Below are positions 1-64,000 of a DNA stretch of 64,000 nucleotides, piece after piece. The position numbers were made by a program, and so were the translations under genes. Each line of letters starts with the position of its first letter. Position 1 is the first letter of the stretch. Source of the DNA: Thermomicrobiales bacterium (GTDB taxonomy: Bacteria; Chloroflexota; Chloroflexia; Thermomicrobiales; UBA6265); NCBI GenBank assembly GCA_019637585.1, contig JAHBVL010000002.1, forward strand, positions 124,001-188,000. The letters are read 5' to 3'. The notes beneath the pieces are model-generated. The model had not been told where the DNA came from and did not search any database. It saw only the letters and a program-made list of their open reading frames with translations.

Positions 1-1655
1 GCAATGAGCGCGACCTGTTCGAGATAGGCCGCCAGTCCTTCGCCCGGAGGGAGTGAGTCGTATTTCTCCATATCGGCGCGGACTTCCAACACGTTGGCCC
101 AGCGCTCGAGCTCTTCCTCGTTTTCCTCGCCGAATGCTTCCTTGTATCCGGTGGCGGCGACGACATCGTCGAAGAGCTCCGACATCGTTTTCGATGTGGC
201 CGCTGCGGTGAGACGATCGAACGCTTCCGCGATCCGCGTCGCGGCCTGGCGGGCGGAACCGGTGAATGCCGGCCCCCCGATCGTTTCGTTGGCGGCGCGC
301 ATCCCGGCCAGAACCGATTGCTGGTGATCGGCCGACCACTGCAGCAAGGTTTCCAGCGCTTTCGGCCCGAATCCCCGGCCGATCGGCATGTTTTCGAGCA
401 CGCGTTCCAGACCGGCCTGGTCATATGGGTTATGCAGAAGGCGAAGCACGGCCATGACGTCCTTCACTTCCTTGCGGTCGTAGAAGCGAACGCCTCCCAC
501 GATCTGATACGGAATGCCGCTCAGCCGGAAGGCTTCCTCGATGACGCGGCTCTGGGCGCCGGTGCGGTACATCACGGCGAACGCGTCGCCGGGCCAGTCG
601 GTCTGGTGCATGACCCGGCGAATCTCGTCGGCGACGAACTGCGCTTCGTGCTGCTGGTCGGTGAGCTCCCGAACGGTGATGATCTCGCCGTCCTCGTTGT
701 CGGTGCGGAGCTGGCGGTCGATGCGTTCCTGGTTCTGACGAATGACATTGTCGGCCAGCGCCACGATGCGGGCGGTCGAGCGGTAGTTCGTTTCGAGCAC
801 GATGCGGCGGGCGTCGGGGAAGTCCTGCTCGAAGTCGAGGATGTTCCGGATATCCGCCTGCCGCCACCGATAGATCGACTGGTCGGGATCGCCGACGACG
901 AAGAGATTCCGGTGCAGTTCGCTCAGGGCCGAGACGAGCACGTACTGGACGCGGTTGGTGTCCTGGTACTCATCGACAAGGACATACTGATAGCGGGTCT
1001 GGTAGCGAAAGAGAATGTCCGGGACGGCGTCGAAGAGACGAATTGGCAGCACGAGGAGGTCGTCGAAATCAACGGCGTTCGCCTCGCGGAGGAGTTTCTG
1101 ATACTCGCGGAAAACGCGAGAGACGACCTCTTCATCGTAGCTCTCCGCCTGCGCGGCCACGTCGTCGGGCGACAACATCATCGATTTTGCGGCACTGATG
1201 CGAGCCAGCATACGGCGTGGCGGCACCTGTTTGGGATCGAGATTGACCGCCACCACCGCGGCTTTGGCGGTTTGCATCTGATCGGCGTCGTCGTAGATGG
1301 TGAAGTTGCGCAGTACGCCGAGTTTGTCGGCGACATACCCGGCATTCTCCCGGAGCAAACGGACCCCGAACGAATGGAAAGTGCCCATCGTCAAGCCTGT
1401 GGCGTCACGATCGACCAGCAACCGGTCGACCCGCTCCCTCATTTCCCGGGCGGCTTTGTTGGTGAATGTGACAGCCAGGATGGCGCCGGGCGGGACGTCT
1501 CGCTCGCTGATCAACCAGGCGATACGATGAGTCAGGACGCGTGTTTTGCCCGAGCCCGGACCCGCCACGACGAGCGTGGGACCGTCTGGCGCGGTGACAG
1601 CGGATTGTTGCTCCACGTTGAGTCCGTGGAGAAGGGGGGAGAGCGTCGAGCTCAC
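1..1655 (-). CDS. uvrD: UvrD/PcrA-type DNA helicase, 3' part beyond the window
   Basis: Superfamily 1A 3'-5' DNA helicase acting in nucleotide excision and mismatch repair and in clearing replication blocks. The first 551 residues are in the window, of the roughly 700-750 usual for the family, and the gene runs off the left edge. A Q-motif (LNVEQQSAV) is followed by Walker A AGPGSGKT at residues 31-38, then FTNKAAREM, the DEYQDTN Walker B, the GDPDQSIYRWR motif III and ETNYRS. The GTG start at 1655 is chosen because the protein begins a few residues before the Q-motif and GGAG lies about 10 nt upstream. It is divergent from tRNA-Gln. PcrA and UvrD cannot be told apart without the C-terminus. 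Confidence 0.93.
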   Translation of the reverse strand, partial: MSSTLSPLLHGLNVEQQSAVTAPDGPTLVVAGPGSGKTRVLTHRIAWLISERDVPPGAILAVTFTNKAAREMRERVDRLLVDRDATGLTMGTFHSFGVRLLRENAGYVADKLGVLRNFTIYDDADQMQTAKAAVVAVNLDPKQVPPRRMLARISAAKSMMLSPDDVAAQAESYDEEVVSRVFREYQKLLREANAVDFDDLLVLPIRLFDAVPDILFRYQTRYQYVLVDEYQDTNRVQYVLVSALSELHRNLFVVGDPDQSIYRWRQADIRNILDFEQDFPDARRIVLETNYRSTARIVALADNVIRQNQERIDRQLRTDNEDGEIITVRELTDQQHEAQFVADEIRRVMHQTDWPGDAFAVMYRTGAQSRVIEEAFRLSGIPYQIVGGVRFYDRKEVKDVMAVLRLLHNPYDQAGLERVLENMPIGRGFGPKALETLLQWSADHQQSVLAGMRAANETIGGPAFTGSARQAATRIAEAFDRLTAAATSKTMSELFDDVVAATGYKEAFGEENEEELERWANVLEVRADMEKYDSLPPGEGLAAYLEQVALI

Positions 1656-1685
1656 GTTGCGGGGACTCCAAAATTGCGGGAGACG

Positions 1686-1694
1686 TGGTAAAAT
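1686..1694 (+). promoter_or_regulatory. Extended -10 promoter element for tRNA-Gln
   Basis: TGGTAAAAT fits the extended -10 form TGnTAnAAT and ends 12 bases before the tRNA. No good -35 is seen at 17 bp, as expected for extended -10 promoters. Confidence 0.45.
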
Positions 1695-1706
1695 CCACGG
1701 TCGTAA

Positions 1707-1780
1707 TGGGGAATAGTATAACGGTAGTACGCCTGACTCTGGATCAGGTAGTTGGGGTTCGAATCCCTGTTCCCCAGCCA
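1707..1780 (+). tRNA. tRNA-Gln(CTG)
   Basis: A cloverleaf folds with acceptor TGGGGAA/TTCCCCA, an anticodon stem CCTGA/TCAGG around loop CTCTGGA (anticodon CTG), and a T arm containing GGTTCGAATCC. The CCA end is encoded at 1778-1780. Confidence 0.95.
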
Positions 1781-1943
1781 CCCGAACTCCCCGATCCCTC
1801 GATCTGCATCCCTCAGCCGTTCATGATTCTCTTCTAGATGCCGTCGTTGCGGCACTCGATCCCCCGGCTGCCAAACAAATCCGTAGCGTCGCCATTTATG
1901 GCGTTCCACCGACCGCGTGCGTGCCCTGAGCGGAGCACGTCTG

Positions 1944-1972
1944 TTGACAACATTCACGGCGAGTGATAACGT
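1944..1972 (+). promoter_or_regulatory. Promoter of the amidohydrolase gene
   Basis: TTGACA at 1944-1949 and TAACGT at 1967-1972 are separated by 17 bp. The -10 lies inside the proposed LacI-family operator at 1964-1978, so a bound repressor would block polymerase. Confidence 0.6.
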
Positions 1973-1978
1973 TACCGC
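1964..1978 (+). promoter_or_regulatory. Candidate LacI-family operator, copy A
   Basis: TGATAACGTTACCGC contains the 8-bp perfect palindrome TAACGTTA with a central CG, typical of LacI/GalR operators. It matches 13 of 15 bases of the site at 3701-3715 in front of the local lacI-family gene. Confidence 0.6.
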
Positions 1979-2010
1979 AGTCAATTTGCACGAACTTCAG
2001 GGGGATGGTG

Positions 2011-3189
2011 ATGGCAGCTCCTGCCGCGAGTGTGGATTCCGCGACGGAACGAACGGAAAGTGTGGAGCCGAGACGGCGCAAGAAGCGGTCGTTTCCCATC
2101 GTCGACACAGACGTGCATCACGGCTATGCGCACAAATCCGAGCTCTATCCCTATCTCAGCCAGACATACAGGGAGCGCCTCGAAGATTTCGATTTCGGGA
2201 GCAGCCTCAGCTACAACAATAACGGCGGACAGCGTGGCTATCGGGTAGACGCGATCAGAACTGGTGAAACGCCTCCAGGCGGCGGCGGGGTGTGCGCCGT
2301 CGATTTCGAGTTGCTCCGAGAACAACTCCTCGATGGAAGCGATATCGATTTCGCCATTCTCACGGGCGGCCAGACCTATGGCGCCAGCGCAATGATGGAT
2401 CTGGCCTATTCGAATGCCATTTGCCGGGCATTCAATGACTACTCGATGGAACATTGGGTCGCGCGTGACGATCGACTACGTTACACGCTGGCGATCAACG
2501 CACAGGATCCGCTCGGAGCGGTCGAAGAAATCGACCGGCTCGGATCGCATCCGGCGGTCGTCGGCATCATGCTGGCATGCGGCGCGCCGCGGCCCTACGG
2601 CAACAAGTTCTATCACCCGATCTACGAAGCCTGCGAACGCCATGGACTGGCGGCGGCCATGCATTTCGGTACGGAAGGATCGGGCATCAACCCTCCGCCG
2701 ACGTCGGCCGGCTATCCAACCAACTACATCGAAGCCCGCATGGCTCGCCCGAACTTCTATGCGGTGCATGTGGCCAGCTACATCTTCGAGGGTGTGTTCG
2801 AGCTTTTCCCAACCCTGAAGGTGGCGTTCATCGAAGGGGGATTCAGCTGGGTTGCGCCGCTGATGTGGCGGATGGATCTCGACTGGAAGGGTCTTCGCCA
2901 CCAGACACCATGGGTGAAGCGGCTTCCATCCGAATACCTGCGCGACCACATGCGCTTTTCCTCTCAGCCAATGGAAGAGCCGGCCGATCCGAAGGCGCTG
3001 GATCTGTTCATCGAATGGATGGATGGCGGGCACACGCTCATGTTCGCGACCGATTACCCCCACTGGGACTGGGACGATCCCGCGATGTCCTTTACAGGAC
3101 TGCCGGAGCCTCTTCGCCGCCGGGTTTTCGCTGAGAACGCTGCCGAGACGTTCGGCCTCACCCTGCCGTCCGGCGACGCAAACGCCTAA
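2011..3189 (+). CDS. Amidohydrolase-2 family TIM-barrel hydrolase
   Basis: Metal-dependent hydrolase or decarboxylase of the amidohydrolase-2 (ACMSD-like) family, 393 residues. The N-terminal metal motif is VDTDVHH (D32, H36, H37). Later come H218 in MHFGTEG, E275 in FIEGGFSW, and the C-terminal catalytic-type D348 in FATDYPHWDWDD. The ATG at 2011 is preferred over upstream ATGs because AGGGGGA lies at correct spacing. The stop is 14 nt before a Rieske protein, so the two are probably co-transcribed and may act on the same aromatic or cyclic substrate. The substrate cannot be read from sequence. A promoter and a LacI-type operator lie just upstream. Confidence 0.85.
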   Translation: MAAPAASVDSATERTESVEPRRRKKRSFPIVDTDVHHGYAHKSELYPYLSQTYRERLEDFDFGSSLSYNNNGGQRGYRVDAIRTGETPPGGGGVCAVDFELLREQLLDGSDIDFAILTGGQTYGASAMMDLAYSNAICRAFNDYSMEHWVARDDRLRYTLAINAQDPLGAVEEIDRLGSHPAVVGIMLACGAPRPYGNKFYHPIYEACERHGLAAAMHFGTEGSGINPPPTSAGYPTNYIEARMARPNFYAVHVASYIFEGVFELFPTLKVAFIEGGFSWVAPLMWRMDLDWKGLRHQTPWVKRLPSEYLRDHMRFSSQPMEEPADPKALDLFIEWMDGGHTLMFATDYPHWDWDDPAMSFTGLPEPLRRRVFAENAAETFGLTLPSGDANA

Positions 3190-3203
3190 CCAAGGGGACG
3201 AAG

Positions 3204-3665
3204 GTGGCGAAGTACCCGGTTTGCTTCGAAGACGAAGTCGCACCCGGCGAAAAGAAGATCGTCGAGATCGCTGGGCGAAGCATTGGTGTTTTCAATCTGA
3301 ACAATGAATTCTTCGCGGTTCGCAATCGCTGTCCGCACAAGGGGGCTCCACTCTGTAAGGGGCTGACCAAGGGATTTGTGGTTGGCGACAAGCCGTATGA
3401 ATACGAAATCCAGCGAACGGGGGAAATCCTGAAATGCCCCTGGCATGGATGGGAATTCGATCTCAAAACGGGCCGGTCGGTTTTCAATCCTCACCGTCTC
3501 AGAGTGAAGAGCTATCAGGTGAGTGTCGAGGCGGAGACGCCGTTTTACGAGTTCGCACCGGACTGGAACGATGCCGAGGAAGATCCATCATTGGAGACGT
3601 TCGCCGTAACAGTCGAAGGGGAAGCGCAGAAGCGCCGTGTCGTCTTTGTCACGGTTGAGGATTGA
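3204..3665 (+). CDS. Rieske [2Fe-2S] protein
   Basis: Small soluble Rieske protein (153 residues) with both cluster motifs: C43-P-H45 and C78-P-W-H81. The second motif reads CPWHGWEFDLKTG, as in ring-hydroxylating oxygenase N-termini and their ferredoxins. There is no oxygenase catalytic domain or membrane segment, so it is an electron carrier or a stand-alone Rieske protein. GTG start at 3204 with AGGGGACGA upstream. It follows the amidohydrolase by 14 nt and precedes the LacI regulator by about 50 nt, which suggests one catabolic unit. The redox partner is not in the window. Confidence 0.88.
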   Translation: MAKYPVCFEDEVAPGEKKIVEIAGRSIGVFNLNNEFFAVRNRCPHKGAPLCKGLTKGFVVGDKPYEYEIQRTGEILKCPWHGWEFDLKTGRSVFNPHRLRVKSYQVSVEAETPFYEFAPDWNDAEEDPSLETFAVTVEGEAQKRRVVFVTVED

Positions 3666-3700
3666 TCCGCCAGTCAGCGAGCGAGGACGAGCAATCGCGA

Positions 3701-3715
3701 TGGTAAGGTTACCGC
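3701..3715 (+). promoter_or_regulatory. Candidate LacI-family operator, copy B (autoregulatory)
   Basis: TGGTAAGGTTACCGC contains the near-palindrome GGTAA-GG-TTACC and matches the site at 1964-1978 at 13 of 15 positions. It covers the AAGG ribosome-binding segment and abuts the GTG start of the regulator, so binding would block expression of the repressor itself. Confidence 0.55.
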
Positions 3716-4717
3716 GTGGTTACTAGCACGCAGGAAGAGAGTGAGAAGGTCGATCACCGCCCCACGCTGCATGATGTCGCGCGGGCTGCTGACGTGTCGA
3801 TCATGACGGCGTCCCGGGCGTTGAATGGCCAGGCGCGAGTCTCGGCCGAAACGCGGGAGCGCGTTCTCAGCGAAGCTGCGCGTCTTGGCTACCGTCCAAG
3901 TTTCTCGGCACGGGCGCTACGGGCCAGGGAGAGCCAGCTCCTGGGGTTCAGGGCTCCGAACCTGATGCTCCCGGTGCATGTCGAGATCATTCAGGGAGCG
4001 CGTGACTATGCCTCGCAAGAGGGGTACCGGCTTCTCCTCGAGGTCGATCCAGATGAATCGGCGTCTGGTGACACCTTCACGACCGATGGCGATCTGGTTA
4101 TGGGGGAACCTCCGGCGTTTCTCCGTCCGAGCCTGGCGCGTTGTGTCTCGCTCATGGGCCGGCCCAGTGCGTACGACATCGACGCCTGCGGCACAAACCT
4201 GGCTGAAGCCACACTCGACGCGCTCCATCATCTCGCCGACAAGGGTTACCGGCGCATTGGGTTGCTTCACCACGCCTTGATCAGTCCGGCATTTTCTCCC
4301 AGCCAACGACTTATCGACTCTGGTTGCGATCAGGATCCTGAGCTCATCCAGGTCGTCTCCAACGACAAATCGAGCGTTCTGGAAGGACTGAGCAGACTGA
4401 TGTCGCTCGATCCTCGCCCGGACGCGATTGCCGTCGTGCACGTCGTGGGCACGCCGCATGTGCTCCGCGAGCTTCACCGCCACCACTTCGTGATCGGACG
4501 AGACATCGGCTTTGTCGGCACTGAGGTGAGCAGCAGCGAGTGGGGAGATCTGATCGCTCCACGCATGACGGCCATCCAGGTTCCAGCCCGGCAGGTGGGC
4601 GCTGAGGGAGCGGCACGCCTCATCGCCCGACTGAGGGGCGACCGTTCACCGGCTCGCCAAATCACGATCCCAACAATGCTGATCGAACGAGAGTCGACAC
4701 CGGGTCCCTGGAGATAG
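3716..4717 (+). CDS. LacI/GalR-family transcriptional regulator
   Basis: A 333-residue repressor with an N-terminal LacI helix-turn-helix (TLHDVARAADVSIMTASRALNG, residues 18-39) and hinge (RLGYRPSFSARALR), followed by a periplasmic-binding-protein-like effector domain. The GTG at 3716 is the only start close to the HTH in this frame. It sits between the amidohydrolase/Rieske genes and an Opp/Dpp-type transporter set. The two matching 15-bp sites suggest that it controls the upstream genes and itself. The effector is unknown; a transported oligosaccharide, peptide or the hydrolase substrate are options. Confidence 0.9.
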   Translation: MVTSTQEESEKVDHRPTLHDVARAADVSIMTASRALNGQARVSAETRERVLSEAARLGYRPSFSARALRARESQLLGFRAPNLMLPVHVEIIQGARDYASQEGYRLLLEVDPDESASGDTFTTDGDLVMGEPPAFLRPSLARCVSLMGRPSAYDIDACGTNLAEATLDALHHLADKGYRRIGLLHHALISPAFSPSQRLIDSGCDQDPELIQVVSNDKSSVLEGLSRLMSLDPRPDAIAVVHVVGTPHVLRELHRHHFVIGRDIGFVGTEVSSSEWGDLIAPRMTAIQVPARQVGAEGAARLIARLRGDRSPARQITIPTMLIERESTPGPWR

Positions 4718-4807
4718 CGGCGACATGTAAACGGGTGGCTCAGACGAAGACGACTGCCTGGCCACGCTCGGTCCGGCAATGCGAACGAAGTGAAAGCACA
4801 GGGGGCG

Positions 4808-5749
4808 ATGCACTTCTTTGCGCGACGGTTGGTTCAAACCGTTCCGGTTCTTTTATTCATCAGCGCGCTGACATTTGGACTGCTGCTGCTCTTGCCCGGA
4901 GATCCGGTGCTCGGGTTGCTCGGGCCTGGTGTCGATATCGACTCTCAGGCCGTTGATGATATGCGCGCCGAGCTGAATCTGGACAAACCGATCCCTGTGC
5001 AATACGCAACCTGGCTGGGCAACGTTCTGAAAGGCGACCTGGGCCGGTCTGCGGCCACCAAGCAGCCGGTGTCGGACGCGATTCTCTCGCGCTTGCCAGT
5101 GTCCGCATTCCTCACGCTCTACGCCGTGGCGATCATGCTCTTGATCGCACTGCCGCTCGGCATCCTCTCAGCAGTCAAGCACGGAACCGGGTGGGATCTC
5201 CTGGCCAGCGCCATCAGCGTTTTCGGTTTGGCGGTGCCCGGATTCTGGCTGGCGATCCTGATGATCATGTTTCTGGCCGTGCGCCTCGACTGGCTGCCGG
5301 CGTCCGGCTACGTGAGTCCGCGAGAGAGCCTGCCGGACAGTCTGCGCTACCTGCTGATGCCTGCCATCGCCATGGGCGCTGCAGGCGCCGGCACATTGAC
5401 GAGACAGCTGCGTTCGAGCCTTCTCGAGGTGATGCGGGACGACTACATCCGCACCGCGAGAGCCAAAGGTGTGCGCGGGCGCGCTGTTGTCTACCGCCAT
5501 GCGCTTCGCAATGCCCTGATTCCCTCGACAACGATGCTCGGTCTCATCGTCGGCCAGCTTATCGGTGGGTCTCTCATCATCGAGAGCATCTTCCTCGTTC
5601 CCGGTATGGGCAGCTTGCTCGTAACCGCCATCTTCACTCGTGACTTTCCCATCGTCCAGGCCGGAACCCTGGTCATCGCTGTCATCGTGGTGCTCATCAA
5701 CCTTGGAGTGGACGTGCTGTATGGCGTTCTTGACCCCCGGATCGACTAG
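4808..5749 (+). CDS. Opp/Dpp-type ABC permease, OppB/DppB-like
   Basis: First inner-membrane permease of a peptide/nickel-type importer, 314 residues. It starts with the family N-terminus (MHFFARRLVQTVPVLLFISALTF), has about six membrane segments and the BPD-transport (EAA-type) loop DDYIRTARAKGVRG near residues 211-224. ATG 4808 has AGGGGG only 2 nt upstream; a GTG at 4790 is the alternative. The next permease overlaps its 3' end by 29 nt. No ATP-binding subunit gene is adjacent. Confidence 0.9.
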   Translation: MHFFARRLVQTVPVLLFISALTFGLLLLLPGDPVLGLLGPGVDIDSQAVDDMRAELNLDKPIPVQYATWLGNVLKGDLGRSAATKQPVSDAILSRLPVSAFLTLYAVAIMLLIALPLGILSAVKHGTGWDLLASAISVFGLAVPGFWLAILMIMFLAVRLDWLPASGYVSPRESLPDSLRYLLMPAIAMGAAGAGTLTRQLRSSLLEVMRDDYIRTARAKGVRGRAVVYRHALRNALIPSTTMLGLIVGQLIGGSLIIESIFLVPGMGSLLVTAIFTRDFPIVQAGTLVIAVIVVLINLGVDVLYGVLDPRID

Positions 5750-6635
5750 TCACGTCCTGCCGCTGGTGCCCGGCGCGAGAAGTGGCCGCCAGGTCACGCG
5801 GCTGCACCATCTGACCCGGCAGGTGAGGAGGAGCCGTCAGGCCACGATTGGCCTGGCAATCGTGGGAACGATGACGCTGATCGCGCTCCTGGCGCCGGTT
5901 CTGGTGCGGTGGGATGTCGGAGTGCCCGTGCTCACCGACGCGCTCCTGTCGCCAAGCCGGGCCCATCCCATGGGAACGGACGAACTCGGGAGAGACGTGC
6001 TGGGACGACTCGTTCACGGCGCCAGGGTGTCCCTCAGCGTCGCCGCGCTCGCCGTTGGCGTCAGCGTGCTTGCCGGAGTGCCGCTCGGCATGGTGGCTGG
6101 ATTCTGGGAAGGGAAGATCGGAGCGGCGGTGATGCGGTTCACCGAAGCCATCCAGGCGTTTCCTGCCGTGTTGCTGGCCATCGCCATTGCGTCGGCGCTC
6201 GGACCTGGCATCGAGAACGCCATGATTGCGATCGGCGTGGTCGGCATTCCGGCTTATGCCCGATTGGCCCGTGCAGAAGTCCTCCGTCTCAAGTCCTCAG
6301 AGTTCGTGCACGCAGCTCGGGCCAGCGGCGCAGGGAGCGGGCGCATCCTCATTCGCCACGTCATGCCAAACGGGACCGCGCCGATCATCGTCGCCATCTC
6401 CACAGGAAGCGCGAGCGCCATCCTGACGGAAGCGGCACTCAGTTTTGTCGGGCTCGGCGCGACGCCACCGACACCGAGCTGGGGCAGCATGCTCCAGAAC
6501 GGCTATCAGTTCATCACCATCGCTCCATGGCTGGGGATCTTTCCCGGCATTGCCATTTCCGTAACGACCTTCGGTTTCATCTTCCTCGGTGACGGATTGC
6601 GGGACCTCTCGGATCCGCGGCTTCGAGGACGCTGA
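5721..6635 (+). CDS. Opp/Dpp-type ABC permease, OppC/DppC-like
   Basis: Second permease (304 residues) with the OppC N-terminal cytoplasmic segment, a first membrane helix (ATIGLAIVGTMTLIALLAPV), the family motif HPMGTDELGRDVLGRLVHG, and the coupling loop SSEFVHAARASGAGSGR. The start is ATG 5721, inside the 3' end of the upstream permease, which implies translational coupling. Any longer frame would only extend into that gene. It forms the membrane channel with the preceding protein. The binding protein follows after 116 nt. Confidence 0.9.
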   Translation: MAFLTPGSTSHVLPLVPGARSGRQVTRLHHLTRQVRRSRQATIGLAIVGTMTLIALLAPVLVRWDVGVPVLTDALLSPSRAHPMGTDELGRDVLGRLVHGARVSLSVAALAVGVSVLAGVPLGMVAGFWEGKIGAAVMRFTEAIQAFPAVLLAIAIASALGPGIENAMIAIGVVGIPAYARLARAEVLRLKSSEFVHAARASGAGSGRILIRHVMPNGTAPIIVAISTGSASAILTEAALSFVGLGATPPTPSWGSMLQNGYQFITIAPWLGIFPGIAISVTTFGFIFLGDGLRDLSDPRLRGR

Positions 6636-6751
6636 GGGCGACGCGTGTTCTGAAATGAGAGGAGGCGCCTATATCGCTCGGTGAAGATCCAAACGACTGC
6701 GGACTCGCGCGCTGATGCGCATCGTGAGTAGAAGCGACAGGAGAATTGGCA

Positions 6752-8359
6752 ATGCGTCAGGGGACAAATCAAGTAACGAGTGATGCGGCGGTCGTGGCGT
6801 TGTCCACGGGGAAGATTTCACGGCGCCAGCTGCTGACCATGACAGCCGCCGGCGTGACCGCTGCGACCCTGCCTGGGTTGAGCGCGTCGGCGCTTGCACT
6901 GCAGGAGGCTGGACAGCGCGGAGGATCGTTGCACGGCGCGGTTGCGCTGCCCGCGACGAGCATGGACCCCTACACCGCACGAGCAGCATCCGGAGACTTC
7001 ATCGTCTGGCGAGCGCTCTACAACAACCTCCTCGAGCTGGGCGAAACGGGTGATCCCATCCCCGAGCTCGCGACCGAATGGACAATCAGCGAGGATGGCC
7101 TGACCTATACCTTTTCGCTGCAGCCGGGCGTCACCTTCCACGATGGAACGGTTCTGGATGCGGCGGCGATCCAGGCCACGCTCGATCGCTACCGGGCGGA
7201 GGGATCGACATTCAGCGGCGCGGAGAAGCTTCGCGTCATCTCCGAGATCGATTCATCTGATCCGGGCACACTGGTTATCACCCTCTCGGCGGTCAACGCA
7301 CCCTTCCTGGCGACATTGGCCACCTGCCCAATCGTCTCTCCCACCGCTGTTGAGGAGATGGGCGAGGACCTGACGCTGCATGGCGTCGGCTCCGGTCCGT
7401 TCAAGTTCGAGTCCTGGGAGCCGAACGCGACTGCGGTCTTTTCTCGCAACGAGAACTACTGGGAACTGGCCGCGGATGGCGAGCCCTATCCGCTGCTCGA
7501 TGAGTTCGTGCTGGATGGCGTTCCCGACGACTCGGTACGCCTGCTCAACCTCCGAAGTGGACAGTTCCAGATCATCGACCGGATCAATCCTCGCGATCTC
7601 GCGTCCGTTTCGGGAGACCCCGACATTCAAACGGTGGAAACCCCGCATGCCACGCCGCATATCGTGGCCATGAATCCCAATCGGGCGCCGTTCGACAACC
7701 TGCTTCTCCGTCAGGCTGTTTCTCATGCCCTGGACCGGCAGGCGATCATCGACAACCTGAGCTTCGGAACCGGCTACACCACGACGTTGCCCTTCCCCAA
7801 GGATGCCTGGTTCTTTGTCGACGATCCGGCTCCTGTCTACGATGCTGACCGGGCCAAAGAACTCCTGGCCGAGGCTGGATTCTCCGACGGGATCGACGTC
7901 AAGCTGACCCACATCAATCGAACCGTCGATACGCAGCTTGCGCAGATTGTCAAAGCCCAGCTGGAAGCCGTTGGATTCCGCGTGGAGATCGAATCGCTGG
8001 AGCGCACCACCTGGGTCGACCTGTGGAAAGCCGGAGAGGGCGAGCTTGGTTTGCTGCAGGGATCGGCGCAACCAACCGATCCCGATGTGGAAGCTGGCAT
8101 TTTCCTGGCTGGCAGTTTCATCAATTGGACCGAGTACAACAACCCTGACGTTCAGGACTTGCTCGTGGCGGCCAATGCGGTGACCGGTCGCGAAGAGCGA
8201 CTCTCCATCTGGAAAGAGATTGCCGGACACGTAGTCGAGGACGCGGTCTACATCTACATCGGCAACACGCCTACGGTTGCCGGCATTCGCTCGAACGTCC
8301 ACGACGTTCAGTTTGTGAGCGGTCTGATCTGGGAGCTGACGCACGCCTCCATGAGCTAA
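6752..8359 (+). CDS. Tat-exported Opp/Dpp-type substrate-binding protein (SBP family 5)
   Basis: Extracytoplasmic solute-binding protein of the peptide/nickel importer family, 535 residues, normal for the family. The N-terminus carries a twin-arginine signal (ISRRQLLTMTAAG) ending near SALALQEAG. The mature protein shows family 5 hallmarks: ELATEWTISEDGLTYTFSLQ, VTFHDG, and RQAVSHALDRQAI. ATG 6752 has AGGAGA 7 nt upstream; a TTG at 6746 is less likely. It is last in the set, after both permeases. No ATPase gene follows; a hairpin at 8417-8441 ends the unit. Confidence 0.9.
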   Translation: MRQGTNQVTSDAAVVALSTGKISRRQLLTMTAAGVTAATLPGLSASALALQEAGQRGGSLHGAVALPATSMDPYTARAASGDFIVWRALYNNLLELGETGDPIPELATEWTISEDGLTYTFSLQPGVTFHDGTVLDAAAIQATLDRYRAEGSTFSGAEKLRVISEIDSSDPGTLVITLSAVNAPFLATLATCPIVSPTAVEEMGEDLTLHGVGSGPFKFESWEPNATAVFSRNENYWELAADGEPYPLLDEFVLDGVPDDSVRLLNLRSGQFQIIDRINPRDLASVSGDPDIQTVETPHATPHIVAMNPNRAPFDNLLLRQAVSHALDRQAIIDNLSFGTGYTTTLPFPKDAWFFVDDPAPVYDADRAKELLAEAGFSDGIDVKLTHINRTVDTQLAQIVKAQLEAVGFRVEIESLERTTWVDLWKAGEGELGLLQGSAQPTDPDVEAGIFLAGSFINWTEYNNPDVQDLLVAANAVTGREERLSIWKEIAGHVVEDAVYIYIGNTPTVAGIRSNVHDVQFVSGLIWELTHASMS

Positions 8360-8416
8360 CCAAGCGGCTCACGGGTCTCGGAACACTGCGAAGCTCGAGG
8401 AGAAGCGCAAAGTGCG

Positions 8417-8441
8417 GGCCCGGCGTCATTGACGCCGGGCC
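8417..8441. terminator. Perfect 12-bp-arm hairpin between convergent genes
   Basis: GGCCCGGCGTCA and its exact complement are separated by one T. It lies between the binding-protein gene (+) and the DUF4239-like gene (-). No T-run follows, so it may be a terminator or an mRNA 3'-end protector. Confidence 0.55.
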
Positions 8442-8463
8442 ACCTCCACGCCTCCGCTTCGCC

Positions 8464-9243
8464 TTACTCTGCGTTCATCGATGCCTGTAAGTCGGTCAAT
8501 GGCCTTTGTGACACCGGCAAGTACCCACGCTGCGGGGCATCCAGAGCCGCGATCATCATCACCACGAGCGAAAAAGACAAGGCGAGCACGAGCATCATCC
8601 ACGTACGCCGCGATGCGGCGTTCGCCGTTTGATAGCCAACCGCAAACATACCGAACAGCACAAGAAGATAGAGCGCCATCCACAACCCGGAGGGCATCCT
8701 GGCCTGGCCGGCAACGGCGACTCGTTCAGCCAGAACGTTCATCATCCCGTTGATCGACTCGACATACATCGCGGCGATGTCGGAGTTGTCGCCATTGCGG
8801 ACATTTTCGACCGCCATGTCCCAGAGTTGTTGCTGCGTGACCAGCAAGTCGGCAATCGAACTTTCCAGATTGTCGAAGTTGCTCGGATCGCCCGCTGCAA
8901 GGACCTGGTCGATGTAGTCTAGATACAGTGATTTGGCCTCGGCGCGCTGGGATTCGGGCAGGAAATCCGACCGGAGATACGCGGTGCGAATTGACGCCGC
9001 CTGTTCGCGAACCAACACTTTTCGGGCGTCGTATCGATCGGAAACCGTGCCAAAGGTGAATGCAAGCATGAATGCCAACAACGCCAGAACCGATCCGACG
9101 ATGGCGCCGACCGGTGCTTCCTTCTCGTCTTCGCTGCGCCGTCTGGTCGTCCAACCGACCCGGTAGCCGAGTTCGATCGCTCCCATAACCAGTAGCGCGG
9201 TCAAGATGAAGAGCAGCCATAGAGGGATGTCCTGCACGGTCAC
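8464..9243 (-). CDS. DUF4239-like (bestrophin-like) membrane protein
   Basis: A 259-residue membrane protein with two N-terminal helices (about 8-26 and 47-66), a soluble helical segment of about 110 residues, and two C-terminal helices (about 183-202 and 214-235). The segment LALLAFMLAFTFGTVSDRYDARKVLV and the Arg-rich stretch after helix 1 resemble DUF4239 proteins, which are distantly bestrophin-like. GTG start at 9243 with AAGGAG 8 nt upstream. Function is unknown. It is a single gene, convergent with the upstream transporter set. Confidence 0.7.
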   Translation of the reverse strand: MTVQDIPLWLLFILTALLVMGAIELGYRVGWTTRRRSEDEKEAPVGAIVGSVLALLAFMLAFTFGTVSDRYDARKVLVREQAASIRTAYLRSDFLPESQRAEAKSLYLDYIDQVLAAGDPSNFDNLESSIADLLVTQQQLWDMAVENVRNGDNSDIAAMYVESINGMMNVLAERVAVAGQARMPSGLWMALYLLVLFGMFAVGYQTANAASRRTWMMLVLALSFSLVVMMIAALDAPQRGYLPVSQRPLTDLQASMNAE

Positions 9244-9508
9244 GCACTTGACTCCTTAGGGACGTGCATTGGGGGGAAACTCCGGCACCGATCGTGTCAA
9301 CGAGTCCGCAGAATCACTTGGCCCGGGCTCCCTGTGCCGCATGATTCATTAGCGACACGGGATTTTATCCGGATTGGCTGTTGTCGGCCAATGAGACTCG
9401 TGGGACCGCGTTCTGTTTCTGGCCGCTGGCCGCTTCTCAGACATTGGAAAGAACGACGGAGCAACTGGCTGGTCCGCAATCCAAACTGAAACGGCATGCT
9501 CGCTGTTT
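9244..9508. other. Intergenic stretch between the DUF4239-like gene and the second permease set
   Basis: 265 nt with no supportable gene. It must hold the promoter of the DUF4239-like gene and the 3' end of the permease operon. No clear terminator or repeat was seen. Confidence 0.5.
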
Positions 9509-10414
9509 TCAGCGGCTCTCACTAACAGACCGCACGTCCAGTGCATCGCGCAGACCGTCGCCAAAGAGATTGAGGGCGAGCACGGTGGTGACGATAGCCA
9601 GCCCGGGAAAGACACTGATCCACCATGCCTGCCGAATGAAGTCTCGGCCCTCGTTGAGAGCCAGACCCCAGGTTGGGGTCGATGGGTTGACTCCCAGACC
9701 CAGGTAAGTGAGTGTCGATTCAGTCAGGATGCCGAGTCCGACGGCGAAAGTGAACTGCACGATGATCGGCGCCACCATGTTCGGCAGAAGATGCCTGGAG
9801 AGGATGCGCCGGTCACGGGCGCCGATCGCCCGGGCGGCCAGGGAGAAATCCTGTTCCCGTAGCGAGAGGACCTCGGCCCGGATGATTCTGGCGAAGTCGT
9901 CGATGTATGCCACCGCGATCGCCACGACAACATTGCGAAAGCCTGCGCCAAAGAATGCCACCATCCCGACCGCGAGAACGATGACGGGAAAGGACCAAAG
10001 CAGCTCGACAAATCGCATGATGACCGAATCGATCTTTCCTCCATAGAAACCGGCAATCATGCCGGCCAATCCGCCAATGGCCAGTGCCAGCAGTGCCGCC
10101 AGCAGGCCCACGCTGAACGAAACGCGGGTGCCGATCAGCACGCGGCTGAACAAGTCCCGGCCGTAGGAGTCGGTGCCCATTGGGTGGCGCCAGGATGGCT
10201 CCATGAGCAACCCAAAATCGTTGTCGTCGGGGCCATATGGCGAAATCCAGGGACCAATAATCGCCAGAATGGCGAACGCCCCGAGCAGAACGAGTCCAAT
10301 GAGCACCTTGCGTTCGCTCCGGAGTCTGGTCCAGAAGCGGCTGCGCGATCGGGGCGGTTGCAGGTCCCCCGCCGCCAGCGTCTGGATATCAGCGGCGATC
10401 GATGCGTCACGCAT
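9509..10414 (-). CDS. Opp/Dpp-type ABC permease, OppC-like (second set)
   Basis: Permease of 301 residues with the OppC layout: a cytoplasmic N-terminus, a first helix (VLIGLVLLGAFAILAIIG), the motif HPMGTDSYGRDLFSRVLIGT, and the coupling loop REQDFSLAARAIGARDRR. Its start overlaps the end of the upstream permease by 8 nt. It is last in a minus-strand binding protein, OppB, OppC order and is distinct in sequence from the 5721-6635 permease, so the sets are not a recent duplication. No ATPase is encoded nearby. Confidence 0.9.
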   Translation of the reverse strand: MRDASIAADIQTLAAGDLQPPRSRSRFWTRLRSERKVLIGLVLLGAFAILAIIGPWISPYGPDDNDFGLLMEPSWRHPMGTDSYGRDLFSRVLIGTRVSFSVGLLAALLALAIGGLAGMIAGFYGGKIDSVIMRFVELLWSFPVIVLAVGMVAFFGAGFRNVVVAIAVAYIDDFARIIRAEVLSLREQDFSLAARAIGARDRRILSRHLLPNMVAPIIVQFTFAVGLGILTESTLTYLGLGVNPSTPTWGLALNEGRDFIRQAWWISVFPGLAIVTTVLALNLFGDGLRDALDVRSVSESR

Positions 10415-11354
10415 AGCGGATTCTTGGATCGATTGCCGTGTAGAGGATGTCGACGGCCAGATTGGCCAGCACGAAAATCACGGCAATGAGCAGCACGATC
10501 CCCTGAACCATGGGGTAATCTCGATCGAAAATGGCGCCGATCAGAATTCGGCCAATCCCCCGGATCGAGAAGACCATTTCAACCGCGACGGTACCGCTGA
10601 GCAGGAGCGCCAGCTGAATGCCCATCACTGTCACGACAGGGATAAGGGCATTGCGCATGGCATGCCGGGCAATGACGCCCGGTTCGGCAACCCCTTTGGC
10701 TCGAGCGGTTCGAATGTAGTCGCTGCTCATTGTCTCCAGAAGGCCCGCACGAACGAATCGCATGAGAATGGCCGCGTAGGCGGTGCCGATTGCGATTCCC
10801 GGCAGAATCAGGCGTTCGATCCAGGCGCGGAACCCGTCGTCACGCAGCTCGGCGTAGCCCAGAGCCGGAAACCAGCCGAGGTTCACGGAAAAGACAATGA
10901 TCAGGAGAATGCCGAGCCAGAATCCCGGCATGCTCACGCCGATGAAGGCAATCAGGCTGGCGAGATAGTCGATCCATGTGTTGCGCTTGAGCGCGGCCAG
11001 GATACCCGTGGGCAATGCAATCCCGACCCCGATGATGAACGCCACCAGCGAGAGACTGAGCGTTTTCGGCAACCCGGTGCGAATGGCATCGACGACCGTT
11101 TCGTTCGTAGCAATCGAGCTTCCCATATCGCCGCGCAGCAGATCGCCCATCCACTTGACATACTGGCTGCCGATCGATTCGTCGAGCCCCAGTTTCTGGC
11201 GCATGGCGTCGGCGGCCTCGGGTGTGTATTCGGGCCCCAGCATTTGCACGACGGGATCGCCCGGAACGAGCCGGATCGCGAAAAAGACAAGCGTGGCCAC
11301 GCCCCAGATGAGGAACGCCGAGTGAATCAACCGCCGAATGAGGTATCGGGCCAC
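10407..11354 (-). CDS. Opp/Dpp-type ABC permease, OppB-like (second set)
   Basis: Permease of 315 residues beginning MARYLIRRLIHSAFLIWGV, with the OppB periplasmic segment after helix 1 (PGDPVVQMLGPEYTPEAAD), six predicted helices and the cytoplasmic loop SSDYIRTARAKGVAEPG. It lies between the binding-protein gene and the OppC partner, with an 8-nt overlap to the latter. It probably forms the heteromeric channel of a dipeptide, oligopeptide or nickel-type importer. Confidence 0.9.
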   Translation of the reverse strand: MARYLIRRLIHSAFLIWGVATLVFFAIRLVPGDPVVQMLGPEYTPEAADAMRQKLGLDESIGSQYVKWMGDLLRGDMGSSIATNETVVDAIRTGLPKTLSLSLVAFIIGVGIALPTGILAALKRNTWIDYLASLIAFIGVSMPGFWLGILLIIVFSVNLGWFPALGYAELRDDGFRAWIERLILPGIAIGTAYAAILMRFVRAGLLETMSSDYIRTARAKGVAEPGVIARHAMRNALIPVVTVMGIQLALLLSGTVAVEMVFSIRGIGRILIGAIFDRDYPMVQGIVLLIAVIFVLANLAVDILYTAIDPRIRYA

Positions 11355-11387
11355 CGTCGAGGCTTCCTGCTAGCGCCGCCGTTGCAC

Positions 11388-11421
11388 GTGGGAGTCTCTG
11401 GAGTTGCCGAGAGACCCCCAC
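11388..11421 (-). terminator. Intra-operon hairpin between binding protein and permease genes
   Basis: 12-nt arms with one mismatch (GTGGGaGTCTCT and AGAGACcCCCAC) around a 10-nt loop, downstream of the binding-protein stop and before the permease start. Such hairpins often keep binding-protein mRNA more abundant than permease mRNA; that role is inferred. Confidence 0.45.
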
Positions 11422-11439
11422 CGCACAGGCGATTATCGA

Positions 11440-13065
11440 CTACCGGTCGAGCCAGACTTTTTCGTAGTAGCGCTGCTCCGGAATCCCCACGACTCCCTGA
11501 ACGTCCGCGTGATGCGCGAACAGATCGAAGACATGGTAGACGAACGCGGCCGCAACGTCAGTTTGCAGCACGACCTGGAGCTCCTGGAAGAGCCTGGCTC
11601 GCTCGGCCTGATCTGACGTGGCCCGCGTTGCTTCGAGGAGTGCGTCGGCATCGGCGCTGTTGTAGCCATAGGTATTCCAGGGACCAGTGGAGTGGAAGAT
11701 GTTCCAGTGGCCGTCGTCAGGATCGGCATCGACCACGCTGCCATGCAGGAAGAGATCGAAGTCGCCCGACTGCCACCGCTCGTTGAACGTCGCCGCCTGC
11801 TGGAAATCGACCTGAGGATCCAGACCGATTTCGGTCAACGCCGTGCGCAGTACCTCAGTCGGCCGCTGGCCGATTTCTTCGGACGAGATGATCACGGGCT
11901 GCACGCCAACGATTCCCGCTTCTTCGGCGAGGGCTTTCGCTTCGTCGAGGTTGTAGCCCTGCGGGTTCTCCACAGTCGCCGGATCGACATACGCCCAACC
12001 GAAGGCCGGAGCGATGGCGCCGATACCGGGCGTGGCCAGACCGAAGAAGGCGGTGTCGACGAACGCCTGCCGGTCGATCGCTTTCGATACCGCCATGCGG
12101 GCCACCGGATTGTCCCAGGGAGGCCGGGCGTAGTTCATCACCACGCCTCGCCACATCGTGCTTGGTTGCTGGAGGACAACGAGGTCGGAATTGGAATTCA
12201 GCTGTTCGAAAGAGGTAGCGGGCACGGGGTCGATGGCGTCGAGATCGCCGGCCTCCAGACCGCTCACGGCGCTGGAGGGTTCCGGGACGAGCCGTACCTC
12301 GATCGTGTCGAGATAAGGCCGTCCGCCGTACCAGCCATCGAACGCGACCATGTCGAATCCCTGGCCCACGTCGTAGGTCTCCGGGACGATCATGAACGGT
12401 CCAGAGCCGACTGGCGTCATGCCGAACTGCTCGTCGCCCATTTCCTCGATTGCCCGGGCGGAAACGGGCGTCAGCGCCCGGCCAGGTCCTCGCGTGCAGG
12501 CCACAGCCAGGAAGGGAGCGAATGGGTCGCTGAGCGTGAGGGTGACAGTGCGCTCATCCGGCGTCTGGAAATCGGTGACCGACGCCAGCTTGTTGGCATG
12601 CGGGGAAGCGAAATCTGGATTCGTCGTGCGGTCGAAGGTGTACTGGAAATCGGCGGACGTGATCGCGTCGCCATTGTGGAAGGTGATGCCTTCCCGCAGG
12701 GTGAAGCTATAGCTGAGTCCATCCTCGGAAACCGTCCAATCCTCCGCAAGATCGGGAATGATGCCGAGGTCGGTGTCGAATTGCACCAGACTGCTATGCA
12801 GACTGGGGAGAATCGAACCGGCGACGACGCCCTGCGCCAGCAGTCCGGGATCGAGGGTGACGATCTGGCTGTTCAGAAAACCGAGCCGGAGCGTTCCGCC
12901 GGTCACTGGCTCCTGCAGCGCCGAAGCGGCGCTTGCTTTCGGCGATGCCTGGAGACTCGCGGCAAACGCCGCAGCTCCGGTGCCCATCGCGAGCTTCATC
13001 AATGTCCGGCGAGACACATAGGGACCGCTCAATACACTCCAGTCGATCGGATGACGGGACTCCAT
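11440..13065 (-). CDS. Tat-exported Opp/Dpp-type substrate-binding protein (second set)
   Basis: Family 5 solute-binding protein of 541 residues. A twin-arginine signal (VSRRTLMKLAMGTGAAAFA) is followed by the mature domain with DLAEDWTVSEDGLSYSFTLREG, ITFHNGDAI and VARMAVSKAIDRQAF. ATG 13065 is favoured over a much longer upstream frame because AAGGAGGAG sits 4 nt before it and the signal peptide starts there. It is the first gene of the second importer set. The substrate is unknown. Confidence 0.9.
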   Translation of the reverse strand: MESRHPIDWSVLSGPYVSRRTLMKLAMGTGAAAFAASLQASPKASAASALQEPVTGGTLRLGFLNSQIVTLDPGLLAQGVVAGSILPSLHSSLVQFDTDLGIIPDLAEDWTVSEDGLSYSFTLREGITFHNGDAITSADFQYTFDRTTNPDFASPHANKLASVTDFQTPDERTVTLTLSDPFAPFLAVACTRGPGRALTPVSARAIEEMGDEQFGMTPVGSGPFMIVPETYDVGQGFDMVAFDGWYGGRPYLDTIEVRLVPEPSSAVSGLEAGDLDAIDPVPATSFEQLNSNSDLVVLQQPSTMWRGVVMNYARPPWDNPVARMAVSKAIDRQAFVDTAFFGLATPGIGAIAPAFGWAYVDPATVENPQGYNLDEAKALAEEAGIVGVQPVIISSEEIGQRPTEVLRTALTEIGLDPQVDFQQAATFNERWQSGDFDLFLHGSVVDADPDDGHWNIFHSTGPWNTYGYNSADADALLEATRATSDQAERARLFQELQVVLQTDVAAAFVYHVFDLFAHHADVQGVVGIPEQRYYEKVWLDR

Positions 13066-13271
13066 GTTTCTCCTCCTTGGTGTAACTGAGAACTGGAGAA
13101 CGACCAGTGCAGCGTTCGTCAGAACCTGATGAATGCTATTCGTGCTGGCGTTCTGGTAGCCGGATCGACGGGATCCTCTCGTCAGACAAAAGGACCGGCC
13201 GATTCGGCATTCTAGCAAGCCATGGAAGAACCTCGCTTGCCTGGAGGCGCGGCTTGGACTGGCAGCCATTG

Positions 13272-14666
13272 TCAAAGAGGAACCAACTGCTCCTCGGTGG
13301 GCTCTGCTCAGCAGTACCATGGTTCGCTGAGCTGTGGGACGGCGGGATAACCGAATCCTTCGCGCAATTTGGGTCGCGATCCCGACGTGCCAGTCAATCT
13401 GGTGGCTGTGCGCCAGATGCGCTCGCAGGTTTCGCGACGTGGCGCTTCTCGTTGCTGGTCTTCCTGGATGATCGTCAGAACGCTCTGGTGCAACTCGTCC
13501 ATGCGAGGATCGGGATGGTTCCATGGATAGACGAGCGCGAAGGGATCAAAGGGTTCGATGACTGCCTGGGTTTCCGGCAGTTCGAGCAAGCGGGAGCCCG
13601 ACGGAATCAGCAACCTGATGCCGTACTGAATGGGGGAGACGTTCTCGATCAGATCGAGGTTGGCGAGCGTTTCCAGCAGCTCGACATATCCCTCGGCGGT
13701 CGTCCAGGGCGTGAAGGTGACGAAGGTGGGATTGAGCGGCAGACCAAGCTGCCGGGTCGACTGAACGACCAGCTCGAATTCCTCGCGGGTGTGGCGTTTG
13801 TCGAGAATCTCCAGGACTCGCTCGTCGATCGATTCGACGGCCGAGGTGATCATGGCGCAGCCGGTGTCGCGCAGTACCGGCAACAGCTCTTGCTGGCGCA
13901 CCAGGTGTTCGACTTTGATGGTCACGTCGTAGGAGAGCGTGGGCCAGCGGTCGTGCAGCGCCTCGACGATGCGACGGGCGTGTCCGGGGCCATTGAAGAA
14001 ATCCGGATCGCCGAAGGTGATGTGTTCCGCTCCGGCCGCCACTTGCTGCTCGATATCGGCGAGCACGACATCGGCGCTGATGGCGAAGAAGCGTCCGCCG
14101 TAGACCGGCACCACCGGGCAATGGCGGCAGAGGTGCTTGCAGCCGCGCGTCGTTTCGGTATAGCCGGTGATGCGCCGTCTGCCGTCTGCTGTGGTGATGT
14201 ACGCGTACTGGGGGAGTCCCGGCAATCCGTGACGATCGGGTACCCGGAACTGGAGCCGGTCCAGGGAAAGCGGGGCATCACGTTGCGGAGCCGTGGGATC
14301 GTCGCGCAGGCGGTTGAGCATGGCGACCAGACCCGGCTCGAATTCGCCGCCCAGCACCGTGCCGGCGCCGATCGAACGGAAGAGGGGTTCATTGACCGCG
14401 GCATAGAGACCGAAAAAGCAGAGATGCGCATCGGGATTCACCTCGCGCACCCGTTGGGCCATGCGCAGCGCAATGCGCGTTGCGGTATGCATCGGCACGG
14501 AGAAGCAGACGACATCCGCCCATTTGATGGTGCCGGCATCGAGTTTCTGGATGGCCAGATCGAGGCAGCGGACGTTGGCTCCCGCACCGGTCAGCCAGGC
14601 AGCGGCTGAACCAACGGCGAACGACTGCCGGCCAAGCTCGTAGGTTGAAACGATCGCTACGTTCAT
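13272..14666 (-). CDS. Radical SAM selenoprotein with C-terminal Cys-Sec-Ala-Glu-Pro tail
   Basis: A 464-residue radical SAM enzyme if the in-frame TGA at 13308-13310 (codon 453) is read as selenocysteine. An N-terminal cobalamin-binding-like region (1-120) precedes the [4Fe-4S] motif C176-KHL-C180-RH-C183 in ETTRGCKHLCRHCP, and a TIM-barrel core with FGDPDFFNG and SAVESIDERVLEILDKRHT. The codons around the TGA are TGC TGA GCA GAG CCC, giving C-U-A-E-P, followed by TEEQLVPL and a TGA stop at 13272. A SECIS-like hairpin follows the recoded codon. I recall a family named for a CUAEP/CCAEP tail; this matches it exactly. ATG 14666 gives the family-like start MNVAIVSTYELGRQSF but has a weak ribosome site. 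It is divergent from a DsrE-like gene. The substrate is unknown. Confidence 0.88.
13277..13295 (-). promoter_or_regulatory. Bacterial SECIS-like hairpin
   Basis: Twelve nt after the TGA, GAGGAGC pairs with GGTTCCTC-type bases (7 pairs including one G-U) around the loop AGTTG. The apical loop starts 19 nt after the TGA and shows GU, as needed for SelB recognition in known bacterial SECIS elements. Confidence 0.7.
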
Positions 14667-14796
14667 GAAGCGATGGTAGCCCCTTCTCGCCGTTCGTGCC
14701 GCTCGTGGGAGAATGAGGGGACTCCCGGAATGGGTCCGGTCGAGTCGTGCCCGGGGTTCACGGGTCTGGTTCATAACGAAGAAGGGAAGCATCTCT

Positions 14797-15174
14797 GTGA
14801 AAGTCGCCTATGTGTTCACCACCTCCGGACATACAGCCAGCTACAAGCTGGGCAAAATGATTCTGCCTCAGCTGGAGAGCGGCACCCATGGTGTCGAGGT
14901 CGTGGGAATGATGTTTTTCGACGACAACACCTTCATTCTGCGCAAGGGCGATCCGATGGGCGAGCGACTGGCCAAAGTGGCCAAGGAGCAGGGCATTCTG
15001 CTGATGATGTGCGACCAATGTGCGCTCGAGCGCGGTCTGGCGGAAGGGGAGTTCGGCACGGTGCCGAGTCAGTGCGTGGCGACCGGCACGGTCGAGGGCG
15101 TGGCCGTGGGCTGCTTCCCCGATCTCTATGGTGCGCTCGCCGGCAACCCGCCGGATCACGTCATTTCGCTGTAG
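14797..15174 (+). CDS. DsrE-like small protein, probable partner of the selenoprotein (SaoD-like)
   Basis: A 125-residue DsrE/DsrF-fold-like protein (KVAYVFTTSGHTASYKLGKM) with four cysteines: a C72-DQ-C75 pair in LLMMCDQCALERGL, C93 and C106. DsrE relatives carry sulfur or other chalcogens on cysteine. GTG start at 14797 with AAGGGAAG at good spacing. It is divergent from the radical SAM selenoprotein with 130 nt between starts, so shared control is likely. I recall a DsrE-related family called SaoD linked to CUAEP-tail selenoproteins and believe this is a member, but could not check. A pairing in selenium or sulfur transfer is inference. Confidence 0.75.
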   Translation: MKVAYVFTTSGHTASYKLGKMILPQLESGTHGVEVVGMMFFDDNTFILRKGDPMGERLAKVAKEQGILLMMCDQCALERGLAEGEFGTVPSQCVATGTVEGVAVGCFPDLYGALAGNPPDHVISL

Positions 15175-15177
15175 CGG

Positions 15178-15268
15178 AAACCAGCCCCGTACGGGCAAAG
15201 GGCAAAGGGCAAAGGCAGCGGAAGCCAGCCCGTACGGGCACCCCACTGTGGTCCCACTGTGGGTGCCC
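15178..15268 (+). repeat. Heptamer repeat, two 12-bp palindromes and terminator-like hairpin
   Basis: After the DsrE-like gene come GCCCCGTACGGGC, three GGGCAAA heptamers (15193-15213), a second GCCCGTACGGGC palindrome (15228-15239), and a hairpin GGGCACCC/GGGTGCCC at 15236-15268. The last may terminate both convergent units. Confidence 0.6.
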
Positions 15269-15317
15269 TGCTCATTCACAGCGATGGCGATCGGGAGCCG
15301 ACGTGCGCGGCACGGCG

Positions 15318-16532
15318 CTATTCAGCGACCCAGGAGAATTCGCCGGATTGGATCGTGCCGATCGCGGCGAGGGATAGTCCCGATTCCTGCAATGTGGCGT
15401 GCTCGGTGGCGCTGACGATCACCTGGGCTCCCAGGTCGCCGATCGAGGCGCTGAGCTGCGCGCGGTGGTTCCGGTCGAGCTCGGAGTAGACGTCGTCGAG
15501 GAGTACGATCGGTTGATCGCCTCCCTCGGCGAACATCAGGTCGGCCTCGGCCAGTTTCAGCGCAACCGCTGCGAGGCGTTGCTGTCCCCGCGAGCCGAAG
15601 GTGCCGATGTCGATGCCCTCGACCTGGACGGTCAGATCGTCGCGGTGGGGGCCGATCAGGGTGACGCTCCGCTTGAATTCAAGACCCCGAACGTGCTTCA
15701 GCTGCTCGGCCATGGCGAAGGCCGCCCCGGATTCTCCATCGCGGGCCGATCGGATGAACTGGGAGATCCGGGTCTCGTCGGGCGTCGGGCTGCCAAGCGA
15801 CGGTTGATAGCTGGTGGTCATCGAGTCGATGCCGGTGAACGCCGCAAAACGGTCTCGCGCGAAACGGTCCAGGTCGTCGATTGCCTTCACTCGCCGGTGG
15901 ATGATGCGCGCGCCGTGAGCAATCAATTCGTTGTCCCAGTAGTCGAGCTCGGTACGGACGGCTGGGTCCTGCCAGGACATTCCCTCCCGAACCAGACGCT
16001 TGATCAGGCTGTTTCGCTGCTCGACGATTCGCCCGTAGCGGGAGAGTGCAGTCAGATAGCCGTGGTCGACCTGGGAGAGCATCACATCGAGGAATCGCCG
16101 CCGCTGTCCGGGTGACCCGGCGATCAGATCAATATCCTGAGGTTCGAAGAGAACGCACTTGAGCGCGCCAACGACCCGGCCGGCCGTGGTTCGTTTTCCG
16201 TCCAGCGACACAACTTTACGAACCCTCGTGCTGTGGAGTGGTTCGGCCTGGAAGCCGATCTCGATCGTTCTCGTGCCGCGTATCGAAGAGAATGTTCCCT
16301 CCACGCGAGCGTATGGGGCCACCTGCAAATCCTCGCCACTCTTCCAGTTGAGGAGTTCGCGCTCGACACCGGCTCGCGTGGAGCGGGTTGTGGCCAGCAG
16401 GATGATGGCTTCGAAAATGGTGGATTTGCCGGCGGCATTGGCTCCGACCAGACCGAATCCTTCGGGAGGAATGGCAAGGTCGAGCGACCGGACCGAACGA
16501 AACTCGGACAGGTTCAGGTGGGTCAGATACAT
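15318..16532 (-). CDS. recF: RecF, DNA replication and repair ATPase
   Basis: SMC-like ATPase that loads RecA at gapped DNA with RecO and RecR; 404 residues, slightly longer than usual. It begins with the RecF signature (MYLTHLNLSEFRSVRSLDLAI), Walker A GANAAGKST near residues 33-41, the RecF motif LIAGSPGQRRRFLDVMLSQ, the ABC-type signature FGSRGQQRLAAVALKLAE, and Walker B QPIVLLDDVYSELD. It lies 33 nt downstream of dnaN, the usual dnaN-recF order, although dnaA and gyrB are not alongside. The ribosome site is weak, so coupling to dnaN is possible. Confidence 0.96.
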   Translation of the reverse strand: MYLTHLNLSEFRSVRSLDLAIPPEGFGLVGANAAGKSTIFEAIILLATTRSTRAGVERELLNWKSGEDLQVAPYARVEGTFSSIRGTRTIEIGFQAEPLHSTRVRKVVSLDGKRTTAGRVVGALKCVLFEPQDIDLIAGSPGQRRRFLDVMLSQVDHGYLTALSRYGRIVEQRNSLIKRLVREGMSWQDPAVRTELDYWDNELIAHGARIIHRRVKAIDDLDRFARDRFAAFTGIDSMTTSYQPSLGSPTPDETRISQFIRSARDGESGAAFAMAEQLKHVRGLEFKRSVTLIGPHRDDLTVQVEGIDIGTFGSRGQQRLAAVALKLAEADLMFAEGGDQPIVLLDDVYSELDRNHRAQLSASIGDLGAQVIVSATEHATLQESGLSLAAIGTIQSGEFSWVAE

Positions 16533-16565
16533 GTGCTGGCTGCTCGCGGTGGGCGCCCCGGTGGC

Positions 16566-17708
16566 CTAGGTCGTGCCGATGACCATGGGCATGATCACGT
16601 GGGTGTAGGCGTCGTCGCCGGTCGGATGGATGACCCCGGCCTGATTGGCGCCATTCAATCCCAACGTGGCCTGGCCACCTTTGATCACGCCGAGTACGTC
16701 GTTCAGATAGCGGGCGTTGAACGCGACCTGGATCTCCGGCCCTTCGATCGCCGCGTCGACGAAACTCTGGCTGTTGCCTCGTTCGGCGGCATTGGCCGAA
16801 ACCTCCACCAGCCCAGGAGTGAGCTCGTCTTCTCCGGGTTTGATGGCGAGGCGAATAGCGTCATTGTTGTCCCTGGCGAAGTAGCTCGACCGCTTCACGG
16901 CCGTCAGCAACGCATCCCGTCCAAGATCAACTTTCGTGGAGTACTCGCGAGGCACGATTTGGCGGTAGTCGGGGAACGACCCCTCGATCAACCGGGAGAG
17001 GAACTCGATATCGCCAAACCGGGCGATCATCTGACCCTGATTCGGCGTGACGTAGAGAATGGCCGGCTCGCTGGCCTCGGCCAGAAGGCGGCCCAGTTCC
17101 CGCATTGCCTTGGCTGGAACGATGACATCGAGCGACGGAGTAAAGAGCTCGTTGAGTTTGCCCTGGCGCACCGCCAGCCGGAACCCGTCGGCAGCGGCCA
17201 TGGTGATCGCGTCGCCGTCGAGTCTGAGCAGCACACCGGCGAGCACCGGACGGCTTTCGTCGGTGGCCGCGGCGAACTCGACCATCGTGATCATCTCGCG
17301 CAAATCGGCGGAGTCGATGGTGGTCGTTTGCGCATCGTCACTGACAGTCGGAATGACCGGGAAATCGTCGGGTTCGATGCCGTTGATCTCGGCGTGATCG
17401 CGACCAGATTGCACATCCAGCCGGTACTTGCCGCGCTCGCTGGAGAGCGTGACGTTGTCATTGGGAAGTGTGGAGACGAAATCAGCCAAAAGCCGGGCAT
17501 CGACCGCGACTTTGCCCTCTTCCTCGACCGACGCTCCAACCCAGGTGGTGATCGCGATGTTGAAGTCGGAAGCGGCGATTCGCAGCCGCCCTTCGTCGGT
17601 GGAAATGAGCACGTTGCTGAGAGCCGGGAGGGAGGTTCGAGTCGCGACCGCCCTGGATACCTGAGCCAATCCGTGCTGCAGATTTTCCTGTAGGCAGACG
17701 ACCTTCAC
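16566..17708 (-). CDS. dnaN: DNA polymerase III beta sliding clamp
   Basis: Ring-forming processivity clamp, 380 residues, three clamp domains of about 125 residues each. It begins MKVVCLQENLQHGLAQVSRAV, contains TSLPALSNVLISTDEGRLRIAASDFN in domain 1 and ATDESRPVLAGVLLRLDGD in domain 2, and ends HVIMPMVIGTT, close to the family's MPM(R/V) C-terminus that lines the partner-binding pocket. GTG start at 17708 with GAGGGG 7 nt upstream. It leads recF. No DnaA boxes are evident in the upstream gap, so this need not be the replication origin. Confidence 0.97.
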   Translation of the reverse strand: MKVVCLQENLQHGLAQVSRAVATRTSLPALSNVLISTDEGRLRIAASDFNIAITTWVGASVEEEGKVAVDARLLADFVSTLPNDNVTLSSERGKYRLDVQSGRDHAEINGIEPDDFPVIPTVSDDAQTTTIDSADLREMITMVEFAAATDESRPVLAGVLLRLDGDAITMAAADGFRLAVRQGKLNELFTPSLDVIVPAKAMRELGRLLAEASEPAILYVTPNQGQMIARFGDIEFLSRLIEGSFPDYRQIVPREYSTKVDLGRDALLTAVKRSSYFARDNNDAIRLAIKPGEDELTPGLVEVSANAAERGNSQSFVDAAIEGPEIQVAFNARYLNDVLGVIKGGQATLGLNGANQAGVIHPTGDDAYTHVIMPMVIGTT

Positions 17709-17881
17709 GCAATCCCCTCGCTTCCCAAGCTATGCCAAATTTCCGCCCATGAGGCAGCAGCCGAGTATAGCACGGGTGCTCGTCATTCCTTGGCAAAAAG
17801 CAGTGCAAGCCACCGCGAATTCAATCGTTCACATGCACGTACAGCCAACGGCTGGCGCGTGGAAATCCTCGAGCGTAGTTG

Positions 17882-17910
17882 TTGACAGAACGCGTGAGTA
17901 TTGGTAGCAT
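17882..17910 (+). promoter_or_regulatory. Promoter of the small-gene pair 17961/18359
   Basis: TTGACA at 17882-17887 and TAGCAT at 17905-17910 with exact 17-bp spacing. The predicted start of transcription is near 17917, inside the LexA-type box. Confidence 0.65.
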
Positions 17911-17916
17911 AAACAT

Positions 17917-17930
17917 AGAACATGCGTTCT
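17917..17930 (+). promoter_or_regulatory. LexA/SOS-type operator
   Basis: AGAACATGCGTTCT is a symmetric GAAC-N4-GTTC box. It matches the Gram-positive-type LexA (DinR) consensus CGAACN4GTTCG except for the outermost base pair, and it sits right at the predicted transcription start. Confidence 0.6.
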
Positions 17931-17960
17931 CTGCATGGTTGGAACTCAGGAAAATGAGCC

Positions 17961-18356
17961 ATGAACGCAACCCGTTCCCCCCGCACCGCTCAATTGACAT
18001 TTGAAATCGACGCTCAGCCTCTCGGCGATGAGTTCGCGGGCAGCCCCGCGGTTCTCGATCCGTGGGTGGCGCCACGATCGGATCGGGCACTCGAAATCGG
18101 TGTTCTGCCAGCTGAGAAGCCAGGAATTGCGCGGATCGTGCCGTTGCCACCGGTGGCGCTTCGTCAGCCGATGACGTCGCGGCAGCGCAACTTTCTCTTC
18201 GCCCTGGCCAGAGAGCATGGCATGACCGCCGATGATGTCCACTCCTGGGCGGTCGAGCACTTTCGCGTTGCGTCGGTGGCCGATCTCGATCGGAGGCAGG
18301 CCTCCGAGATGATCCGGCAGCTTCAGGACGCGCCGGCCATGCCGGTGGCGTCGTAG
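17961..18356 (+). CDS. Hypothetical protein with a TSRQRNFLFALAREHGM-type helical domain, probably SOS-controlled
   Basis: 131 residues. Residues 1-70 look disordered. Residues 72-124 form a compact helical domain with the pattern T-x-x-Q-R-x-x-L-x-x-L-A-x-x-x-G-M then A-S-x-M-I-x-x-L-Q. I recall similar C-terminal modules on phage and bacterial single-strand annealing and recombination proteins, but this is a memory of pattern, not a search. ATG 17961 has AGGA 9 nt upstream. A strong promoter overlapped by a LexA-type box lies upstream. The stop is 2 nt before the next gene, implying an operon. A role in DNA-damage recombination is inference. Confidence 0.6.
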   Translation: MNATRSPRTAQLTFEIDAQPLGDEFAGSPAVLDPWVAPRSDRALEIGVLPAEKPGIARIVPLPPVALRQPMTSRQRNFLFALAREHGMTADDVHSWAVEHFRVASVADLDRRQASEMIRQLQDAPAMPVAS

Positions 18357-18358
18357 TC

Positions 18359-18610
18359 ATGGTGAGATTCGGCAGGGATGGTCGATCGATGATGGAATCA
18401 CAGATGCACGCCACCAGGACGATGGGGGAGCTGATTCCCGCGCATGTGCTCGAAGAGCAGCGTGTCACCTTGGAGCGACGCTTGCACGAAGGCTATGTGC
18501 GTATCGAAGAAGCGCTCGTGGCAGGTCAGGATGTGGCCGGGTGGGAGCGATTCTGGATCGAGTTGCTCCATCAGTATGAAGCGGTCTGCGCACAGCTCGA
18601 AGCGGCGTGA
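18359..18610 (+). CDS. Small hypothetical protein, co-transcribed with 17961
   Basis: Up to 83 residues, acidic and helical (LEEQRVTLERRLHEGYVRIEEALVAGQD), with two Trp in GWERFWIELLHQYEAV. I do not recognise a family. ATG 18359 follows the preceding stop by 2 nt; ATG 18389 with AGGGA about 10 nt upstream is a good alternative that would give 73 residues. Its position behind the SOS-type promoter suggests a function with the preceding gene. Confidence 0.5.
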   Translation: MVRFGRDGRSMMESQMHATRTMGELIPAHVLEEQRVTLERRLHEGYVRIEEALVAGQDVAGWERFWIELLHQYEAVCAQLEAA

Positions 18611-18639
18611 GGCGAGCCGGATAGGTCTGGACTCGCGCC

Positions 18640-19130
18640 GTGTGCTTGGGCTGTGGCCGCGACGCCGTAAAACGGCATCGCTCACGGTGCAAAGCCCCTG
18701 CCGGGGCTGGCGGTGGTGCGAATGTGACCGGCCGGATGCCGGCTGGCTCTGACGAGTCCGGTGTGGTTGGGCTGCGGGCGCGACGCCGTAGACAGCATCG
18801 CTCACGGTGCAATGCCCCTGCCGGGGCTGGCGGTGGTGTGAATGTGACCGACGCGTCTGCCGGCTCGCTCTGACGAGTCCGGTGTGGTTGGGCTGCGGCC
18901 GCGGCGCCGTAAACGGCATCGCTCACGGTGCGATGCCCCTGCCGGGGCTGGCGGTGGTGCGAATGTGACCGGCCGTATGCCGGCTAGCTCTGACGAGTCC
19001 GGTGTGGTTGGGCTGCGGGCGCGACGCCGTAAAACGGCATCGCTCACGGTGCGATGCCCCTTTCGGGGCTGAGCTGCAGGTCCGGAGGACCTTCGCACCG
19101 TGAGCCCGGTCCGTTTACGGCCGGGCGGGT
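18640..19130. repeat. Four tandem copies of a 120-121-bp unit ending in a long palindromic element
   Basis: Units start at 18640, 18761, 18882 and 19002. Each contains GCCGTAAACGGC-like and GCCCCTGCCGGGGC hairpins and GCTCACGGTGC. The last copy continues into the matching right arm (TCGCACCGTGAGC, CCGTTTACGGC), so the whole 19022-19130 can fold as one branched hairpin. The unit length is not a multiple of three and no frame is conserved, so it is non-coding. A single diverged copy lies at 30660-30763. Confidence 0.85.
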
Positions 19131-19165
19131 CTCAGGGAACCGCAGGTGAGTCTCAGGCTGATCGC

Positions 19166-19210
19166 AAAACGGGCTACCAGCGACCCTTGTGGCCGCCGGT
19201 GGCCCGTTTT
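19166..19210 (-). terminator. Rho-independent-type terminator of the cyclophilin operon
   Basis: AAAACGGGC-T-ACC pairs with GGT-G-GCCCGTTTT (13 pairs including a G-U). On the minus strand the stem ends in TTTT, just after the cyclophilin stop. Confidence 0.7.
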
Positions 19211-19218
19211 CGTTGCCG

Positions 19219-19950
19219 TTATTCGGCTGCGATCTCTTCGATCGTAACGCTGTCGAGGTTCACCGGTTCGGTGGGGACCGATTTCTCGCCCCTGGCGTTG
19301 GTGGTTGTCGGCGTTTTGCCCAGCGCTTCGACGACGTCGAGCCCGTCGGTCACCTGGCCGAAGATGGTGTAGTTCTTGGGCAAGCGACCCTGCAGGTCGG
19401 CCAGCACGACAAAAAACTGGCTGCCGTTTGTGTTCGGCCCGGCATTGGCCATGGCCAGGGTGCCCTTGACATATTCACGCGTTATCGGCTCGTCCTGGAA
19501 ACGATACCCCGGACCACCGGTGCCGGTGCCGGTCGGATCTCCGCCCTGAATGACGAATCCGTCGATGATGCGATGGAATGGGGTGCCGTCGAAGTAGCCG
19601 GCCCGGGCCAGGCAGACGAAGTTGTTCACCGTGACCGGCGCATCCGACCCCAGAAGCTCAGCGGTGAAGGTCCCCTTGGTGGTGTTGAACGTCGCCTTGT
19701 AGGTGGCGTTCGTATCGATCTGCATTTCGGGAGCGCTGCTCCACTGTTGTCCCGGCACGTCGTTCGTTCCTTCCGTGATGAGCTGGTCGCTCGACCAGCA
19801 ACTCGCTATTGGATCGCTCGCTATGGGTGTGGCTTCCTCCTCTACGGTCGCCGTGGGGGGAACCGCAGAGTTCTTGTCGCTGGCGCCACATGCGCTCAAG
19901 CCGATCAGCACCAGGAAACCCAGTGCGACTGACAAGTATCGGTTACTCAT
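19219..19950 (-). CDS. Lipoprotein peptidyl-prolyl isomerase, cyclophilin type
   Basis: Exported cyclophilin of 243 residues. A signal sequence ends in the lipobox LSAC (Cys about 21), then a linker of about 60 residues, then the cyclophilin fold with FHRIIDGFVIQGGDPTGTG, GYRFQDE and NGSQFFV carrying the catalytic Arg, Gln and Phe. ATG 19950 overlaps the stop of the HD gene (ATGAGTAA), so translation is coupled. It folds secreted proteins at the outer membrane face. It is the last gene of the TPR-ruvB-queA operon. Confidence 0.92.
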   Translation of the reverse strand: MSNRYLSVALGFLVLIGLSACGASDKNSAVPPTATVEEEATPIASDPIASCWSSDQLITEGTNDVPGQQWSSAPEMQIDTNATYKATFNTTKGTFTAELLGSDAPVTVNNFVCLARAGYFDGTPFHRIIDGFVIQGGDPTGTGTGGPGYRFQDEPITREYVKGTLAMANAGPNTNGSQFFVVLADLQGRLPKNYTIFGQVTDGLDVVEALGKTPTTTNARGEKSVPTEPVNLDSVTIEEIAAE

Positions 19951-20521
19951 TGGTGGGAACACCTGCAAGACCGAGCGCATCGGCATTCTCGGTCATCGCC
20001 TGGACGACAAACGCGACATGCTCGTCGAAATCAACGCCCAGCAGCTCGGCTCCCTCCCGCATGGCGTCCCGGTCCACTGCCCGGGCAAACGCCTTGTCCT
20101 TCATCTTCTTTTTCACCGACGACGGCGTGGCATCGGCAACGGCCTTCGACGGGCGGACCAGCGCCACCGCCGAGATGAATCCGGTCAGCTCATCAACGGC
20201 GAAGATCGTCTTGCGAATCGGGGTGTCGCGAGGCAGCTCCAGGTGATCGGCATGGCTGAGGGCGTCCTGGATGACCTCTTCGGGAAAACCCCTCTCCCGG
20301 AGAATGGGAGCGCCATCCTGCGGATGCTGATCGAGTGTCGGGTGGATCTCATAGTCGAAATCATGAACCAGTCCGACCAACCCCCAGTATTCCGCGTCCT
20401 CGCCGAACTTGCCGGCATAGGCCCGCATCGCGGTTTCGACCGCTAAACAGTGCTTTCTGAGACTCTCGCTCTGAATGTACTCGCAGACGAGATTCCAGCC
20501 ATCTTCACGTGTTTTGGACAA
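19943..20521 (-). CDS. HD-domain phosphohydrolase-like protein
   Basis: 192 residues with an HD domain: H24 in LRKHCLAVE, the H53-D54 doublet in GLVHDFDYEIHP, and further His in LSHADHLELP and the DE of AVDELTGF. Members of this short family are often annotated as hydrolases of unknown substrate. TTG start at 20521 is supported by AGGAGG 7 nt upstream. It is 26 nt after queA and overlaps the cyclophilin start by 8 nt. Confidence 0.85.
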   Translation of the reverse strand: MSKTREDGWNLVCEYIQSESLRKHCLAVETAMRAYAGKFGEDAEYWGLVGLVHDFDYEIHPTLDQHPQDGAPILRERGFPEEVIQDALSHADHLELPRDTPIRKTIFAVDELTGFISAVALVRPSKAVADATPSSVKKKMKDKAFARAVDRDAMREGAELLGVDFDEHVAFVVQAMTENADALGLAGVPTNE

Positions 20522-20547
20522 TCCCCATCCTCCTGTTCGACGATGAA

Positions 20548-21614
20548 CTAGACAATCAGCATGCCATCGCCAAATGAATAGAACCTGAAATGCTGCGCAA
20601 TTGCCTCACTGTACGCTTTCAGAATCAGTTCTCGCCCGGCAAACGCGCTGACCATCATCAGCAGGGTCGAGCGGGGCAGATGAAAGTTCGTGATCAGCGC
20701 ATCGACAACGGTCCACTCGAACCCCGGCGTGATGAAGATCGACGTATCGGCCGAAAAGGGCCGAATCTCGCCGTTTCCCCAGATCTGTCCGGCGGTTTCC
20801 AGCGTTCGGGCCGCGGTGGTGCCGAGCGCAATCACCCGCTTTCCGTCGGCGCGCGCCTCGTCGATGAGTCGCGCGGCAGCGGCGGGAACCGTACACCACT
20901 CGGTGTGAATCTGGTGGTCGGCCACACGATCGGCGCTGACCGGACGGAACGTGTCGAGCCCGATGTGCAGGGTGACTTCCGCCCACCGGATTCCCTGCTG
21001 CTTCAGTCCGGATATCAGCTCCGGGCTGAAATGGAGTCCAGCTGTGGGAGCGGCGGCCGAGCCCGGCGCCGAGGCATAGGTCGTCTGATAGCGGTCGCGA
21101 TCGTCCAGCCGGTGGCTGATGTACGGAGGGAGGGGCATGTCACCCAGGGACTCGAGGTTCGCTTCCACCGCTTTGGCCAGATTGACATTGACGATTCCCT
21201 CGCTGCCCCGATCCTCCAGAATGATGCCGCCTGGGATCGCCTGGGCATCCTCGCCATGCGGGAGAACCGTGAGTTCTTCGCCCCGGCGGAGACGCTTCGC
21301 CGGACGCGCCAATGCCTCCCACAACCCGTCCTCCTGCTTCCTGAGCAGGAGAATTTCGCCCCGTCCGCCATCCGGCTCTCGCCGAAAGTGGAGTCTGGCG
21401 GCGATGACCTTGCTGTTGTTGGCTACGACGACATCGCCTGGCTGCAGGAACTCCCCGATGTGCTCGAACGTGGTGTGCAGAAAGTCGCCCGTCCGCCGGT
21501 CGACGACCATCAGACGGGACTGATGCCGGTTCGCTATGGGCTCCTGGGCGATCAGCTCGGGAGGGAGGTCGTAGGAGAAATCCGCCGTTCTGAGCGCCGG
21601 ATCGATTGGCTGGT

Positions 21615-21618
<4 letters not shown>
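20548..21618 (-). CDS. queA: S-adenosylmethionine:tRNA ribosyltransferase-isomerase
   Basis: QueA transfers and isomerises the ribose of SAM onto 7-aminomethyl-deazaguanine in tRNA to make epoxyqueuosine. 356 residues, full family length. Characteristic segments are [15 protein letters not shown] at the N-terminus, [56 protein letters not shown] and [23 protein letters not shown] start overlaps the ruvB stop (GTGA), a common ruvB-queA coupling. No other queuosine genes are in the window. Confidence 0.96.
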
Positions 21619-22697
<1,079 letters not shown>

Positions 22698-22732
22698 GCC
22701 GTCATTCTAGCGCACGAGACGAACACCTGTTC

Positions 22733-22903
22733 TCAGCTCGCGTCGACCAGCATATTGGGAATGCCGTCCTGGACGGGGAAGACCCTGCCGCACCGGGTGC
22801 AGCGAAGCCCGTCCGCCGCGAGTTCGAGATCGGCGTGATCGATCGGGCAAACCAGCAGATCGAGCAGTTCCTGACTGATGAGCGTCGTCGTTGATTCCGT
22901 CAT
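22733..22903 (-). CDS. Trm112/UPF0434-like zinc-ribbon protein
   Basis: A 56-residue protein with the typical layout LISQELLDLLVCPIDHADLEL then LRCTRCGRVFPVQDGIPNML. Three of the four zinc-ribbon cysteines are present (C19, then the CTRC pair); D22 stands where the second Cys of the first knuckle would be (CPID). Trm112-like proteins partner methyltransferases. ATG 22903 with AAGGAG 9 nt upstream, overlapping the stop of the TPR gene. It sits 35 nt before ruvB. Confidence 0.85.
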   Translation of the reverse strand: MTESTTTLISQELLDLLVCPIDHADLELAADGLRCTRCGRVFPVQDGIPNMLVDAS

Positions 22904-22916
22904 TGGCGAGTTCTCC

Positions 22917-23531
22917 TTACCCGGCTGGAGTGGCCGGACTGGCGACAGGTGTGCCGGTCAGCTCGGCGATTCGCTCCGCTGCCCGCTCTGCCACGAAGGT
23001 ATCCGGACCGTAGCGGATTGTAGCTTCGTAATGATCGAGCGCATCGTTGACCCGGAGCGGGTCCGCGTCGTAGTAGAGCTCGGCCAGATAGAAATGGGCC
23101 TGCGGATTCTCAGGTTCGAGCTCCAGCGCTTTCTGGAACTGGAATTCCGCATCGCCACTAAGGTCGCCGCCATGGAGCGACCGGGCGAACTCGACGCGGT
23201 ACGAGACATTGTCGGGATCGAGACCGATGGCTCGCTCATAGTAGGGAATCGCTTCGGTGAGCCTGCCAGTGTTGGCCAGATAGCTGCCCAGGCCAGCCAA
23301 AGCGCCCGGATCGTCGGGATGGGCTTCCGCGGTGGCCCGGAGGGCATTTTCGACAGACTCGTCGATCGACGTTTGATCACCTCCGCTGCCGCTGTCGTCA
23401 TTGAAGAACGCTTCATAGGCGATCGGCACGACCAGAGACGCCACCAGCGAACATGCCAGCAAAAAGGCGAAGACCCCAACGATCAGTTGACTGCGTTTTT
23501 GCACGACCCGCCCCAGTCGTCCTGAAACCAA
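22917..23531 (-). CDS. Membrane-anchored TPR protein
   Basis: 204 residues: a short basic N-terminus, one membrane helix (SQLIVGVFAFLLACSLVASLVVPIAY, about 14-39), an acidic linker, then three to four tetratricopeptide repeats (residues 60-190) such as AIPYYERAIGLDPDNVSYRVEFARSL and AEFQFQKALELEPENPQAHFYLAELY. TTG start at 23531 follows GAGGGG closely; an internal GTG is possible. It probably serves as a scaffold; the partner is unknown. First gene of the operon leading to ruvB. Confidence 0.8.
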   Translation of the reverse strand: MVSGRLGRVVQKRSQLIVGVFAFLLACSLVASLVVPIAYEAFFNDDSGSGGDQTSIDESVENALRATAEAHPDDPGALAGLGSYLANTGRLTEAIPYYERAIGLDPDNVSYRVEFARSLHGGDLSGDAEFQFQKALELEPENPQAHFYLAELYYDADPLRVNDALDHYEATIRYGPDTFVAERAAERIAELTGTPVASPATPAG

Positions 23532-23586
23532 GTCCCCTCACCGGAGAGCCGCGTGAATTGTATGCCCTTGCCGGTGTGACCCCTGC

Positions 23587-24066
23587 TCAGGCCTCGAGCG
23601 CGAAAACCGGGTGCAGGTGAGCCTCGCGGACGAATTCCTCCACCGGGGAGCCGGGCGACGCCCAGAAGTAGGGTTTGGTTGCTCCGGCGATCGACACGTA
23701 TTTCTTGAGCACCGGTCCCGCTTCTTGTGGAGCCACTTCACGAATCGCATAGGTCTTCTTCGAGCGGCCGTCCCGAATGGTGACGCGGCCGGCCGCCCGG
23801 GCGTTGTGCACCCAGGAGACTTCGCCATACGGGGCCACGAGCCATCTGATGCCATCGTGATCGACGAGCGTGACCGGGGTTTTTCGTGTTTTCCCGGTTT
23901 TGCGCCCTTGTGTGTAGAGTAGCTGAAACGGTCCTATCCCGAGCCAGGCAAGTCCGGCCGGAAATGGATTGCCAAGGCGATGTTTCCAGTCCATGGTGAA
24001 CGTCTTGCGAGGTCCGAGAGCGGTATCTGGCGAGGCGTTGGACTGTGATCTCTGAGAATCTGACAT
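23587..24066 (-). CDS. Deazaflavin (F420)-dependent nitroreductase family protein
   Basis: 159-residue split-beta-barrel protein of the DDN family (PF04075-like), which bind F420 or quinones. Diagnostic segments are LLYTQGRKTGKTRKTPVTLVDHDGIRWLVAPYGEVSWVHNARAAGRVTIRDG shortened here as GRKTGKTRKTPV, APYGEVSWVHNARAAG and VAPQEAGPVLKKY. ATG 24066 with AAGGAG 6 nt upstream. A single gene. The presence of two LLM oxidoreductases in the window fits an F420-using organism. Confidence 0.88.
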   Translation of the reverse strand: MSDSQRSQSNASPDTALGPRKTFTMDWKHRLGNPFPAGLAWLGIGPFQLLYTQGRKTGKTRKTPVTLVDHDGIRWLVAPYGEVSWVHNARAAGRVTIRDGRSKKTYAIREVAPQEAGPVLKKYVSIAGATKPYFWASPGSPVEEFVREAHLHPVFALEA

Positions 24067-24213
24067 GGGAATCTCCTTCCGCACGGGCGCTCATCACGGT
24101 CGCTTCGGTCGGTTGCACAACGCATTCCAGCATTGATGATAAAGATCATGCCGGAGCCGGATACCCCGAGGCTTCTCGTTCATCTGGCGGACGGTCGCGA
24201 CAGGGGATTGGCG

Positions 24214-24243
24214 TTGCCTCGCGTTCCCGCCGCGTGATAAAAT
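24214..24243 (+). promoter_or_regulatory. Promoter of the tRNA-Thr/tRNA-Leu pair
   Basis: TTGCCT at 24214-24219 and TAAAAT at 24238-24243 with 18-bp spacing, 30 nt before tRNA-Thr. Confidence 0.5.
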
Positions 24244-24272
24244 CTGCCGGATGCGAGGTGACCTGCATAGGC

Positions 24273-24348
24273 GCCGGCCTAGCTCAGTTGGTAGAGCAGC
24301 TGTTTCGTAAACAGCAGGTCCGGGGTTCGAGTCCCCGGGTCGGCTCCA
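24273..24348 (+). tRNA. tRNA-Thr(CGT)
   Basis: Acceptor GCCGGCC/GGTCGGC, anticodon stem GCTGT/ACAGC around TTCGTAA (anticodon CGT), T loop TTCGAGT, CCA encoded at 24346-24348. Confidence 0.95.
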
Positions 24349-24377
24349 ATTGGGGCGTCACCATATCGCACACGCCG

Positions 24378-24464
24378 GCCGAAGTGGCGAAACCGGCAGA
24401 CGCGCTACGTTCAGGGCGTAGTGGGGGTAACCCCGTGGGAGTTCAAATCTCCCCTTCGGCACCA
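24378..24464 (+). tRNA. tRNA-Leu(CAG)
   Basis: Acceptor GCCGAAG/CTTCGGC, anticodon stem CTACG/CGTAG around TTCAGGG (anticodon CAG), a long class II variable arm TGGGGGTAACCCCGT, and encoded CCA. Confidence 0.95.
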
Positions 24465-24469
24465 TCTGG

Positions 24470-24500
24470 AAAAGGACCAGCGAAACTCGCTGGTCCTTTT
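24470..24500. terminator. Bidirectional rho-independent terminator
   Basis: Perfect 14-bp stem AAAAGGACCAGCGA around loop AAC, with T-runs on both strands. It ends the tRNA-Leu transcript (+) and the Cys-rich gene (-). Confidence 0.85.
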
Positions 24501-24526
24501 CGTTTGATCTAAGCCTGAGCTTCAGG

Positions 24527-26890
24527 CTACTGACAGATACAAATTGTCTGGCCGCTGGAGACCAGGCAGTTGCGAATGCAGGTCTCCGGCGGGCCCGGGC
24601 AAGTGTGGCAAATTCCGTCGTTGCATACGATTTGGTCGTTGATGCTGCAATGGAATCCCGACCCATCTTCGCAGCAGGTCTGAGAGAGATTGCCAATGTC
24701 CGGGCATGGATTTGGGCAAGGCCCTCCGCATCCATTGTTCGTGGCGCCGCCACACTTCCCAGCGCAGTTGGGCTGGCAAACGCACTGCCCCGTTGAATTG
24801 CAGATGCCTCCGGGACAAGAGACGCCATTTGTCACTTGACAGGCCGCTGTCATTCCATCGCAGAACGTGCATGCGGGATCCCAATCCGGGTGGAACACCG
24901 GACAGTTCTCTACGGTGCCGTTGCACTCGCTGCACTCGTTTGTTACTGGGTTGATCACAAAGGGCGCCGGGCACTCACAGTCGCCGTTCACGCAGATCGC
25001 CTGTCCAAAACAGGTCACACCCTGACACGGGTCGGGACAGGTGGAGCCAGTCTTGCACTCGACGCCCCCGGTGGAGTCGGGACAGCAGACCTCGCCATCC
25101 TCGCATTCCTCGTAGGAGTCGATGTCGCAGACACACGTGTCTGCGAGACAGGTCTCGTTCGCTGCGCACCGTGACTGGTTCTCGATGGAACAAGCACCTG
25201 ATGCAGCGCAATCGGCGCAACCGCGAGCGCAGCAGGTGTCGCTCTTCGTGCAATCAAATCCGCAATAGGCTCCCTCGTCAGAATCCCAGCAGGTGTAGCA
25301 GGCGCCATATTGCGCGCAGTCGCCGTTGGGATCAGTTCGGTTGGCGACCGCTTCACAAACCGGTTCTGTCTGTCCAGAGACGCATTGATAGCAGTCACCG
25401 CACGGCGGATCGCAAACGGGTGGAGGTGGTGTTGTTGGTTCAGATGTCGTTCCGGTCGTGGTGGTCGTTGTCGTAGTGGTCGTTGTTGTGGTCGTTGTCG
25501 TCACCAGGGTATTGACGAAGGTCCACTCCGTGTCGGACGGAACGACCACGGTGAGCACGCCACCACCGGTCACCTCATACTCATCCGGCACCGTCGACTC
25601 GACGACGCAGTAGATGCCTGCTTCCAGCCCGGTGAAGACGGTTTGTCCCGTGACCTCATCGACGCACTGCTCGCTCCGCACCGGATCGCCAAAGGCGGGA
25701 CAGACCCCGCCATAGAGGGTGAAGCAGGCGCCTGCCAGCGGCATGTTGCTTTCGTCGACTTTGGAGACGGTGAAATCACTGGTCGGCGCACAGGTGCTCG
25801 TTTCGGGATCGCAATAGAGCCCGCTCCCGCACCCACAGTCGATCAGCCCAAAACAGGTGTCCGACACCGACCCGCACGGATCCCCCTCACCGCCGAATCC
25901 CTCATCCGCACAGGTGAGCGGCGTGCAGCAGAAGGGTTCCACAGGAATGCCGACCTCGCCATCCGCCGCCGCGATCGCGCAGACATCACCCTGCGCGCAA
26001 CAAATCTGACTGCAACAGACCTGCCCGGTTCCGGAACAGGAGGAGGTGTCGACAGCTCCGATGCAGGCGCCGTTCAGACAGCTCCAGCAGGCGACATCGG
26101 TTCCCGGCGCATTGCCGGCACAGACCGTCACCTCATCGACACAGGCGCTGGCATACGGATTAGTGGTGTCGCAGACGCTGCACTCCCCTGAGCAACTGGT
26201 GTCATCGCAACAGGCGCCGGCGGCGATGCAGATCGCCACGCCGTCCCGCACGCAACACTGCTCGTTGGCGGCGCAGCATGCGGCATTGTCCGGACCCTGG
26301 CAGACATGCCGGTCTGCCGGGCAGCATTCCCGCTCGAAATACCACTCAGGGATCGGGAACCAGCCATTGATGACGAGGGGATATCCGGGGAAATAGCATT
26401 CCCCATTGCAACACCCACCATCGCAGGTGAGCTCGACCGGACAGCACATCTCCTCTGGCTGTCCCGCAAAGACCTGATCGAGGCAGACCGCGCCAGCACC
26501 GCAGCACTCCCGGTCGCAGCACTGCTGGGCATCGGCACAGCATTCGAGACCGCAGACCGCCCGGCCGCGACCCGCCTGGCCATCGCAGCAGATAGCGTGG
26601 TTGCCCGAGCGGGCGCAGGCGCCAGCCGGACAGCAGAGCGTGCTGTTCGGGCACTGGTCCTGTCCAGGTTGGCAGAGGGGTGGGGCAGGAGTGGTGCTGG
26701 TGGTGGTTGCCGGTTCTGGCGGTGGAGGAATGGTCGGCCGGGTTCGGGCGTCGCGGGCGTCGACCGAGTCGCCGATCGCGGCGCCGGACGCAACCGCGCC
26801 GCCGATGCCGAGCAATCCTTTCAGGATCGAACGGCGGGATACGCCCTGCGCGACGAGCTTCGTCAAGCCGTCGAAACGACTTCCATCCAT
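24527..26890 (-). CDS. Large Cys-rich Tat-exported protein with SpaA/Cna-B-like domain and poly-Thr linker
   Basis: 787 residues. A twin-arginine signal (GVSRRSILKGLLGIGGA) leads to a P/T-rich linker and then long runs of Cys-rich modules (CC pairs, CxxC, CCxxxxC; more than 100 Cys). Near residues 395-470 is a prealbumin-like SpaA/Cna-B-type domain (FTVSKVDESNMPLAGACFTLYGG ... FTGLEAGIYCVVE), followed by a run of about 16 Thr and another Cys-rich half. There is no LPXTG motif or C-terminal membrane helix. ATG 26890 has GAGGGGG 8 nt upstream and starts just before the Tat motif. Probably a disulfide- or metal-stabilised surface protein; its function is unknown. Confidence 0.8.
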   Translation of the reverse strand: MDGSRFDGLTKLVAQGVSRRSILKGLLGIGGAVASGAAIGDSVDARDARTRPTIPPPPEPATTTSTTPAPPLCQPGQDQCPNSTLCCPAGACARSGNHAICCDGQAGRGRAVCGLECCADAQQCCDRECCGAGAVCLDQVFAGQPEEMCCPVELTCDGGCCNGECYFPGYPLVINGWFPIPEWYFERECCPADRHVCQGPDNAACCAANEQCCVRDGVAICIAAGACCDDTSCSGECSVCDTTNPYASACVDEVTVCAGNAPGTDVACWSCLNGACIGAVDTSSCSGTGQVCCSQICCAQGDVCAIAAADGEVGIPVEPFCCTPLTCADEGFGGEGDPCGSVSDTCFGLIDCGCGSGLYCDPETSTCAPTSDFTVSKVDESNMPLAGACFTLYGGVCPAFGDPVRSEQCVDEVTGQTVFTGLEAGIYCVVESTVPDEYEVTGGGVLTVVVPSDTEWTFVNTLVTTTTTTTTTTTTTTTTGTTSEPTTPPPPVCDPPCGDCYQCVSGQTEPVCEAVANRTDPNGDCAQYGACYTCWDSDEGAYCGFDCTKSDTCCARGCADCAASGACSIENQSRCAANETCLADTCVCDIDSYEECEDGEVCCPDSTGGVECKTGSTCPDPCQGVTCFGQAICVNGDCECPAPFVINPVTNECSECNGTVENCPVFHPDWDPACTFCDGMTAACQVTNGVSCPGGICNSTGQCVCQPNCAGKCGGATNNGCGGPCPNPCPDIGNLSQTCCEDGSGFHCSINDQIVCNDGICHTCPGPPETCIRNCLVSSGQTICICQ

Positions 26891-27140
26891 GCGACACCCC
26901 CTCGGACGGATTGGCGGGCAACCGATCCGCCGGTATGTTTCTCCTCTGCTGTTCTCTGAAGAGTATAGAACCTCGCTCAATGGATTCGGTGCGACCGACG
27001 GCCGCGATTGGCAGACCTCTTATCAGTGCTGGCGCGGGGCGGTCATTCGGGAGCGCATCGTCTATACTTTCCGTTGGCCATTTCGCTCAGGCGATTGGCA
27101 ACGCACGGTCACGTAGATGGACCGTTGTACCTTAACAACC
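26891..27140. other. Intergenic stretch before the RNase P RNA gene
   Basis: 250 nt between divergent units. It must contain promoters for the Cys-rich gene and rnpB. TATACT-like -10 candidates occur on both strands (26962-26967 minus, 27063-27068 plus), but neither has a convincing -35. Confidence 0.4.
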
Positions 27141-27525
27141 GAGAGATTGAATCGGTCGCCCGGCAGGGTCGATCGAACGAAGAGAAGGGCGGTCGCTGGT
27201 TCCTTCGGGAATCAGAGGAAAGTCCGAGCTGCACAGAGTCAGGGTGCCTGGTGAAAGCCAGGGAGGCGCGGCAACGCGTCGACAGTCCAGATTGGCGCGC
27301 TGATTCCAGCGCGAGAGCAACAGAAACCAACCCGCGCCGGTTCGCCGGTGGCGGCTGAAAAGGGCAATCCTCCCCGCAGCAATCTCCGATCCGGCCGTTA
27401 TCAGGTTGCTCGCCGAGGCCGAAAGTCGAGAGCCGCTGGACTTCGGTTCAGCCAGTTCCATTCGGGACTGAGAGAGATGATCGCCTGAAACAGAACTCGG
27501 CTTACTCTCTCTTCTTCAATCTCTC
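27141..27525 (+). ncRNA. rnpB: RNase P RNA, bacterial class A
   Basis: Catalytic RNA that removes tRNA 5' leaders. The universal 5' P4 region GAGGAAAGTCCGAGCT lies at 27215-27230 and the 3' P4 partner ACAGAACTCGGCTTAC at 27490-27505. The outer P1 helix is a perfect 11-bp match between 27141-27151 (GAGAGATTGAA) and 27515-27525 (TTCAATCTCTC), which sets both ends. Size about 385 nt, normal for class A. It precedes tRNA-His and tRNA-Arg. Confidence 0.95.
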
Positions 27526-27571
27526 CCAATCCCGGCACGGGATCGCGGTACGCGATTCTGGTCCGATTCAT

Positions 27572-27649
27572 GGTGCCCTTAGCTCAGCCGGTTAGAGCGC
27601 TTGTCTGTGGAACAAGAGGTCACGGGTTCGAACCCCGTAGGGCACCCCA
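27572..27649 (+). tRNA. tRNA-His(GTG)
   Basis: Acceptor GTGCCCT/AGGGCAC with the extra G at -1 (27572) facing discriminator C, as in all tRNA-His. Anticodon stem CTTGT/ACAAG around CTGTGGA (anticodon GTG). CCA is encoded. Confidence 0.96.
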
Positions 27650-27666
27650 CTCCCTCACCCCCCGGC

Positions 27667-27690
27667 CCCTCTCCCCTACGGGAGAGGGGA
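27667..27690. terminator. Strong hairpin between tRNA-His and tRNA-Arg
   Basis: CCCCTCTCCC and GGGAGAGGGG form a 10-bp stem with a CTAC loop. It may be a terminator or a processing signal. Confidence 0.5.
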
Positions 27691-27694
27691 GTTT

Positions 27695-27767
27695 GCGCGA
27701 GTAGCTCAGTGGATAGAGCACTGGTCTTCGGAACCAGGTGTCGCGGGTTCGAATCCTGCCTCGCGCA
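27695..27767 (+). tRNA. tRNA-Arg(TCG)
   Basis: Acceptor GCGCGAG/CTCGCGC, discriminator A, anticodon stem CTGGT/ACCAG around CTTCGGA (anticodon TCG). CCA is not encoded (CCG follows). Confidence 0.95.
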
Positions 27768-27875
27768 CCGCAACTATTTCCCCAATAATCGATACGACTC
27801 ACTGGCTCCGCTCCTCACGATCGACGGAGTGTTGCTACAGTATGCGTATCGAGCCGCTTCGCCATGAGGTGCCAT

Positions 27876-28655
27876 GTGACCAGGATTCGTGTCGGAATTC
27901 AGATCGCCCATCAGCATGCCCAGTCGTACAGCCAGCTCCGTGAAACCTGGCAGGCAGTCGAAGAAAGCGGCGCCGACACCCTCTTCACCTGGGACCACTT
28001 CTTTCCGCTGGCCGGCGATCCGGGAGGACGGCACTTCGACAACTGGACGGCAATGGGCGCGATGGCCGAAGTGACCAATCGTATCCAGTTTGGCTGTCTC
28101 GTCGCCGCTACCGGCTACCGCAACCCCAACCTGCTAGCCGATATGTCCCGCTCGCTCGATCACTTCTCGGACGGGCGATTCATCCTCGGTATCGGCAGTG
28201 GCTGGTGCCAGCCCGACTACGACGGGTATGGCTTCGAGTTCGGCACCGCGGCGTCGCGGCTGAAAGATCTCGATCGCGACATGAAGATCATCATGCATCG
28301 CTTGTCGGTCCTGAATCCTCCGCCGATTCAGGATCCGCTGCCGATTCTGATTGGCGGCGGGGGCGAAAAGGTGACCCTTCGAATCACCGCGCAGTACGCC
28401 CACATCTGGAATGGTCAGGGGGAGCCGGACGTCCTGGCGCACAAGAACAAGGTGCTCGACGCCTGGTGTGAAAAGGTTGGCCGCGATCCGGGCGAGATCG
28501 AACGGTCGGCGCAGATCATGGGACCACAGCTGGAAAAGCTCGACGAATACCTCGCTGCGGGAATCACCCACATCATCCTGGCCCAGTCCGGTCCGGAGTA
28601 CGATCTGACCGAGCTGCACAACGTGCTCAAGTGGCGCGACGCCAAACAGAGTTGA
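27876..28655 (+). CDS. LLM-class F420-dependent oxidoreductase
   Basis: Luciferase-like monooxygenase-fold protein of about 259 residues, of the F420-dependent type. It has the N-terminal RVGIQIAHQHAQSYSQLRETW, the active-site-side TLFTWDHFFPL, the cofactor segment GDGRFILGIGSGWCQPDYDGYG in part as LGIGSGW, and PLPILIGGGGEKVTLRITAQYAHIWN. GTG 27876 is chosen because GAGGT lies 6 nt upstream; ATG 27864 would add four residues. A related protein is encoded at 33498-34337. The substrate is unknown. Confidence 0.88.
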   Translation: MTRIRVGIQIAHQHAQSYSQLRETWQAVEESGADTLFTWDHFFPLAGDPGGRHFDNWTAMGAMAEVTNRIQFGCLVAATGYRNPNLLADMSRSLDHFSDGRFILGIGSGWCQPDYDGYGFEFGTAASRLKDLDRDMKIIMHRLSVLNPPPIQDPLPILIGGGGEKVTLRITAQYAHIWNGQGEPDVLAHKNKVLDAWCEKVGRDPGEIERSAQIMGPQLEKLDEYLAAGITHIILAQSGPEYDLTELHNVLKWRDAKQS

Positions 28656-28713
28656 TTGGAGGGTGTCTCGAGTCGCAGAGATATCAGGGGCACCCGGGGA
28701 CAATCGCACACGG

Positions 28714-29124
28714 TCAAAATCTCAAACGTTCGACTGATAGGCCGGTGACTTCTGAAATGAGATCGAAGTCCTTGTCGACGTGAAGAACTGTAGATCCAAG
28801 AGTCTGGGCAGCTGCCGCAATGAGCAGGTCTGAGACAGAAACTGCGCGGTGGTAACCGCGCTGGGCAAGCAACAGTTGGATTTCAACTGCGAGGTCTTCT
28901 GTTCCCGGAGTCATGTAGATCGTCCGCATGTGAGAGAGTGGGGGAAGCTGAACCGCGTCTCGGAGTTCTCGTGCAGAACGTGCCGAGTAGCCCAGCTCCA
29001 GAAGAGTCGCGACGGTGATATGAACCTGTCCGGCATCGATTCGAGACAACCACGCCGGAGCGTCCGGACTCGATCGCAAGCGGATCAATGCCGACTTGTC
29101 GATCAACCAGGTACTCAGTTCCAT
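28714..29124 (-). CDS. vapC: PIN-domain toxin, VapC-like
   Basis: 136-residue PIN-domain ribonuclease with the four acidic positions D9 (WLIDKSAL), E43 (ATLLELGY), D99 (VSVSDLLIAA) and D118 (HVDKDFD). VapC toxins cleave tRNA or rRNA. Its start overlaps the antitoxin gene by 10 nt. The active site looks intact, so the toxin is probably functional. Confidence 0.9.
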   Translation of the reverse strand: MELSTWLIDKSALIRLRSSPDAPAWLSRIDAGQVHITVATLLELGYSARSARELRDAVQLPPLSHMRTIYMTPGTEDLAVEIQLLLAQRGYHRAVSVSDLLIAAAAQTLGSTVLHVDKDFDLISEVTGLSVERLRF

Positions 29125-29336
29125 GCGCCCTTCATGAACTCTTCATCAAGCGCATCACGAAAGATTTCGGCCGTTCGCTCCAGATCGGCGAGGGTCGTGG
29201 GACGGGTCTTCGGTCGTGCGGCCCTGTCGAGAATGCGCCTGAGGTACTCAGACCGAGAAAGCCCCAGCTTTTCGGCGTCGAAGTCAAGCGCGGCAAGGAC
29301 TTCGCTCGGAACATTTCTGATTAGCACATCTGACAT
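29115..29336 (-). CDS. vapB: Ribbon-helix-helix antitoxin, VapB/FitA-like
   Basis: 73 residues: an N-terminal ribbon-helix-helix DNA-binding part (SDVLIRNVPSEVLAALDFDAEKLGLSRSEYLRRIL) and a C-terminal toxin-binding tail (EIFRDALDEEFMKGAWN). ATG 29336 has AAGGAG 9 nt upstream. It is transcribed first, as usual for antitoxins, and overlaps the toxin by 10 nt. A 12-bp perfect palindrome upstream is the likely autoregulatory site. Confidence 0.88.
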   Translation of the reverse strand: MSDVLIRNVPSEVLAALDFDAEKLGLSRSEYLRRILDRAARPKTRPTTLADLERTAEIFRDALDEEFMKGAWN

Positions 29337-29359
29337 GATCTCAACTCCTTGTGCTATCC

Positions 29360-29371
29360 GATGATATCATC
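29360..29371. promoter_or_regulatory. Perfect palindrome GATGATATCATC, likely antitoxin operator
   Basis: 12-bp perfect palindrome 24 nt upstream of the antitoxin start. On the minus strand it includes TATCAT, usable as a -10. It lies between the divergent vapBC and cinA genes. Confidence 0.55.
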
Positions 29372-29417
29372 TCGCTTGCGTCGTGTCGGACGGACACTCT
29401 GCAGGAAGGGGCATGTA

Positions 29418-30578
29418 TTGCTAAGAGCATATATCTTCTCGATCGGCAGTGAGCTGACGCAAGGGCACCTGACCGACACAAACGCCACCTTTCTCGCGCA
29501 GGAGCTGGTGGCCATCGGCGCGGAGCTGCTGCATGTGGTGCAGTGTTCCGACAACCGCCAGCGTCTGACCATGCAGCTCGAGCGGGCCATGAGCGACGCC
29601 GACCTGATCATCTGCACGGGCGGCATTGGGCCGACGGAGGACGATCTGACGCGGGAAGCGATCGCAGACGCAGTCGGGGAAACGCCGGAGATCGATCCAT
29701 CCCTTCTCGAAGAAATCCGCGAGTTCTTCGCCATCCGTGGTCTCAGCATGCCGGAGCGGAATGGCAAGCAGGCATGGGTGATCCCCAGTTCCGAAGTGCT
29801 GCCCAATCCGATCGGCACGGCGCCCGGCTGGTTCGTGTTCAAGAACGGCGTGGCGATCGTGGCCATGCCCGGCGTACCGCGCGAAATGAAGCGAATGTGG
29901 AGCGAGCAGGCTCTACCGAGAGTCAAGAACAACCTGAGTGGTTCCAGCTTCAGCTCGGTCACGATCAAAACGATCGGGATCGGCGAATCGGCGCTGGAAG
30001 ACAAGTTGCACGACCTGGTGGCGGTGGACAACCCGATTGTCGCCACCTATGCCAAGGATGATGGCGTCCATATTCGGGTGACCGGCCTCGGGGATGATCC
30101 GACTGCTGCGCTGGCGTTGCGCGAAGCGACGGTCGAAGAAATTCGCTCCCGGGTCGACGAATTCATTTATGCCTTCGACCACGAGCAACTGCCGGATGTC
30201 CTGGCGCGCGAAGTGACCGGCACCGGGTGCATGCTGGCCATCAACGACCGGGGCGGCGGCGGAACGTTTGCCGCGACGATGCTCGGCGATCCCGACTCTG
30301 CGCCAATCGTGGCCAGCGCGATTGCTGGTCCTTCCGATGGCACGCCTGCCGCTGAGCTGGCCGCCGCGGTGAGCTCGGAAAATCCGCCGGTGATCGGCAT
30401 CGGTATCTCGGTGACCACCGACGCTACAAATCAAACCGCGAATGGTACCGTCGAGATCGCCGTCAGCGGACCCTATGCCGTTGTCGAGACCTTCACCATG
30501 CGGTCGTCCTTTTCAGAGATTCAGCGACGGGCGGGGATGTCGGCCTGCGATGTTCTCCACAGGGCGCTTACCCGGTAG
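29418..30578 (+). CDS. cinA: CinA-family protein with degenerate C-terminal domain
   Basis: 386 residues. The N-terminal MoaB/Mog-like domain is well conserved (AYIFSIGSELTQGHLTDTNATFLAQEL, ICTGGIGPTEDDLTREAIAD, WFVFKNGVAIVAMPGVPREM). The C-terminal PncC-like nicotinamide-nucleotide amidase half is recognisable by position and by IAGPSDGTP and NGTVEIAVSG, but the catalytic AESxTGG segment is replaced by AINDRGGGG. TTG 29418 is chosen because AGGAAGG lies 8 nt upstream and family proteins start here. The pyrophosphatase half may act while the amidase half is probably dead. Confidence 0.88.
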   Translation: MLRAYIFSIGSELTQGHLTDTNATFLAQELVAIGAELLHVVQCSDNRQRLTMQLERAMSDADLIICTGGIGPTEDDLTREAIADAVGETPEIDPSLLEEIREFFAIRGLSMPERNGKQAWVIPSSEVLPNPIGTAPGWFVFKNGVAIVAMPGVPREMKRMWSEQALPRVKNNLSGSSFSSVTIKTIGIGESALEDKLHDLVAVDNPIVATYAKDDGVHIRVTGLGDDPTAALALREATVEEIRSRVDEFIYAFDHEQLPDVLAREVTGTGCMLAINDRGGGGTFAATMLGDPDSAPIVASAIAGPSDGTPAAELAAAVSSENPPVIGIGISVTTDATNQTANGTVEIAVSGPYAVVETFTMRSSFSEIQRRAGMSACDVLHRALTR

Positions 30579-30659
30579 TCCGCACCGCGCGACGTCGTCC
30601 GGGCCGTATGGTTCGGCGGATCGTGGGCATCCTGACCATGGCCGGCCGCGGCACCGCAG

Positions 30660-30763
30660 CGCCGTAAACGGCGCTGCTCACGGTGCGAAGCCCCTGCCGG
30701 GGCTATGCCTCAGGTCCGAAGGACCTTCGCACTGTGAGCCTGGTCCGTTCACGGCCGGGCGGG
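30660..30763. repeat. Dispersed palindromic element, single copy
   Basis: About 104 bp, closely matching 19022-19130. Outer arms GCCGTAAACGG/CCGTTCACGGC and GCTCACGGTGCGAAG/CTTCGCACTGTGAGC (one mismatch each) enclose two small hairpins. It lies between convergent cinA and ybeY. Confidence 0.8.
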
Positions 30764-30774
30764 TGTCCTGCAAA

Positions 30775-31242
30775 TCACCGCGATACGAACTGCCCAAGGA
30801 TTTCGTGCTGCCGCTGATGCATGGCCTGCCGTGCTTCGTCGGTTTGGTCGTCCCATCCACAGAGATGGAGCATGCCGTGGATGGCGATGAACGAGAGCTC
30901 GTCGCCGAGCGACCAGCCCTCATCGCCTGCCTGTTCCCGGGCACGATCGACAGAGATCACGATGTCGCCTGAAACCGGTTCTCCGGCGTGGAAATACGGA
31001 AAGGTCATCACGTCGGTGACGGAGCCGTCGTTCAGGTGTTCGGCGTGGAGAGAGGCGAGGTGCTCGTCGGTCGTCAGGACGATCGCGATTTCGCCAAGTG
31101 GCAGTTGACCTTCCTGGTCCAGCACGAAAGCCGGAATCGCGTTCAGGGTCCTTTCGATATCGGGAAGTGGCTGTCCGCTCAGATTCTGGACCGAGACGCC
31201 AACCGGCGAGTCATCGCTGGCTTCGACCCAGGAGCCGTCCAC
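30775..31242 (-). CDS. ybeY: Endoribonuclease YbeY
   Basis: Zinc-dependent rRNA-processing nuclease, 155 residues. The metal motif is H122-GML-H126-LCGWD-D132: the third ligand, His in most members, is Asp here. Other family segments are VLTTDEHLASLHAEHLND, TDVMTFPY and GDIVISVD. GTG 31242 lies 2 nt after the stop of the YqeY-like gene with no separate ribosome site, so translation is probably coupled. Confidence 0.9.
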   Translation of the reverse strand: MDGSWVEASDDSPVGVSVQNLSGQPLPDIERTLNAIPAFVLDQEGQLPLGEIAIVLTTDEHLASLHAEHLNDGSVTDVMTFPYFHAGEPVSGDIVISVDRAREQAGDEGWSLGDELSFIAIHGMLHLCGWDDQTDEARQAMHQRQHEILGQFVSR

Positions 31243-31244
31243 GA

Positions 31245-31697
31245 TCAGGAGAGAAGGGAGCGGACCATAGCGCTGATGCGTTTGCCGTCGGCGCCGCCAG
31301 CGACTTCCGCAATCACCACCGGCATGACCTTGCCCAGATCCTTGACCGACTCCGCGCCGGTTGAGGCGATGGCGGCCCGCACGACGGTTTCGAGCTCGGC
31401 ATCAGAGAGCTCGCGCGGCATGTACTTCTTCAGCACTGCGAGCTGTTCTTCTTCTTTCGTCACCAGGTCATCCCGTCCGGCGGCCCGAAACTGATCGATC
31501 GAGTCGACGCGCCGCTTCGTTTCACGCTGGAGCAGCGCCAGCGTCTGGTCGGCGGTCAGCGGACCACCATGCTCGATCTCGGCATTCTTGATCGCCGCCA
31601 TCGTGAAGCGAATCGTTTCACGGGCGGTGACATCCTGCGCCTTCATGGCGGCTTTCAGGTCGTCCTGGAGTTGTTGCTTGACGTCGTTCTCGGCCAT
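31245..31697 (-). CDS. GatB/YqeY-domain protein
   Basis: 150 residues, the usual stand-alone YqeY length. Family features are LQDDLKAAMKAQDVTARETIRFTMAAIKNAEI, KRRVDSIDQFRAAGRDDLVTKEEEQLAVLKKYMP, and the C-terminal helical half ending DGKRISAMVRSLL. ATG 31697 chosen since the region before it has no family similarity. It is located between a HIT protein and ybeY in the same orientation. The domain is related to the tRNA-binding tail of GatB. Confidence 0.9.
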   Translation of the reverse strand: MAENDVKQQLQDDLKAAMKAQDVTARETIRFTMAAIKNAEIEHGGPLTADQTLALLQRETKRRVDSIDQFRAAGRDDLVTKEEEQLAVLKKYMPRELSDAELETVVRAAIASTGAESVKDLGKVMPVVIAEVAGGADGKRISAMVRSLLS

Positions 31698-31716
31698 CGT
31701 GTCGTTCGGCTTTCGT

Positions 31717-32058
31717 TCAGGCGAGACTCGAAGAGAGCGTCCGCCCACCAATCACATGAAAATGGAGATGAAACACTGTCTGGCCGGCCGAGGAGCCGTT
31801 GTTCGTGATGACCCGAAATCCGGAGTCATCGAGACCGGCATCCAGCGCGACCTGTCGTGCCAGAGCAAGGAGCTCACCGCCCAGCGAGGCGTCTTCGAGC
31901 TGGTGAAGCGCCTCGATGTGTTCCCGCGGAACGACGAGCACATGGACCGGTGCGGCTGGGGCGATGTCCCGAAAGGCCACAGCCCGTTCGCTCTCGGCGA
32001 CGAACTCGGTGCCGAAATCACCCCGGATGATTTTGCAGAAAACGCACTCGTCAGACAT
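31717..32058 (-). CDS. HIT-family nucleotide hydrolase/transferase
   Basis: 113 residues, full HINT-type length. N-terminal CVFCKIIRGD (zinc-type Cys pair C5, C8), PVHVLVVPREHIEAL, and the histidine triad HLHFHVIGG near residues 97-105. Members hydrolyse AMP-linked amines. ATG 32058 with AAGGA 8 nt upstream. First gene of HIT-yqeY-ybeY. Confidence 0.93.
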   Translation of the reverse strand: MSDECVFCKIIRGDFGTEFVAESERAVAFRDIAPAAPVHVLVVPREHIEALHQLEDASLGGELLALARQVALDAGLDDSGFRVITNNGSSAGQTVFHLHFHVIGGRTLSSSLA

Positions 32059-32184
32059 TTCCCAATCCTTGATCGCGCGATCGCATTGCGCCCGTCAAGT
32101 ATGACAGAGTCGATGGCCCACCTTGGATTTCACCGGTCGTGAGAAGATACCGGATAGCTGTTGGTGACTGGTGAGGAGGAGATG

Positions 32185-33435
32185 ATGGCGACCGACACCA
32201 ATTGGGCGGGCACGTATACCTTTCGCGCGAACCGAATCCATCATCCCCAGTCGATCGACGAAGCCCGGAAGCTGGTTGCCAGCGCGCCGAAGATTCGCGG
32301 TCTGGGTACGAAACACTCCTTCCACGACATCGCCGACACGGTCGAGCTCGTTTCGCTCGACCGGGTCGATCCGGCGATATCCGTCGATCATGAAACGATG
32401 ACCGCTTCGGCAGGTGCCAGCTTGCGGTATGGAGAGCTCGCCAGGGAATTGCACGAAGCTGGCGTTGCCCTGCACAACATGGGTTCGCTGCCGCACATCT
32501 CCATCGGCGGCGCGACGGCAACCGCCACGCATGGATCGGGCAACGGCAATCGCAATCTCTCCAGCGCGGTGTGCGGGCTGGAATTCATCACGAGCGAGGG
32601 AGAAGTTCTCCAGGTCGACCGTTCTCATCCTGATTTCGACGGGATGGTGGTGCACCTGGGCGGGTTGGGGTTGGTGACTCGTCTGACCTTCGACGTGCAG
32701 CCGACCTACGACGTTTGCCAGGAAGTATTGGAAGATCTTCCCTGGGAAGCGCTGCTCGACGATCCGAAAGCGGTCTTCGGAAGCGGCTACAGCGTGAGCA
32801 TTTTCACGCGATTCAAAGAGCCGACCGCCGGGCTTCTCTGGCGCAAACACCGTTTGACCGAAGGCTGGGATCGCGAAACGATCGACGATTTTGGCGCCAG
32901 ACGAGCGACCGTCGATCGGCATCCGGTCGATGGCTTCAGCGGCGCGGTCTGTACACCGCAATTGCTGCAACCGGGGCCATGGTGCGATCGTCTGCCCTAT
33001 TTCGACCTCGACCAGATTCCAGCCACGGGCGCCGAGATTCAGTCGGAGTACATGATTGATATGGCGCTCGCTTCGGAGGCGCTTGCCGCGTTGAAAGCGT
33101 TCGAACCGCGGTTGAGCGACGCGTTGATGGTCTCCGAACTCCGGACCATCGCCGCGGACGATCTCTGGCTGAGCACCGCCTACCAGCGAGACACGATCGG
33201 TCTCCATTTCACCTGGCACAAAGATCCGGCCAAGGTCGAGGCAGCAGTACCCGAAGTGGAAGCGTTGCTGGCGCCTTTCGCGCCCCGCGCCCACTGGGGC
33301 AAGGTCTTCCAACTGGATGCGGCCGCGCTGGAGCAGCGATATCCGCGATGCGATGATTTCAGACAGCTTCGACGGCGCTTCGATCCGCGGGGCGTTTTTG
33401 CGAACCCATTCCTGGAGCGGGTTGGTCTGGTCTGA
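32185..33435 (+). CDS. Alditol (xylitol) oxidase-like flavoprotein
   Basis: 416-residue VAO/PCMH-fold oxidase. The segment KIRGLGTKHSFHDIADT places H44 where Streptomyces AldO has its covalently flavinylated His. The FAD-domain segments LHNMGSLPHISIGGATATATHGSG and HLGGLGLVTRLTF follow. The C-terminal substrate domain ends DPRGVFANPFLERV as in the ALO family. It oxidises a polyol at C1 with H2O2 release, by family knowledge. ATG 32185 has AGGAGG 5 nt upstream. Confidence 0.88.
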   Translation: MATDTNWAGTYTFRANRIHHPQSIDEARKLVASAPKIRGLGTKHSFHDIADTVELVSLDRVDPAISVDHETMTASAGASLRYGELARELHEAGVALHNMGSLPHISIGGATATATHGSGNGNRNLSSAVCGLEFITSEGEVLQVDRSHPDFDGMVVHLGGLGLVTRLTFDVQPTYDVCQEVLEDLPWEALLDDPKAVFGSGYSVSIFTRFKEPTAGLLWRKHRLTEGWDRETIDDFGARRATVDRHPVDGFSGAVCTPQLLQPGPWCDRLPYFDLDQIPATGAEIQSEYMIDMALASEALAALKAFEPRLSDALMVSELRTIAADDLWLSTAYQRDTIGLHFTWHKDPAKVEAAVPEVEALLAPFAPRAHWGKVFQLDAAALEQRYPRCDDFRQLRRRFDPRGVFANPFLERVGLV

Positions 33436-33497
33436 CGGGCCGGTGTTCGATCCGTGACTTGCTAGACTGGGGTTGCGACCTATCCAAGGAGGCTCCA

Positions 33498-34337
33498 TTG
33501 GCCACATTCGGTATCAAAACGGCACCACAGCACACCACATACGAAGACATCCTCACCGTCTGGACCGAGGCGGATCAGATCGAGGTCATCGATCACGCCT
33601 GGCTCTTCGATCACTTCGCCCCGATTCAGGGGGACCTGGACGGTCCATGCCTGGAAGGTTGGATAACGCTGGCGGCGCTGGCGCAGGCAACGAGCCGGTT
33701 ACGCCTCGGGCTGATGGTCACCGGAAACACCTATCGTCATCCGGCGGTGCTGGCCAAGATCGCCGCGACTGTCGATGTCATTTCGGGAGGTCGTCTCGAC
33801 TTTGGGGTTGGAGCGGCCTGGAATGTCTACGAACACGAGAGCATGGGGATACCACTCTACCAACCGGGTGAGCGCATCAGGCGATTCGGCGAAGCATGCG
33901 AGATCTGGAAGCGGTTGTTCACTGAGCCACTCGTGACCTTCGACGGCCGCTATTACCAGCTGAAGGACGCGCGCTCAGAACCTAAGCCCATTCAGAAACC
34001 CCACCCGCCATTCGTGATCGGCGGCGGAGGGGAGAAGCTGACGCTGCGAGTCGTGGCCCAGTACGCCGATGTCTGGAATCACGGCGGGAGTCTCGAAGAC
34101 TTCGAACGGAAAGTCGGCATCCTCAAGGAGCATTGCGCCGCTGTTGGCCGCAACCCGGACGAGATCGTGCTCTCCTGGCAGCTCCGGCCCGATATGGACA
34201 ACCTGGCGGCCGCAGTCGAAGAGATCAAGCGATTTCAGGAGGCCGGCGCGTCCCACTTTGTCATCGTTCTCCCACCGCCGCATACGGCGGGAGTGGCGAC
34301 GAGAATCGCGGAAGAAGTGATCGGCAGGGTGAAGTAG
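33498..34337 (+). CDS. LLM-class F420-dependent oxidoreductase (second)
   Basis: 279-residue LLM protein. It contains EVIDHAWLFDHFAPIQGDL, RLRLGLMVTGNTYRHPAVLAKIAATVDVISGGRLDFGVGAAWN (in part LDFGVGAAWN) and PPFVIGGGGEKLTLRVVAQYADVWN, the same cofactor motif as the protein at 27876. TTG start at 33498 is supported by AAGGAGG 5 nt upstream. It is 62 nt after the alditol oxidase gene, possibly in one transcript. The TAG stop is followed at once by a GGCAAAG heptamer repeat. Confidence 0.9.
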   Translation: MATFGIKTAPQHTTYEDILTVWTEADQIEVIDHAWLFDHFAPIQGDLDGPCLEGWITLAALAQATSRLRLGLMVTGNTYRHPAVLAKIAATVDVISGGRLDFGVGAAWNVYEHESMGIPLYQPGERIRRFGEACEIWKRLFTEPLVTFDGRYYQLKDARSEPKPIQKPHPPFVIGGGGEKLTLRVVAQYADVWNHGGSLEDFERKVGILKEHCAAVGRNPDEIVLSWQLRPDMDNLAAAVEEIKRFQEAGASHFVIVLPPPHTAGVATRIAEEVIGRVK

Positions 34338-34474
34338 GGCAAAAGGCAAAGGGCAAAGGTGATCGGGCCATTGGGCTAGCGCGGAGCCGGCCGCCGGGTA
34401 CACCGCCGACTGCCGACGTCGGGCCACAGGTACCCGAACTACGCTCTGCCTGCTGCCTGCTGCCTGCTGCCTGC
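34338..34474. repeat. Heptamer repeats and a 31-bp dispersed block between convergent genes
   Basis: Directly after a TAG stop lie GGCAAAA-GGCAAAG-GGCAAAG (34338-34358). A 31-bp block at 34413-34443 beginning CCGACGTCGGGCCACAGGT recurs at 50401-50431. Four TGCCTGC heptamers (34447-34474) end exactly at the TAG stop of the minus-strand gene. Confidence 0.8.
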
Positions 34475-35511
34475 TACGCAAGCAACTCAACCGCATTGAT
34501 CAGGCCCTGCATGTACCCGATCGCGTGCGCCCGGCCGCGGTGGTTCCAGGGTGTGTCGTCGTCCATATGGGGAACGTGGTCGTCGAGGAGGAATCCATCG
34601 AATCCGGCCCGGTGCAGCGCGAGTATCACCTGTGCAGGATCGAAGTTGCCTTCCCCGAGGAAGCATTCCTGGAAAGCGGGGACGGTTCCCTGAACGTCAC
34701 GAAAGTGGACATAGATAATTTTGCCCTGCGGACCGAAGTGGTCGATCATCTCCAGCACAGTCGCGGCGCCACCTGGCATTTCCGAGCAGCATCCCAGGCA
34801 GAGATCGAGTCCCCAAGCCGGACTATCGCCCACGATCGATTCCGCTCTTCTGAATCCGTCGACATCTCGAAATAACCGGGCCACGCCGCCCAGCACCGGC
34901 ACGGGGGGATCGTCCGGATGGAGCGCCAGCGTCACGCCTGCCTCCTCGGCGACCGGCAGCACGGCCTTCATGAAGTAGGTGAAGTTGTCCCACATGGTCG
35001 CTTCGGAGACCTGTTCCTCATCTTTGCCGAGCACGGTCAGATGATCGACCCGCTCGCCCGGTTTGGCCACAAAGGTACGGCTCAGCGAGACGTCGGCATC
35101 TTCAGTGACAGTCAGGTCGAACGACGTGACTTTCGCGCCACCGCGACCGGGTGTGGTCCGGGACGTGCGCCAGACGGAATTGGGCATCCAGTGGTAGCCG
35201 AGCACCGGCACGCCCGCTTCACCGATGTGCCGGATGGTGTTCTGGTAGTGCTCGATCTGCTCGTCCCGCCCGGGAAGTCCGAGCATCGCCTTGTCGTAGA
35301 AGTGGATCGGCACGTTCTCGATGGCGTCAAGGGTCAAGCCGAATGAGTTGACTCTGTCGACTATCGCCTTGATATCGGCGGATTCCCACTGCCGGTCACC
35401 AGGCAGCTTGGGGGTGTTCATCTGGATGCTGCTGACACCGAGCTGTTGGGCAAAGCGAAGCTTCTCGTCCGCCGGCTCGTTGAACTGTCCCACCGCAACC
35501 CGCATCGCCAT
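34474..35511 (-). CDS. uxuA: Mannonate dehydratase (UxuA family)
   Basis: 345 residues. Dehydrates D-mannonate to 2-keto-3-deoxygluconate in hexuronate breakdown, by family. Seen are the xylose-isomerase-like barrel start VSSIQMNTPKLPGD, MWDNFTYFMKAVLPVAEEAGVTLALHPDDPP, LDLCLGCCSEM, IIYVHFRDVQG and DDHVPHMDDDTPWNHRGRAHAIGYMQGL, which hold the His, Cys and Asp metal ligands. ATG 35511 with GGAGGG 9 nt upstream. Other hexuronate genes are absent; the alditol oxidase nearby hints at sugar-acid metabolism. Confidence 0.9.
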   Translation of the reverse strand: MAMRVAVGQFNEPADEKLRFAQQLGVSSIQMNTPKLPGDRQWESADIKAIVDRVNSFGLTLDAIENVPIHFYDKAMLGLPGRDEQIEHYQNTIRHIGEAGVPVLGYHWMPNSVWRTSRTTPGRGGAKVTSFDLTVTEDADVSLSRTFVAKPGERVDHLTVLGKDEEQVSEATMWDNFTYFMKAVLPVAEEAGVTLALHPDDPPVPVLGGVARLFRDVDGFRRAESIVGDSPAWGLDLCLGCCSEMPGGAATVLEMIDHFGPQGKIIYVHFRDVQGTVPAFQECFLGEGNFDPAQVILALHRAGFDGFLLDDHVPHMDDDTPWNHRGRAHAIGYMQGLINAVELLA

Positions 35512-35679
35512 CGTTCGATTCCCTCCGGTTCCACACCGTCTGCCGGAGAACCATCGAATGGCATCGCAGGGTTGTCAAGCGGAACGGTCTGGAAATTGGG
35601 GATGACGATGCGCCGCCTGGGGCGGTAGCCTTGCGCTGCTGCAATGCCGAGCAGCGTCGATCGCGACAAGATGGCGCCA

Positions 35680-36531
35680 ATGCCCGAACTTCCTGAAGTC
35701 GAAACCATCCGCATCGGTCTCGAATCGATGATTCGCGGCGCCCGGATCGACCATGGCGAGATCGTCGGATTCCCCGGTGTGATCGAACCGCTGGCGATCG
35801 ACCAGCTGAACGCGGCGATTGCCGGCCAACAAATCGTGGCGCTGCAGAGGCGGGCCAAGTATCTCCTCTTCGACCTGTCGAATGAGCTGACGCTCATCGT
35901 TCACCTGCGGATGACGGGGCAGTTGCTGGTGACGGAACCAACGCCGGAGCCTTCCCGCTTCGAACGCTTCAAGTTTGTTCTGCATGATGGCCGCGAGGTG
36001 CGCTACATCGACCAGCGGAAGTTCGGACGCATTTCGCTGGCCGACGCGGTCGCTCTGGAACGACTCGACCGAAACCTCGGTGTCGAACCGCTCGGTGAGG
36101 AGTTCACCGCAGCCTGGCTGGCCGATGCGCTGGCCAGGAAGGGTGGGCAGATCAAACCCGTCCTTCTCGATCAGCGAGTCATCGCCGGTATCGGCAATAT
36201 CTACGCGGACGAAGCCCTTTTTCGGTCGGGCATCCATCCGCAGTTTCCGGCGAATCGCCTGACGGAGGGGCAGATTGCCGAGCTTCACGGCAATCTTCGC
36301 TACGTTCTGAACGGTTCGATCGATCGGGGTGGGACGACCTTCTCCAGCTACCGAAATGCATCTGGCGAATCGGGGACGAATCAGCTGACGCTCCAGGTCT
36401 ATGGACTGGGCCGCGGCGATACTCCCTGTCCTCGCTGTGGCGGTCCGCTGACCTGCCTGAAAGTGGCCGGCCGGTCGAGTCATCTCTGTCCTGTCTGTCA
36501 GCAGTTGCCGAGCGATGGCCGGACGCCATAA
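35680..36531 (+). CDS. mutM: Formamidopyrimidine-DNA glycosylase
   Basis: Bifunctional 8-oxoguanine glycosylase/AP lyase, 283 residues. ATG 35680 is fixed by the required start MPELPEVETI with catalytic Pro2 and Glu3; upstream codons would block the active site. Also present are the catalytic Lys segment RRAKYLLFDL, LRMTGQL, VIAGIGNIYADEALFRSGIHP, the helix-two-turn-helix, and the C-terminal zinc finger CPRCGGPL-x-CPVC with four Cys. Confidence 0.97.
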   Translation: MPELPEVETIRIGLESMIRGARIDHGEIVGFPGVIEPLAIDQLNAAIAGQQIVALQRRAKYLLFDLSNELTLIVHLRMTGQLLVTEPTPEPSRFERFKFVLHDGREVRYIDQRKFGRISLADAVALERLDRNLGVEPLGEEFTAAWLADALARKGGQIKPVLLDQRVIAGIGNIYADEALFRSGIHPQFPANRLTEGQIAELHGNLRYVLNGSIDRGGTTFSSYRNASGESGTNQLTLQVYGLGRGDTPCPRCGGPLTCLKVAGRSSHLCPVCQQLPSDGRTP

Positions 36532-36593
36532 ATCGACCGTCGGGAGTAAACTAGGCGTCCTTGACGGTTTTGCCTGGAACGAGAGTACAGAAC

Positions 36594-37856
36594 ATGCTGG
36601 TCGTAATGGAGGAAGGCGCCGATCACGCGCTGATGGAGCCTGTTTGTTCGCTTGCCCGTGACACTGGACTGAGCCCGGTGATCTTCGACGGAGAGCCGCC
36701 GATGGTGCTCCTGTCCGGTGTTCCGCTGCAGGACATCGAGGACACGGTTGCGGCGTTGCCAGGTGTGGTGCGGGTGGCCAGTTCCGATGGCACCGCGTCG
36801 CCGGTGACGAACAACCTGCGGATCGCTGGAATCCGGCCGCTCGTTTCCCCGGCCATCCTGATGGAAGAGCTGCCGCTTCCCCCGGAAGGTGCGATTCTGG
36901 TGCAGCGATCCCGGCGGGAGATCAGCAAGATCGTGCATGGAGAAGACGATCGGTTGCTCGTCGTTACCGGTCCCTGTTCGATTCATGACTCGGACGCCGC
37001 GCTCGACTACGCCGCTCGCCTGGCGGAAATCGCCCCCACATTTGCCGATGACCTGGTGATCGTGCTGCGGGTCTACTTCGAAAAGCCCCGCACCACGGTC
37101 GGATGGAAAGGGTTGATCAACGATCCCCGCGGCGATTCGAGCTTTGCCGTCAATGATGGCCTCCGGATTGCTCGCCGGTTGCTGCTCGATGTCATCGCCA
37201 TGGGCTTGCCGTCCGGCTGCGAGTTTCTGGACCCCATTTCGCCCCAGTTCATTTCCGACTCGGTCGCCTGGGCGGCGATTGGCGCCCGCACCACCGAAAG
37301 CCAGGTGCATCGCAATCTGGCCAGTGGCTTGTCGATGCCGGTCGGTTTCAAGAACGGCACCAGCGGGGATATTCAGATCGCGGCAGACGCGATCAGCGCT
37401 GCGTCCTTTCCACACCACTTCATGAGTGTGACCGAGCAGGGACTGGCGGCCATTGTGGAAACCCGGGGCAACCGAGACACCCACCTCATTCTTCGCGGCG
37501 GAAGATCCGGTCCCAACTACGACGCCCCAAGTGTGGAATCGGCGCTGGCGTCCTTGACCAAATCGAAGTTGCAGCCCTTCCTGATGGTCGATGCCAGTCA
37601 TGGCAACAGCAACAAGGATTACAAGAACCAGCCGGCGGTGGCCACGGATGTCGCGGCGCAGATCGCCAATGGCCAGCGCGGCATCATGGGCGTCATGCTG
37701 GAGAGTTTCCTCGTCGATGGCCGGCAGGAGCTCGACTGGTCGAACGGCATGACCTACGGGCAGAGCGTCACCGACAGCTGCATGGGGTGGGACATGACCC
37801 TCCCTGTTCTCGAGCAACTGGCGGAAGCGGTGCGGGCGAGACGGCAACGCGCATGA
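36594..37856 (+). CDS. 3-deoxy-7-phosphoheptulonate (DAHP) synthase with extra N-terminal domain
   Basis: First enzyme of the shikimate pathway, 420 residues. The core (about 105-420) is of the E. coli AroFGH type: VVTGPCSIHD, LRVYFEKPRTTVGWKGLINDP, ARTTESQVHRNLASGLSMPVGFKNGT, HLILRGG, DASHGNSNKDYKNQ and ESFLVDGRQ. In front lies an extra domain of about 70 residues (MLVVMEEGADHALMEPVCSLARD ... LPGVVRV) resembling the ferredoxin-like domain of the other DAHP synthase class. ATG 36594 starts this domain. The next gene overlaps by 4 nt. Confidence 0.93.
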   Translation: MLVVMEEGADHALMEPVCSLARDTGLSPVIFDGEPPMVLLSGVPLQDIEDTVAALPGVVRVASSDGTASPVTNNLRIAGIRPLVSPAILMEELPLPPEGAILVQRSRREISKIVHGEDDRLLVVTGPCSIHDSDAALDYAARLAEIAPTFADDLVIVLRVYFEKPRTTVGWKGLINDPRGDSSFAVNDGLRIARRLLLDVIAMGLPSGCEFLDPISPQFISDSVAWAAIGARTTESQVHRNLASGLSMPVGFKNGTSGDIQIAADAISAASFPHHFMSVTEQGLAAIVETRGNRDTHLILRGGRSGPNYDAPSVESALASLTKSKLQPFLMVDASHGNSNKDYKNQPAVATDVAAQIANGQRGIMGVMLESFLVDGRQELDWSNGMTYGQSVTDSCMGWDMTLPVLEQLAEAVRARRQRA

Positions 37857-38200
37857 TTCCGATCGATCTGGCGAACCTGGCGCGCACCACCGAAGTTCGC
37901 GGGCCAGTCTGGTCGGACATCTCCGACGACCTGAATGTCAACCTGCTGGTTTTCGATGAGGGCCAGGGAGTGGACGAGCATGTCAATCAGGACGTCGACG
38001 TTCTTTTGACGGTTGTCCATGGTCAGGGGCATGTGACGATCGACGGCGACCTTCAAACGTTGGCTGCCGGGTCGGTCGTCATCGTGGCCAAGGGGAGTGC
38101 GCGGAGTATCACGGCCGCCAGCGACCGCTTTGCCTATCTCACCTGCCATCGCCGGCGGGCGGGATTGATGCCTCGCGTCAAACCAGCGCAGAACGCCTGA
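37853..38200 (+). CDS. Small cupin protein
   Basis: 115-residue single cupin domain: DEHVNQDVDVLLTVVHGQGHVTIDG (motif 1, with one His) and LAAGSVVIVAKGSARSITAASDRFAYLTCHRR (motif 2). Metal ligands look incomplete. ATG 37853 overlaps the DAHP synthase stop (ATGA), so the two are translationally coupled. No known function follows from the context. Confidence 0.85.
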   Translation: MIPIDLANLARTTEVRGPVWSDISDDLNVNLLVFDEGQGVDEHVNQDVDVLLTVVHGQGHVTIDGDLQTLAAGSVVIVAKGSARSITAASDRFAYLTCHRRRAGLMPRVKPAQNA

Positions 38201-38348
38201 TCGGTCGACATTCCAGCGTCACCGACCTCCCCGGTCTGGCTGTCACCACATCGTCGTGCGCGGGGCGGTATCTGGACCACTCTCTTTCTCCCGAGGGACG
38301 GCCGCGTGCCGTCCGATTCTCCGTAGTGCGTAACCAATGGCACGGTGG

Positions 38349-38370
38349 GTGCGTTCAACCTTGAACGCAC
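38349..38370. promoter_or_regulatory. 22-bp inverted repeat upstream of the LPXTG protein
   Basis: GTGCGTTCAA, CC, TTGAACGCAC: 10-bp perfect arms with a 2-nt centre, about 100 nt before the start codon. It could be an operator; with such a tight loop it is unlikely to be a terminator. The rest of the 38201-38467 gap shows only a GGACGG/CCGTCC hairpin. Confidence 0.45.
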
Positions 38371-38467
38371 ACGTCTGTTTCACCAGATGGTGGCGCAGGC
38401 GGTAGTGCGAGCCGCTTTATCGCCAGTCGTCGTTCTCCTGCATCCTGGCGAGAAAGGTAGTTGCAGC

Positions 38468-39154
38468 ATGAATCGCGCACGATTCACTCTGATGGTGGCC
38501 CTCGGAGCTCTCTTGTCACTCGCGCTCGGCCCCGTTTCCGGCGTACAAGCCCAAACGGGCGGTCAGCTCATCATCGGCGTTTCGCAATGCCCGGAGGGCT
38601 ACACCGGCACTGACTACGCCGTCGACTGTGTCGAACCTGCCGCCGGCGTCGACTTCTACATCGGAACGCCGAACTCGGACAACGTCGAGTCGACGACGAG
38701 TGGGGGTGACGGACTCGCCACGTTTTCCCTCGAACCGTTCGACCTCGATCCTGAAGGTCCGGACACCGTGAGTGTCGGAGAGCCTGTGGTCGAAGGCGGG
38801 GACTACGCCGTCGGGTGTAGCACCGGCGATGGTGAACCGATCGAGCTGGCATTCGAAACGTTGCCGTTCGAACCGGGTGGCCCCCTCTTCGGCGTCACAT
38901 TCGATTTCGACGCAGGCGCCGACATCGCCTGCCAGTGGTTCCGGCTCAGTCCGCCTCCGGCCGGAGGTGGAGACCCACCGGTCGATGACGATCCGATCGG
39001 TCAGCTGCCGAATACCGGCGCCGGATCGCAGCAGACAGCTGCGCCGGATGTCATGAGCTCGGCCGTGGCCGCAATGATCGTTCTGTTGTCCGCGTCGGCC
39101 GCTGCGCTCGCGATCGGTGCTTCGATGCGCCGGAGCGCTCTTCGGTCCCGCTGA
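38468..39154 (+). CDS. LPXTG-type surface protein
   Basis: 228 residues. Signal peptide (LMVALGALLSLALGPVSGVQAQ, cleavage near 29), a compact domain with four Cys resembling short SpaA-like folds (FYIGTPNSDNVESTTSGGDGLATFSLEP), a Pro/Gly linker, then LPNTG at residues 180-184, a membrane helix (AVAAMIVLLSASAAALAIGA) and an Arg tail (MRRSALRSR). This is the complete sortase-sorting signal layout. No sortase gene is in the window. Confidence 0.85.
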   Translation: MNRARFTLMVALGALLSLALGPVSGVQAQTGGQLIIGVSQCPEGYTGTDYAVDCVEPAAGVDFYIGTPNSDNVESTTSGGDGLATFSLEPFDLDPEGPDTVSVGEPVVEGGDYAVGCSTGDGEPIELAFETLPFEPGGPLFGVTFDFDAGADIACQWFRLSPPPAGGGDPPVDDDPIGQLPNTGAGSQQTAAPDVMSSAVAAMIVLLSASAAALAIGASMRRSALRSR

Positions 39155-39317
39155 TTGGGTTCCTCTGCAGGCGTTGGCTTCCCTCCGCGTCTCCCCAGAG
39201 CGCCGGTAGGCATACAATGTCTTCCCTTGGGGGGTGGAATTGGCACGAGGGTGCCGGCGCCACCCTCTCCGCGAGGGAACGATGGTCTCCGATAGGGGAC
39301 CGGAAGGAGTGTTGATC

Positions 39318-40634
39318 ATGGTAGATGGGATCACACGTCTCGGAGAAGGTGAAAGAGGCAAGGTCACACGAAGGGCGGTGCTCGCCGGATCGGCCGCCGT
39401 TGCGCTGACAGGCGTATCCGGAAGCCTGGTAAGCGCGCAGGACGGGTCGCCCGTGGCGTCTCCACCGGTTCCAGCCCCGGAAGGAACTCCCCCGCCTGCG
39501 GCATCCCCTGTGCCCGCTCCGGCGCAGTTCGCCTACACCGGCTCGGATTCCCGCTCTGCGATCAATGAGGGAATCGACCCGAATGAGGTCGGTATCTCGG
39601 TCTTCTCCGTCGATCCGGCGTCGGGAGTCCTGACGCATGTGCAGACGGTGCCGAGCGACAACGCCTTTTTCTTTGACTTTCATCCGAGCGGCAATTTCCT
39701 CTATGCAGTCAATGTGATTGGCGACTATGAGGGCGGAACGACCGGGTCGGTCGAAGCGTGGGCACGCGACCCTGCAACCGGGATGCTGACGTTCATCAAC
39801 CGGGTGTCGTCGGGCGGTTCGACCGCAGCACAGCCAGCCGTCGATCCCACCGGGCGATGGTGCGTCGTGGCCAACTACAACGGCGCCAACTTCACCGTTC
39901 TGCCGATCAACGAGGATGGTTCGCTCGGCGACGTCGTCAGCGAAATCGTGCAGGAAGGGTCGGGACCGAACGAGGCGCGGCAGGACATGTCGCACCCGCA
40001 CGCCGTGATGTTCGATCCGAATGGCCAGTTCATCGGCGCAGCTGATCTCGGCACCGACGAGGTTCTCATCTTCGCGCTCAATGGCGAGACCGGTGAGCTC
40101 ACTGTGGTCAGCCGGGCGTCGTCGGCGCCAGGCGCGGGGCCACGGCATGTGGCGTTCAACGCCTCGGCGACGCTGATGTACGCGGTCAACGAGCTCGATG
40201 CTACGATCGATGTCTGGGAATACGATGCGGCCACCGGAACGCTCGGCGCGTCGATTCAGACGATTTCGACGGTGGTCGAACCGTTCGAAGGCACGCGAAG
40301 CACCGCGGAGATTCTGATTCATCAATCCGGTCTCTTCCTCTACAACTCGAATCGCGGCCAGCCCGACTCGACGACGCCGGAAGGTGACGCCATCGTGGCC
40401 TTCTCGATCGACCAGGAAACCGGCATGCTGACACTGGTCCAGCACCAGGTCGACGAAGTGGCGGTGCCGTGGAGCTTCGCCTTCGACGCCGCCGGCGCGT
40501 TCCTCTATTCAGCGAACTACGACGACGACTCGGTGACGATCTTCTCGATCGACCAGACCACCGGCGGACTGACCTTCACCGGTCATTGGGTCGAGGTGCC
40601 GCATCCGTTCGTCATTCAGACGAGCCCGGTCTAG
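39318..40634 (+). CDS. Tat-exported seven-bladed beta-propeller lactonase-family protein
   Basis: 438 residues. Tat signal VTRRAVLAGSAAVALTG, a Pro/Ala/Ser linker rich in VASP-like units, then a 6-phosphogluconolactonase (Pgl)-like propeller with repeated blades such as FFFDFHPSGNFLYAVN, QPAVDPTGRWCVVANYNG, HPHAVMFDPNGQFIGAADLG and GPRHVAFNASATLMYAVNE. Export makes a pentose-phosphate role unlikely. ATG 39318 with AAGGAG 8 nt upstream. Confidence 0.88.
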   Translation: MVDGITRLGEGERGKVTRRAVLAGSAAVALTGVSGSLVSAQDGSPVASPPVPAPEGTPPPAASPVPAPAQFAYTGSDSRSAINEGIDPNEVGISVFSVDPASGVLTHVQTVPSDNAFFFDFHPSGNFLYAVNVIGDYEGGTTGSVEAWARDPATGMLTFINRVSSGGSTAAQPAVDPTGRWCVVANYNGANFTVLPINEDGSLGDVVSEIVQEGSGPNEARQDMSHPHAVMFDPNGQFIGAADLGTDEVLIFALNGETGELTVVSRASSAPGAGPRHVAFNASATLMYAVNELDATIDVWEYDAATGTLGASIQTISTVVEPFEGTRSTAEILIHQSGLFLYNSNRGQPDSTTPEGDAIVAFSIDQETGMLTLVQHQVDEVAVPWSFAFDAAGAFLYSANYDDDSVTIFSIDQTTGGLTFTGHWVEVPHPFVIQTSPV

Positions 40635-40657
40635 TCGGGATCGCCGAGAAGCACATG

Positions 40658-40691
40658 AAAACGGCCGCCCACATCGCTGGGCGGCCGTTTT
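40658..40691. terminator. Rho-independent terminator between convergent genes
   Basis: AAAACGGCCGCCCA pairs perfectly with TGGGCGGCCGTTTT around a 6-nt loop, with T-runs on both strands. It serves the lactonase gene (+) and argG (-). Confidence 0.88.
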
Positions 40692-40711
40692 GCGACTGCT
40701 GAGAGTCGCGA

Positions 40712-42127
<1,416 letters not shown>

Positions 42128-44128
42128 TTACGCGCTCGCGGACGTTGCCCTGCTGTCGATGGCCGACGGTCCGCCGATACCCGCGAGAATCTCGCTGGCG
42201 CCGTCCAGAGAGGTCACCTCCCAGGAGAGTGCCCGGGCCAGGTCGTAGATCTGGACTGCTTCGCCCGTTGACAGGCGATCGATGACCGCGGCGGGGAGAT
42301 CTCCTGCGCCGCCGGGGAACACCCACATGGACGAGTCTGCGTCCTCCCGGAACAGGAGCGAATTGAGCATCCGGGCGACGACGAACGGCGGCCGTGGATT
42401 CGAGAGACGGTCGATCAAGCCATTGGTGGCATCCATGCTGCGGTCGAAGTCGGCGTGGGGGCCAAGCACGATCCGCATCGATGGGTGGGCACTGACGCGG
42501 AGCATCGCCTCGGCCACGAGTCCGGCATTGATCTCATCGTCCTCGCTCGCCAGGTCGAGATACCAGTCGATGCCTTCGAAGCGGTTGCCTGGTGATGCGG
42601 CCGCTTCGTCGATCGCCGCACCGGGGTTGCGGTGCGGGAGGCGGCAGGCGAGGCGATGGATGGTCAGATCATGCGTCGCCAGGAATGCATCGAGCGCGGG
42701 GATATCAGCCGGACGGTAACCGACTCGCGTGCGCTGGTGATACTGCGACGCATCACTCTGCTCGACGATCGCCGGCGCCAGCGTGACCGGCAGACCGTCG
42801 TTTTGAAGCGAGCGGATCGCATCGAGCAACGAGATTTCAGGGAGCGTCGTTCCGGGGAGAACGACTTCAACGCTATCGATGACCGCGCGATGCGGCGCCA
42901 CGGCGGCCACCAGATCGAGGTGGTCCGACCAAACCCAGTATGGCGACAGAGCGACTCCTTCATCGCGAAGAATCTGAAGCCGGCTGGCTTCGCTTGGAGT
43001 AGAGAGGTCGAAAGCGGGAAAGCGCAGGAACCCGGCGCCGAGCTCGAGCACTGACGCGAGGCGAAAGTCATCCCGGACGGGTTGCCGGACGATCGATGGC
43101 CAAATGACCGGACCGGGGTTGGCGTGACCGAGTGGATGGGTGGCGAAGAGCCCGACTCTGCGCGCCGGTAGATCGCGCGACGTGCAGGTCATCACCTGTC
43201 GCGCCGCGCTGCCGGGCCGCATGGCCTCGGTGTCCCGGCCGGTGCGGACATGGTGCGCGCTCATCCCGCGTTCGGTTTCACGCAGGAAGTAAAACGCGAG
43301 CTTGTCCACGTCGCCACGCCCTCGATCGGGGGGCACCAGCGCATAGGCTTCGGCCAGGCCGGCTCGGGAGGTTGCTGTCGAGGGAACGGTCCAAAGCCGA
43401 GCGGCTCCATGCCGGTTGATTTCAACCGTGTGGGTATGCCCGCTGAATACCCATTCGATACCGTAGTTCTCCACCAGACCGAGCACCCAGCTCCGGGCAG
43501 GTTCGTCGAGGCTGTTGTAGAAGCCGGTCGAGTGTTCGTGTCGATCGACATAAAAGACCGGCATGTGCAGAAAGAGGAGGATGCGGCGATCGGCATTGGC
43601 GGCCAGATCGGCTTCCGCCCAGGCGATCTGCTCCGCTGCTTCGGGCAAGGGGCCGTTCATGATTTGCGTGTTCAGGACGATGCCGTGAATGTCGCCGGCG
43701 TCGAACGAGTGCCACGACCGGCTCACCCGGCTGTGCCAGCCGGCGAGTGTTTCCGGCGTTACCCATTGGGCTGGGCTCGTGCGATCTGGTTTGTCGCCGA
43801 TGTCCATGTTGCCCGCTGCCTGGTGGAAGTCGAGTCCCAGCGAGGCGAATTGAGCCAGTGCGCCCTCCTGAGCCACGTCGGCGCGACCCGTTTCGGGATA
43901 CTCGTGGCTGATGTCGCCCAGGTGAACCGCGAAATCACGGGGAAGGGCGGCGGCCATGCGCAATGCCCGCTCTGTTCTGACCGGAAATTCACCGACCGAC
44001 GACCATTCGGCCGCCTGGGCGTTGTCCGGAAGGATGAAGTGTGTGTCTGTGACGACCAGAAACTGGATCGAAGCAGCGGGCAGAAGGGAAAGGTCCCACA
44101 CCGGGGTTTGAAACTGACGAGATGACAT
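42128..44128 (-). CDS. Calcineurin-like metallophosphoesterase with large unknown C-terminal domain
   Basis: 666 residues. The N-terminal half has the metallophosphoesterase motifs: D28-T-H30, H69-LGD72, the GN107 motif (AAGNMDI), LLFLHMPVFYVD and GHTHTVEIN. The second half (about 330-666) has no motif I recognise, though the pattern of strand-helix units (VIWPSIVRQPV ... LQILRDEGVALSPYW ... VVEAMLRVSAHPSMRIVLGP-like) suggests a second barrel-type domain. No signal peptide is visible. Substrate unknown. Confidence 0.75.
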   Translation of the reverse strand: MSSRQFQTPVWDLSLLPAASIQFLVVTDTHFILPDNAQAAEWSSVGEFPVRTERALRMAAALPRDFAVHLGDISHEYPETGRADVAQEGALAQFASLGLDFHQAAGNMDIGDKPDRTSPAQWVTPETLAGWHSRVSRSWHSFDAGDIHGIVLNTQIMNGPLPEAAEQIAWAEADLAANADRRILLFLHMPVFYVDRHEHSTGFYNSLDEPARSWVLGLVENYGIEWVFSGHTHTVEINRHGAARLWTVPSTATSRAGLAEAYALVPPDRGRGDVDKLAFYFLRETERGMSAHHVRTGRDTEAMRPGSAARQVMTCTSRDLPARRVGLFATHPLGHANPGPVIWPSIVRQPVRDDFRLASVLELGAGFLRFPAFDLSTPSEASRLQILRDEGVALSPYWVWSDHLDLVAAVAPHRAVIDSVEVVLPGTTLPEISLLDAIRSLQNDGLPVTLAPAIVEQSDASQYHQRTRVGYRPADIPALDAFLATHDLTIHRLACRLPHRNPGAAIDEAAASPGNRFEGIDWYLDLASEDDEINAGLVAEAMLRVSAHPSMRIVLGPHADFDRSMDATNGLIDRLSNPRPPFVVARMLNSLLFREDADSSMWVFPGGAGDLPAAVIDRLSTGEAVQIYDLARALSWEVTSLDGASEILAGIGGPSAIDSRATSASA

Positions 44129-44231
44129 CGAGGTTCTTTGCTCCTGGCTCTGGTCGTCTTTTCACGATCGCACACAACGTATCATCCTATGCCAAAGTGG
44201 CCGATGTGCGCATGACTTGGGAAAGGGCTCG

Positions 44232-44753
44232 ATGATGGCATTCAATGTGAAAAAGCGGGGTAAGCTCACGTACTACTACCACGGTGACCGCCCGGTGCTG
44301 TCCGCTTTGGTTACTGAGGAGCAGCCCGATGGCGACCTGAAGATTTACTTCGCTGGTCTCACCGGCGGCTATTCGGCCAAGTCGGTCCTCGAGCTCGATG
44401 AGCTGGTGACGATGGACCCGCACCGGGAGATTCCTCTGGTCTTCCAATGCTGGGAGAAGTGGCTACGCGATGCCGGCATCTGCGAGTCGCTGAAAAAGAT
44501 CGATTTCATTGAGGTGCATGCGTTTGGGTGCCAGCCCAAGTCGCCCAATCCGCTGGTCGACCCTGCCGGTTTCGCCGCGGAGCAGGATCGGCTCCGTACC
44601 GCCTATGCTGAGGCCTACAGCAGCTTCTTTGCCGACAATCTGCCCGAGAATGGCGTGCCGTGCCGGTTCACCGTTCACCTGGTCGATGTACCGGACAAGG
44701 CTGCGTCGTACGAGTTCTACAGCACGGGACTATTGCAGCGCGCGCTGCAATAG
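44232..44753 (+). CDS. Hypothetical protein ending in a perfect palindrome
   Basis: About 173 residues, no family recognised. Starts MMAFNVKKRGKLTYYYHGDRPVLSALV, with a mixed alpha/beta pattern and two single Cys. ATG 44232 or the adjacent ATG 44235 follow AAAGGG at 4 or 7 nt. The last codons and the TAG stop lie inside a 32-bp perfect palindrome. Divergent from the phosphoesterase, convergent with the ABC exporter. Confidence 0.6.
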   Translation: MMAFNVKKRGKLTYYYHGDRPVLSALVTEEQPDGDLKIYFAGLTGGYSAKSVLELDELVTMDPHREIPLVFQCWEKWLRDAGICESLKKIDFIEVHAFGCQPKSPNPLVDPAGFAAEQDRLRTAYAEAYSSFFADNLPENGVPCRFTVHLVDVPDKAASYEFYSTGLLQRALQ

Positions 44754-44757
44754 TCCC
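44726..44757. terminator. 32-bp perfect palindrome spanning a stop codon
   Basis: GGGACTATTGCAGCGC is followed directly by its exact reverse complement. It includes the last codons and stop of the gene at 44232 and ends 26 nt before the convergent permease stop. It may be a coding-overlapping terminator or a recombination or protein-binding site. Confidence 0.6.
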
Positions 44758-44782
44758 TCCTGGTGGCGATGGGGGTCGGACC

Positions 44783-45613
44783 CTAGTTGCTCAGCGATCG
44801 ATATTTCCGAACGCCCAGTGGCCCGAAGATCGCCACCATGATCACGATCCAGATGATGGTCAGCAACGCCGGGTGCTCAGCCGGGAATCCCTGGGAGGCG
44901 TACGGATTCGGGTTGCCCCAGAGATCGCGCGTTGCCGCCGTCAGCGTGCTGACCGGATTCCACTTCGCGACCGGTTGCAACCAGCTGGGCATCGTTTCAG
45001 GCGGCACGAAGACGTTCGAGACGAAGGTCAGCGGGAAGATGATCGTGAATCCCATTTGCTGGGCGGTCTCGACCGTTTTCATGTAGAGACCCATCCAGAT
45101 CCCGACCCACGACATGGCGAAGGTGAAAAGGAGCAGGAGCCCGACCCCGGCGAAGAACTCCAGGACTGTGCCGTGGACGCGCCAGCCGACGGCGAATCCG
45201 GAGATCATCAGCACCAGCACGATGAATGACTGGTAGACGAGATCGAAGATGGCGCGACCGCTCAGCACCGCCGAGCGGGACATCGGCATCGAGCGGAAGC
45301 GGTCGATGATGCCCTTCTTGACGTCCTCGGTCATACCGATAGCAGTGATTGCCGAAGCGAAGGCCACGGTCTGGGCGAAGATGCCTGGCATCAGGAACTC
45401 GCGATAGGATCCGCCATCCGGCAATGGGATCGCTCCGCCGAAAACGAAGGCGAAGAGCAACACGAACATGATCGACTGGATGATGGCGAAGATCGCCAGC
45501 TCCGGAATGCGGGGTACGCGCTTCAGATTGCGCCAGGCGACCACCAGTCCGTCCGAGACCGCCTGACGAAACGAGTTGGCACTCGCTGCTCGTGGTGTTG
45601 CTATTGCACTCAT
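44783..45613 (-). CDS. ABC-2-type exporter permease, DrrB-like
   Basis: 276 residues, six membrane helices. Family features: LVVAWRNLKRVPRIPELAIFAIIQSIMFVLLFAFVFGG, MPGIFAQTVAFASAITAIGMTEDVKKGIIDRFRSMPMSRSAVLSGRAIFDL, FVSNVFVPPETMP and the late VAKWNPVSTLTAATRDLWG. It forms a daunorubicin-resistance-type drug or lipid exporter with the ATPase whose gene overlaps it by 4 nt. Confidence 0.92.
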   Translation of the reverse strand: MSAIATPRAASANSFRQAVSDGLVVAWRNLKRVPRIPELAIFAIIQSIMFVLLFAFVFGGAIPLPDGGSYREFLMPGIFAQTVAFASAITAIGMTEDVKKGIIDRFRSMPMSRSAVLSGRAIFDLVYQSFIVLVLMISGFAVGWRVHGTVLEFFAGVGLLLLFTFAMSWVGIWMGLYMKTVETAQQMGFTIIFPLTFVSNVFVPPETMPSWLQPVAKWNPVSTLTAATRDLWGNPNPYASQGFPAEHPALLTIIWIVIMVAIFGPLGVRKYRSLSN

Positions 45614-46722
45614 GACTGACCTCGCGTTTCGTCCAGATAGCCGTTGCCATTTCCTTCGGTCTGCTCGGCAACATGCCCGGTCAGGGTCAGGAAGACATCG
45701 TCGAGCGTCGGGCGCCGCAAGCCGATATCGTCGATGGGAATCGACGCATCCGCGAGTTCGCGGATGACCTCCGCCAATCTGGCGGCGCCGCCGTGAGCCG
45801 GCACCGTGATGCGCCTCGTATGGAGATCGATCGTCACATCGGCGTCCGGGCCGTTCCAGAGAACGTGGCGGGCGGCGTCGATCTGCTCGTGGGCGGTTAC
45901 GACCACCTCGATGCGTTCGCCACCGATATCCGACTTCAGCTCGTCGGCGGTTCCCCGCGCGATGATCCGACCCTGATCGACGACCGCGATGCTATGGGCC
46001 AGCTCGTCGGCTTCCTCCAGATACTGCGTAGTGAGGAGGAGCGTCGTTCCCTCGCGGACCCGGTCCCGGATCGCATCCCACATAGCGATTCGGCTGCGGG
46101 GATCGAGCCCGGTCGTTGGTTCGTCGAGCACGAGAAGCCGTGGGTGACCGGCGAGCGCGCCCGCCAGGTCGAGGCGTCGTCGCATACCGCCGGAGTAGGT
46201 TTTCACCACACGATCGGCCGCGTCGGTGAGGGCGAATTGCTCGAGCAGCTCCTTGGCTCGTCGCTTGGCGTCGTTCCTGCTCAACTGGTAGAGCCGGCCG
46301 AACATATACAGGTTCTCGCGGCCGGTCAGGTGCTCATCCACGGCGGCGTACTGGCCGGAAAGGCCGATGATCGACCGAACGGCGTCGGCTTCGGTCACGA
46401 CGTCGTGCCCCATGATGGTGGCCCGCCCGGCATCGGGACGCAGCAGCGTGGCCAGAATCCGCACCGTTGTCGTTTTGCCGGCGCCATTGGGGCCGAGCAG
46501 TCCGAGAACCGTGCCTTCTTCGACTGTCAGGTTGATGCCGTCGAGCGCCTGTACGGTGCTCTTGCCCACGGTGTAGGTCTTGACCAGACCCTCGGCGACG
46601 ACCGCCAGCGGCTTGCCTGGGGCGGGTTCACGGATCACCCCGACAAAACCATTTGGATTCGGTTTGGTTGGTGGTTCGAGAGGCGGCGCATCGAGGATGG
46701 CCTCTCGCAAATGTGTACTCAT
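45610..46722 (-). CDS. ABC exporter ATP-binding protein, DrrA-like
   Basis: 370 residues with about 45 extra at the N-terminus. Walker A GPNGAGKTTTVRIL, Q-loop GLSGQYAAVDEHLTG, the DrrA-type signature TYSGGMRRRLDLAGAL, Walker B LLVLDEPTTGLDP and the H/Q-loop LLLTTQYLEEADELA. The C-terminal DUF4162-like tail ends RRPTLDDVFLTLTG. ATG 46722 with AAGGGGG just upstream. It is transcribed first and overlaps the permease (ATGA). Confidence 0.94.
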   Translation of the reverse strand: MSTHLREAILDAPPLEPPTKPNPNGFVGVIREPAPGKPLAVVAEGLVKTYTVGKSTVQALDGINLTVEEGTVLGLLGPNGAGKTTTVRILATLLRPDAGRATIMGHDVVTEADAVRSIIGLSGQYAAVDEHLTGRENLYMFGRLYQLSRNDAKRRAKELLEQFALTDAADRVVKTYSGGMRRRLDLAGALAGHPRLLVLDEPTTGLDPRSRIAMWDAIRDRVREGTTLLLTTQYLEEADELAHSIAVVDQGRIIARGTADELKSDIGGERIEVVVTAHEQIDAARHVLWNGPDADVTIDLHTRRITVPAHGGAARLAEVIRELADASIPIDDIGLRRPTLDDVFLTLTGHVAEQTEGNGNGYLDETRGQS

Positions 46723-46864
46723 GGGTCCCCCTTTTCTCACTGTGGCGTTGGCCGAGCCTCGCTGCTCGACAGGGCGGAGACAGCGACGCCCGCCCTTGGG
46801 TGCGCAGAAGATTCAACGCGGGCGAGCGACGCCTGTGAGATTGTCGACTGGGATCGGCCGATTT

Positions 46865-47464
46865 CTACCGAGAGTAGTACTCGACCACGAGGTGCTCTTC
46901 GCAGATGACGGGAACCTCGCTCCGCTCCGGCAGGCTGACCAGTCGGGCGGTCATCCCATTGGAGTCCGACTCGACATATGGCACGGTTGAGCCACTCTGC
47001 CGGAGATCGGTGAAGACCGCCATTTTCTGGCTGCGTTCCTTAACGGAAATCACATCACCAGGCTTCAGCTTCTGCGAAGGAATATCGGCCCGATGACCGT
47101 TCAGCTGGAAATGGCCATGGGTGACGAACTGGCGGGCGGCGTAGATCGTCGGAGCCAGTCCAGCCCGCAGTACGACGACGTCCATGCGGGTTTCCAGCAA
47201 CTGGACCAGATTCTCGCCAGTGGCTCCCGGCATGCGGGAGGCTCGCTCGAACTGGCGGCGCAGGTACTTCTCACCGACGTTGTACTGGAAGCGAAGCCGC
47301 TGCTTCTCCAGGAGCTGAACGCCATAGTCAGACTTGCGACGGCGACGCTTCGAACCATCCTGTCCCGGAGGATTCGTGCGCTTCTTCATAATTCGCTCAG
47401 CTTTGGGAGTCAGTGCAACACCGAGCGCCCGCGATTTCTTAACCTTGGCTCCCGTGAAATTCAT
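46865..47464 (-). CDS. rpsD: 30S ribosomal protein S4, cysteine-free form
   Basis: 199 residues with the S4 domain (METRMDVVVLRAGLAPTIYAARQFVTHGHFQLNG) and the C-terminal VISVKERSQK. The N-terminal zinc-binding Cys knuckle of classical S4 is absent; the first residues are MNFTGAKVKKSRALGVALTPK. ATG 47464 has GGAG 9 nt upstream. It stands alone, away from the S13-S11-rpoA operon, as do zinc-independent S4 paralogs. An extended -10 (TGATATGAT) lies upstream at about 47527-47535. Confidence 0.94.
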   Translation of the reverse strand: MNFTGAKVKKSRALGVALTPKAERIMKKRTNPPGQDGSKRRRRKSDYGVQLLEKQRLRFQYNVGEKYLRRQFERASRMPGATGENLVQLLETRMDVVVLRAGLAPTIYAARQFVTHGHFQLNGHRADIPSQKLKPGDVISVKERSQKMAVFTDLRQSGSTVPYVESDSNGMTARLVSLPERSEVPVICEEHLVVEYYSR

Positions 47465-47613
47465 CGAGTAGAACTCCAAAATGGAAAGAAAAACAGCACA
47501 ATGAGAGGCGCTCGAGGCGCCGGAAGATCATATCACACTCGGCGGGGCGAGCGTGGCTAGCCCGATTCCCGCCGATTTGCCGTGGCGTTTCCTGTCGAAG
47601 CAGCGTCTTCCCC

Positions 47614-48591
47614 TCAGGAGGCGGGAGCGAAGATCTCCGCGTAGGCATCCAGAATCCGCTTGCGGCCATAGAGGTCGCCGGGGAAACCGACGCGCTCCAG
47701 ATAGAAGACGCGATCAGTCTGTACAGCCGGAATCTGGGCCCAGAGCGGACTGGCGGTGACTTCCTCGAGCGATGCCTGCTCGTCCTGCGTGCCTTCGACG
47801 GTCGACTGGAGCATGATCAGGGTCTCGCCATCGAGTCGGATCATCTCTTCCAGGCTGAAGTGAGCCCGGCCGGCGCCGTCGACCTCCAGCCCTTCCGGAT
47901 CTGGGCGGATTTCCAGTCCCAGCTTGGTCAAGACCTCGACTGGCATGAAGGTGTCCGAAACCCAAGCGGCGATCGACGTGGCTCCCGGGTAAATCGTGCC
48001 CACGGAAACGGTCTGTCCGTCAACGCCCAGCTCCTGGGCCAGTGTTTCGATCGACGCGTCGACCGCTTCGATCTGGGACTCGGCTTCTTCGTCCAATCCG
48101 AACACCGCGGCAAGCTCGCGGATGTTGTCTCGCCAGTCCTCGTGATCGGTCAGGACGACAACGGGACCGAATGCGGAGAGCTCCTCGTAGCCGAGAGGCA
48201 GAAACGCGAGAATCTGATCCGGAACCAGCACGAGGTCGGCTCCGAGAAGGAGGAGAGCCTCCAGGTCCGCTTCCCACAGGGTGAACGGTTCGAGATTCTC
48301 GACCTCCTCCGGATCGATGCCGACGTACCCGCTCGCATAGGTCGACGACGAAGCGACTGGATGGACGCCCAGCTCGATCAGATCCGCCAGCAGAAACTCG
48401 TCGCCGAGCGCCAGCACCCGCTCCGGATTGGCGGGAATGACGGTTTCGCCCAATGCATGGGTGACGGTGCGCGTCTCCCCGGCCTCCGGTGAGCTCTGAG
48501 CGGCAGCCGGTAGTCGCCTGGTGATAGCGAGCGCGAGCGAGGTAGTAGCGCTCGCGGTGACGAAGGTGCGCCGGGTCAAGTTCGCGTGCAC
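47614..48591 (-). CDS. Tat-exported iron-complex-type substrate-binding protein (FecB/FhuD-like)
   Basis: 325 residues, class III (helical-backbone) solute-binding protein. Tat signal LTRRTFVTASATTSLALAI, then RTVTHALGETVIPANPERVLALGDEFLLADLIELGVHPVA, with PLWAQIPAVQTDRVFYLE near the end. GTG 48591 is preferred because GAGGAG lies 9 nt upstream; ATG 48618 would add nine residues. No permease or ATPase gene is adjacent. A 25-bp metal-regulator-like palindrome precedes it. Confidence 0.88.
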   Translation of the reverse strand: MHANLTRRTFVTASATTSLALAITRRLPAAAQSSPEAGETRTVTHALGETVIPANPERVLALGDEFLLADLIELGVHPVASSSTYASGYVGIDPEEVENLEPFTLWEADLEALLLLGADLVLVPDQILAFLPLGYEELSAFGPVVVLTDHEDWRDNIRELAAVFGLDEEAESQIEAVDASIETLAQELGVDGQTVSVGTIYPGATSIAAWVSDTFMPVEVLTKLGLEIRPDPEGLEVDGAGRAHFSLEEMIRLDGETLIMLQSTVEGTQDEQASLEEVTASPLWAQIPAVQTDRVFYLERVGFPGDLYGRKRILDAYAEIFAPAS

Positions 48592-48620
48592 GGATGGTTT
48601 CTCCTCATTCCCCGCCATTA

Positions 48621-48645
48621 ATATCCGACTATTCTAGTCGGGTAT
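48621..48645. promoter_or_regulatory. 25-bp palindrome, candidate iron-regulator operator
   Basis: CCGACTA-TTC-TAGTCGG with flanking ATA/TAT, only one mismatched pair in 25 bp. It lies 30-54 nt before the GTG of the iron-type binding protein and includes TAGAAT on the minus strand, usable as a -10. Similar in size and symmetry to DtxR/Fur-type boxes. Confidence 0.55.
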
Positions 48646-48691
48646 TGCGTATTTGACACGGAATGAGCTGAGCTTCGGTGCTGCGCCAGAC

Positions 48692-49231
48692 TCAGCCTTT
48701 GATGGCGTCGATGGCGTCCATCAGCGAGTCGAAGTCGGCAAAGCCGTCGTAACGGCGCTCGTTGACGAAGAATGTCGGTGTGCCGTTGACGCCACTCCGC
48801 ACGCCGCTCATGAAATCCTCCCGCACCCTCTCCTTGAAGGTTCCATCGGCGAGGCTCTGTGCCAGCGCGCTCGGATCGAGACCCACGCCGTTTCCAAGCT
48901 CGAGCAGGAGGTCTTCGCTCAGCGAAGAGTTTCGTTCGAGGATGGCGTCGTGCATTTGCCAGAAGCGTCCCTGCGCGCCGGCCGCCTCGGCTGCTTCAGC
49001 GGCTATCTGCGCGTGGGGATGAGAGGTGGTGAGCGGAAAGTTGCGGAAAACGAAGAAGAGGTCGTTTCCCAGCGCGCGCTGGATCTCCCGAACAACGCTA
49101 TGCGCCGCGATGCAGTGGGGGCATTCGTAGTCGCCATATTCCACAAGCGTGATCGGCGAACCGGGCGTTCCCTGTCCGTGGTCTCGGTCGCCGACTGGAA
49201 GGGTCAGCTTTGATTCATTGGAGAAACTCAT
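48692..49231 (-). CDS. DsbA-like thiol oxidoreductase
   Basis: 179-residue thioredoxin-fold protein with an inserted helical domain, like the DsbA/FrnE group. Active site C37-P-H-C40 in EYGDYECPHCIAAH, cis-Pro loop NGTPTFFVNERRY. There is no signal peptide, so it may act in the cytoplasm, as do similar C-terminal domains of NhaA-type proteins. 12 nt downstream of the peroxiredoxin, so one operon. Confidence 0.92.
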   Translation of the reverse strand: MSFSNESKLTLPVGDRDHGQGTPGSPITLVEYGDYECPHCIAAHSVVREIQRALGNDLFFVFRNFPLTTSHPHAQIAAEAAEAAGAQGRFWQMHDAILERNSSLSEDLLLELGNGVGLDPSALAQSLADGTFKERVREDFMSGVRSGVNGTPTFFVNERRYDGFADFDSLMDAIDAIKG

Positions 49232-49243
49232 GCCGGGGAACCG

Positions 49244-49723
49244 CTATGAGTCTGGCAACGCTTCGAGGGCGGCGAGAATACCGTCTGCGCCCGGATTCAC
49301 ACCCGGAGGAGCGAGATAGCTCCAGGCAATGACGCCATCCTTGTCCAGAACGAAAAGGGATCGCGCCGCCATTCCGGACTCGGCATTGAAGGTGCCGTAC
49401 AGGTCGCTCACCGCGCCATGCGGGTGGAAATCGGCCAGGATGGGGAAGGTCAATCCCCGGTCAGCGGCGAATGCCTTGTGACACCAGACGCTGTCGACCG
49501 AAACGCCAAGCAGCTGCGCGCCAAACCGCTCGAACTCCGGCAGAACCTGTTGAAAGAGCGCCATCTGGTCCGAACAAGTCGGGCTCCAGTCCGCGGGGTA
49601 GAAGGCGAGAATCACCGGCTGGCCACGCAGTCCGCTCAAGGTGATCTCCTTGTCGGATGAGGCTTTCAGCGTGAAGTCTGGCGCGGTGGTTCCGGCCGGC
49701 AACGGAGCGATTGAGTTAGTCAT
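49244..49723 (-). CDS. Peroxiredoxin, AhpC/TSA family
   Basis: 159 residues. Peroxidatic C50 in YPADWSPTCSDQ, with the Thr at position 49 rather than 47 but the family pattern P-x-x-x-T/S-x-x-C recognisable; probable resolving C81 in VDSVWCHKAF. It reduces peroxides with a thiol donor, possibly the DsbA-like neighbour. The stretch FHPHGAVSDLYGTFN is typical of AhpE-like enzymes. Confidence 0.92.
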   Translation of the reverse strand: MTNSIAPLPAGTTAPDFTLKASSDKEITLSGLRGQPVILAFYPADWSPTCSDQMALFQQVLPEFERFGAQLLGVSVDSVWCHKAFAADRGLTFPILADFHPHGAVSDLYGTFNAESGMAARSLFVLDKDGVIAWSYLAPPGVNPGADGILAALEALPDS

Positions 49724-49906
49724 GAACGCCTGTCCATTTCGATGACGGAGGGTAGCTCGATCGACGGTTGTCGATGACTATCACTGTACCGCATCGGGCT
49801 CGAGCGGGCGGAGACGTTGAGAGGGGAACAGGGGTTACGCCGCGCTGGTGGATCTGGCCGATTGGGGCGATCGAAAAAGGGGATTGAACGGGGCGATGGT
49901 CCGCGG

Positions 49907-49979
49907 AGCGGGTGATGGGACTCGAACCCACGACATTTTGCTTGGGAAGCAAACACTCTACCAGCTGAGTTACACCCGC
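49907..49979 (-). tRNA. tRNA-Gly(CCC)
   Basis: Acceptor GCGGGTG/CACCCGC, anticodon stem TTTGC/GCAAA around TTCCCAA (anticodon CCC), T loop TTCGAGT. CCA not encoded. Confidence 0.94.
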
Positions 49980-50168
49980 GTCAGCGTCTGCCAGTATAGG
50001 ACGCTCCACCGGCAAAGTCTAACCCTTCCTGAGAGTCAACTGGGAACGCCGCGATGGGGCATATCGCGTCTTCAGGAGCAGTCGCAATCCGCGACAGGGG
50101 AGCCGTGCGTATACCGAAGTGAGCAGTTTCGTGACGGAATTGTTCATGTCACGTACGTACGAGCCAAG

Positions 50169-50198
50169 TTGACGCAATTTCGCGTGGCTCTCTATACT
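50169..50198 (+). promoter_or_regulatory. Promoter of tRNA-Ala
   Basis: TTGACG at 50169-50174 and TATACT at 50193-50198 with 18-bp spacing, 17 nt before the tRNA. Confidence 0.75.
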
Positions 50199-50214
50199 AC
50201 AGTTCCCTTCCCGA

Positions 50215-50287
<73 letters not shown>

Positions 50288-50301
50288 CCCTGGGGAATAC
50301 G

Positions 50302-50329
50302 AACAGCACGGCCGACCGGCCGTGCTGTT
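50302..50329. terminator. Rho-independent terminator after tRNA-Ala
   Basis: AACAGCACGGCCG pairs perfectly with CGGCCGTGCTGTT, followed by TTCG and T-rich sequence. Confidence 0.85.
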
Positions 50330-50354
50330 TTCGTTTGTATCTCGTCGCGTGGGA

Positions 50355-50466
50355 GGAAGCGCCATAAATGGCGAAGCTACGCGCCGTTTTCCGCCGATCA
50401 CCGACGTCGGGCCACAGGTGCCCGAACTACGATCCATCTGACTGCTGACTGCTGACTGCTGACTGC
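50355..50466. repeat. Short palindrome, 31-bp dispersed block and heptamer repeats behind ftsH
   Basis: A 26-bp segment with GCCATAAATGGC (50355-50380) also occurs inverted at 1883-1907. The block at 50401-50431 matches 34413-34443 in 30 of 31 bases. Four TGACTGC heptamers (50439-50466) end exactly at the ftsH TAG stop. Confidence 0.8.
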
Positions 50467-52436
50467 TAATCCGCTGGCGCCGGCGTGAGCTGCGGGCGGC
50501 TGTCGTCGTCCTGTTTCTTTCTCGCCCTTGGCCGGCGGGCTGGTTTCGCCTGGGCGGCTGCTTCCTTGATGGCGGGAGCTGCGGCGGGAGGACCAGCGAG
50601 CCGCGGCGCCGGACGTGGCGTGTCGAAGAGCGCTTCGAGCTGCTCGCCCTCGATCGTCTCTTCCTTGATCAGCAGTTCGGCAATGGCTTCCAGTTTGTCG
50701 AAGTGCTCGGTCAGGATCTCTTTGGCGCGCTCGTGGCCCCGGTCGACGAGCACCCGGATTTCCTTGTCGATTTCGTAGGCGACTTCGTCACTGTAGTTGC
50801 GCTGCTCGGAGATCTCCCGGCCGAGGAAAACCAGCTCGTCCTTCTTGCCGAAGGCGAGGGGACCCAGCTTCTCGCTCATGCCGAATTCGGTGACCATCCG
50901 GCGGGCCATTCCCGTGGCACGCTCAATGTCGTTGGCAGCGCCGGTCGATTGCTCGTCGAAGACCATCATCTCGGCGATATGTCCGGCCATGAAGACGGCC
51001 AGCTCGTCCTCGAACTGGCGCTTGGTCTTGAAGAGGCGATCTTCGTCGGGTACGACGCGGGTGTAACCCCCCATCATCCCCCTCGCCACGATCGACACCT
51101 TCCGCACCGGATCGGCATTGGGGAGCATGCGGGCCACGAGTGCGTGTCCCGCTTCGTGATACGCCGTCATCATCCGTTCGCGTTCGGTGATCACCCGGCT
51201 TTTGCGTTGCGGTCCGGCGATGACGCGGTCGATGGCTTCGGTCAGCTCGGTTCGGCCGATGGTCTTCTTGCCCCGTCTGGCGGCGAGAATGGCTGATTCG
51301 TTGACGAGGTTCTCCAAATCCGCGCCGGAGAATCCCGGTGTCTGGCGAGCCAGGTTCTCCACGGAAACGTCCGACTCGAAAGGCTTGCCCCGGGCGTGGA
51401 CTTCGAGGATCGATTTGCGACCCTGGATGTCGGGCCGGTCGAGGATGACCTGTCGGTCGAATCGCCCCGGCCGCAGCAGAGCGGGATCGAGCACATCGGG
51501 CCGGTTCGTGGCCGCAATGACGATCACGCTGGTGCTGCTGTCGAACCCATCCATTTCGACCAGAATCTGGTTCAGCGTCTGTTCGCGCTCGTCATGGCTG
51601 CCGCCAAGCCCGGCGCCGCGCTGCCGGCCGACCGCGTCGATTTCGTCGACGAAGACTATGCACGGAGCGCTCTTCTTGGCCTGTTCGAAGAGGTCACGCA
51701 CCCGGCTGGCGCCGACGCCGACGAACATCTCGACGAACTCAGAACCGGAGATGCTGAAGAAGGGAACACCCGCTTCGCCGGCCACGGCACGTGAGAGGAG
51801 GGTCTTGCCGGTGCCCGGAGGACCGACCAGGAGCACGCCGCGCGGAATGCGGGCGCCAAGCGCCTGGAACTTGTCCGGATACTTGAGGAACTCGACGACT
51901 TCCTCCAGCTCTTCCTTGGCTTCGTCGACTCCCGCCACATCGGCGAAGGTGACGGTCGGTTTGTCGCTGGAAAAGAGGCGCGCTTTGCTCTTGCCAAACG
52001 ACATCGCCTGGCTGTTGGAGCCCTGGGTTTGCCGCATCATGAAGATGAAGAGGCCCAGCAAAAAGAGCATGGGCAGCAGGAACCCGAGCGTCCCAATCCA
52101 GTTGCCCCACCGGCTTCCCTCTTTGACTTCGATCGGCGGCGCGTCGGCAATGTCGACGCCGTAGGCATCGAGCGCTTCGTAGATCGTCGTGTTCGAGGGC
52201 AGGATGGTTTTCGCGTCGTTGACATCGGAATCGACGTACTTCACCCGGACGGTGCTGCTCCCCTCGGACATCGAGAGAGAATGCACGCGGCCGGCGGCGA
52301 TATCATTCGCTACCGCCGAAAAGTCCTTGTTGGTTGTCGATTCTCCGTTGTCAACAACGAGAAACCAGAGCGCAATCACCGCGACGATCAGCACCAGCCA
52401 GATCGTGCCGCTGCGCAGTCTTCTGATATCTCCCAT
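50466..52436 (-). CDS. ftsH: ATP-dependent zinc metalloprotease FtsH
   Basis: Membrane AAA+ protease, 656 residues. Two membrane helices (about 11-28 and 113-134) flank the periplasmic domain. Walker A GPPGTGKT at 205-212, Walker [12 protein letters not shown], second region of homology [19 protein letters not shown], and the zinc site HEAGH at 427-431. The C-terminus ends in a Pro/Ala/Arg-rich tail of about 50 residues. It precedes nothing co-directional within 83 nt of hpt upstream, so hpt-ftsH order is kept as in many bacteria. Confidence 0.97.
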
Positions 52437-52518
52437 TGTGTGGTCCTCCGGCCGTGGATTCGTGTGTTTCGAGCGGGGTTGGCTCGACCACGGCGCGAAT
52501 CAGAATTGTAGCATTCGT

Positions 52519-53073
52519 TCAGACCCATTCCCGAATTGCCGACGGGTCGAGAACGCCGATATAGGGGACGTTTCGGTAGCGGCCCGCATAGTCCAGACCA
52601 TACCCCACCACGAACTCGTCCGGGATGTCGAATCCGGTTCTGTCGACCTGCACGTCGACGGCATCGGGTTTGTTTTTTCGCAGCAGCGCGACAACCGTGA
52701 TCCTGGCCGGTTCCCGGCGGGCCAGGTGATCGAGGAGGTACTGCAGCGTCAGGCCGCTGTCGACGATGTCTTCCACAACAACAACATGCCTTCCGGCGAT
52801 GTCCTTGTTCAGGTCTTTGAGAATTCGCACCACTCCGGAGCTGGTGGTGTCGTCGCCATAGCTGGAGACGGCCATGAAGTCGATTTCGACATGATTTTCC
52901 ATGGCTCGCATCAGGTCGGACATGAAGGTCACCGCGCCGGTCAGGACACCCACCAGCAGCGGAGTCCGCCCAGTCGTTTCGGCGTCGAGAAACGCGGCAA
53001 TCTCCCTGACTGCCTCCCGAATCTCAGCTTCCTCGATCAGAATCCGACCGATGCCCTCGTCTTTGCGCGTCAC
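52519..53073 (-). CDS. hpt: Hypoxanthine phosphoribosyltransferase
   Basis: Purine salvage enzyme, 184 residues. Contains LLVGVLTGAVTFMSDLMRAM, EIDFMAVSSYGDDTTSSG, the PRPP loop VVVVEDIVDSGLTLQYLLDHL, and EFVVGYGLDYAGRYRNVPYIGVL. GTG 53073 overlaps the tilS stop (GTGA) and has AGAGG 7 nt upstream; longer frames run into tilS. The tilS-hpt-ftsH order is the classical one. Confidence 0.95.
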   Translation of the reverse strand: MTRKDEGIGRILIEEAEIREAVREIAAFLDAETTGRTPLLVGVLTGAVTFMSDLMRAMENHVEIDFMAVSSYGDDTTSSGVVRILKDLNKDIAGRHVVVVEDIVDSGLTLQYLLDHLARREPARITVVALLRKNKPDAVDVQVDRTGFDIPDEFVVGYGLDYAGRYRNVPYIGVLDPSAIREWV

Positions 53074-54446
53074 AGGCGTGCCTCTTTCCAGTGCCAGCGG
53101 ATCGTCAGTTCGCGGAATCCTGCCACGTCTTCCCGGGACATTGCAGCTTCGGGCAGACCGGGAATGGCGATGACGGAGTCGTCGCTCGTCAGGCACGCGA
53201 TGTCGAATCGAATCAACGGGTGGACACCCGCCGCCCTGAGCGACTCTCGCACCAGCTGTCCGCTCGCTGCCCAGGTGTCGCCGGGGCGGAGCCGGCGAAC
53301 GCCGACGTCCAAGCCCGTTTCGATGTCCCACTCAAGCGTCGACCAAGTGCGGTCGGTTGCCGACGGTTGCACCTCGGGATCGCCCAGCAGTCGCAGGAGA
53401 CCGGATTCCCGGGTCAGTTGGCCGAGCAGATTGGCCGAATTGCCGCATCTGAGGAGATCCCCGGACCGAATTACCCATCGATCCCCTCCCACCTCCAAAT
53501 GCGTCGCCGCGGCGCCTGCCGCTGCGAATGCCACAACTGCCGCTGCCCGCTCGAACGTCGGCTCGGGGACGCCCGATTCCTCCAACCAGCGGCGAACCAC
53601 GCGGAACTGAAGTGGTTGGGGCATGGCATCGAGAATCTGCGTATCCAGATCGCCTGAGGGGTTCACGGCAAGCGCGAACTGCTCGCCAGCCAGTCGGTGA
53701 AGAAACACTGCGTCCCCGGCGGCCAGCTCGGCATAGCGCGCCAGCGCCGCTGCGGCGCCCGGAACATGCTGTTCGAGAAGCGGCAGGACGTCGTGGCGAA
53801 TCGCGTTGCGCCGGAACGTTCGATCGAGATTGCTTTCGTCGTCGACCGGATCGAGACCCGCCTCGCGCACGTAACCGGCGAGAAGCTCTGGCGCTTCCGT
53901 GAGGAACGGCCGCCAGAGGAGCAATCCGCCGGCGTTCGATGGTGCGCTCACCGGATACGGCCCGAGTTCTCGCATTCCGGCCGCGCCGTCGATGCCCGCA
54001 CCACGCAGGAGATGCAACAACACGGTTTCGGCCTGGTCGGAACGATGATGGCCGGTTGCCAGAAGCGACGCGCCATGGTGCAGGCAGAGCTCGGCGAGCG
54101 CCACATACCGTTCGAAACGGGCCCGCTGTTCGACGCCCTCTCCCTGGCAACGCGAGCGAAGATCCGGTTCGAGGCGTGCGACGGCGAAGGGGAGTCCGAT
54201 CGTGCTGGCCAGTGAGCTTGCCCGGTCCGCATCCGCTGATGAAGCGGGGCGCAACCTGTGGTCGATGTGCATCAGCACGGGGCGGATGTCACGAACAGCC
54301 GCGCACCGGTGAAGGGCGATCGCCAGCGCCAGCGAATCCTTCCCCCCGGAAAAACCAACGCCGATCGCCGACCCGGCGGCCAGATTCAGCCGGTCGAGAC
54401 GCTTGAGCATCCGCTGATCGAGACCAGCAATCCGGGAATGGGCCAT
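53070..54446 (-). CDS. tilS: tRNA(Ile)-lysidine synthase
   Basis: Converts C34 of tRNA-Ile2(CAU) to lysidine. 458 residues: N-type PP-loop GVGFSGGKDSLALAIAL (SGGKDS 33-38), LMHIDHRLRPASSADADRA, LATGHHRSDQAETVLLHLLRGAG and LLWRPFLTEA, then the TilS C-terminal domain. ATG 54446 is chosen because a longer frame would run through the tRNA gene at 54482-54553. Overlaps hpt by 4 nt. Confidence 0.95.
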   Translation of the reverse strand: MAHSRIAGLDQRMLKRLDRLNLAAGSAIGVGFSGGKDSLALAIALHRCAAVRDIRPVLMHIDHRLRPASSADADRASSLASTIGLPFAVARLEPDLRSRCQGEGVEQRARFERYVALAELCLHHGASLLATGHHRSDQAETVLLHLLRGAGIDGAAGMRELGPYPVSAPSNAGGLLLWRPFLTEAPELLAGYVREAGLDPVDDESNLDRTFRRNAIRHDVLPLLEQHVPGAAAALARYAELAAGDAVFLHRLAGEQFALAVNPSGDLDTQILDAMPQPLQFRVVRRWLEESGVPEPTFERAAAVVAFAAAGAAATHLEVGGDRWVIRSGDLLRCGNSANLLGQLTRESGLLRLLGDPEVQPSATDRTWSTLEWDIETGLDVGVRRLRPGDTWAASGQLVRESLRAAGVHPLIRFDIACLTSDDSVIAIPGLPEAAMSREDVAGFRELTIRWHWKEARL

Positions 54447-54481
54447 GGATTGTCTTTCGGATTCATCTGCAGGTGGAGCGG

Positions 54482-54553
54482 TGCCGACGGGTGGAATCGA
54501 ACCACCGGCCAAGGGCTTATGAGTCCCTTGCTCTGCCGCTGAGCTACGTCGGC
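54482..54553 (-). tRNA. tRNA with CAT anticodon, probably elongator tRNA-Met
   Basis: Acceptor GCCGACG/CGTCGGC, discriminator A, anticodon loop CTCATAA (anticodon CAT), T arm GGTGG/CCACC. The 31-39 pair is A-G, a mismatch. The GACGTAGCTCAG 5' segment resembles elongator tRNA-Met of E. coli, but tRNA-Ile2 is not excluded. It lies 36 nt upstream of tilS. Confidence 0.9.
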
Positions 54554-54638
54554 TCATGTCTGAACCAGTGGCAAAGAGTAGCAATCCGCGCATGCGAGCG
54601 TCAAACCGGGAGCGGTCGCTTTTGTCGCCGATCCGACG

Positions 54639-55604
54639 TCAATTGGCCTGTGGGCAGACGAACTCGTCGAATGCGGAGGCGAGACTCTCCATGGTGCCAC
54701 CCAGCTGAGCGAACGCGGCGGCCACGGTGTTGCGGGCTAGGACGAGCGCGGTCACTGGTCCTGTGCCGCCCGGTACCGGCGTGATCGCGCCAGCGTGTCC
54801 CAGTAGCGCGGCGTAGTCGGCATCGCCAACCACTTTCTCGTTGACGACATTGATGCCGAAATCGAGCACCGTTGCCCCAGGTCTGATATGCGACCGGTTG
54901 AGCCAGCGTGGCGCGCCGGTGGCCACGGCGATGATGTCGGCGCGCCGGGTATAGGACTCGAGATCGACCGTCCTGCTATGACAGATCGTCACGGTCGCGT
55001 CCCTGCCGAGGAGAAGCGCGGCGAGCGGCCGTCCGACGACATTGCTTCGTCCGACGACAACCGCGTGCGCTCCTTCGATCGGAATGCGGTAGTGATCGAG
55101 AAGGAGAATGCCGCCTTGTGGGGTGCTCGGCGCCAGGCAAGGCAGTCCCAGGTGAAGACGGCCGGCATTGGCTGGCGTAATGCCATCGACATCCTTCATC
55201 GGGTTGAGGAACTCGTTGACGACCTCTCTGGAGAGGTGAGGCGGCAACGGCATCAGCACCAGCACGCCGGTGACCGAAGCATCGTCACAGAGCTGTTTCA
55301 GCAGTTCCTGCAAATCAGCGTCGGTCGATCCATTGGGGAGGTCGACCGGCTCGTGCGCCAGTCCCACCCGGTCGAGCGTCTTGACGATCGACCGGCGGTA
55401 GGCGACGGCAGCCGGATTGTCCGACGCACTGACCGTCACCAGTTTCGGCAATGGCCCCCCACAGCTGATCAAATGGGCTGTGGCAGCACGGATTTCCTTC
55501 CGCAACGCCGAGGCCACCTCGCCGCCGCGCAAGAGCTGGGTTTCGCCGTCTCCTGAAGCCACAGGAGCCGAACGCGCGGATGCCGAATGTGCAACTGAAA
55601 CCAT
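54639..55604 (-). CDS. folD: FolD-family methylenetetrahydrofolate dehydrogenase with altered cyclohydrolase site
   Basis: 321 residues, with about 20 extra at the N-terminus. Family segments: NPMKDVDGITPANAGRL, PSTPQGGILLLDHY, AVVVGRSNVVGRPLAALLL, ATVTICHSRT and the C-terminal ITPVPGGTGPVTALVL. The catalytic Lys (fourth residue after the conserved Tyr) is Ile73 here and the Gln of VQLPLP is Leu117; the Asp of KDVDG (D140) is kept. This predicts an intact NADP-binding dehydrogenase with little or no cyclohydrolase activity. Confidence 0.92.
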   Translation of the reverse strand: MVSVAHSASARSAPVASGDGETQLLRGGEVASALRKEIRAATAHLISCGGPLPKLVTVSASDNPAAVAYRRSIVKTLDRVGLAHEPVDLPNGSTDADLQELLKQLCDDASVTGVLVLMPLPPHLSREVVNEFLNPMKDVDGITPANAGRLHLGLPCLAPSTPQGGILLLDHYRIPIEGAHAVVVGRSNVVGRPLAALLLGRDATVTICHSRTVDLESYTRRADIIAVATGAPRWLNRSHIRPGATVLDFGINVVNEKVVGDADYAALLGHAGAITPVPGGTGPVTALVLARNTVAAAFAQLGGTMESLASAFDEFVCPQAN

Positions 55605-55977
55605 GGTGCGGGTGCCTGCTGTCGAAATCTCGCCGGGGCGAGCCGTTCCCAGGTTGCAGTGTACGTCACACCTGAGCCTGCCAGAAGGTCACCAGAGCGG
55701 CAAGCGGGCCTGTCTGGCCATGCGGGAAGGGGACTTCCTGCCAGGGCCGAGGGTTGTTTCGACAGCATTCCGCCAGTACAAACGACACCGAATCATCAGC
55801 AGTGTTGTAATTCCGCGAGACAACGACAGGTCGGTGGGTAATGTGGATATCATCCCCTCGAAGCATTGACTCGGCAGGCACATGCTGGTAGGATGGTGTC
55901 ACCGAGTCACTCGAAGCGTTGACTCGCTGGCGCAGTCGTTCTGTCTGTGTCTCTTAGTCACAGGTGCGGGGGTAGGC
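55605..55977. other. Intergenic region with direct repeats upstream of the XRE regulator
   Basis: 373 nt. Two near-identical repeats of about 22 nt, CGAAGCaTTGACTCGgCaGG at 55859 and CGAAGCgTTGACTCGcTGG at 55912, carry TTGACTC; a CGAGTCA copy in inverse orientation lies between them. The first TTGACT (55867-55872) with TAGGAT (55889-55894) forms a candidate promoter. No gene is supported here. Confidence 0.55.
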
Positions 55978-56382
55978 ATGTCGGAATTCGGACAGCTCCT
56001 GAAGGCACTCCGTGAAAGGCGCGGTGTGTCACAAAGCAAGCTGGCGGAACGAGCTGATTTCGATCACAGCTACGTGAGCCGGCTGGAGGGCGGGGCGCGA
56101 ATGCCCACTCGGGACGCCGTGGACAGGCTTGGCGGAGCTTTGGGTCTTGGCGAGAGTGAGCGGGACGCGCTGCTGGCGGCGGCAGGATTTCTGCCACGCG
56201 ATGTTACGAATCTTCTTTCAAGTGAACCGGTCCTGGGTGAAGTTCTCGATCTGCTGAAGGACGAGGCTGTGCCGAGCGAGTACCGGGAGAATATGCGGCA
56301 GGTGCTGCATCTTCTGGCTCAGCAGGCCCGGTTTGCCATGCGAACGGCGCCGGCTGGCGGGAGCGTCAGCGAAGCCGCCTGA
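55978..56382 (+). CDS. XRE-family helix-turn-helix regulator
   Basis: 134 residues. HTH_3-type domain at 4-65: FGQLLKALRERRGVSQSKLAERADFDHSYVSRLEGGARMPTRDAVDRLGGAL (in part RGVSQSKLAERADFDHSYVS). The C-terminal half is helical and of unknown role. ATG 55978 with GGGGGTAGG upstream; a longer frame has no family similarity. The TTGACTC repeats upstream are candidates for its own binding sites. Confidence 0.88.
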   Translation: MSEFGQLLKALRERRGVSQSKLAERADFDHSYVSRLEGGARMPTRDAVDRLGGALGLGESERDALLAAAGFLPRDVTNLLSSEPVLGEVLDLLKDEAVPSEYRENMRQVLHLLAQQARFAMRTAPAGGSVSEAA

Positions 56383-56555
56383 TTCTCCCTTGAGACTCAG
56401 ATTCGGCCCTGCTCGCCGGCTGCTGGCTCCCCGCCCCAAGCCGGAATGAGCGGGGCCGATTTGCGCCCCGAGGTCGAAGCAACGAGGTATCCTAACCAGA
56501 CCAGTTGAAGAACCGCATCGACGAACCGCATTCGTCGCTGGAAAGCTCCTCTCCC

Positions 56556-59500
56556 GTGCCCGAGTTCGCTCACCTTCATCTCCACACCGAATTCTCCCTT
56601 CTCGATGGAATGGGCAGAATCGACGACTACGTCCGCCTCGCTCATGAGAAAAACATCAAACACCTGGCGTTGACCGATCATGGCGTCATGTACGGGGCCA
56701 TGGACTGGCACGGCAAACTCACCGATGCCGGGTTGCATCCGATCATCGGCATGGAAGCCTATTTCGCCGACGGTCCGGCCGCGCCGCCTCCGCCCGACGC
56801 CGGTGAAGAGGAACGCAAAGCGCGCCGCAACTCGTTCCATCTCCTCCTGCTGGCCCAGAACACCACCGGCTACCGGAATCTGCTTCGTCTCGCGTCCAAA
56901 GCGAGCCTGGAAGGGTTCTATTACCGGCCGCGTATCGACCGGGAAATGCTGGCGCAGTTCTCGTCCGGGCTTATCGCCACATCGGCCTGTCTGGGTGGGC
57001 CGGTAGCCCGCAACTTCCTGAGAGAAAAGCCGGATGCCGCCCGGGATCACGCCGGTTCGCTGGCTGAGATATTCGGCCGGGACCGGTTCTTCATCGAATT
57101 GCAGGACCACGGGCTCAAAGAGCAGCGGGCCGTCAATCCGGAGCTGATCTCGCTGGCGAAGTCGTTCGACCTGCCCATGGTCGTGACCAACGACGTCCAC
57201 TACTGCAACCAGCTCGATGCTCCCGCTCAGGAGATTCTGGTCTGCGTTCAGACCAACAAAACGCTCGACGATCCGACGCGGCTGAAGCAGGAGACCGACG
57301 AGCTCTATCTCAAGTCGCCTGAAGAGATGTGGGACCGCTTCAGCGAGATCCCGGAAGCGCTGACCAACACGATGCGCATCGCCGAGATGTGCGAGCTCGA
57401 TCTCACCACCGGCGAGTATCAGCTGCCCGATTTCGCCGCCCCCGATGGTCTTTCCAATCATCAGTATCTGGAAAAACTCTGCCGCGACGGCGCGATCGCC
57501 TATTACGGCCACGACACCGGCGAGGTGGGCGAACGCCTGGCGTTCGAGCTGGGCGTCATCGGCCAGATGAAGCTGACGAACTACTTTCTCGTGGTCTGGG
57601 ATTTCGTCCGGTTTGCCAAAGAGAATGGCATCCTCGTTGGTCCGGGCCGTGGTTCGGCGCTGGGGAGCATGGTCTCTTTTACCCTCGGCATCACCGCGCT
57701 CGATCCGTTGCGATATGGACTCCTTTTCGAGCGGTTTCTCAACCCCTCCCGCATTTCGATGCCAGATATCGACATCGACTTCGCCGACGATCGCCGCCAG
57801 GAGGTCATCAACTACGTTGTCCAAAAATACGGCGAAGATCGGGTGGCGCAGATCATCACATTTGGCACAATGGCCGCCAAGGGATCGGTGCGAGACGTCG
57901 GCAAGGCAATGGGGATGCCCCTGTCCGAGATCGATCGGGTGGCCAAACTGATCCCGAATACTCCCAAGATCAAGCTCGATGAAGCGATCGATGGCGTTCC
58001 GGAATTGAAAACGATCTACGAATCCGACCCCGGGTTGCGGAAGCTGATCGACACCGCAAAAACGGTCGAAGGCGTCGCCAGACACTCATCCACCCACGCC
58101 GCCGGCGTGGTGATTTCCCGGGGGCCGCTCATCGATACCGTGCCCCTGCAGCGTGCCGGTGGCAAGAGCGAAGGTGAAATCACGACCCAGTTTCCGATGG
58201 GTCAGCTGGAGAGCCTTGGACTCCTCAAGATCGACTTCCTCGGTCTCACCACCCTGACCATCATCGGCAAGGCCGTGGAGCTGGCGAAAGCCAAGGACCC
58301 CAACCTGACGGTCGAGAACATCCCGCTCGAAGACGACTACGCCTACTCGCTCCTGCGGCGCGGGGATACCCACGGCATCTTCCAACTGGAAGGTGGCATG
58401 ACTACCCGAATGACCGTCGACGTCGCGCCCGAGCGGTTCGAGGACATCATCGCCCTCATGGCGTTGATCCGCCCGGGACCAATGGAAAACGCTCCGGAGT
58501 ACATCGGCCGGAAGCACGGCAGGCTCGAGATCAGCTACATGCACCCCGATCTCGAGCCGATCCTGAAAGAGACCTACGGGATCGCGGTCTACCAGGAGCA
58601 GGTCATGCAGGTGGCCAACGCCATCGCCGGGTTCTCCCTGGCCGAAGGCGACGGTCTGCGCAAGGCAATGGGGAAGAAGAACAAGGAGTTCTTCGAGTCG
58701 TACCGGACGCCGTTCATCTCTGGAGCGGCAGAGCATGGCTTGAGCGACAAGCTGGCCAACGACATCTTCGACTTGCTGGGCAAGTTCGGGAACTACGGAT
58801 TCAACAAATCGCACAGCGCCGGCTACGCCGTCATCAGCGCCCAAACCGCGTACATGAAGGCCAACTATCCCGTGGAGTTCATGGCCGCGTTCCTGTCGGC
58901 GAGCAGCGACAACTCCGAGCGGATCGTTCTCGATATCGCCGAGTGCCGCCGGCTGGGTATCCCCGTGCATGGCCCGAATGTCAGCCGTTCCCAGGTCGAT
59001 TTCACGGTCGAGGTCGATGACGATGGAGTCGAGGGGATTCGGTTCGGGCTCGGTGCTGTCCGGAATGTGGGCAAAGGGGCTGCCGCGGCGATTGTCGAGT
59101 CGCGTGAAGCGCTCGACGATCAACGCTACAGCTCGCTGGATGAGTTCTGCGAAGCGGTCGACTGGACCCGCATTTCACGAAGAGTGGCGGAGTCGCTCGG
59201 ACGGGCGGGCGCGCTCGATGAGTTCGGTCCGCGCCGGTCAGTGCTGAATCTCCTCGAACCTGCTATCGCCTCGGCGAATGAGCGAAGGAAGGCAGCTGCC
59301 CGTGGCCAGCTCGGATTCGACATGCAAATGCCGGTGGTTCCGACGCCGACCCAGATCACGCCCACGGCCGCGAACGGGTTCGTGGACGAGCTTCCGATGA
59401 AGCAACGTCTGGCCTGGGAACGGGAGCTGTTGGGCGTCTACATCAGCGAGCATCCCGTCGAGGAGGCATTGCGAAAAGCCGGAACCGCCGGGAGGGTGCA

Positions 59501-60062
59501 GATCGCCGAACTGCCCGACCGGGGTCACGATGCTCGGGTCAGACTCATCGCGCGGGTGAATGGCATGCGCCGGCTCGTGACCCGGACGGGCAAGTCGATG
59601 GGCGTCGCCGATCTCGAGGATCTGACCGGAACCATTGAGCTCGTGCTCTTCCCCGAGAAGTATCAGGAGTATGGGGAGATCGTCGAAGTCGACGAAATTC
59701 TCGATGTCTTCGCCAGATTCGAGCAGAAAGACGACCGCCGCCAGCTGATCTGCGAACAGGTGCTGACGGAGATCGAGAATCTGCAGAAGTCGGACAGGTT
59801 CCTCCATGTCCGGTTCCCCGATCTGCAGAAGGAGACCGATCTCGTCGATCTGATGCGTGGTGTTGACAGGGTGCTGAAGGGGCACGAGGGTGATGACCGT
59901 GTGGTGTTCCACCTGCGCATCGCCGGAGAAGAGCGGTTGCTGCGCAGCCGTTCGTTGCAAGTCGATGCCGATGACTATCTCATCCGGGCGTTGGAGCAAA
60001 TCCTCGGCGCCGGTTCAGTGACCATCGATCCACCGGCTCTGGCGCTGGCCATGTCGGCCTGA
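56556..60062 (+). CDS. dnaE: DNA polymerase III alpha subunit
   Basis: Replicative polymerase, 1168 residues. PHP domain at the N-terminus (FAHLHLHTEFSLLDG, LTDHGVMYGA), the polymerase catalytic Asp pair in RISMPDIDIDFADDRRQEVINYV, GRGSALGSMVSFTLGIT, HAAGVVIS, the helix-hairpin-helix region, and the OB fold (ARVRLIARVNGMRRLVTRTGKSMGV in part) near residue 970. GTG 56556 gives the family-like start VPEFAHLHLHTE; TTG 56505 would add 17 residues. DnaE1-type, with intact PHP metal motifs. Confidence 0.97.
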   Translation: MPEFAHLHLHTEFSLLDGMGRIDDYVRLAHEKNIKHLALTDHGVMYGAMDWHGKLTDAGLHPIIGMEAYFADGPAAPPPPDAGEEERKARRNSFHLLLLAQNTTGYRNLLRLASKASLEGFYYRPRIDREMLAQFSSGLIATSACLGGPVARNFLREKPDAARDHAGSLAEIFGRDRFFIELQDHGLKEQRAVNPELISLAKSFDLPMVVTNDVHYCNQLDAPAQEILVCVQTNKTLDDPTRLKQETDELYLKSPEEMWDRFSEIPEALTNTMRIAEMCELDLTTGEYQLPDFAAPDGLSNHQYLEKLCRDGAIAYYGHDTGEVGERLAFELGVIGQMKLTNYFLVVWDFVRFAKENGILVGPGRGSALGSMVSFTLGITALDPLRYGLLFERFLNPSRISMPDIDIDFADDRRQEVINYVVQKYGEDRVAQIITFGTMAAKGSVRDVGKAMGMPLSEIDRVAKLIPNTPKIKLDEAIDGVPELKTIYESDPGLRKLIDTAKTVEGVARHSSTHAAGVVISRGPLIDTVPLQRAGGKSEGEITTQFPMGQLESLGLLKIDFLGLTTLTIIGKAVELAKAKDPNLTVENIPLEDDYAYSLLRRGDTHGIFQLEGGMTTRMTVDVAPERFEDIIALMALIRPGPMENAPEYIGRKHGRLEISYMHPDLEPILKETYGIAVYQEQVMQVANAIAGFSLAEGDGLRKAMGKKNKEFFESYRTPFISGAAEHGLSDKLANDIFDLLGKFGNYGFNKSHSAGYAVISAQTAYMKANYPVEFMAAFLSASSDNSERIVLDIAECRRLGIPVHGPNVSRSQVDFTVEVDDDGVEGIRFGLGAVRNVGKGAAAAIVESREALDDQRYSSLDEFCEAVDWTRISRRVAESLGRAGALDEFGPRRSVLNLLEPAIASANERRKAAARGQLGFDMQMPVVPTPTQITPTAANGFVDELPMKQRLAWERELLGVYISEHPVEEALRKAGTAGRVQIAELPDRGHDARVRLIARVNGMRRLVTRTGKSMGVADLEDLTGTIELVLFPEKYQEYGEIVEVDEILDVFARFEQKDDRRQLICEQVLTEIENLQKSDRFLHVRFPDLQKETDLVDLMRGVDRVLKGHEGDDRVVFHLRIAGEERLLRSRSLQVDADDYLIRALEQILGAGSVTIDPPALALAMSA

Positions 60063-60068
60063 TCGCCG

Positions 60069-61355
60069 CTACTTGCCCGGGGTCACGCTGACGGGCAGGG
60101 GACTGCCTGGATCGCCCGGTAGCCGGCCGACGGTGGTTGTCTGTGCCGATTCGGGCGTGCTCGAAAGAAAAAAGATCAGATCGGCCGGCCGAGCCATCGA
60201 TGCGGCTTTGCGGAACGCCGCCTGCTCGGTGGCGAATGGCAGAATGACTGGCGGCACCTCGTTCTTAGCCGCGCCGTCGCGAATTGGCGACCAGTCGTAC
60301 CCATCGGCGACCCTCCCGGTGGCGACGAACAACGCGGAGCTGACCCGTCCCAGTAAGCGCCCCACTTCCGGCAGGTCCTCCACCGGCACACCATCGAGCT
60401 GGCCGACCACCGTTAGCAGGCGAGCCTGGCGAAAATCGCGCAACGCCCGGATGACCGGTCGCAGATACCAGGAGGGGGACGGTCGATCGATGATCGTCGG
60501 CACGCCACCGGTGTAGGTGAGGTTGAACGAGCCTGGCATCACTTTCGGGTCGCATCTGAACGTTCTCAGCACGGACGAGATAGCGGACGGACGCAGCCCG
60601 ATCGCATATCCGATCGCCGCCGCCATGAGCGCATTCTGGATCTCGAATGAAGCCACGCCGCCAAGGGCGAACCCGACTTCGCTCTGATTGAGCAGGCGGG
60701 AGGGCGCTCGCCGGTCGCCGATGCAGAGAAATGCCGATTCGACCCATGCGCACGCGCCCCCGGCGGTCCAGTGCGTTTCCATGGCCGGAGAATCGATTCC
60801 CTGACCGACGAAAAGTGTGGCCGGTTCGCGACCCTCCGCCAGATCGGTGACGAGGAAGTCCTCGCCATTGAGCACCAGGGTGCCGGTCGTGGGGAGTGCT
60901 TTGAGCAGCACCGGAAGCGACCGCATCGCCAGGCGAGCATCGCCATAGATCAGGCATTCATCCCGGTTGGCGCAGATGTTGGTGATCGCCAGCGTGGCGA
61001 TGTTCATCTCGGGTGGAAGCGTGCTAGCCGTTGGCCAGTCGACCTCCCAGAGCGCCACGTCGAGCTCTCCCGACCGGAGCATCGATTCGACCCGCTGCCA
61101 CGGTTCGATTTCGCCTTCCTGCGCGACACCTTGAATGACCACACCATCTGGAGATCGAGTGGCGATTCGCCGGTTTTCGCCGAGCATCTCGCCAATCAGG
61201 TGCATGACGGTCGATTTACCTCGCGAGCCGGCGATCAGAATGATCGGCAACACGCCGCGAGCCAGCGCCGAGTCCCGCCACTCCGCAAAGGACTCGGCGC
61301 GCGTCGCCAGTCCTGTGAGCGGAGGGGACTCCCGGTGTTCAACTTTGCTTGTCAT
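60069..61355 (-). CDS. Mur-ligase/CapB-like protein
   Basis: 428 residues. P-loop IAGSRGKSTVMHLIGEML (GSRGKST 43-49) then LWEVDWPTASTLPPEMNIATLAITNICANRDECLIYG, which resembles the PgsB/CapB and Mur-ligase core. The usual Asp/His-rich C-terminal ligase domain is replaced by a weakly matching region (GVPTIIDRPSPSWYLRPVIRAL ... LTVVGQLDG). Substrate unknown. It is last in the glmS-tatD-rdgB cluster, overlapping rdgB by 17 nt. Confidence 0.75.
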   Translation of the reverse strand: MTSKVEHRESPPLTGLATRAESFAEWRDSALARGVLPIILIAGSRGKSTVMHLIGEMLGENRRIATRSPDGVVIQGVAQEGEIEPWQRVESMLRSGELDVALWEVDWPTASTLPPEMNIATLAITNICANRDECLIYGDARLAMRSLPVLLKALPTTGTLVLNGEDFLVTDLAEGREPATLFVGQGIDSPAMETHWTAGGACAWVESAFLCIGDRRAPSRLLNQSEVGFALGGVASFEIQNALMAAAIGYAIGLRPSAISSVLRTFRCDPKVMPGSFNLTYTGGVPTIIDRPSPSWYLRPVIRALRDFRQARLLTVVGQLDGVPVEDLPEVGRLLGRVSSALFVATGRVADGYDWSPIRDGAAKNEVPPVILPFATEQAAFRKAASMARPADLIFFLSSTPESAQTTTVGRLPGDPGSPLPVSVTPGK

Positions 61356-61956
61356 AGCTCTTCGTTGCCGCTGCGAACGCAGCGATTTCGGGAATCAGCG
61401 CCCGAAGCGCGCGACCTCGATGGCTCATGTCGTCCTTTTCACCGGGCGAGAGTTCGGCAAATGATCGCCCATCCGGTATCGCGAAAACCGGGTCGTAGCC
61501 AAATCCATTGGAGCCCCGTTTTTCGAATCCAATTATTCCTTCGATTGACCCGTGTTTGACCAGTGTCGCACCGTTTGGAGCGGCGAGCACGATGGCGCAA
61601 CGGAATCTCGCTGTCCGGTTGGACGCTGGAACATCGAGCAAGGCCGCCAGCAATTTCGCGGTGTTTCGATTGTCGGATGGCGGCTCGCCGGCATACCGGG
61701 CCGAATAGACGCCGGGTGCGCCGTCGAGCGCGTCGACCTCCAGTCCTGAATCGTCACCAATGGCCAGATGTCCCGTTTCCCGGGCGGCGTACTGGGCCTT
61801 GATCTGCGCATTCTCTTCAAATGTGAGCCCAGTTTCAGGGGGAAGCTCGATTCCGAAGTCCCCGATCGTGCTCACCTCGAATCCCGCAGGAAGGATGCGC
61901 GCCAGCTCCTTCAGCTTGCCGGGGTTGTTGGAGGCAAGAACGATCGTCGTGCTCAT
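61339..61956 (-). CDS. rdgB: Inosine/xanthosine triphosphate pyrophosphatase (RdgB/HAM1)
   Basis: Cleans ITP, XTP and dITP from the nucleotide pool. 205 residues. SNNPGKLKEL (9-18), GLTFEENAQIKAQYAARETG, DDSGLEVDALDGAPGVYSARYAG, GFGYDPVFAIPDG, SHRGRALRAL. ATG 61956 overlaps the tatD stop (ATGA). Confidence 0.96.
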   Translation of the reverse strand: MSTTIVLASNNPGKLKELARILPAGFEVSTIGDFGIELPPETGLTFEENAQIKAQYAARETGHLAIGDDSGLEVDALDGAPGVYSARYAGEPPSDNRNTAKLLAALLDVPASNRTARFRCAIVLAAPNGATLVKHGSIEGIIGFEKRGSNGFGYDPVFAIPDGRSFAELSPGEKDDMSHRGRALRALIPEIAAFAAATKSYDKQS

Positions 61957-62780
61957 GACCCGGCGCCGCTCACTGGAGCGAATGCGGCGACATCCGCGAA
62001 TCCGAAGACACGCGCGGCATTGGCTGTCGTCGTTTGCGCGATGGATGCGACGGTCGTCTGTCGCACGTTTGCCAGGTGCCCGGCGATCAACGGAATCGAT
62101 TCGGGCGTGTTTCGTTTCTCGGACCAGTTGGATGGCGACAGGTAGGGCGAGTCTGTTTCGAGCAACAGCTGGTCGTCGGGAACGCTTCGCAATATCTCCT
62201 GGAGACCGCGGGCACTGCGCCGCGTCATCAGACCACCCGCGCCGATCATCCAGCCTCGCTCGATGATCCAGGCCGCCAATTCCGCCGATCCATCGAAACT
62301 GTGGAAAACGCACATCGGCTGGTCGGTCTGCGGCAGCGAAGCGCGAATGTCCGCTTCGACATCTCCTCGCATGTGGATGATCACCGGGAGCCCGGCTGAC
62401 CGGGCGATGGAGAGCTGGCTGCGAAATGCGGTCAGTTGAACGTCGCGAGGCTCCGCATTCCAGTAGTAGTCGAGACCGCTTTCGCCAACTGCTGAAGGGC
62501 GCCAGGCGTCGACCAGCCGCTCCAGCTCATCACCGCAGCGCGAACTCCATTCGCCGGCGCTGTTCGGATGGATGCCCAGCGTGAATGACACGCCCGGATT
62601 CGCACCCGCAAGATGCCTGGCGGCCTCCCACATCCGTTGACTGAATCCGACGTTGACGATGTGCCGCACGCCCAGCGCCGACGCTCTGGCGATGACCGCG
62701 CCGGCGTCTGCGGCGAATTGCTCGTCGCTGAGATGGGCATGGGTGTCGACGAAGGTCGGTTTTCGTTCGATTTCGCTCAT
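61953..62780 (-). CDS. tatD: TatD-family metal-dependent hydrolase
   Basis: 275 residues. H14-A-H16 in FVDTHAHLSDEQF, LGIHPNSA, the Glu of AVGESGLDYYW, IIHMRG, VFHSFDGSAELA, and the late Asp in ETDSPYLSP. A deoxyribonuclease or related hydrolase. Overlaps glmS by 4 nt and rdgB by 4 nt. Confidence 0.95.
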   Translation of the reverse strand: MSEIERKPTFVDTHAHLSDEQFAADAGAVIARASALGVRHIVNVGFSQRMWEAARHLAGANPGVSFTLGIHPNSAGEWSSRCGDELERLVDAWRPSAVGESGLDYYWNAEPRDVQLTAFRSQLSIARSAGLPVIIHMRGDVEADIRASLPQTDQPMCVFHSFDGSAELAAWIIERGWMIGAGGLMTRRSARGLQEILRSVPDDQLLLETDSPYLSPSNWSEKRNTPESIPLIAGHLANVRQTTVASIAQTTTANAARVFGFADVAAFAPVSGAGS

Positions 62781-64000
62781 TTCACCGTAACGCTCTTGGC
62801 CAGATTTCTCGGTTTGTCCGGATCGTTGCCGCGAATCAATGCCGAGTGATATCCCAGCATCTGTGCGGGCAGCGCCTGCACCAATGGAGCGGCGTCGCCG
62901 ACATCCGGCACCTCGACGAAGACATCGAAGGCGGGATCATTCCGGCTGCCGATGCCAACAATAAACCCTCTGCGGGCTTTGAGTTCCATTGCACCGGAAA
63001 TAATATCCCGGCGCGATTCGTCTTCGGGCGCATAGACGATGCAGGGTGTGCCCGGCTCGACAAGCGCGATCACGCCATGCTTGAGCTCACCCCCGGCAAA
63101 CCCTTCTGCATGGATATACGACACCTCTTTGATTTTGAGTGCAGCTTCCAGGGCAGTGGGGTAGGAAAGTCCCCGTCCGATGATGAACATGCTGGTGGCG
63201 GCGCGGGTCATTTCCGCGATCGCCTGGATCCGTCCGATCCACGCCCGCGTCAACAAACTCCGAAGCGCGCTGGCGGCGTCGAGGACGAGTTTCCGGCCCA
63301 GATCGGGTTGTCCGGCGACCTCGTGCGCCAGCATGATCAGCGTGGCAACCTTCGCCGTGTAGGCCTTGGTCGAGAGCACGCACTGTTCCGGTCCGGCGCG
63401 GAGCGGGATGCACAGATCGACCATGCGATCGAGCGTCGATTGTTCGGCGTTGAGAATCGCTCCGAGTCTGGCGCCCCGTGCCCGGGCCGCGAGCATGGCT
63501 TCGATGATGTCGGCTGTTTCGCCACTCTGTGACAGAGCAATCACCAGACTGCGGTTGGTCAGGAAGTGCTCGTGGTACTTGAACTCCGATCCGACCACGA
63601 AGTTGACGTGCCGTTTGGCGATGCGGCTGAAGAGATAGGAACCGGTCAGAGCGGCGTATGACGCCGTGCCGCATCCGACGAGAAATGTTCCGTACGACTC
63701 CTGGATGGCGTGGGCCATCGCGCTGATTTCGCCGTTTGCCGTCCGGGCCAGACGTTCGAGAACGTCGGGCTGCTCGGCCATCTCTTTCGACATGAAATCG
63801 GGATGACCGGCCAAGCCGGTGTCGAAGGAGCGGTCGGGCAGTTTCCGCCACGTTGGTGCGATCTCGCGCATCGAGGCAAGGTCCCAGAGCCGTACCGAAC
63901 CGCCATGGATCTCCGCAACCTGCCCGTCCTCCAGATGGTGGATGAGTTCGGCTTTGCCGTGCAGCGCGATGGCGTCTGACGCGATCGTGCTCCCGTCCGG
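62777..64000 (-). CDS. glmS: Glutamine-fructose-6-phosphate aminotransferase, 5' part beyond the window
   Basis: Makes glucosamine-6-phosphate for cell-wall precursors. The frame is open to the right edge. The last part of the glutaminase domain is visible (AELIHHLEDGQVAEIHG), then two SIS domains (GTFLVGCGTASYAALTGSYLF, IALSQSGETADIIEAML, FIIGRGLSYPTALEAALKIKEVSYIHAEGFAGGELKHG) and the C-terminal DKPRNLAKSVTVK. About 408 of roughly 610 residues are present. Confidence 0.96.
   Translation of the reverse strand, partial: PDGSTIASDAIALHGKAELIHHLEDGQVAEIHGGSVRLWDLASMREIAPTWRKLPDRSFDTGLAGHPDFMSKEMAEQPDVLERLARTANGEISAMAHAIQESYGTFLVGCGTASYAALTGSYLFSRIAKRHVNFVVGSEFKYHEHFLTNRSLVIALSQSGETADIIEAMLAARARGARLGAILNAEQSTLDRMVDLCIPLRAGPEQCVLSTKAYTAKVATLIMLAHEVAGQPDLGRKLVLDAASALRSLLTRAWIGRIQAIAEMTRAATSMFIIGRGLSYPTALEAALKIKEVSYIHAEGFAGGELKHGVIALVEPGTPCIVYAPEDESRRDIISGAMELKARRGFIVGIGSRNDPAFDVFVEVPDVGDAAPLVQALPAQMLGYHSALIRGNDPDKPRNLAKSVTVK

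What the first reader, a model, noticed from the sequence alone, without database searches (positions are those of the whole stretch)
13272..14666. In-frame TGA giving a Cys-Sec-Ala-Glu-Pro tail in a radical SAM protein
The frame reads straight through TGA at 13308-13310 into A-E-P-T-E-E-Q-L-V-P-L before a second TGA. The pentapeptide C-U-A-E-P matches a tail I recall as the name-giving feature of a radical SAM selenoprotein family. Ordinary annotation would stop at the first TGA and lose the likely catalytic end. No other selenium gene (selA, selB, selC, selD) is in the window.
Basis: partly seen in the sequence, partly recalled or inferred. Interest (0 to 1): 0.92.

Follow-up and report, generated by a model that had tools for sequence, protein, structure and literature searches.

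The report
Selenocysteine tail on radical SAM enzyme
The gene's apparent early stop codon is almost certainly read as the rare amino acid selenocysteine, which makes it a bacterial selenoprotein of a family that databases name but whose job is unknown; its nearest characterised relative builds an arsenic-containing amino acid, and nearly all of its owners also carry a gene for joining amino acids, so it may belong to an undescribed pathway for a small molecule.

Summary
Observation confirmed. TGA 13308-13310 (minus strand) is followed in frame by AEPTEEQLVPL and a second TGA. The protein is an NF040546 'CUAEP/CCAEP-tail radical SAM (seleno)protein' (605 bits, cut-off 500). Of 110 genes with a readable tail (window included), 78 carry a TGA in the same Cys-Cys pair; 32 encode Cys-Cys. 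A SECIS-type hairpin follows the TGA (13277-13295): 72 of 74 distinct TGA genes keep it, against 9 of 32 Cys genes. selA, selB, selC and selD are all in the genome, outside the window.

The family is already named, so this gene is a new member of a known kind. It appears in no paper of the library I could search and is missing from a 2026 inventory of 119 selenoprotein families. New here: (1) its sister family is ArsL (arsinothricin synthase), whose terminal CC aligns with the CU pair; (2) an L-amino-acid-ligase-like ATP-grasp occurs in 95 of 98 CUAEP genomes of the phylum, often adjacent; (3) one clade has Sec in the first position (UC), with a double-Sec (UU) sister. The chemistry is inferred: probably transfer of a SAM-derived group to a soft atom held by the Cys-Sec pair, then peptide ligation.

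The parts
13272..14666 (-). CUAEP-tail radical SAM selenoprotein gene, 464 residues with Sec at 453, including the true stop
   Evidence: NF040546, 605 bits, cut-off 500; alignment A1
13308..13310 (-). in-frame UGA read as selenocysteine (residue 453), preceded by Cys452
13277..13295 (-). SECIS-type hairpin beginning 15 nt behind the first base of UGA: GAGGAGC-AGUUG-GUUCCUC, 7 bp, G in the loop
   Evidence: pairing specific to TGA genes, covariation, slide control
13272..13274 (-). second TGA, the true stop codon
14118..14141 (-). radical SAM motif CKHLCRHC (Cys176, Cys180, Cys183)
   Evidence: sequence; Pfam PF04055 48 bits; cysteines invariant in A1
14797..15174 (+). divergently transcribed DsrE-like protein, SaoD/DsrE family NF040913; likely start GTG 14797
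   Evidence: 203 bits, cut-off 152; also beside or near CUAEP in three actinobacteria; enriched in CUAEP genomes

Best explanation
The gene encodes a selenoprotein. The ribosome reads UGA 13310-13308 as selenocysteine, using SelB, tRNA-Sec and the hairpin at 13277-13295, and stops at the second UGA. The product is a radical SAM enzyme with an N-terminal cobalamin-domain-like Rossmann fold, a CX3CX2C [4Fe-4S] site and a C-terminal arm ending Cys-Sec-Ala-Glu-Pro plus eight residues. [quoted passage not shown] The co-occurring ATP-grasp of the L-amino-acid-ligase type (unlinked in this genome) then joins that amino acid to another. The confidence given is for the selenoprotein identity; the ArsL-like chemistry with downstream ligation I put at about 0.35.
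For: Family and tail: the pair is Cys/Sec in all 59 sequences aligned. SECIS: at least 5 of 6 pairs in 72 of 74 distinct TGA genes but only 9 of 32 Cys genes; 84% paired in register against 38-54% when slid; stems of 6 or more bp in 43 of 77 against a mean of 5.4 and maximum of 12 in 500 synonymous shuffles, while Cys genes are at chance (2 against 2.2); GC/CG/AT exchanges in the stem; the Gln codon that supplies the loop G is CAG in every TGA gene that has Gln there, but CAA in 9 Cys genes. Machinery: selC with anticodon UCA, selB 331 bits, selA 483 bits, selD 352 bits. TGA is otherwise a stop in this genome (selD and ATP-grasp end in it). U/C exchange at least 14 times on the tree. ArsL kinship: second-best NCBIfam hit at 286 bits and terminal CC aligned. 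ATP-grasp: 95 of 98 CUAEP genomes against 31 of 303 others, Fisher p 3e-60, within 5 kb in 49; ortholog in this genome; closest solved structure is an L-amino-acid ligase, 3VOT.
Against: No protein or activity evidence exists. CC forms persist in genomes that have selC (12 of 20 named; most Chloroflexota), so Sec is not indispensable. In 4 of 30 named genomes with a TGA form no selC was found, all of them draft MAGs. For the chemistry: no arsenic gene set accompanies CUAEP, the protein fails the ArsL cut-off, the ligases of the two systems are only 23-29% identical, and in this genome the ligase gene is on another contig. The ATP-grasp also occurs in 31 genomes without CUAEP. Co-occurrence counts ignore shared ancestry.
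Confidence: 0.93

Rival explanations
1. The first TGA is the real stop; the enzyme ends at Cys452 and the AEP stretch is an untranslated relic.
For: Annotation of the T. roseum homologue does this; relatives with Cys-Cys show that Sec itself is replaceable.
Against: AEP and Gln are conserved behind the TGA across phyla, Cys-containing relatives translate straight through, a SECIS hairpin is specific to the TGA genes and all sel genes are present.
Confidence: 0.03
2. The TGA is read as a standard amino acid through a changed genetic code or a suppressor tRNA.
For: The frame is open under such a code (one search used TGA read as a residue).
Against: TGA terminates other genes of this genome (selD, the ATP-grasp gene) and this gene itself, and the SECIS hairpin and selC would be unexplained.
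Confidence: 0.01
3. A selenoprotein, but the Cys-Sec pair is only a redox relay: it reduces a substrate radical intermediate or the enzyme itself. The chemistry is another reaction of the cobalamin-type radical SAM group (methylation, dehydration) unrelated to ArsL.
For: Best structural matches are AprD4 (Z 27.2), MgmA and OxsB, a dehydratase and cobalamin-dependent enzymes; the B12-binding Pfam model matches 58 of 59 members weakly (18.9 bits for the window protein, cut-off 32.1); vicinal Cys/Sec pairs are common redox motifs; DsrE-like neighbour.
Against: The closest sequence relative by far is ArsL (286 bits; next family 43 bits), whose CC end is in the corresponding place.
Confidence: 0.4
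4. The enzyme makes an organoarsenical, that is, it is a selenocysteine form of ArsL acting on As(III).
For: Sequence kinship and the aligned CC/CU pair; ATP-grasp genes also stand in the arsL clusters of Priestia and Alicyclobacillus.
Against: No arsR-arsC-arsB-arsN set near CUAEP in 80 named loci; only an isolated arsC (L118), two weak methyltransferase hits and two arsR-like hits. The family occurs in hundreds of bacteria of many phyla.
Confidence: 0.12

Closest known systems
NF040546 rSAM_CUAEP, CUAEP/CCAEP-tail radical SAM (seleno)protein (NCBIfam)
   Same: Score over the cut-off, nearly whole length, Cys-Sec-Ala-Glu-Pro tail.
   Different: Nothing that excludes membership; 41-47% identical to the homologues of its own order and phylum fetched by the genome search and nearer (58-59%) to those of other lineages, so probably acquired horizontally.
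ArsL, arsinothricin radical SAM enzyme (NF040542, RCCLKC tail; PMC8552651)
   Same: Homologous over about 400 residues; vicinal CC near the C-terminus aligns with the CU pair; ATP-grasp gene present in some arsL clusters.
   Different: Below the ArsL cut-off (286 of 450 bits); extra arm of about 50 residues before the pair and an AEP tail after it; Sec; no ars operon.
AprD4 (6FD2), MgmA (9CCB), OxsB (5UL4): cobalamin-type radical SAM fold
   Same: Overall fold (VIA-align Z 25-27 over 358-420 residues).
   Different: About 15% identity; none has a Cys-Sec tail, as far as I know.
L-amino-acid ligases BL00235 (3VOT) and BacD
   Same: Sequence family of the co-occurring ATP-grasp partner.
   Different: The partner passes no curated NCBIfam cut-off; substrates unknown.
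SaoD / DsrE-related proteins (NF040913, NF040732)
   Same: Window neighbour passes NF040913.
   Different: Fails the narrower SaoD model (117 of 169 bits); not adjacent to CUAEP in the other genomes of the phylum where both places are listed.

Membership tests
CUAEP/CCAEP-tail radical SAM (NF040546) | whole-protein score over the curated cut-off of 500 bits | tested here: met
   605.4 bits, E 6.7e-182
CUAEP/CCAEP-tail radical SAM (NF040546) | C-terminal Cys-(Sec/Cys)-Ala-Glu-Pro | tested here: met
   C-TGA-AEP
Radical SAM superfamily | CX3CX2C cluster motif and Pfam domain | tested here: met
   CKHLCRHC, PF04055 48 bits, invariant in A1
Bacterial selenoprotein | UGA at a position that is Cys in homologues, with conserved sequence behind it | tested here: met
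   78 tails with TGA in the pair (74 at this codon, window included) and 32 Cys-Cys tails
Bacterial selenoprotein | SECIS hairpin directly downstream with G in the loop | tested here: met
   no Rfam family describes it
Bacterial selenoprotein | selA, selB, selC, selD in the genome | tested here: met
Bacterial selenoprotein | selenium in the purified protein | not testable with these tools
   needs mass spectrometry or 75Se labelling
ArsL (NF040542) | score over the cut-off of 450 bits and RCCLKC end | tested here: not met
   285.7 bits; ends CUAEPTEEQLVPL
ArsL (NF040542) | location in an arsenic gene cluster (arsM, arsQ, arsN, arsR) | tested here: not met
   no such set in 80 CUAEP loci; present around the ArsL controls
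ArsL (NF040542) | aminocarboxypropyl transfer to As(III) | not testable with these tools
   biochemistry; reported for ArsL in PMC8552651
Cobalamin-dependent radical SAM enzymes | cobalamin-binding domain | tested here: inconclusive
   PF02310 at 18.9 bits, cut-off 32.1; 58 of 59 members match weakly; fold resembles AprD4 and OxsB

The most novel reading that the evidence does not exclude
CUAEP plus the co-occurring L-amino-acid-ligase-type ATP-grasp is a widespread, undescribed pathway. A selenocysteine form of ArsL-type chemistry joins the aminocarboxypropyl part of SAM to a soft element (not arsenic, as judged by the neighbours; possibly selenium, sulfur or another metalloid), and the ligase builds a peptide from it. 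In one Chloroflexota clade the Sec has moved from the second to the first place of the pair through a double-Sec (UU) form.
Probability: 0.3. Interest if true: 0.82.

Novelty: new member of a known kind. Interest (0 to 1): 0.55.

Why it matters
The selenoprotein call itself extends a database family that has apparently not been discussed in print within the library searched. If right, it would show selenocysteine at work in building carbon-heteroatom bonds in a radical SAM enzyme.

Tried and rejected
Arsenic pathway: searched 80 CUAEP loci with arsM, arsC, arsB, arsR and arsN from arsL clusters; no set found. SaoD/DsrE as an obligate partner: enriched (36 of 98 CUAEP genomes against 11 of 303) but absent from most. 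Formate dehydrogenase as the reason for the sel genes: none above the cut-off in this genome. selC presence as a marker separating U from C forms: weak, because most Chloroflexota with the CC form have selC too (named genomes 26/30 against 12/20 at 60 bits or more, p 0.04). U-first tails (UC/UU) in 400 sampled Chloroflexota: none by exact pattern. Rfam: no family matches the hairpin. No model coordinates were found in the Python box, so the distance from the Cys-Sec pair to the cluster could not be measured. The two Haft papers on selenoprotein neighbourhoods are not held.

Full report
1. Observation. The minus-strand frame from ATG 14666 reads MNVAIVSTYELG...SEPWYC, TGA (13310-13308), AEPTEEQLVPL, TGA (13274-13272). 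The coordinates in the finding are right.

2. Family. With TGA as Sec the protein matches NF040546, 'CUAEP/CCAEP-tail radical SAM (seleno)protein', at 605 bits (cut-off 500). The next family is ArsL (286 bits, cut-off 450); everything else is at 43 bits or less. Pfam gives Radical_SAM. A model from 59 sequences has mean pLDDT 93.4 and resembles AprD4 (Z 27.2), MgmA (25.9) and OxsB (25.4). It thus has the cobalamin-type radical SAM fold; whether it binds cobalamin is open (weak B12-binding match, under the cut-off).

3. Is the TGA selenocysteine? (a) Homologues: of 110 genes with a readable tail (109 relatives and the window gene), 74 have Cys-TGA, 32 Cys-Cys, 3 TGA-Cys and 1 TGA-TGA, nearly all followed by AEP, one by SEP. 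(b) SECIS: fifteen bases behind the U of UGA begins a stem GAGGAGC-AGUUG-GUUCCUC. Among distinct sequences 72 of 74 TGA genes have at least 5 of 6 pairs in one of two registers, against 9 of 32 Cys genes. Pairing is 84% in register and 38-54% when slid, against 55% in register for Cys genes. Synonymous shuffling gives a mean of 5.4 (maximum 12) stems of at least 6 bp among 77, against 43 observed; Cys genes show 2 against 2.2 expected. Stem pairs exchange G-C, C-G and A-U. Gln in the loop region is always CAG in TGA genes and CAA in 9 Cys genes. (c) Machinery: tRNA-Sec 65.5 bits with anticodon UCA, SelB 331 bits, SelA 483 bits about 3.7 kb left of the window, SelD 352 bits. (d) TGA also serves as a stop in this genome, so there is no global recoding. 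The conclusion that UGA is Sec is about as strong as sequence can make it. Selenium in the protein has not been shown.

4. Evolution. On a tree of 109 family members and 3 ArsL, Sec and Cys exchange at least 14 times. The window gene falls with a clade of many phyla (Methylomirabilota, Acidobacteriota, Actinomycetota, some Chloroflexota), not with the genes of its own order, which suggests horizontal transfer (its exact place in that clade is not resolved). The three UC genes and the one UU gene form a supported clade (SH-aLRT 97). The simplest reading is that Sec moved from the second to the first position through a double-Sec step, keeping one hairpin. This rests on four draft genomes and needs read-level checking. 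No U-first form was found in 400 sampled genomes of the phylum.

5. Context. The most frequent neighbour is an ATP-grasp protein with an L-amino-acid-ligase C-terminal domain (PF13535 + PF18603). It lies within 8 kb in 35 of 80 named loci, in most of them directly beside the gene, upstream, downstream or convergent, in several phyla. In 400 genomes of the phylum plus this one, 95 of 98 CUAEP holders (matches of 426 bits or more) have it at E 1e-60 or better, against 31 of 303 others (Fisher p 3e-60, not corrected for ancestry); 49 have both within 5 kb. This genome has an ortholog (371 bits, 49% identity to the probe) on another contig; its nearest solved structure is L-amino-acid ligase BL00235. 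Other recurrent neighbours are an NfuA-like Fe-S scaffold, YggX, an aconitase-like protein and DUF169. In the window the divergent neighbour is a DsrE-family protein (NF040913), also beside or near CUAEP in three actinobacteria and enriched in CUAEP genomes of the phylum (36 of 98 against 11 of 303).

6. ArsL. ArsL transfers the aminocarboxypropyl group of SAM to As(III) (PMC8552651; later work is cited in PMC12159101). ArsL from Priestia, Pseudomonas amygdali and Alicyclobacillus ends KRCCLKC, and the alignment places its CC on the CU pair, after a shorter arm. The arsL clusters of Priestia and Alicyclobacillus also hold an ATP-grasp gene, 23-29% identical to the CUAEP partner. CUAEP loci lack the ars set. 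The best guess is related chemistry on another soft acceptor held or reduced by the Cys-Sec pair, then ligation to an amino acid. Shown: homology, conserved pair, co-occurrence. Inferred: acceptor, SAM cleavage mode, product.

7. Novelty. The family is named in NCBIfam and in at least one public record, so the gene is a new member of a known kind. 'CUAEP' and 'CCAEP' occur in no paper of the held library, and I found no NF040546 entry in the 119-entry selenoprotein table of PMC13188914. Two relevant papers could not be read, so priority of the context findings is not established.

Noticed in passing
L103, L109, L135 (tail of the CUAEP gene) and L074: TGA stands in the first place of the pair (Sec-Cys-AEP) in three Chloroflexota genomes, and both codons are TGA (Sec-Sec-AEP) in an Anaerolineaceae genome; the four form one clade.
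   Followed up: partly
L038, L039, L040, L042, L043, L047 (C-terminus): CC-type members from one genus carry long Cys-containing extensions behind CCAEP with further CC pairs (for example ...SSDCCGVGH).
   Followed up: no
L144 5935-7371 (Thermomicrobium roseum plasmid NC_011961): Public CDS of the CUAEP protein ends at the TGA, although the frame continues AEPLEDPSGP; a probable truncated selenoprotein annotation.
   Followed up: yes
L145 2741-3964 and L147 436-1668: ATP-grasp genes stand inside arsL clusters on Priestia and Alicyclobacillus plasmids, hinting at arsinothricin-containing peptides.
   Followed up: partly
6746-13065 and 15318-17708: Genes of what look like an oligopeptide-type ABC transporter on one side, and ORFs that look like recF and dnaN on the other side of the CUAEP-DsrE pair, so the locus probably lies near the replication origin (recognised by eye).
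   Followed up: no
L070, L100, L131 and others, directly upstream of CUAEP: NfuA-like Fe-S scaffold and YggX genes recur beside CUAEP, perhaps for loading or repairing its oxygen-sensitive cluster.
   Followed up: partly

Follow-up and report, generated by a model that had tools for sequence, protein, structure and literature searches.

A hairpin directly behind an in-frame UGA codon in a radical-SAM gene of a Thermomicrobiales bacterium is, as judged from sequence comparison, almost certainly a bacterial SECIS that directs the SelB-dependent insertion of selenocysteine (Sec) at this UGA. The gene is located in a stretch of 64,000 nucleotides, hereafter called the window (Table 1). We demonstrated the hairpin itself, its evolution by compensatory change, and its association with UGA as opposed to Cys codons, and we showed that the genome has the Sec machinery. 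Our finding is a well-supported case of a known type of signal, a genuine bacterial SECIS within an established selenoprotein family.

Table 1. Features of the radical-SAM gene and its 3' end in the window
Feature	Position	Strand	Basis
rSAM_CUAEP radical-SAM selenoprotein gene	13272..14666	-	Matches to NF040546 and Pfam PF04055; CxxxCxxC cluster motif
In-frame UGA, putatively read as Sec	13308..13310	-	Cys-Sec pair of the ...WYCU-AEP tail; UGA or a Cys codon at the same column in homologs
12-nt spacer GCAGAGCCCACC, encoding AEPT	13296..13307	-	60 UGA homologs, aligned without gaps, have equal spacing
Bacterial SECIS hairpin (predicted), 7-bp stem GAGGAGC/GUUCCUC, loop AGUUG	13277..13295	-	Folding, homolog comparison, covariation, covariance model
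True stop codon UGA	13272..13274	-	11 sense codons behind the Sec codon

The gene, its family and the Sec machinery

The open frame 13308-14792 on the minus strand runs into the first UGA; if this codon is read, 11 more codons follow, and the end of the gene reads ...WYC-UGA-AEPTEEQLVPL-UGA. Without recoding, the gene annotation would be 12 residues short and the Sec residue would be lost. The read-through protein belongs to NF040546, the radical SAM (seleno)proteins with a CUAEP or CCAEP tail, by its score (621.3 bits; curated cut-off, 500) and its tail YCUAEP. The match crosses the UGA and reaches residue 503 of the 506 residues of the read-through protein. As NF040546 names both tails, this kind of recoding is already known, and the word CUAEP did not occur in the literature searched. 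Although a longer frame opens at 14792, the gene likely starts at the ATG at 14666-14664, because the NF040546 match covers the longer frame only from residue 45 on; the alignment and the structure prediction were made from this shorter start. The second-best family was ArsL (NF040542), with 285.1 bits against a cut-off of 450; thus, the protein is not assigned to ArsL. The predicted structure had a mean pLDDT of 94.2 and was weak at the tail (75 for residues 451-460 and 47 for the last four), and the nearest PDB structures to the predicted fold were AprD4, OxsB, and TsrM.

The genome carries selC (65.5 bits; cut-off, 47), selB (330.8; 242), selA (482.9; 268), and selD (351.9; 125), all above the curated cut-offs; selA is on the contig of the window, about 4 kb ahead of it. 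The presence of selA was also considered as a marker of Sec use among relatives and was rejected, since it did not separate the two forms of the gene (41 of 42 genomes with the UGA form versus 36 of 38 with the Cys form). Cys forms thus persist in Sec-decoding organisms.

UGA is a normal bacterial stop codon, and it could be that the codon is an ordinary stop here, with the 11 codons untranslated and the hairpin and in-frame tail due to chance or left from a decayed extension; the unremarkable single-sequence fold with flanks (see below) would fit this. However, homology runs on past the UGA, and in Cys homologs a sense codon takes its place. All 69 aligned rows share the Cys pair (U counted as C) as well as the Glu and the Pro of the tail, and the genome has the Sec machinery. 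We therefore consider an ordinary stop very unlikely and take the UGA as a Sec codon.

A divergent gene of the SaoD/DsrE family (14713-15174, plus strand; NF040913, 203 bits) adjoins the selenoprotein gene. The shared selenium pathway suggested by this adjacency was rejected, as tblastn found no homologs near the loci of 194 relatives (duplicates included). Among at most 194 loci examined, three types of neighbor recur at a few kb or less from the radical-SAM gene, namely, an ATP-grasp-like ligase (65 loci), a formyltransferase-like protein (52 loci), and a YggX-type oxidative damage protection protein (46 loci); these families were identified from scanned representatives in the homolog loci, not from the window. 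Elsewhere in the window, a class A RNase P RNA (27177-27520, plus strand) is followed by tRNA-His and tRNA-Arg.

The hairpin and its evolution

A preliminary description of this DNA had placed a 7-bp stem with the loop AGTTG 12 nt behind the TGA and the unpaired GU about 19 nt from it. We confirmed this hairpin (GAGGAGCAGUUGGUUCCUC), in which one of the seven pairs is G-U; the 5-nt loop starts at 19 nt (12 nt of spacer and 7 nt of stem), and the GU itself is at nt 21-22. The bacterial SECIS (bSECIS) model, as given in the consulted part of PMC13188914, has a loop of 3-9 nt, a stem of 4-16 bp, and a G within the first two loop positions. In the same part, the distance from the UGA to the apical loop is 16-37 nt and the minimum free energy is -7.5 kcal/mol or lower. 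The loop and stem lengths of the window hairpin are within these limits, the loop has a G in its first two positions followed by U, and the distance of 19 nt and the energy of -9.0 kcal/mol also agree. The whole model was passed by the window and by 78 of 117 distinct CU (Cys-Sec) tails; 39 of the 117 failed the full model including energy, and 14 had no hairpin of bSECIS geometry. A search of Rfam gave no family matching the hairpin, with one match far below its gathering score.

The fold of the hairpin had a z-score of -3.2 against 200 dinucleotide shuffles, two of which were equally stable. With flanks (42 nt), the z-score was only -0.98, and 31 of 200 shuffles were equally stable. The folding energy of a single sequence is evidence of moderate weight and not enough alone to settle a SECIS. 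When the protein was held constant, none of 300 synonymous recodings of the window tail was as stable as the observed sequence (mean, -1.9 kcal/mol). The stem, for which the preliminary description had proposed comparisons with shuffled sequence and with homologs, thus exceeded shuffled and recoded sequences, and it was also kept among the homologs, as follows.

For covariation, we used an ungapped alignment of 60 of the 121 usable CU tails, picked for diversity and excluding the window. Changes on both sides with the pair kept were found in 80 of 420 cells, versus 40.0 ± 4.3 in shuffles, and none of 500 shuffles had as many. The covariation score was 0.447, and it was 0.069-0.208 when the partners were slid. 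The outermost pair was unpaired in 35 of the 60 homologs; therefore, the conserved core is nearer 5 bp. On a FastTree tree, 44 double changes over the seven stem pairs were obtained for 128 Sec rows (CU, UU, and UC); sliding the partners by 1-3 nt lowered this to 2-14. Of 595 column pairs ranked in these rows, the first four belong to the stem. The 56 Cys rows gave 12 double changes, versus 6-10 when slid.

A covariance model built from the 60 homologs, with the window left out, scored the window hairpin at 47.8 bits (E = 2.4e-15), a score to which both the stem and the conserved AEP codons contribute. The next match had 13.6 bits in the window (35930-35969) and 21.0 bits genome-wide; the former and the genome matches up to 21 bits look like chance and were rejected. 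Six loci (L238-L243), read in three frames of the given strand, contained no convincing Sec frame.

The homolog loci are from part of the genomes above the NF040546 cut-off. The tails were readable in 169 of 170 loci, of which 108 had CU, 56 CC (Cys-Cys), 3 UC, and 2 UU; L047 was dropped owing to a run of N over the tail, and L142 and L155, at contig ends, were left out of the stem counts. At the fixed offset, a mean of 5.6 of the seven pairs was kept in 107 UGA (CU) rows including the window, versus 3.25 in the 56 Cys (CC) rows, and sliding the UGA rows to other offsets reduced the number to 1.5-4.5. With recodings drawn from the codon use of each gene itself, 80% of the UGA rows and 9% of the Cys rows had a stem that exceeded its synonymous recodings in stability (p ≤ 0.05); the mean energy of the UGA rows was -9.1 versus -3.5 for this null, whereas that of the Cys rows was little changed by recoding. 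Some hairpin passing the bSECIS model, mostly at another offset, was present in 14 of 54 Cys tails. The stem is thus kept by compensatory change in genes with UGA and relaxed in those with Cys.

The proposal that the sequence is constrained as both RNA and protein was borne out in the loop. The loop G (index 23) is present in all 107 UGA rows versus 33 of the 56 Cys rows, and the next position is U or G in all 107. Where the loop codon encodes Gln, it is CAG in 100 of 100 UGA rows, versus 31 CAG and 19 CAA in Cys rows.

These data bear on two further explanations. If the stem were a by-product of protein conservation, the AEPTEEQLAP tail would encode complementary runs by chance and the RNA would have no role. 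The tail is indeed conserved in Cys relatives too, with AEP and Gln nearly invariant, and three Cys relatives retain the hairpin; however, synonymous recoding destroys the stem in UGA rows with little change in Cys rows, compensatory changes rise above the slid controls only with UGA, and the CAG codon is fixed only with UGA, which makes a by-product highly improbable. Alternatively, the UGA could be read as Cys or Trp, with the hairpin enhancing read-through nonspecifically. RNA structures can have such an effect, and relatives have Cys at the site. Against this, the loop is specifically of the GU-type bSECIS, with G and then U or G in every UGA row, and tRNA-Sec, SelA, SelB, and SelD are all present; we regard insertion of another amino acid as extremely unlikely. 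In our judgment, the comparative sequence evidence for the hairpin as a SECIS is decisive.

Four individual relatives deserve mention. Three that encode Cys (L105, L107, and L114) have a near-intact SECIS (33-37 bits with the covariance model), as if Sec had been lost recently. In L041 (2869-2908, plus strand), a UAG at the base of the hairpin, five codons behind the Sec-UGA, cuts the coding tail short; the hairpin (GGGCC GGUCG GGUCC) is kept past the UAG and is not more stable than synonymous recodings.

Tails with a shifted or doubled UGA

We searched 56 genomes of the order of one relative (G400; the named records are Chloroflexota). Among 30 loci (L199-L228), 25 were readable, 15 with CU, 6 with UC, and 4 with UU, and seven of the 25 repeat loci already in the homolog set; L227 and L228 (fragments) and L204-L206 (no match) were excluded. 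The UU tails (UGA-UGA; L059, L062, L221, and L223) are from four genomes and the UC tails (UGA-Cys; L090, L095, L122, L219, L222, and L225) from six genomes of this same order. A pattern scan for more such tails in 396 genomes of the class of G400 gave seven matches; six were already known, and the seventh (L245) was rejected, as it was unrelated to the gene by tblastn. These tails in one order are new here. The name of NF040546 covers CU and CC only, and the consulted part of PMC13188914, a review of prokaryotic selenoproteins, contains no UU motif.

The hairpin of the UU and UC tails is unmoved relative to the second codon of the pair; thus, the Sec codon of the UC tails is 3 nt further off. 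The covariance model gave 33-37 bits for the UU hairpins and 22-27 bits for the UC hairpins, the lower values being at least partly due to the model expecting UGA at its first three positions. Most of the hairpins are weaker than the bSECIS threshold, with -7.5 kcal/mol or lower in one of four UU and none of six UC tails. tRNA-Sec was above the cut-off in all ten genomes, and selB was present in all five searched for it.

The UC rows fall into a single clade, with a support of 99 in FastTree and of 98/96 in IQ-TREE (46 selected rows). The UU rows are placed around it, and all ten group together with weaker support (94; 86/86). This topology, in which the root was not inferred, suggests CU to UU to UC as the simplest order of change. 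We consider it somewhat probable that one unmoved SECIS decodes both adjacent UGAs as Sec-Sec in the UU tails, and that double Sec was the bridge to the upstream shift in UC. If so, the bacterial SECIS-UGA spacing would be loose by 3 nt, and Sec could relocate while its signal stays put. The UU and UC relatives are a natural series on how tightly SECIS spacing sets the recoded UGA.

Possible decoding and comparison with known systems

From the sequence data, we infer SelB binding and Sec insertion into the protein. When the ribosome reaches the UGA, SelB with Sec-tRNA-Sec and GTP would bind the AGUUG loop and the upper stem and, from its position 19 nt downstream, would bring Sec into the A site in place of termination. 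Thereafter, the ribosome would melt the hairpin, translate it within ...PTEEQLVPL, and stop at the second UGA. The predicted product is a radical-SAM enzyme, ArsL-related by profile, that ends in a Cys-Sec pair. This pair probably serves to bind or hand over a soft substrate (a metalloid or metal) or as a redox couple. Such a role is a guess drawn from the remote similarity to ArsL, whose predicted target is arsenite. The covariation and the contrast between Sec and Cys forms confirm a widespread radical-SAM family translated through a short SECIS, where RNA and protein constraints overlap.

The preliminary description had likened the geometry to that of the E. coli fdhF SECIS. Both are coding-region hairpins directly behind the UGA with an unpaired GU at the apex. 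The fdhF stem has a bulged U. The window hairpin, compared by description, is shorter and without this bulge; thus, the likeness holds for the general bacterial model and not for fdhF in detail. Against the bSECIS consensus, as far as given in the consulted part of PMC13188914, the window agrees in all features (5-nt loop, 7-bp stem, G then U, 19 nt, and -9.0 kcal/mol) with no essential difference; its stem is perfect and short, and the lower stem varies across the family.

The window protein shares the Cys-Sec pair and the AEP tail with NF040546 (rSAM_CUAEP). The short name of ArsL, rSAM_RCCLKC, implies a vicinal-Cys motif as a likeness, although the protein is not filed as ArsL, being under its cut-off. 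ArsL, an enzyme of arsinothricin, has a predicted role in transferring the 3-amino-3-carboxypropyl group from SAM onto arsenite, according to the consulted part of PMC8552651. Finally, the GUGUU motif of algal PDI_e has two consecutive Sec residues, as described in the consulted part of PMC7539508, and shares Sec-Sec with the UU relatives; PDI_e is eukaryotic, whereas the UU tails are accompanied by one local bacterial hairpin.

What the first reader, a model, noticed from the sequence alone, without database searches (positions are those of the whole stretch)
14667..15174. Selenoprotein divergently paired with a four-cysteine DsrE-like protein
The DsrE-like protein has a CxxC pair and two further Cys and shares a 130-nt intergenic region with the selenoprotein. 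DsrE relatives relay persulfide sulfur. The pair may form an undescribed chalcogen-transfer or modification step. I recall larger loci of this type with ABC transporter and thioredoxin-like members; here only two genes occur, beside an Opp-type importer.
Basis: inference. Interest (0 to 1): 0.75.

Follow-up and report, generated by a model that had tools for sequence, protein, structure and literature searches.

The report
Radical SAM selenoprotein and thiol-carrier pair
Two neighbouring bacterial genes, a selenium-containing radical enzyme and a small cysteine-rich carrier-like protein, recur side by side in unrelated bacteria, which suggests that they work together, perhaps to handle or attach carbon to a toxic or scarce metal-like element, a step nobody has yet demonstrated.

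Summary
A minus-strand radical SAM gene (14666 to 13272) reads through UGA at 13308-13310 into the tail CUAEP (NF040546, 621.8 bits, cut-off 500). Across a 130-nt gap lies a 125-aa DsrE-fold protein (NF040913 "SaoD/DsrE family", 206 bits, cut-off 152). Sec insertion is well supported: a 7-bp stem-loop after UGA, tRNA-Sec and SelB in the genome. In Chloroflexota draws 51 genomes carry both families and only this one has them adjacent. Among 80 DsrE loci drawn from all species, 9 directly abut a CUAEP gene and 3 more lie within 4.4 kb (Streptomyces, Actinopolyspora, Solirubrobacterales, Kouleothrix, Methylocapsa). In an Actinomycetota draw, 4 of 9 genomes with both have them within 62 nt. So the pairing is real. 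The chalcogen-relay reading is not proven. DsrE genes otherwise sit in zur-znuABC and CobW loci, one CUAEP-DsrE operon holds an ArsP/SaoE-type permease, and CUAEP's nearest relative is ArsL, the C-As bond enzyme. I favour thiophilic metal(loid) handling or organo-element formation. Both families are already named; the novelty is the module and its metal context.

The parts
13272..14666 (-). CUAEP-tail radical SAM selenoprotein gene, 464 residues including Sec; stop TGA 13272-13274
   Evidence: translation with TGA=U; NF040546 621.8 bits, cut-off 500; CxxxCxxC motif C176-C180-C183 invariant in 11 sequences
13308..13310 (-). UGA codon read as selenocysteine (residue 453), second half of the Cys-Sec pair
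   Evidence: aligns with Cys in 36 Cys-form relatives and with the second Cys of the ArsL RCCLKC tail
13277..13295 (-). SECIS-like stem-loop: 7-bp stem, 5-nt loop AGUUG, starting 13 nt after UGA
   Evidence: 7 of 7 pairs here; mean 5.9 of 7 in 89 distinct UGA forms against 3.1 in 36 Cys forms; no Rfam hit
14667..14796 (.). 130-nt divergent intergenic region
   Evidence: no sigma-70-type promoter match and no Fur/Zur-type palindrome found in it
14797..15174 (+). SaoD/DsrE family protein gene, 125 aa, GTG start
   Evidence: NF040913 206.4 bits (cut-off 152), SaoD NF040732 120.3 (cut-off 169, not met); PF02635 26.5 (cut-off 22.7); model pLDDT 94.3, DsrE/TusD fold
11440..13065 (-). downstream Opp-type substrate-binding protein gene (ATG read at 13065), 206 nt after the selenoprotein stop; not a conserved partner

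Best explanation
The two proteins form a working pair that handles a thiophilic element, most likely a metal or metalloid. SHOWN: the families, the Sec codon and its stem-loop, recurrent adjacency in several phyla, the DsrE fold with three invariant cysteines, the alignment of C72 with the persulfide cysteine of TusD, the alignment of the CU pair with the CC pair of the ArsL tail, and the zinc-gene context of DsrE relatives elsewhere. INFERRED: the DsrE-like protein binds the element (metal ion, metalloid, or a sulfur/selenium-bound form of it) on C72-x-x-C75 plus C106 and hands it to the C-terminal Cys-Sec pair of the radical SAM protein. That tail presents it to the [4Fe-4S]/SAM centre, where a SAM-derived radical, possibly the 3-amino-3-carboxypropyl radical as proposed for ArsL, forms a carbon-element bond. 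The product is then exported or sequestered, or built into a small metabolite by the ATP-grasp ligase and formyltransferase found beside CUAEP in many genomes.
For: Pairing: of 80 DsrE loci fetched by DsrE similarity alone, 12 (L266 and L281 share one MAG) have CUAEP in view: 9 directly adjacent and 3 at 1.35-4.35 kb. By start codons the tandem gap in Streptomyces luteolifulvus is about 22 nt. In the Actinomycetota draw of 396 genomes DsrE is over cut-off in 18, CUAEP in 20, both in 9, and 4 of those 9 lie within 62 nt. With the centre genome dropped that is 3 of 8, chance about 1e-10 under a simple model of a 3-Mb genome. Co-occurrence: 33 both, 59 CUAEP only, 10 DsrE only, 298 neither in 400 genomes of the window's phylum; CUAEP over cut-off in 33 of 49 genomes chosen for DsrE. 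Metal side: zinc-type neighbours at 19 of 40 DsrE loci and 16 of 80, 0 of 52 CUAEP loci. Thermomicrobium roseum has repressor, metal SBP, ATPase, permease, SaoD/DsrE in a row; Thermus has AztC-like, AztD-like and ZigA-like neighbours. The Actinopolyspora operon is CUAEP, PLP decarboxylase, ArsP_1/SaoE-like permease, DsrE, with an ArsR/SmtB gene near. Chemistry side: next-best family for CUAEP is ArsL, 285.6 bits against 43 for the third, and the tails align at the CC/CU pair. ArsL's ACP transfer to As(III): PMC8552651 (abstract and passages seen).
Against: In the window's own phylum the genes are almost never adjacent (1 of 51 genomes with both). In this window no zinc, arsenic or efflux gene was recognised beside the pair (genes named). 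The ArsP/SaoE-type permease stands in one CUAEP-DsrE locus and one zinc-type DsrE locus only (L288, L093), scoring below the SaoE cut-off in both. The DsrE-like protein is an orphan in many genomes. Haloarchaeal DsrE relatives sit by YeeE/YedE and rhodanese genes, which favours sulfur. CUAEP fails the ArsL cut-off (285.6 of 450), so its chemistry cannot simply be carried over. No Zur-type site was found upstream of DsrE here. I know of no biochemistry for either family.
Confidence: 0.4

Rival explanations
1. Sulfur or selenium relay: the DsrE-like protein carries persulfide or selenide on C72 and passes it to the CU tail, and the radical SAM protein inserts or transfers the chalcogen.
For: DsrE/TusD fold (Z 11.4 to 2d1p_A and 2hy5_A); C72 aligns with TusD Cys78, the persulfide site in DsrE (PMC3397948, abstract and passages seen); haloarchaeal relatives beside YeeE/YedE and rhodanese genes.
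Against: The hhalign match to TusD is weak (probability 1.5%, E 0.034), so the residue match rests on fold plus a short motif. Three invariant cysteines and zinc-uptake neighbours are not features of Tus/Dsr relays as I know them. No DsrF/DsrH/TusE-type partner was noticed in the maps drawn, but none was searched for.
Confidence: 0.22
2. Zinc-starvation partnership: the DsrE-like protein is a zinc-responsive thiol protein or zinc chaperone; its pairing with CUAEP reflects shared need (for example a zinc-poor or metallophore response), not direct transfer between the two.
For: Fur-type regulator, znuA, znuC, znuB, DsrE in one direction in several genera and in T. roseum; CobW-DsrE pairs; AztC/AztD/ZigA-like genes in Thermus; CUAEP clusters hold ATP-grasp/LAL_C2 (19 of 52) and formyltransferase (18 of 52) genes, as a small-molecule pathway might.
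Against: No zinc-type gene at 52 CUAEP loci; the regulator is called Zur only by context; no Zur-type site in the window's intergenic region.
Confidence: 0.25
3. In this genome the adjacency is accidental: two separately useful genes that came to lie head to head.
For: 1 adjacent of 51 genomes with both in the draws from the window's phylum and relatives; head-to-head order is not the order seen in the 12 other linked loci.
Against: Chance of one adjacency in 51 is about 0.7% under a simple model, and the same two families abut in other phyla.
Confidence: 0.13

Closest known systems
NCBIfam NF040546 rSAM_CUAEP (CUAEP/CCAEP-tail radical SAM (seleno)protein)
   Same: Full-length match above cut-off; same CU tail; UGA and Cys forms both implied by the family name.
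   Different: Nothing at family level: this is a member. The family name assigns no function.
NCBIfam NF040913 SaoD/DsrE family; [quoted passage not shown]
   Same: Member of NF040913; second-best is SaoD.
   Different: Below the SaoD cut-off; SaoT not found in this genome; no Sao ABC set beside the pair.
ArsL (NF040542), arsinothricin biosynthesis radical SAM enzyme
   Same: Closest named relative (285.6 bits; 30-33% identity over 85-87% of the protein in 16 plasmid records); C-terminal vicinal CC aligned with CU.
   Different: Below ArsL cut-off; no arsQ or arsM recognised beside CUAEP; tail motif differs (CUAEP against RCCLKC).
DsrE/TusD sulfur-relay proteins
   Same: Fold (Z 11.4, rmsd 2.9-3.4) and the position of the active-site cysteine.
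   Different: 18-20% identity; CxxC plus a third invariant Cys; zinc-gene context; no relay partner noticed beside it.

Membership tests
NF040546 CUAEP/CCAEP-tail radical SAM | HMM score at or above 500 bits over full length | tested here: met
   621.8 bits, profile 1-466 of 468 (Sec entered as Cys)
NF040546 CUAEP/CCAEP-tail radical SAM | C-terminal C[UC]AEP tail after radical SAM domain with CxxxCxxC | tested here: met
Bacterial selenoprotein | in-frame UGA at a Cys position with conserved downstream stem-loop and Sec machinery in the genome | tested here: met
   single-sequence fold not significant
NF040913 SaoD/DsrE family | HMM score at or above 152 bits | tested here: met
   206.4 bits
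SaoD (NF040732) | HMM score at or above 169 bits | tested here: not met
   120.3 bits
SAO system | set of Sao genes (SaoT tested only) | tested here: inconclusive
   SaoT NF040730 has no match at E 0.001 in this 96.6% complete genome; other Sao families not searched genome-wide
ArsL (NF040542) | HMM score at or above 450 bits | tested here: not met
   285.6 bits
ArsL (NF040542) | ACP transfer from SAM to As(III) | not testable with these tools
   needs enzyme assay
DsrE/DsrF-like (PF02635) | Pfam gathering score and fold | tested here: met
   26.5 bits, cut-off 22.7; fold
DsrEFH/TusBCD sulfur relay | persulfide-carrying Cys at DsrE/TusD position 78 | tested here: inconclusive
   C72 aligns with TusD C78 in a weak hhalign match; persulfide not testable here
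DsrEFH/TusBCD sulfur relay | hetero-oligomer with DsrF/DsrH or TusB/TusC | not tested
   no such neighbour noticed in the drawn maps, but no search was run

The most novel reading that the evidence does not exclude
CUAEP and SaoD/DsrE form an undescribed two-protein organo-element module, distinct from SAO and from ArsL: a zinc-linked thiol carrier loads a thiophilic element onto the Cys-Sec tail of a radical SAM selenoenzyme, which bonds it to carbon, and in many genomes an ATP-grasp ligase and formyltransferase turn the product into an unknown metabolite.
Probability: 0.25. Interest if true: 0.85.

Novelty: new variant of a known kind. Interest (0 to 1): 0.58.

Why it matters
If the pair works together, a widely spread but functionally blank selenoprotein family gains a partner and a testable substrate class. 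It would link selenium use, zinc homeostasis genes and organometal or organo-arsenic chemistry, and it points to named organisms (Thermomicrobium roseum, Streptomyces luteolifulvus, Actinopolyspora xinjiangensis) in which a two-gene deletion could be assayed.

Tried and rejected
Rejected on the way: after I judged the pair accidental, because 50 of 51 genomes with both have them apart. The cross-phylum scan and the Actinomycetota draw overturned that.

Led nowhere: Rfam on 12500-16500 (no match at E 5); a Fur/Zur-type palindrome scan of the window (9 matches against 9.6 expected, none in the gap); promoter/terminator scan; eye search of upstream regions of Fur-family genes (one, L093, shows a perfect Fur-type palindrome); PDB sequence searches (no relatives); SelB as a discriminator of Sec and Cys forms (no difference); paper searches for SaoT/SaoD, CUAEP/CCAEP, SAO phrases, Zur regulon with DsrE. 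The papers most likely to describe these families (Haft and Gwadz 2023, Haft and Tolstoy 2025) are not held, so I cannot say that the pairing is unpublished.

Dropped or biased rows: the 80 DsrE loci are the best of 397 relatives found. Some of them are genomes already seen through the genome search (for example L224, L226, L247, L300), so counts of the sets overlap. The 49 genomes come from 50 of the 80 loci, chosen by me with 11 of the 12 CUAEP-linked loci among them (the twelfth, L281, is the same MAG as L266). The Actinomycetota centre was chosen because it has the pair. HMMs used for neighbours were built from clusters of the window's phylum and will miss distant zinc genes. Fisher tests are not corrected for phylogeny. 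For one search I chose 63 genomes of the CUAEP-positive ones by form. One search used a wrong frame for the DsrE protein; one search replaces it.

Full report
What is there. On the minus strand a radical SAM gene starts at ATG 14666 and, with TGA read as selenocysteine, runs through 13308-13310 to a TGA at 13272-13274, ending PWYC-U-AEPTEEQLVPL. It scores 621.8 bits on NCBIfam NF040546, rSAM_CUAEP (cut-off 500); the next family is ArsL at 285.6 (cut-off 450), the third at 43 bits. On the plus strand, 130 nt away, a 125-aa protein starts at GTG 14797. It scores 206.4 on NF040913, SaoD/DsrE family (cut-off 152), 120.3 on SaoD itself (cut-off 169), and 26.5 on Pfam DsrE (cut-off 22.7).

Is it a selenoprotein? 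Among collected copies of the tail there are 90 with UGA and 36 with Cys at the same place. In 89 distinct UGA forms a 7-bp stem at fixed distance (13-19 with 25-31 nt after UGA) keeps 5.9 pairs on average, with several different standard pairs at most stem positions, against 3.1 in Cys forms and 2.2 to 3.9 when slid. The window has all seven pairs around the loop AGUUG. The genome has tRNA-Sec and SelB. Against: the window's stem-loop alone is not unusually stable, and SelB is as common in Cys-form genomes, 30 of 32, as in UGA-form ones, 29 of 31. I take the Sec reading as secure on comparative grounds.

Is the pair real? First in the phylum of the window: in 400 genomes CUAEP is over cut-off in 92 and DsrE in 43, both in 33. 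Adding 81 relatives, 51 genomes have both. Only the window's genome has them adjacent; in 15 they share a contig at 15.8 kb to 7.9 Mb and in 35 they lie on different contigs. Taken alone this says accident. Then a scan of one genome per species with the DsrE alignment only gave 80 loci; 12 hold CUAEP. Nine abut it: L249 Kouleothrix aurantiaca and L284 Streptomyces luteolifulvus in tandem; L264, L266, L273, L275, L280, L281 and L287, MAGs titled as actinobacterial groups, tail to tail with open frames that nearly touch or overlap. Three lie 1.35 to 4.35 kb away: L261 Methylocapsa MAG with one gene between, L288 Actinopolyspora xinjiangensis with two between, L293 Goekera deserti. An Actinomycetota draw of 396 genomes gives DsrE 18, CUAEP 20, both 9, and 4 of the 9 within 62 nt; without the centre genome 3 of 8. 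Of 49 genomes chosen for DsrE, 33 have CUAEP over cut-off. Three gene orders (tandem, convergent, and here divergent) in separate lineages argue for a shared function rather than one inherited block.

What else keeps company. DsrE relatives: the order Fur-type regulator, ZnuA, ATPase, ZnuB, DsrE, all one way, stands at 7 loci (L089, L090, L091, L094, L095, L104, L201), with partial or varied forms at L093, L186, L190, L192 and L202; Pfam names. Zinc-type genes stand at 19 of 40 such loci and at 16 of the 80 species loci, and at 0 of 52 CUAEP loci; the two DsrE sets overlap. Named cases: Thermomicrobium roseum; Thermus oshimai and T. brockianus with ZnuA/AztC-like, AztD-like (about 131 bits, below its cut-off of 400) and ZigA-like CobW neighbours. 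Thermus thermophilus HB27 shows no zinc gene beside it, and haloarchaea differ: YeeE/YedE and rhodanese. CUAEP relatives: ATP-grasp with LAL_C2 at 19 of 52, formyltransferase 18, YggX-like 10, NifU-type 9, DUF169 7; in the window's own family these are not beside CUAEP. Locus L274 joins the two worlds: DsrE, ATP-grasp, YggX and formyltransferase in a row, with CUAEP elsewhere in that genome (G472). In L288 the order is CUAEP, PLP decarboxylase, a permease of ArsP_1 type (130 bits) with NCBIfam matches to the SO_0444 Cu/Zn efflux family (83.8) and SaoE (57.6), both below cut-off, then DsrE; an ArsR/SmtB gene is near. A SaoE-like permease (51.9 bits) also lies in the zinc-type locus L093.

How it may work. 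The DsrE model is confident (pLDDT 94.3) and matches DsrE and TusD (Z 11.4 each, rmsd 3.4 and 2.9; Foldseek E 7.8e-6 and 7.5e-5). C72 aligns with TusD Cys78 (weak score), the position that carries persulfide in DsrE (PMC3397948, abstract and passages). C72, C75, C106 and H31 are invariant in 47 and in 45 sequences. Such a set could bind a metal as well as a persulfide. The radical SAM model (pLDDT 88.2) is closest to AprD4 and then to cobalamin-type enzymes. The tail after residue 430 is poorly predicted, so I make no claim where it docks. CU aligns with CC of the ArsL tail (one ArsL sequence, from Pseudomonas amygdali). [quoted passage not shown] Hence the proposal: carrier (DsrE-like), acceptor tail (Cys-Sec), radical bond formation. 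Only the anatomy and the company are shown; element, transfer and product are inferred.

Against known kinds. Both proteins are members of named families. The pair is not the SAO system as such (below the SaoD cut-off; SaoT without a match) and CUAEP is not ArsL by its cut-off. The review PMC13188914 (passages) lists SAO families, says that Sec in SaoB and SaoC may be a metal ligand, and gives the two primary papers, which are not held; whether they mention this pairing I could not check. I therefore rate it a new variant of a known kind.

Noticed in passing
window 4790-13065: Two Opp-type transporter gene sets face each other (convergent), their substrate-binding proteins about 30% identical; two permeases score just under the Opp2B 'nickel' cut-off (318.7 and 340.1 of 350).
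   Followed up: partly
L089, L090, L094, L095, L104, L203 and others: SaoD/DsrE family gene as the last gene of a Fur-family regulator and znuABC-type operon: a possible zinc-linked role for a family named after sulfur proteins.
   Followed up: partly
L288:2233-6363: Actinopolyspora xinjiangensis gene row CUAEP (Cys form), PLP decarboxylase, ArsP_1/SaoE-like permease, SaoD/DsrE: looks like a small organo-element pathway.
   Followed up: partly
L069-L088, L109-L120: CUAEP genes beside ATP-grasp/LAL_C2 ligase, formyltransferase, YggX-like and DUF169 genes, suggesting a widespread uncharacterised small-molecule pathway in the window's phylum.
   Followed up: partly
L204:3766-6402: In Thermus thermophilus HB27 the SaoD/DsrE gene is divergent from the argonaute gene on pTT27.
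   Followed up: no
window 24527-26980: Open reading frame of 817 aa on the minus strand, very rich in cysteine, with a long threonine run.
   Followed up: no
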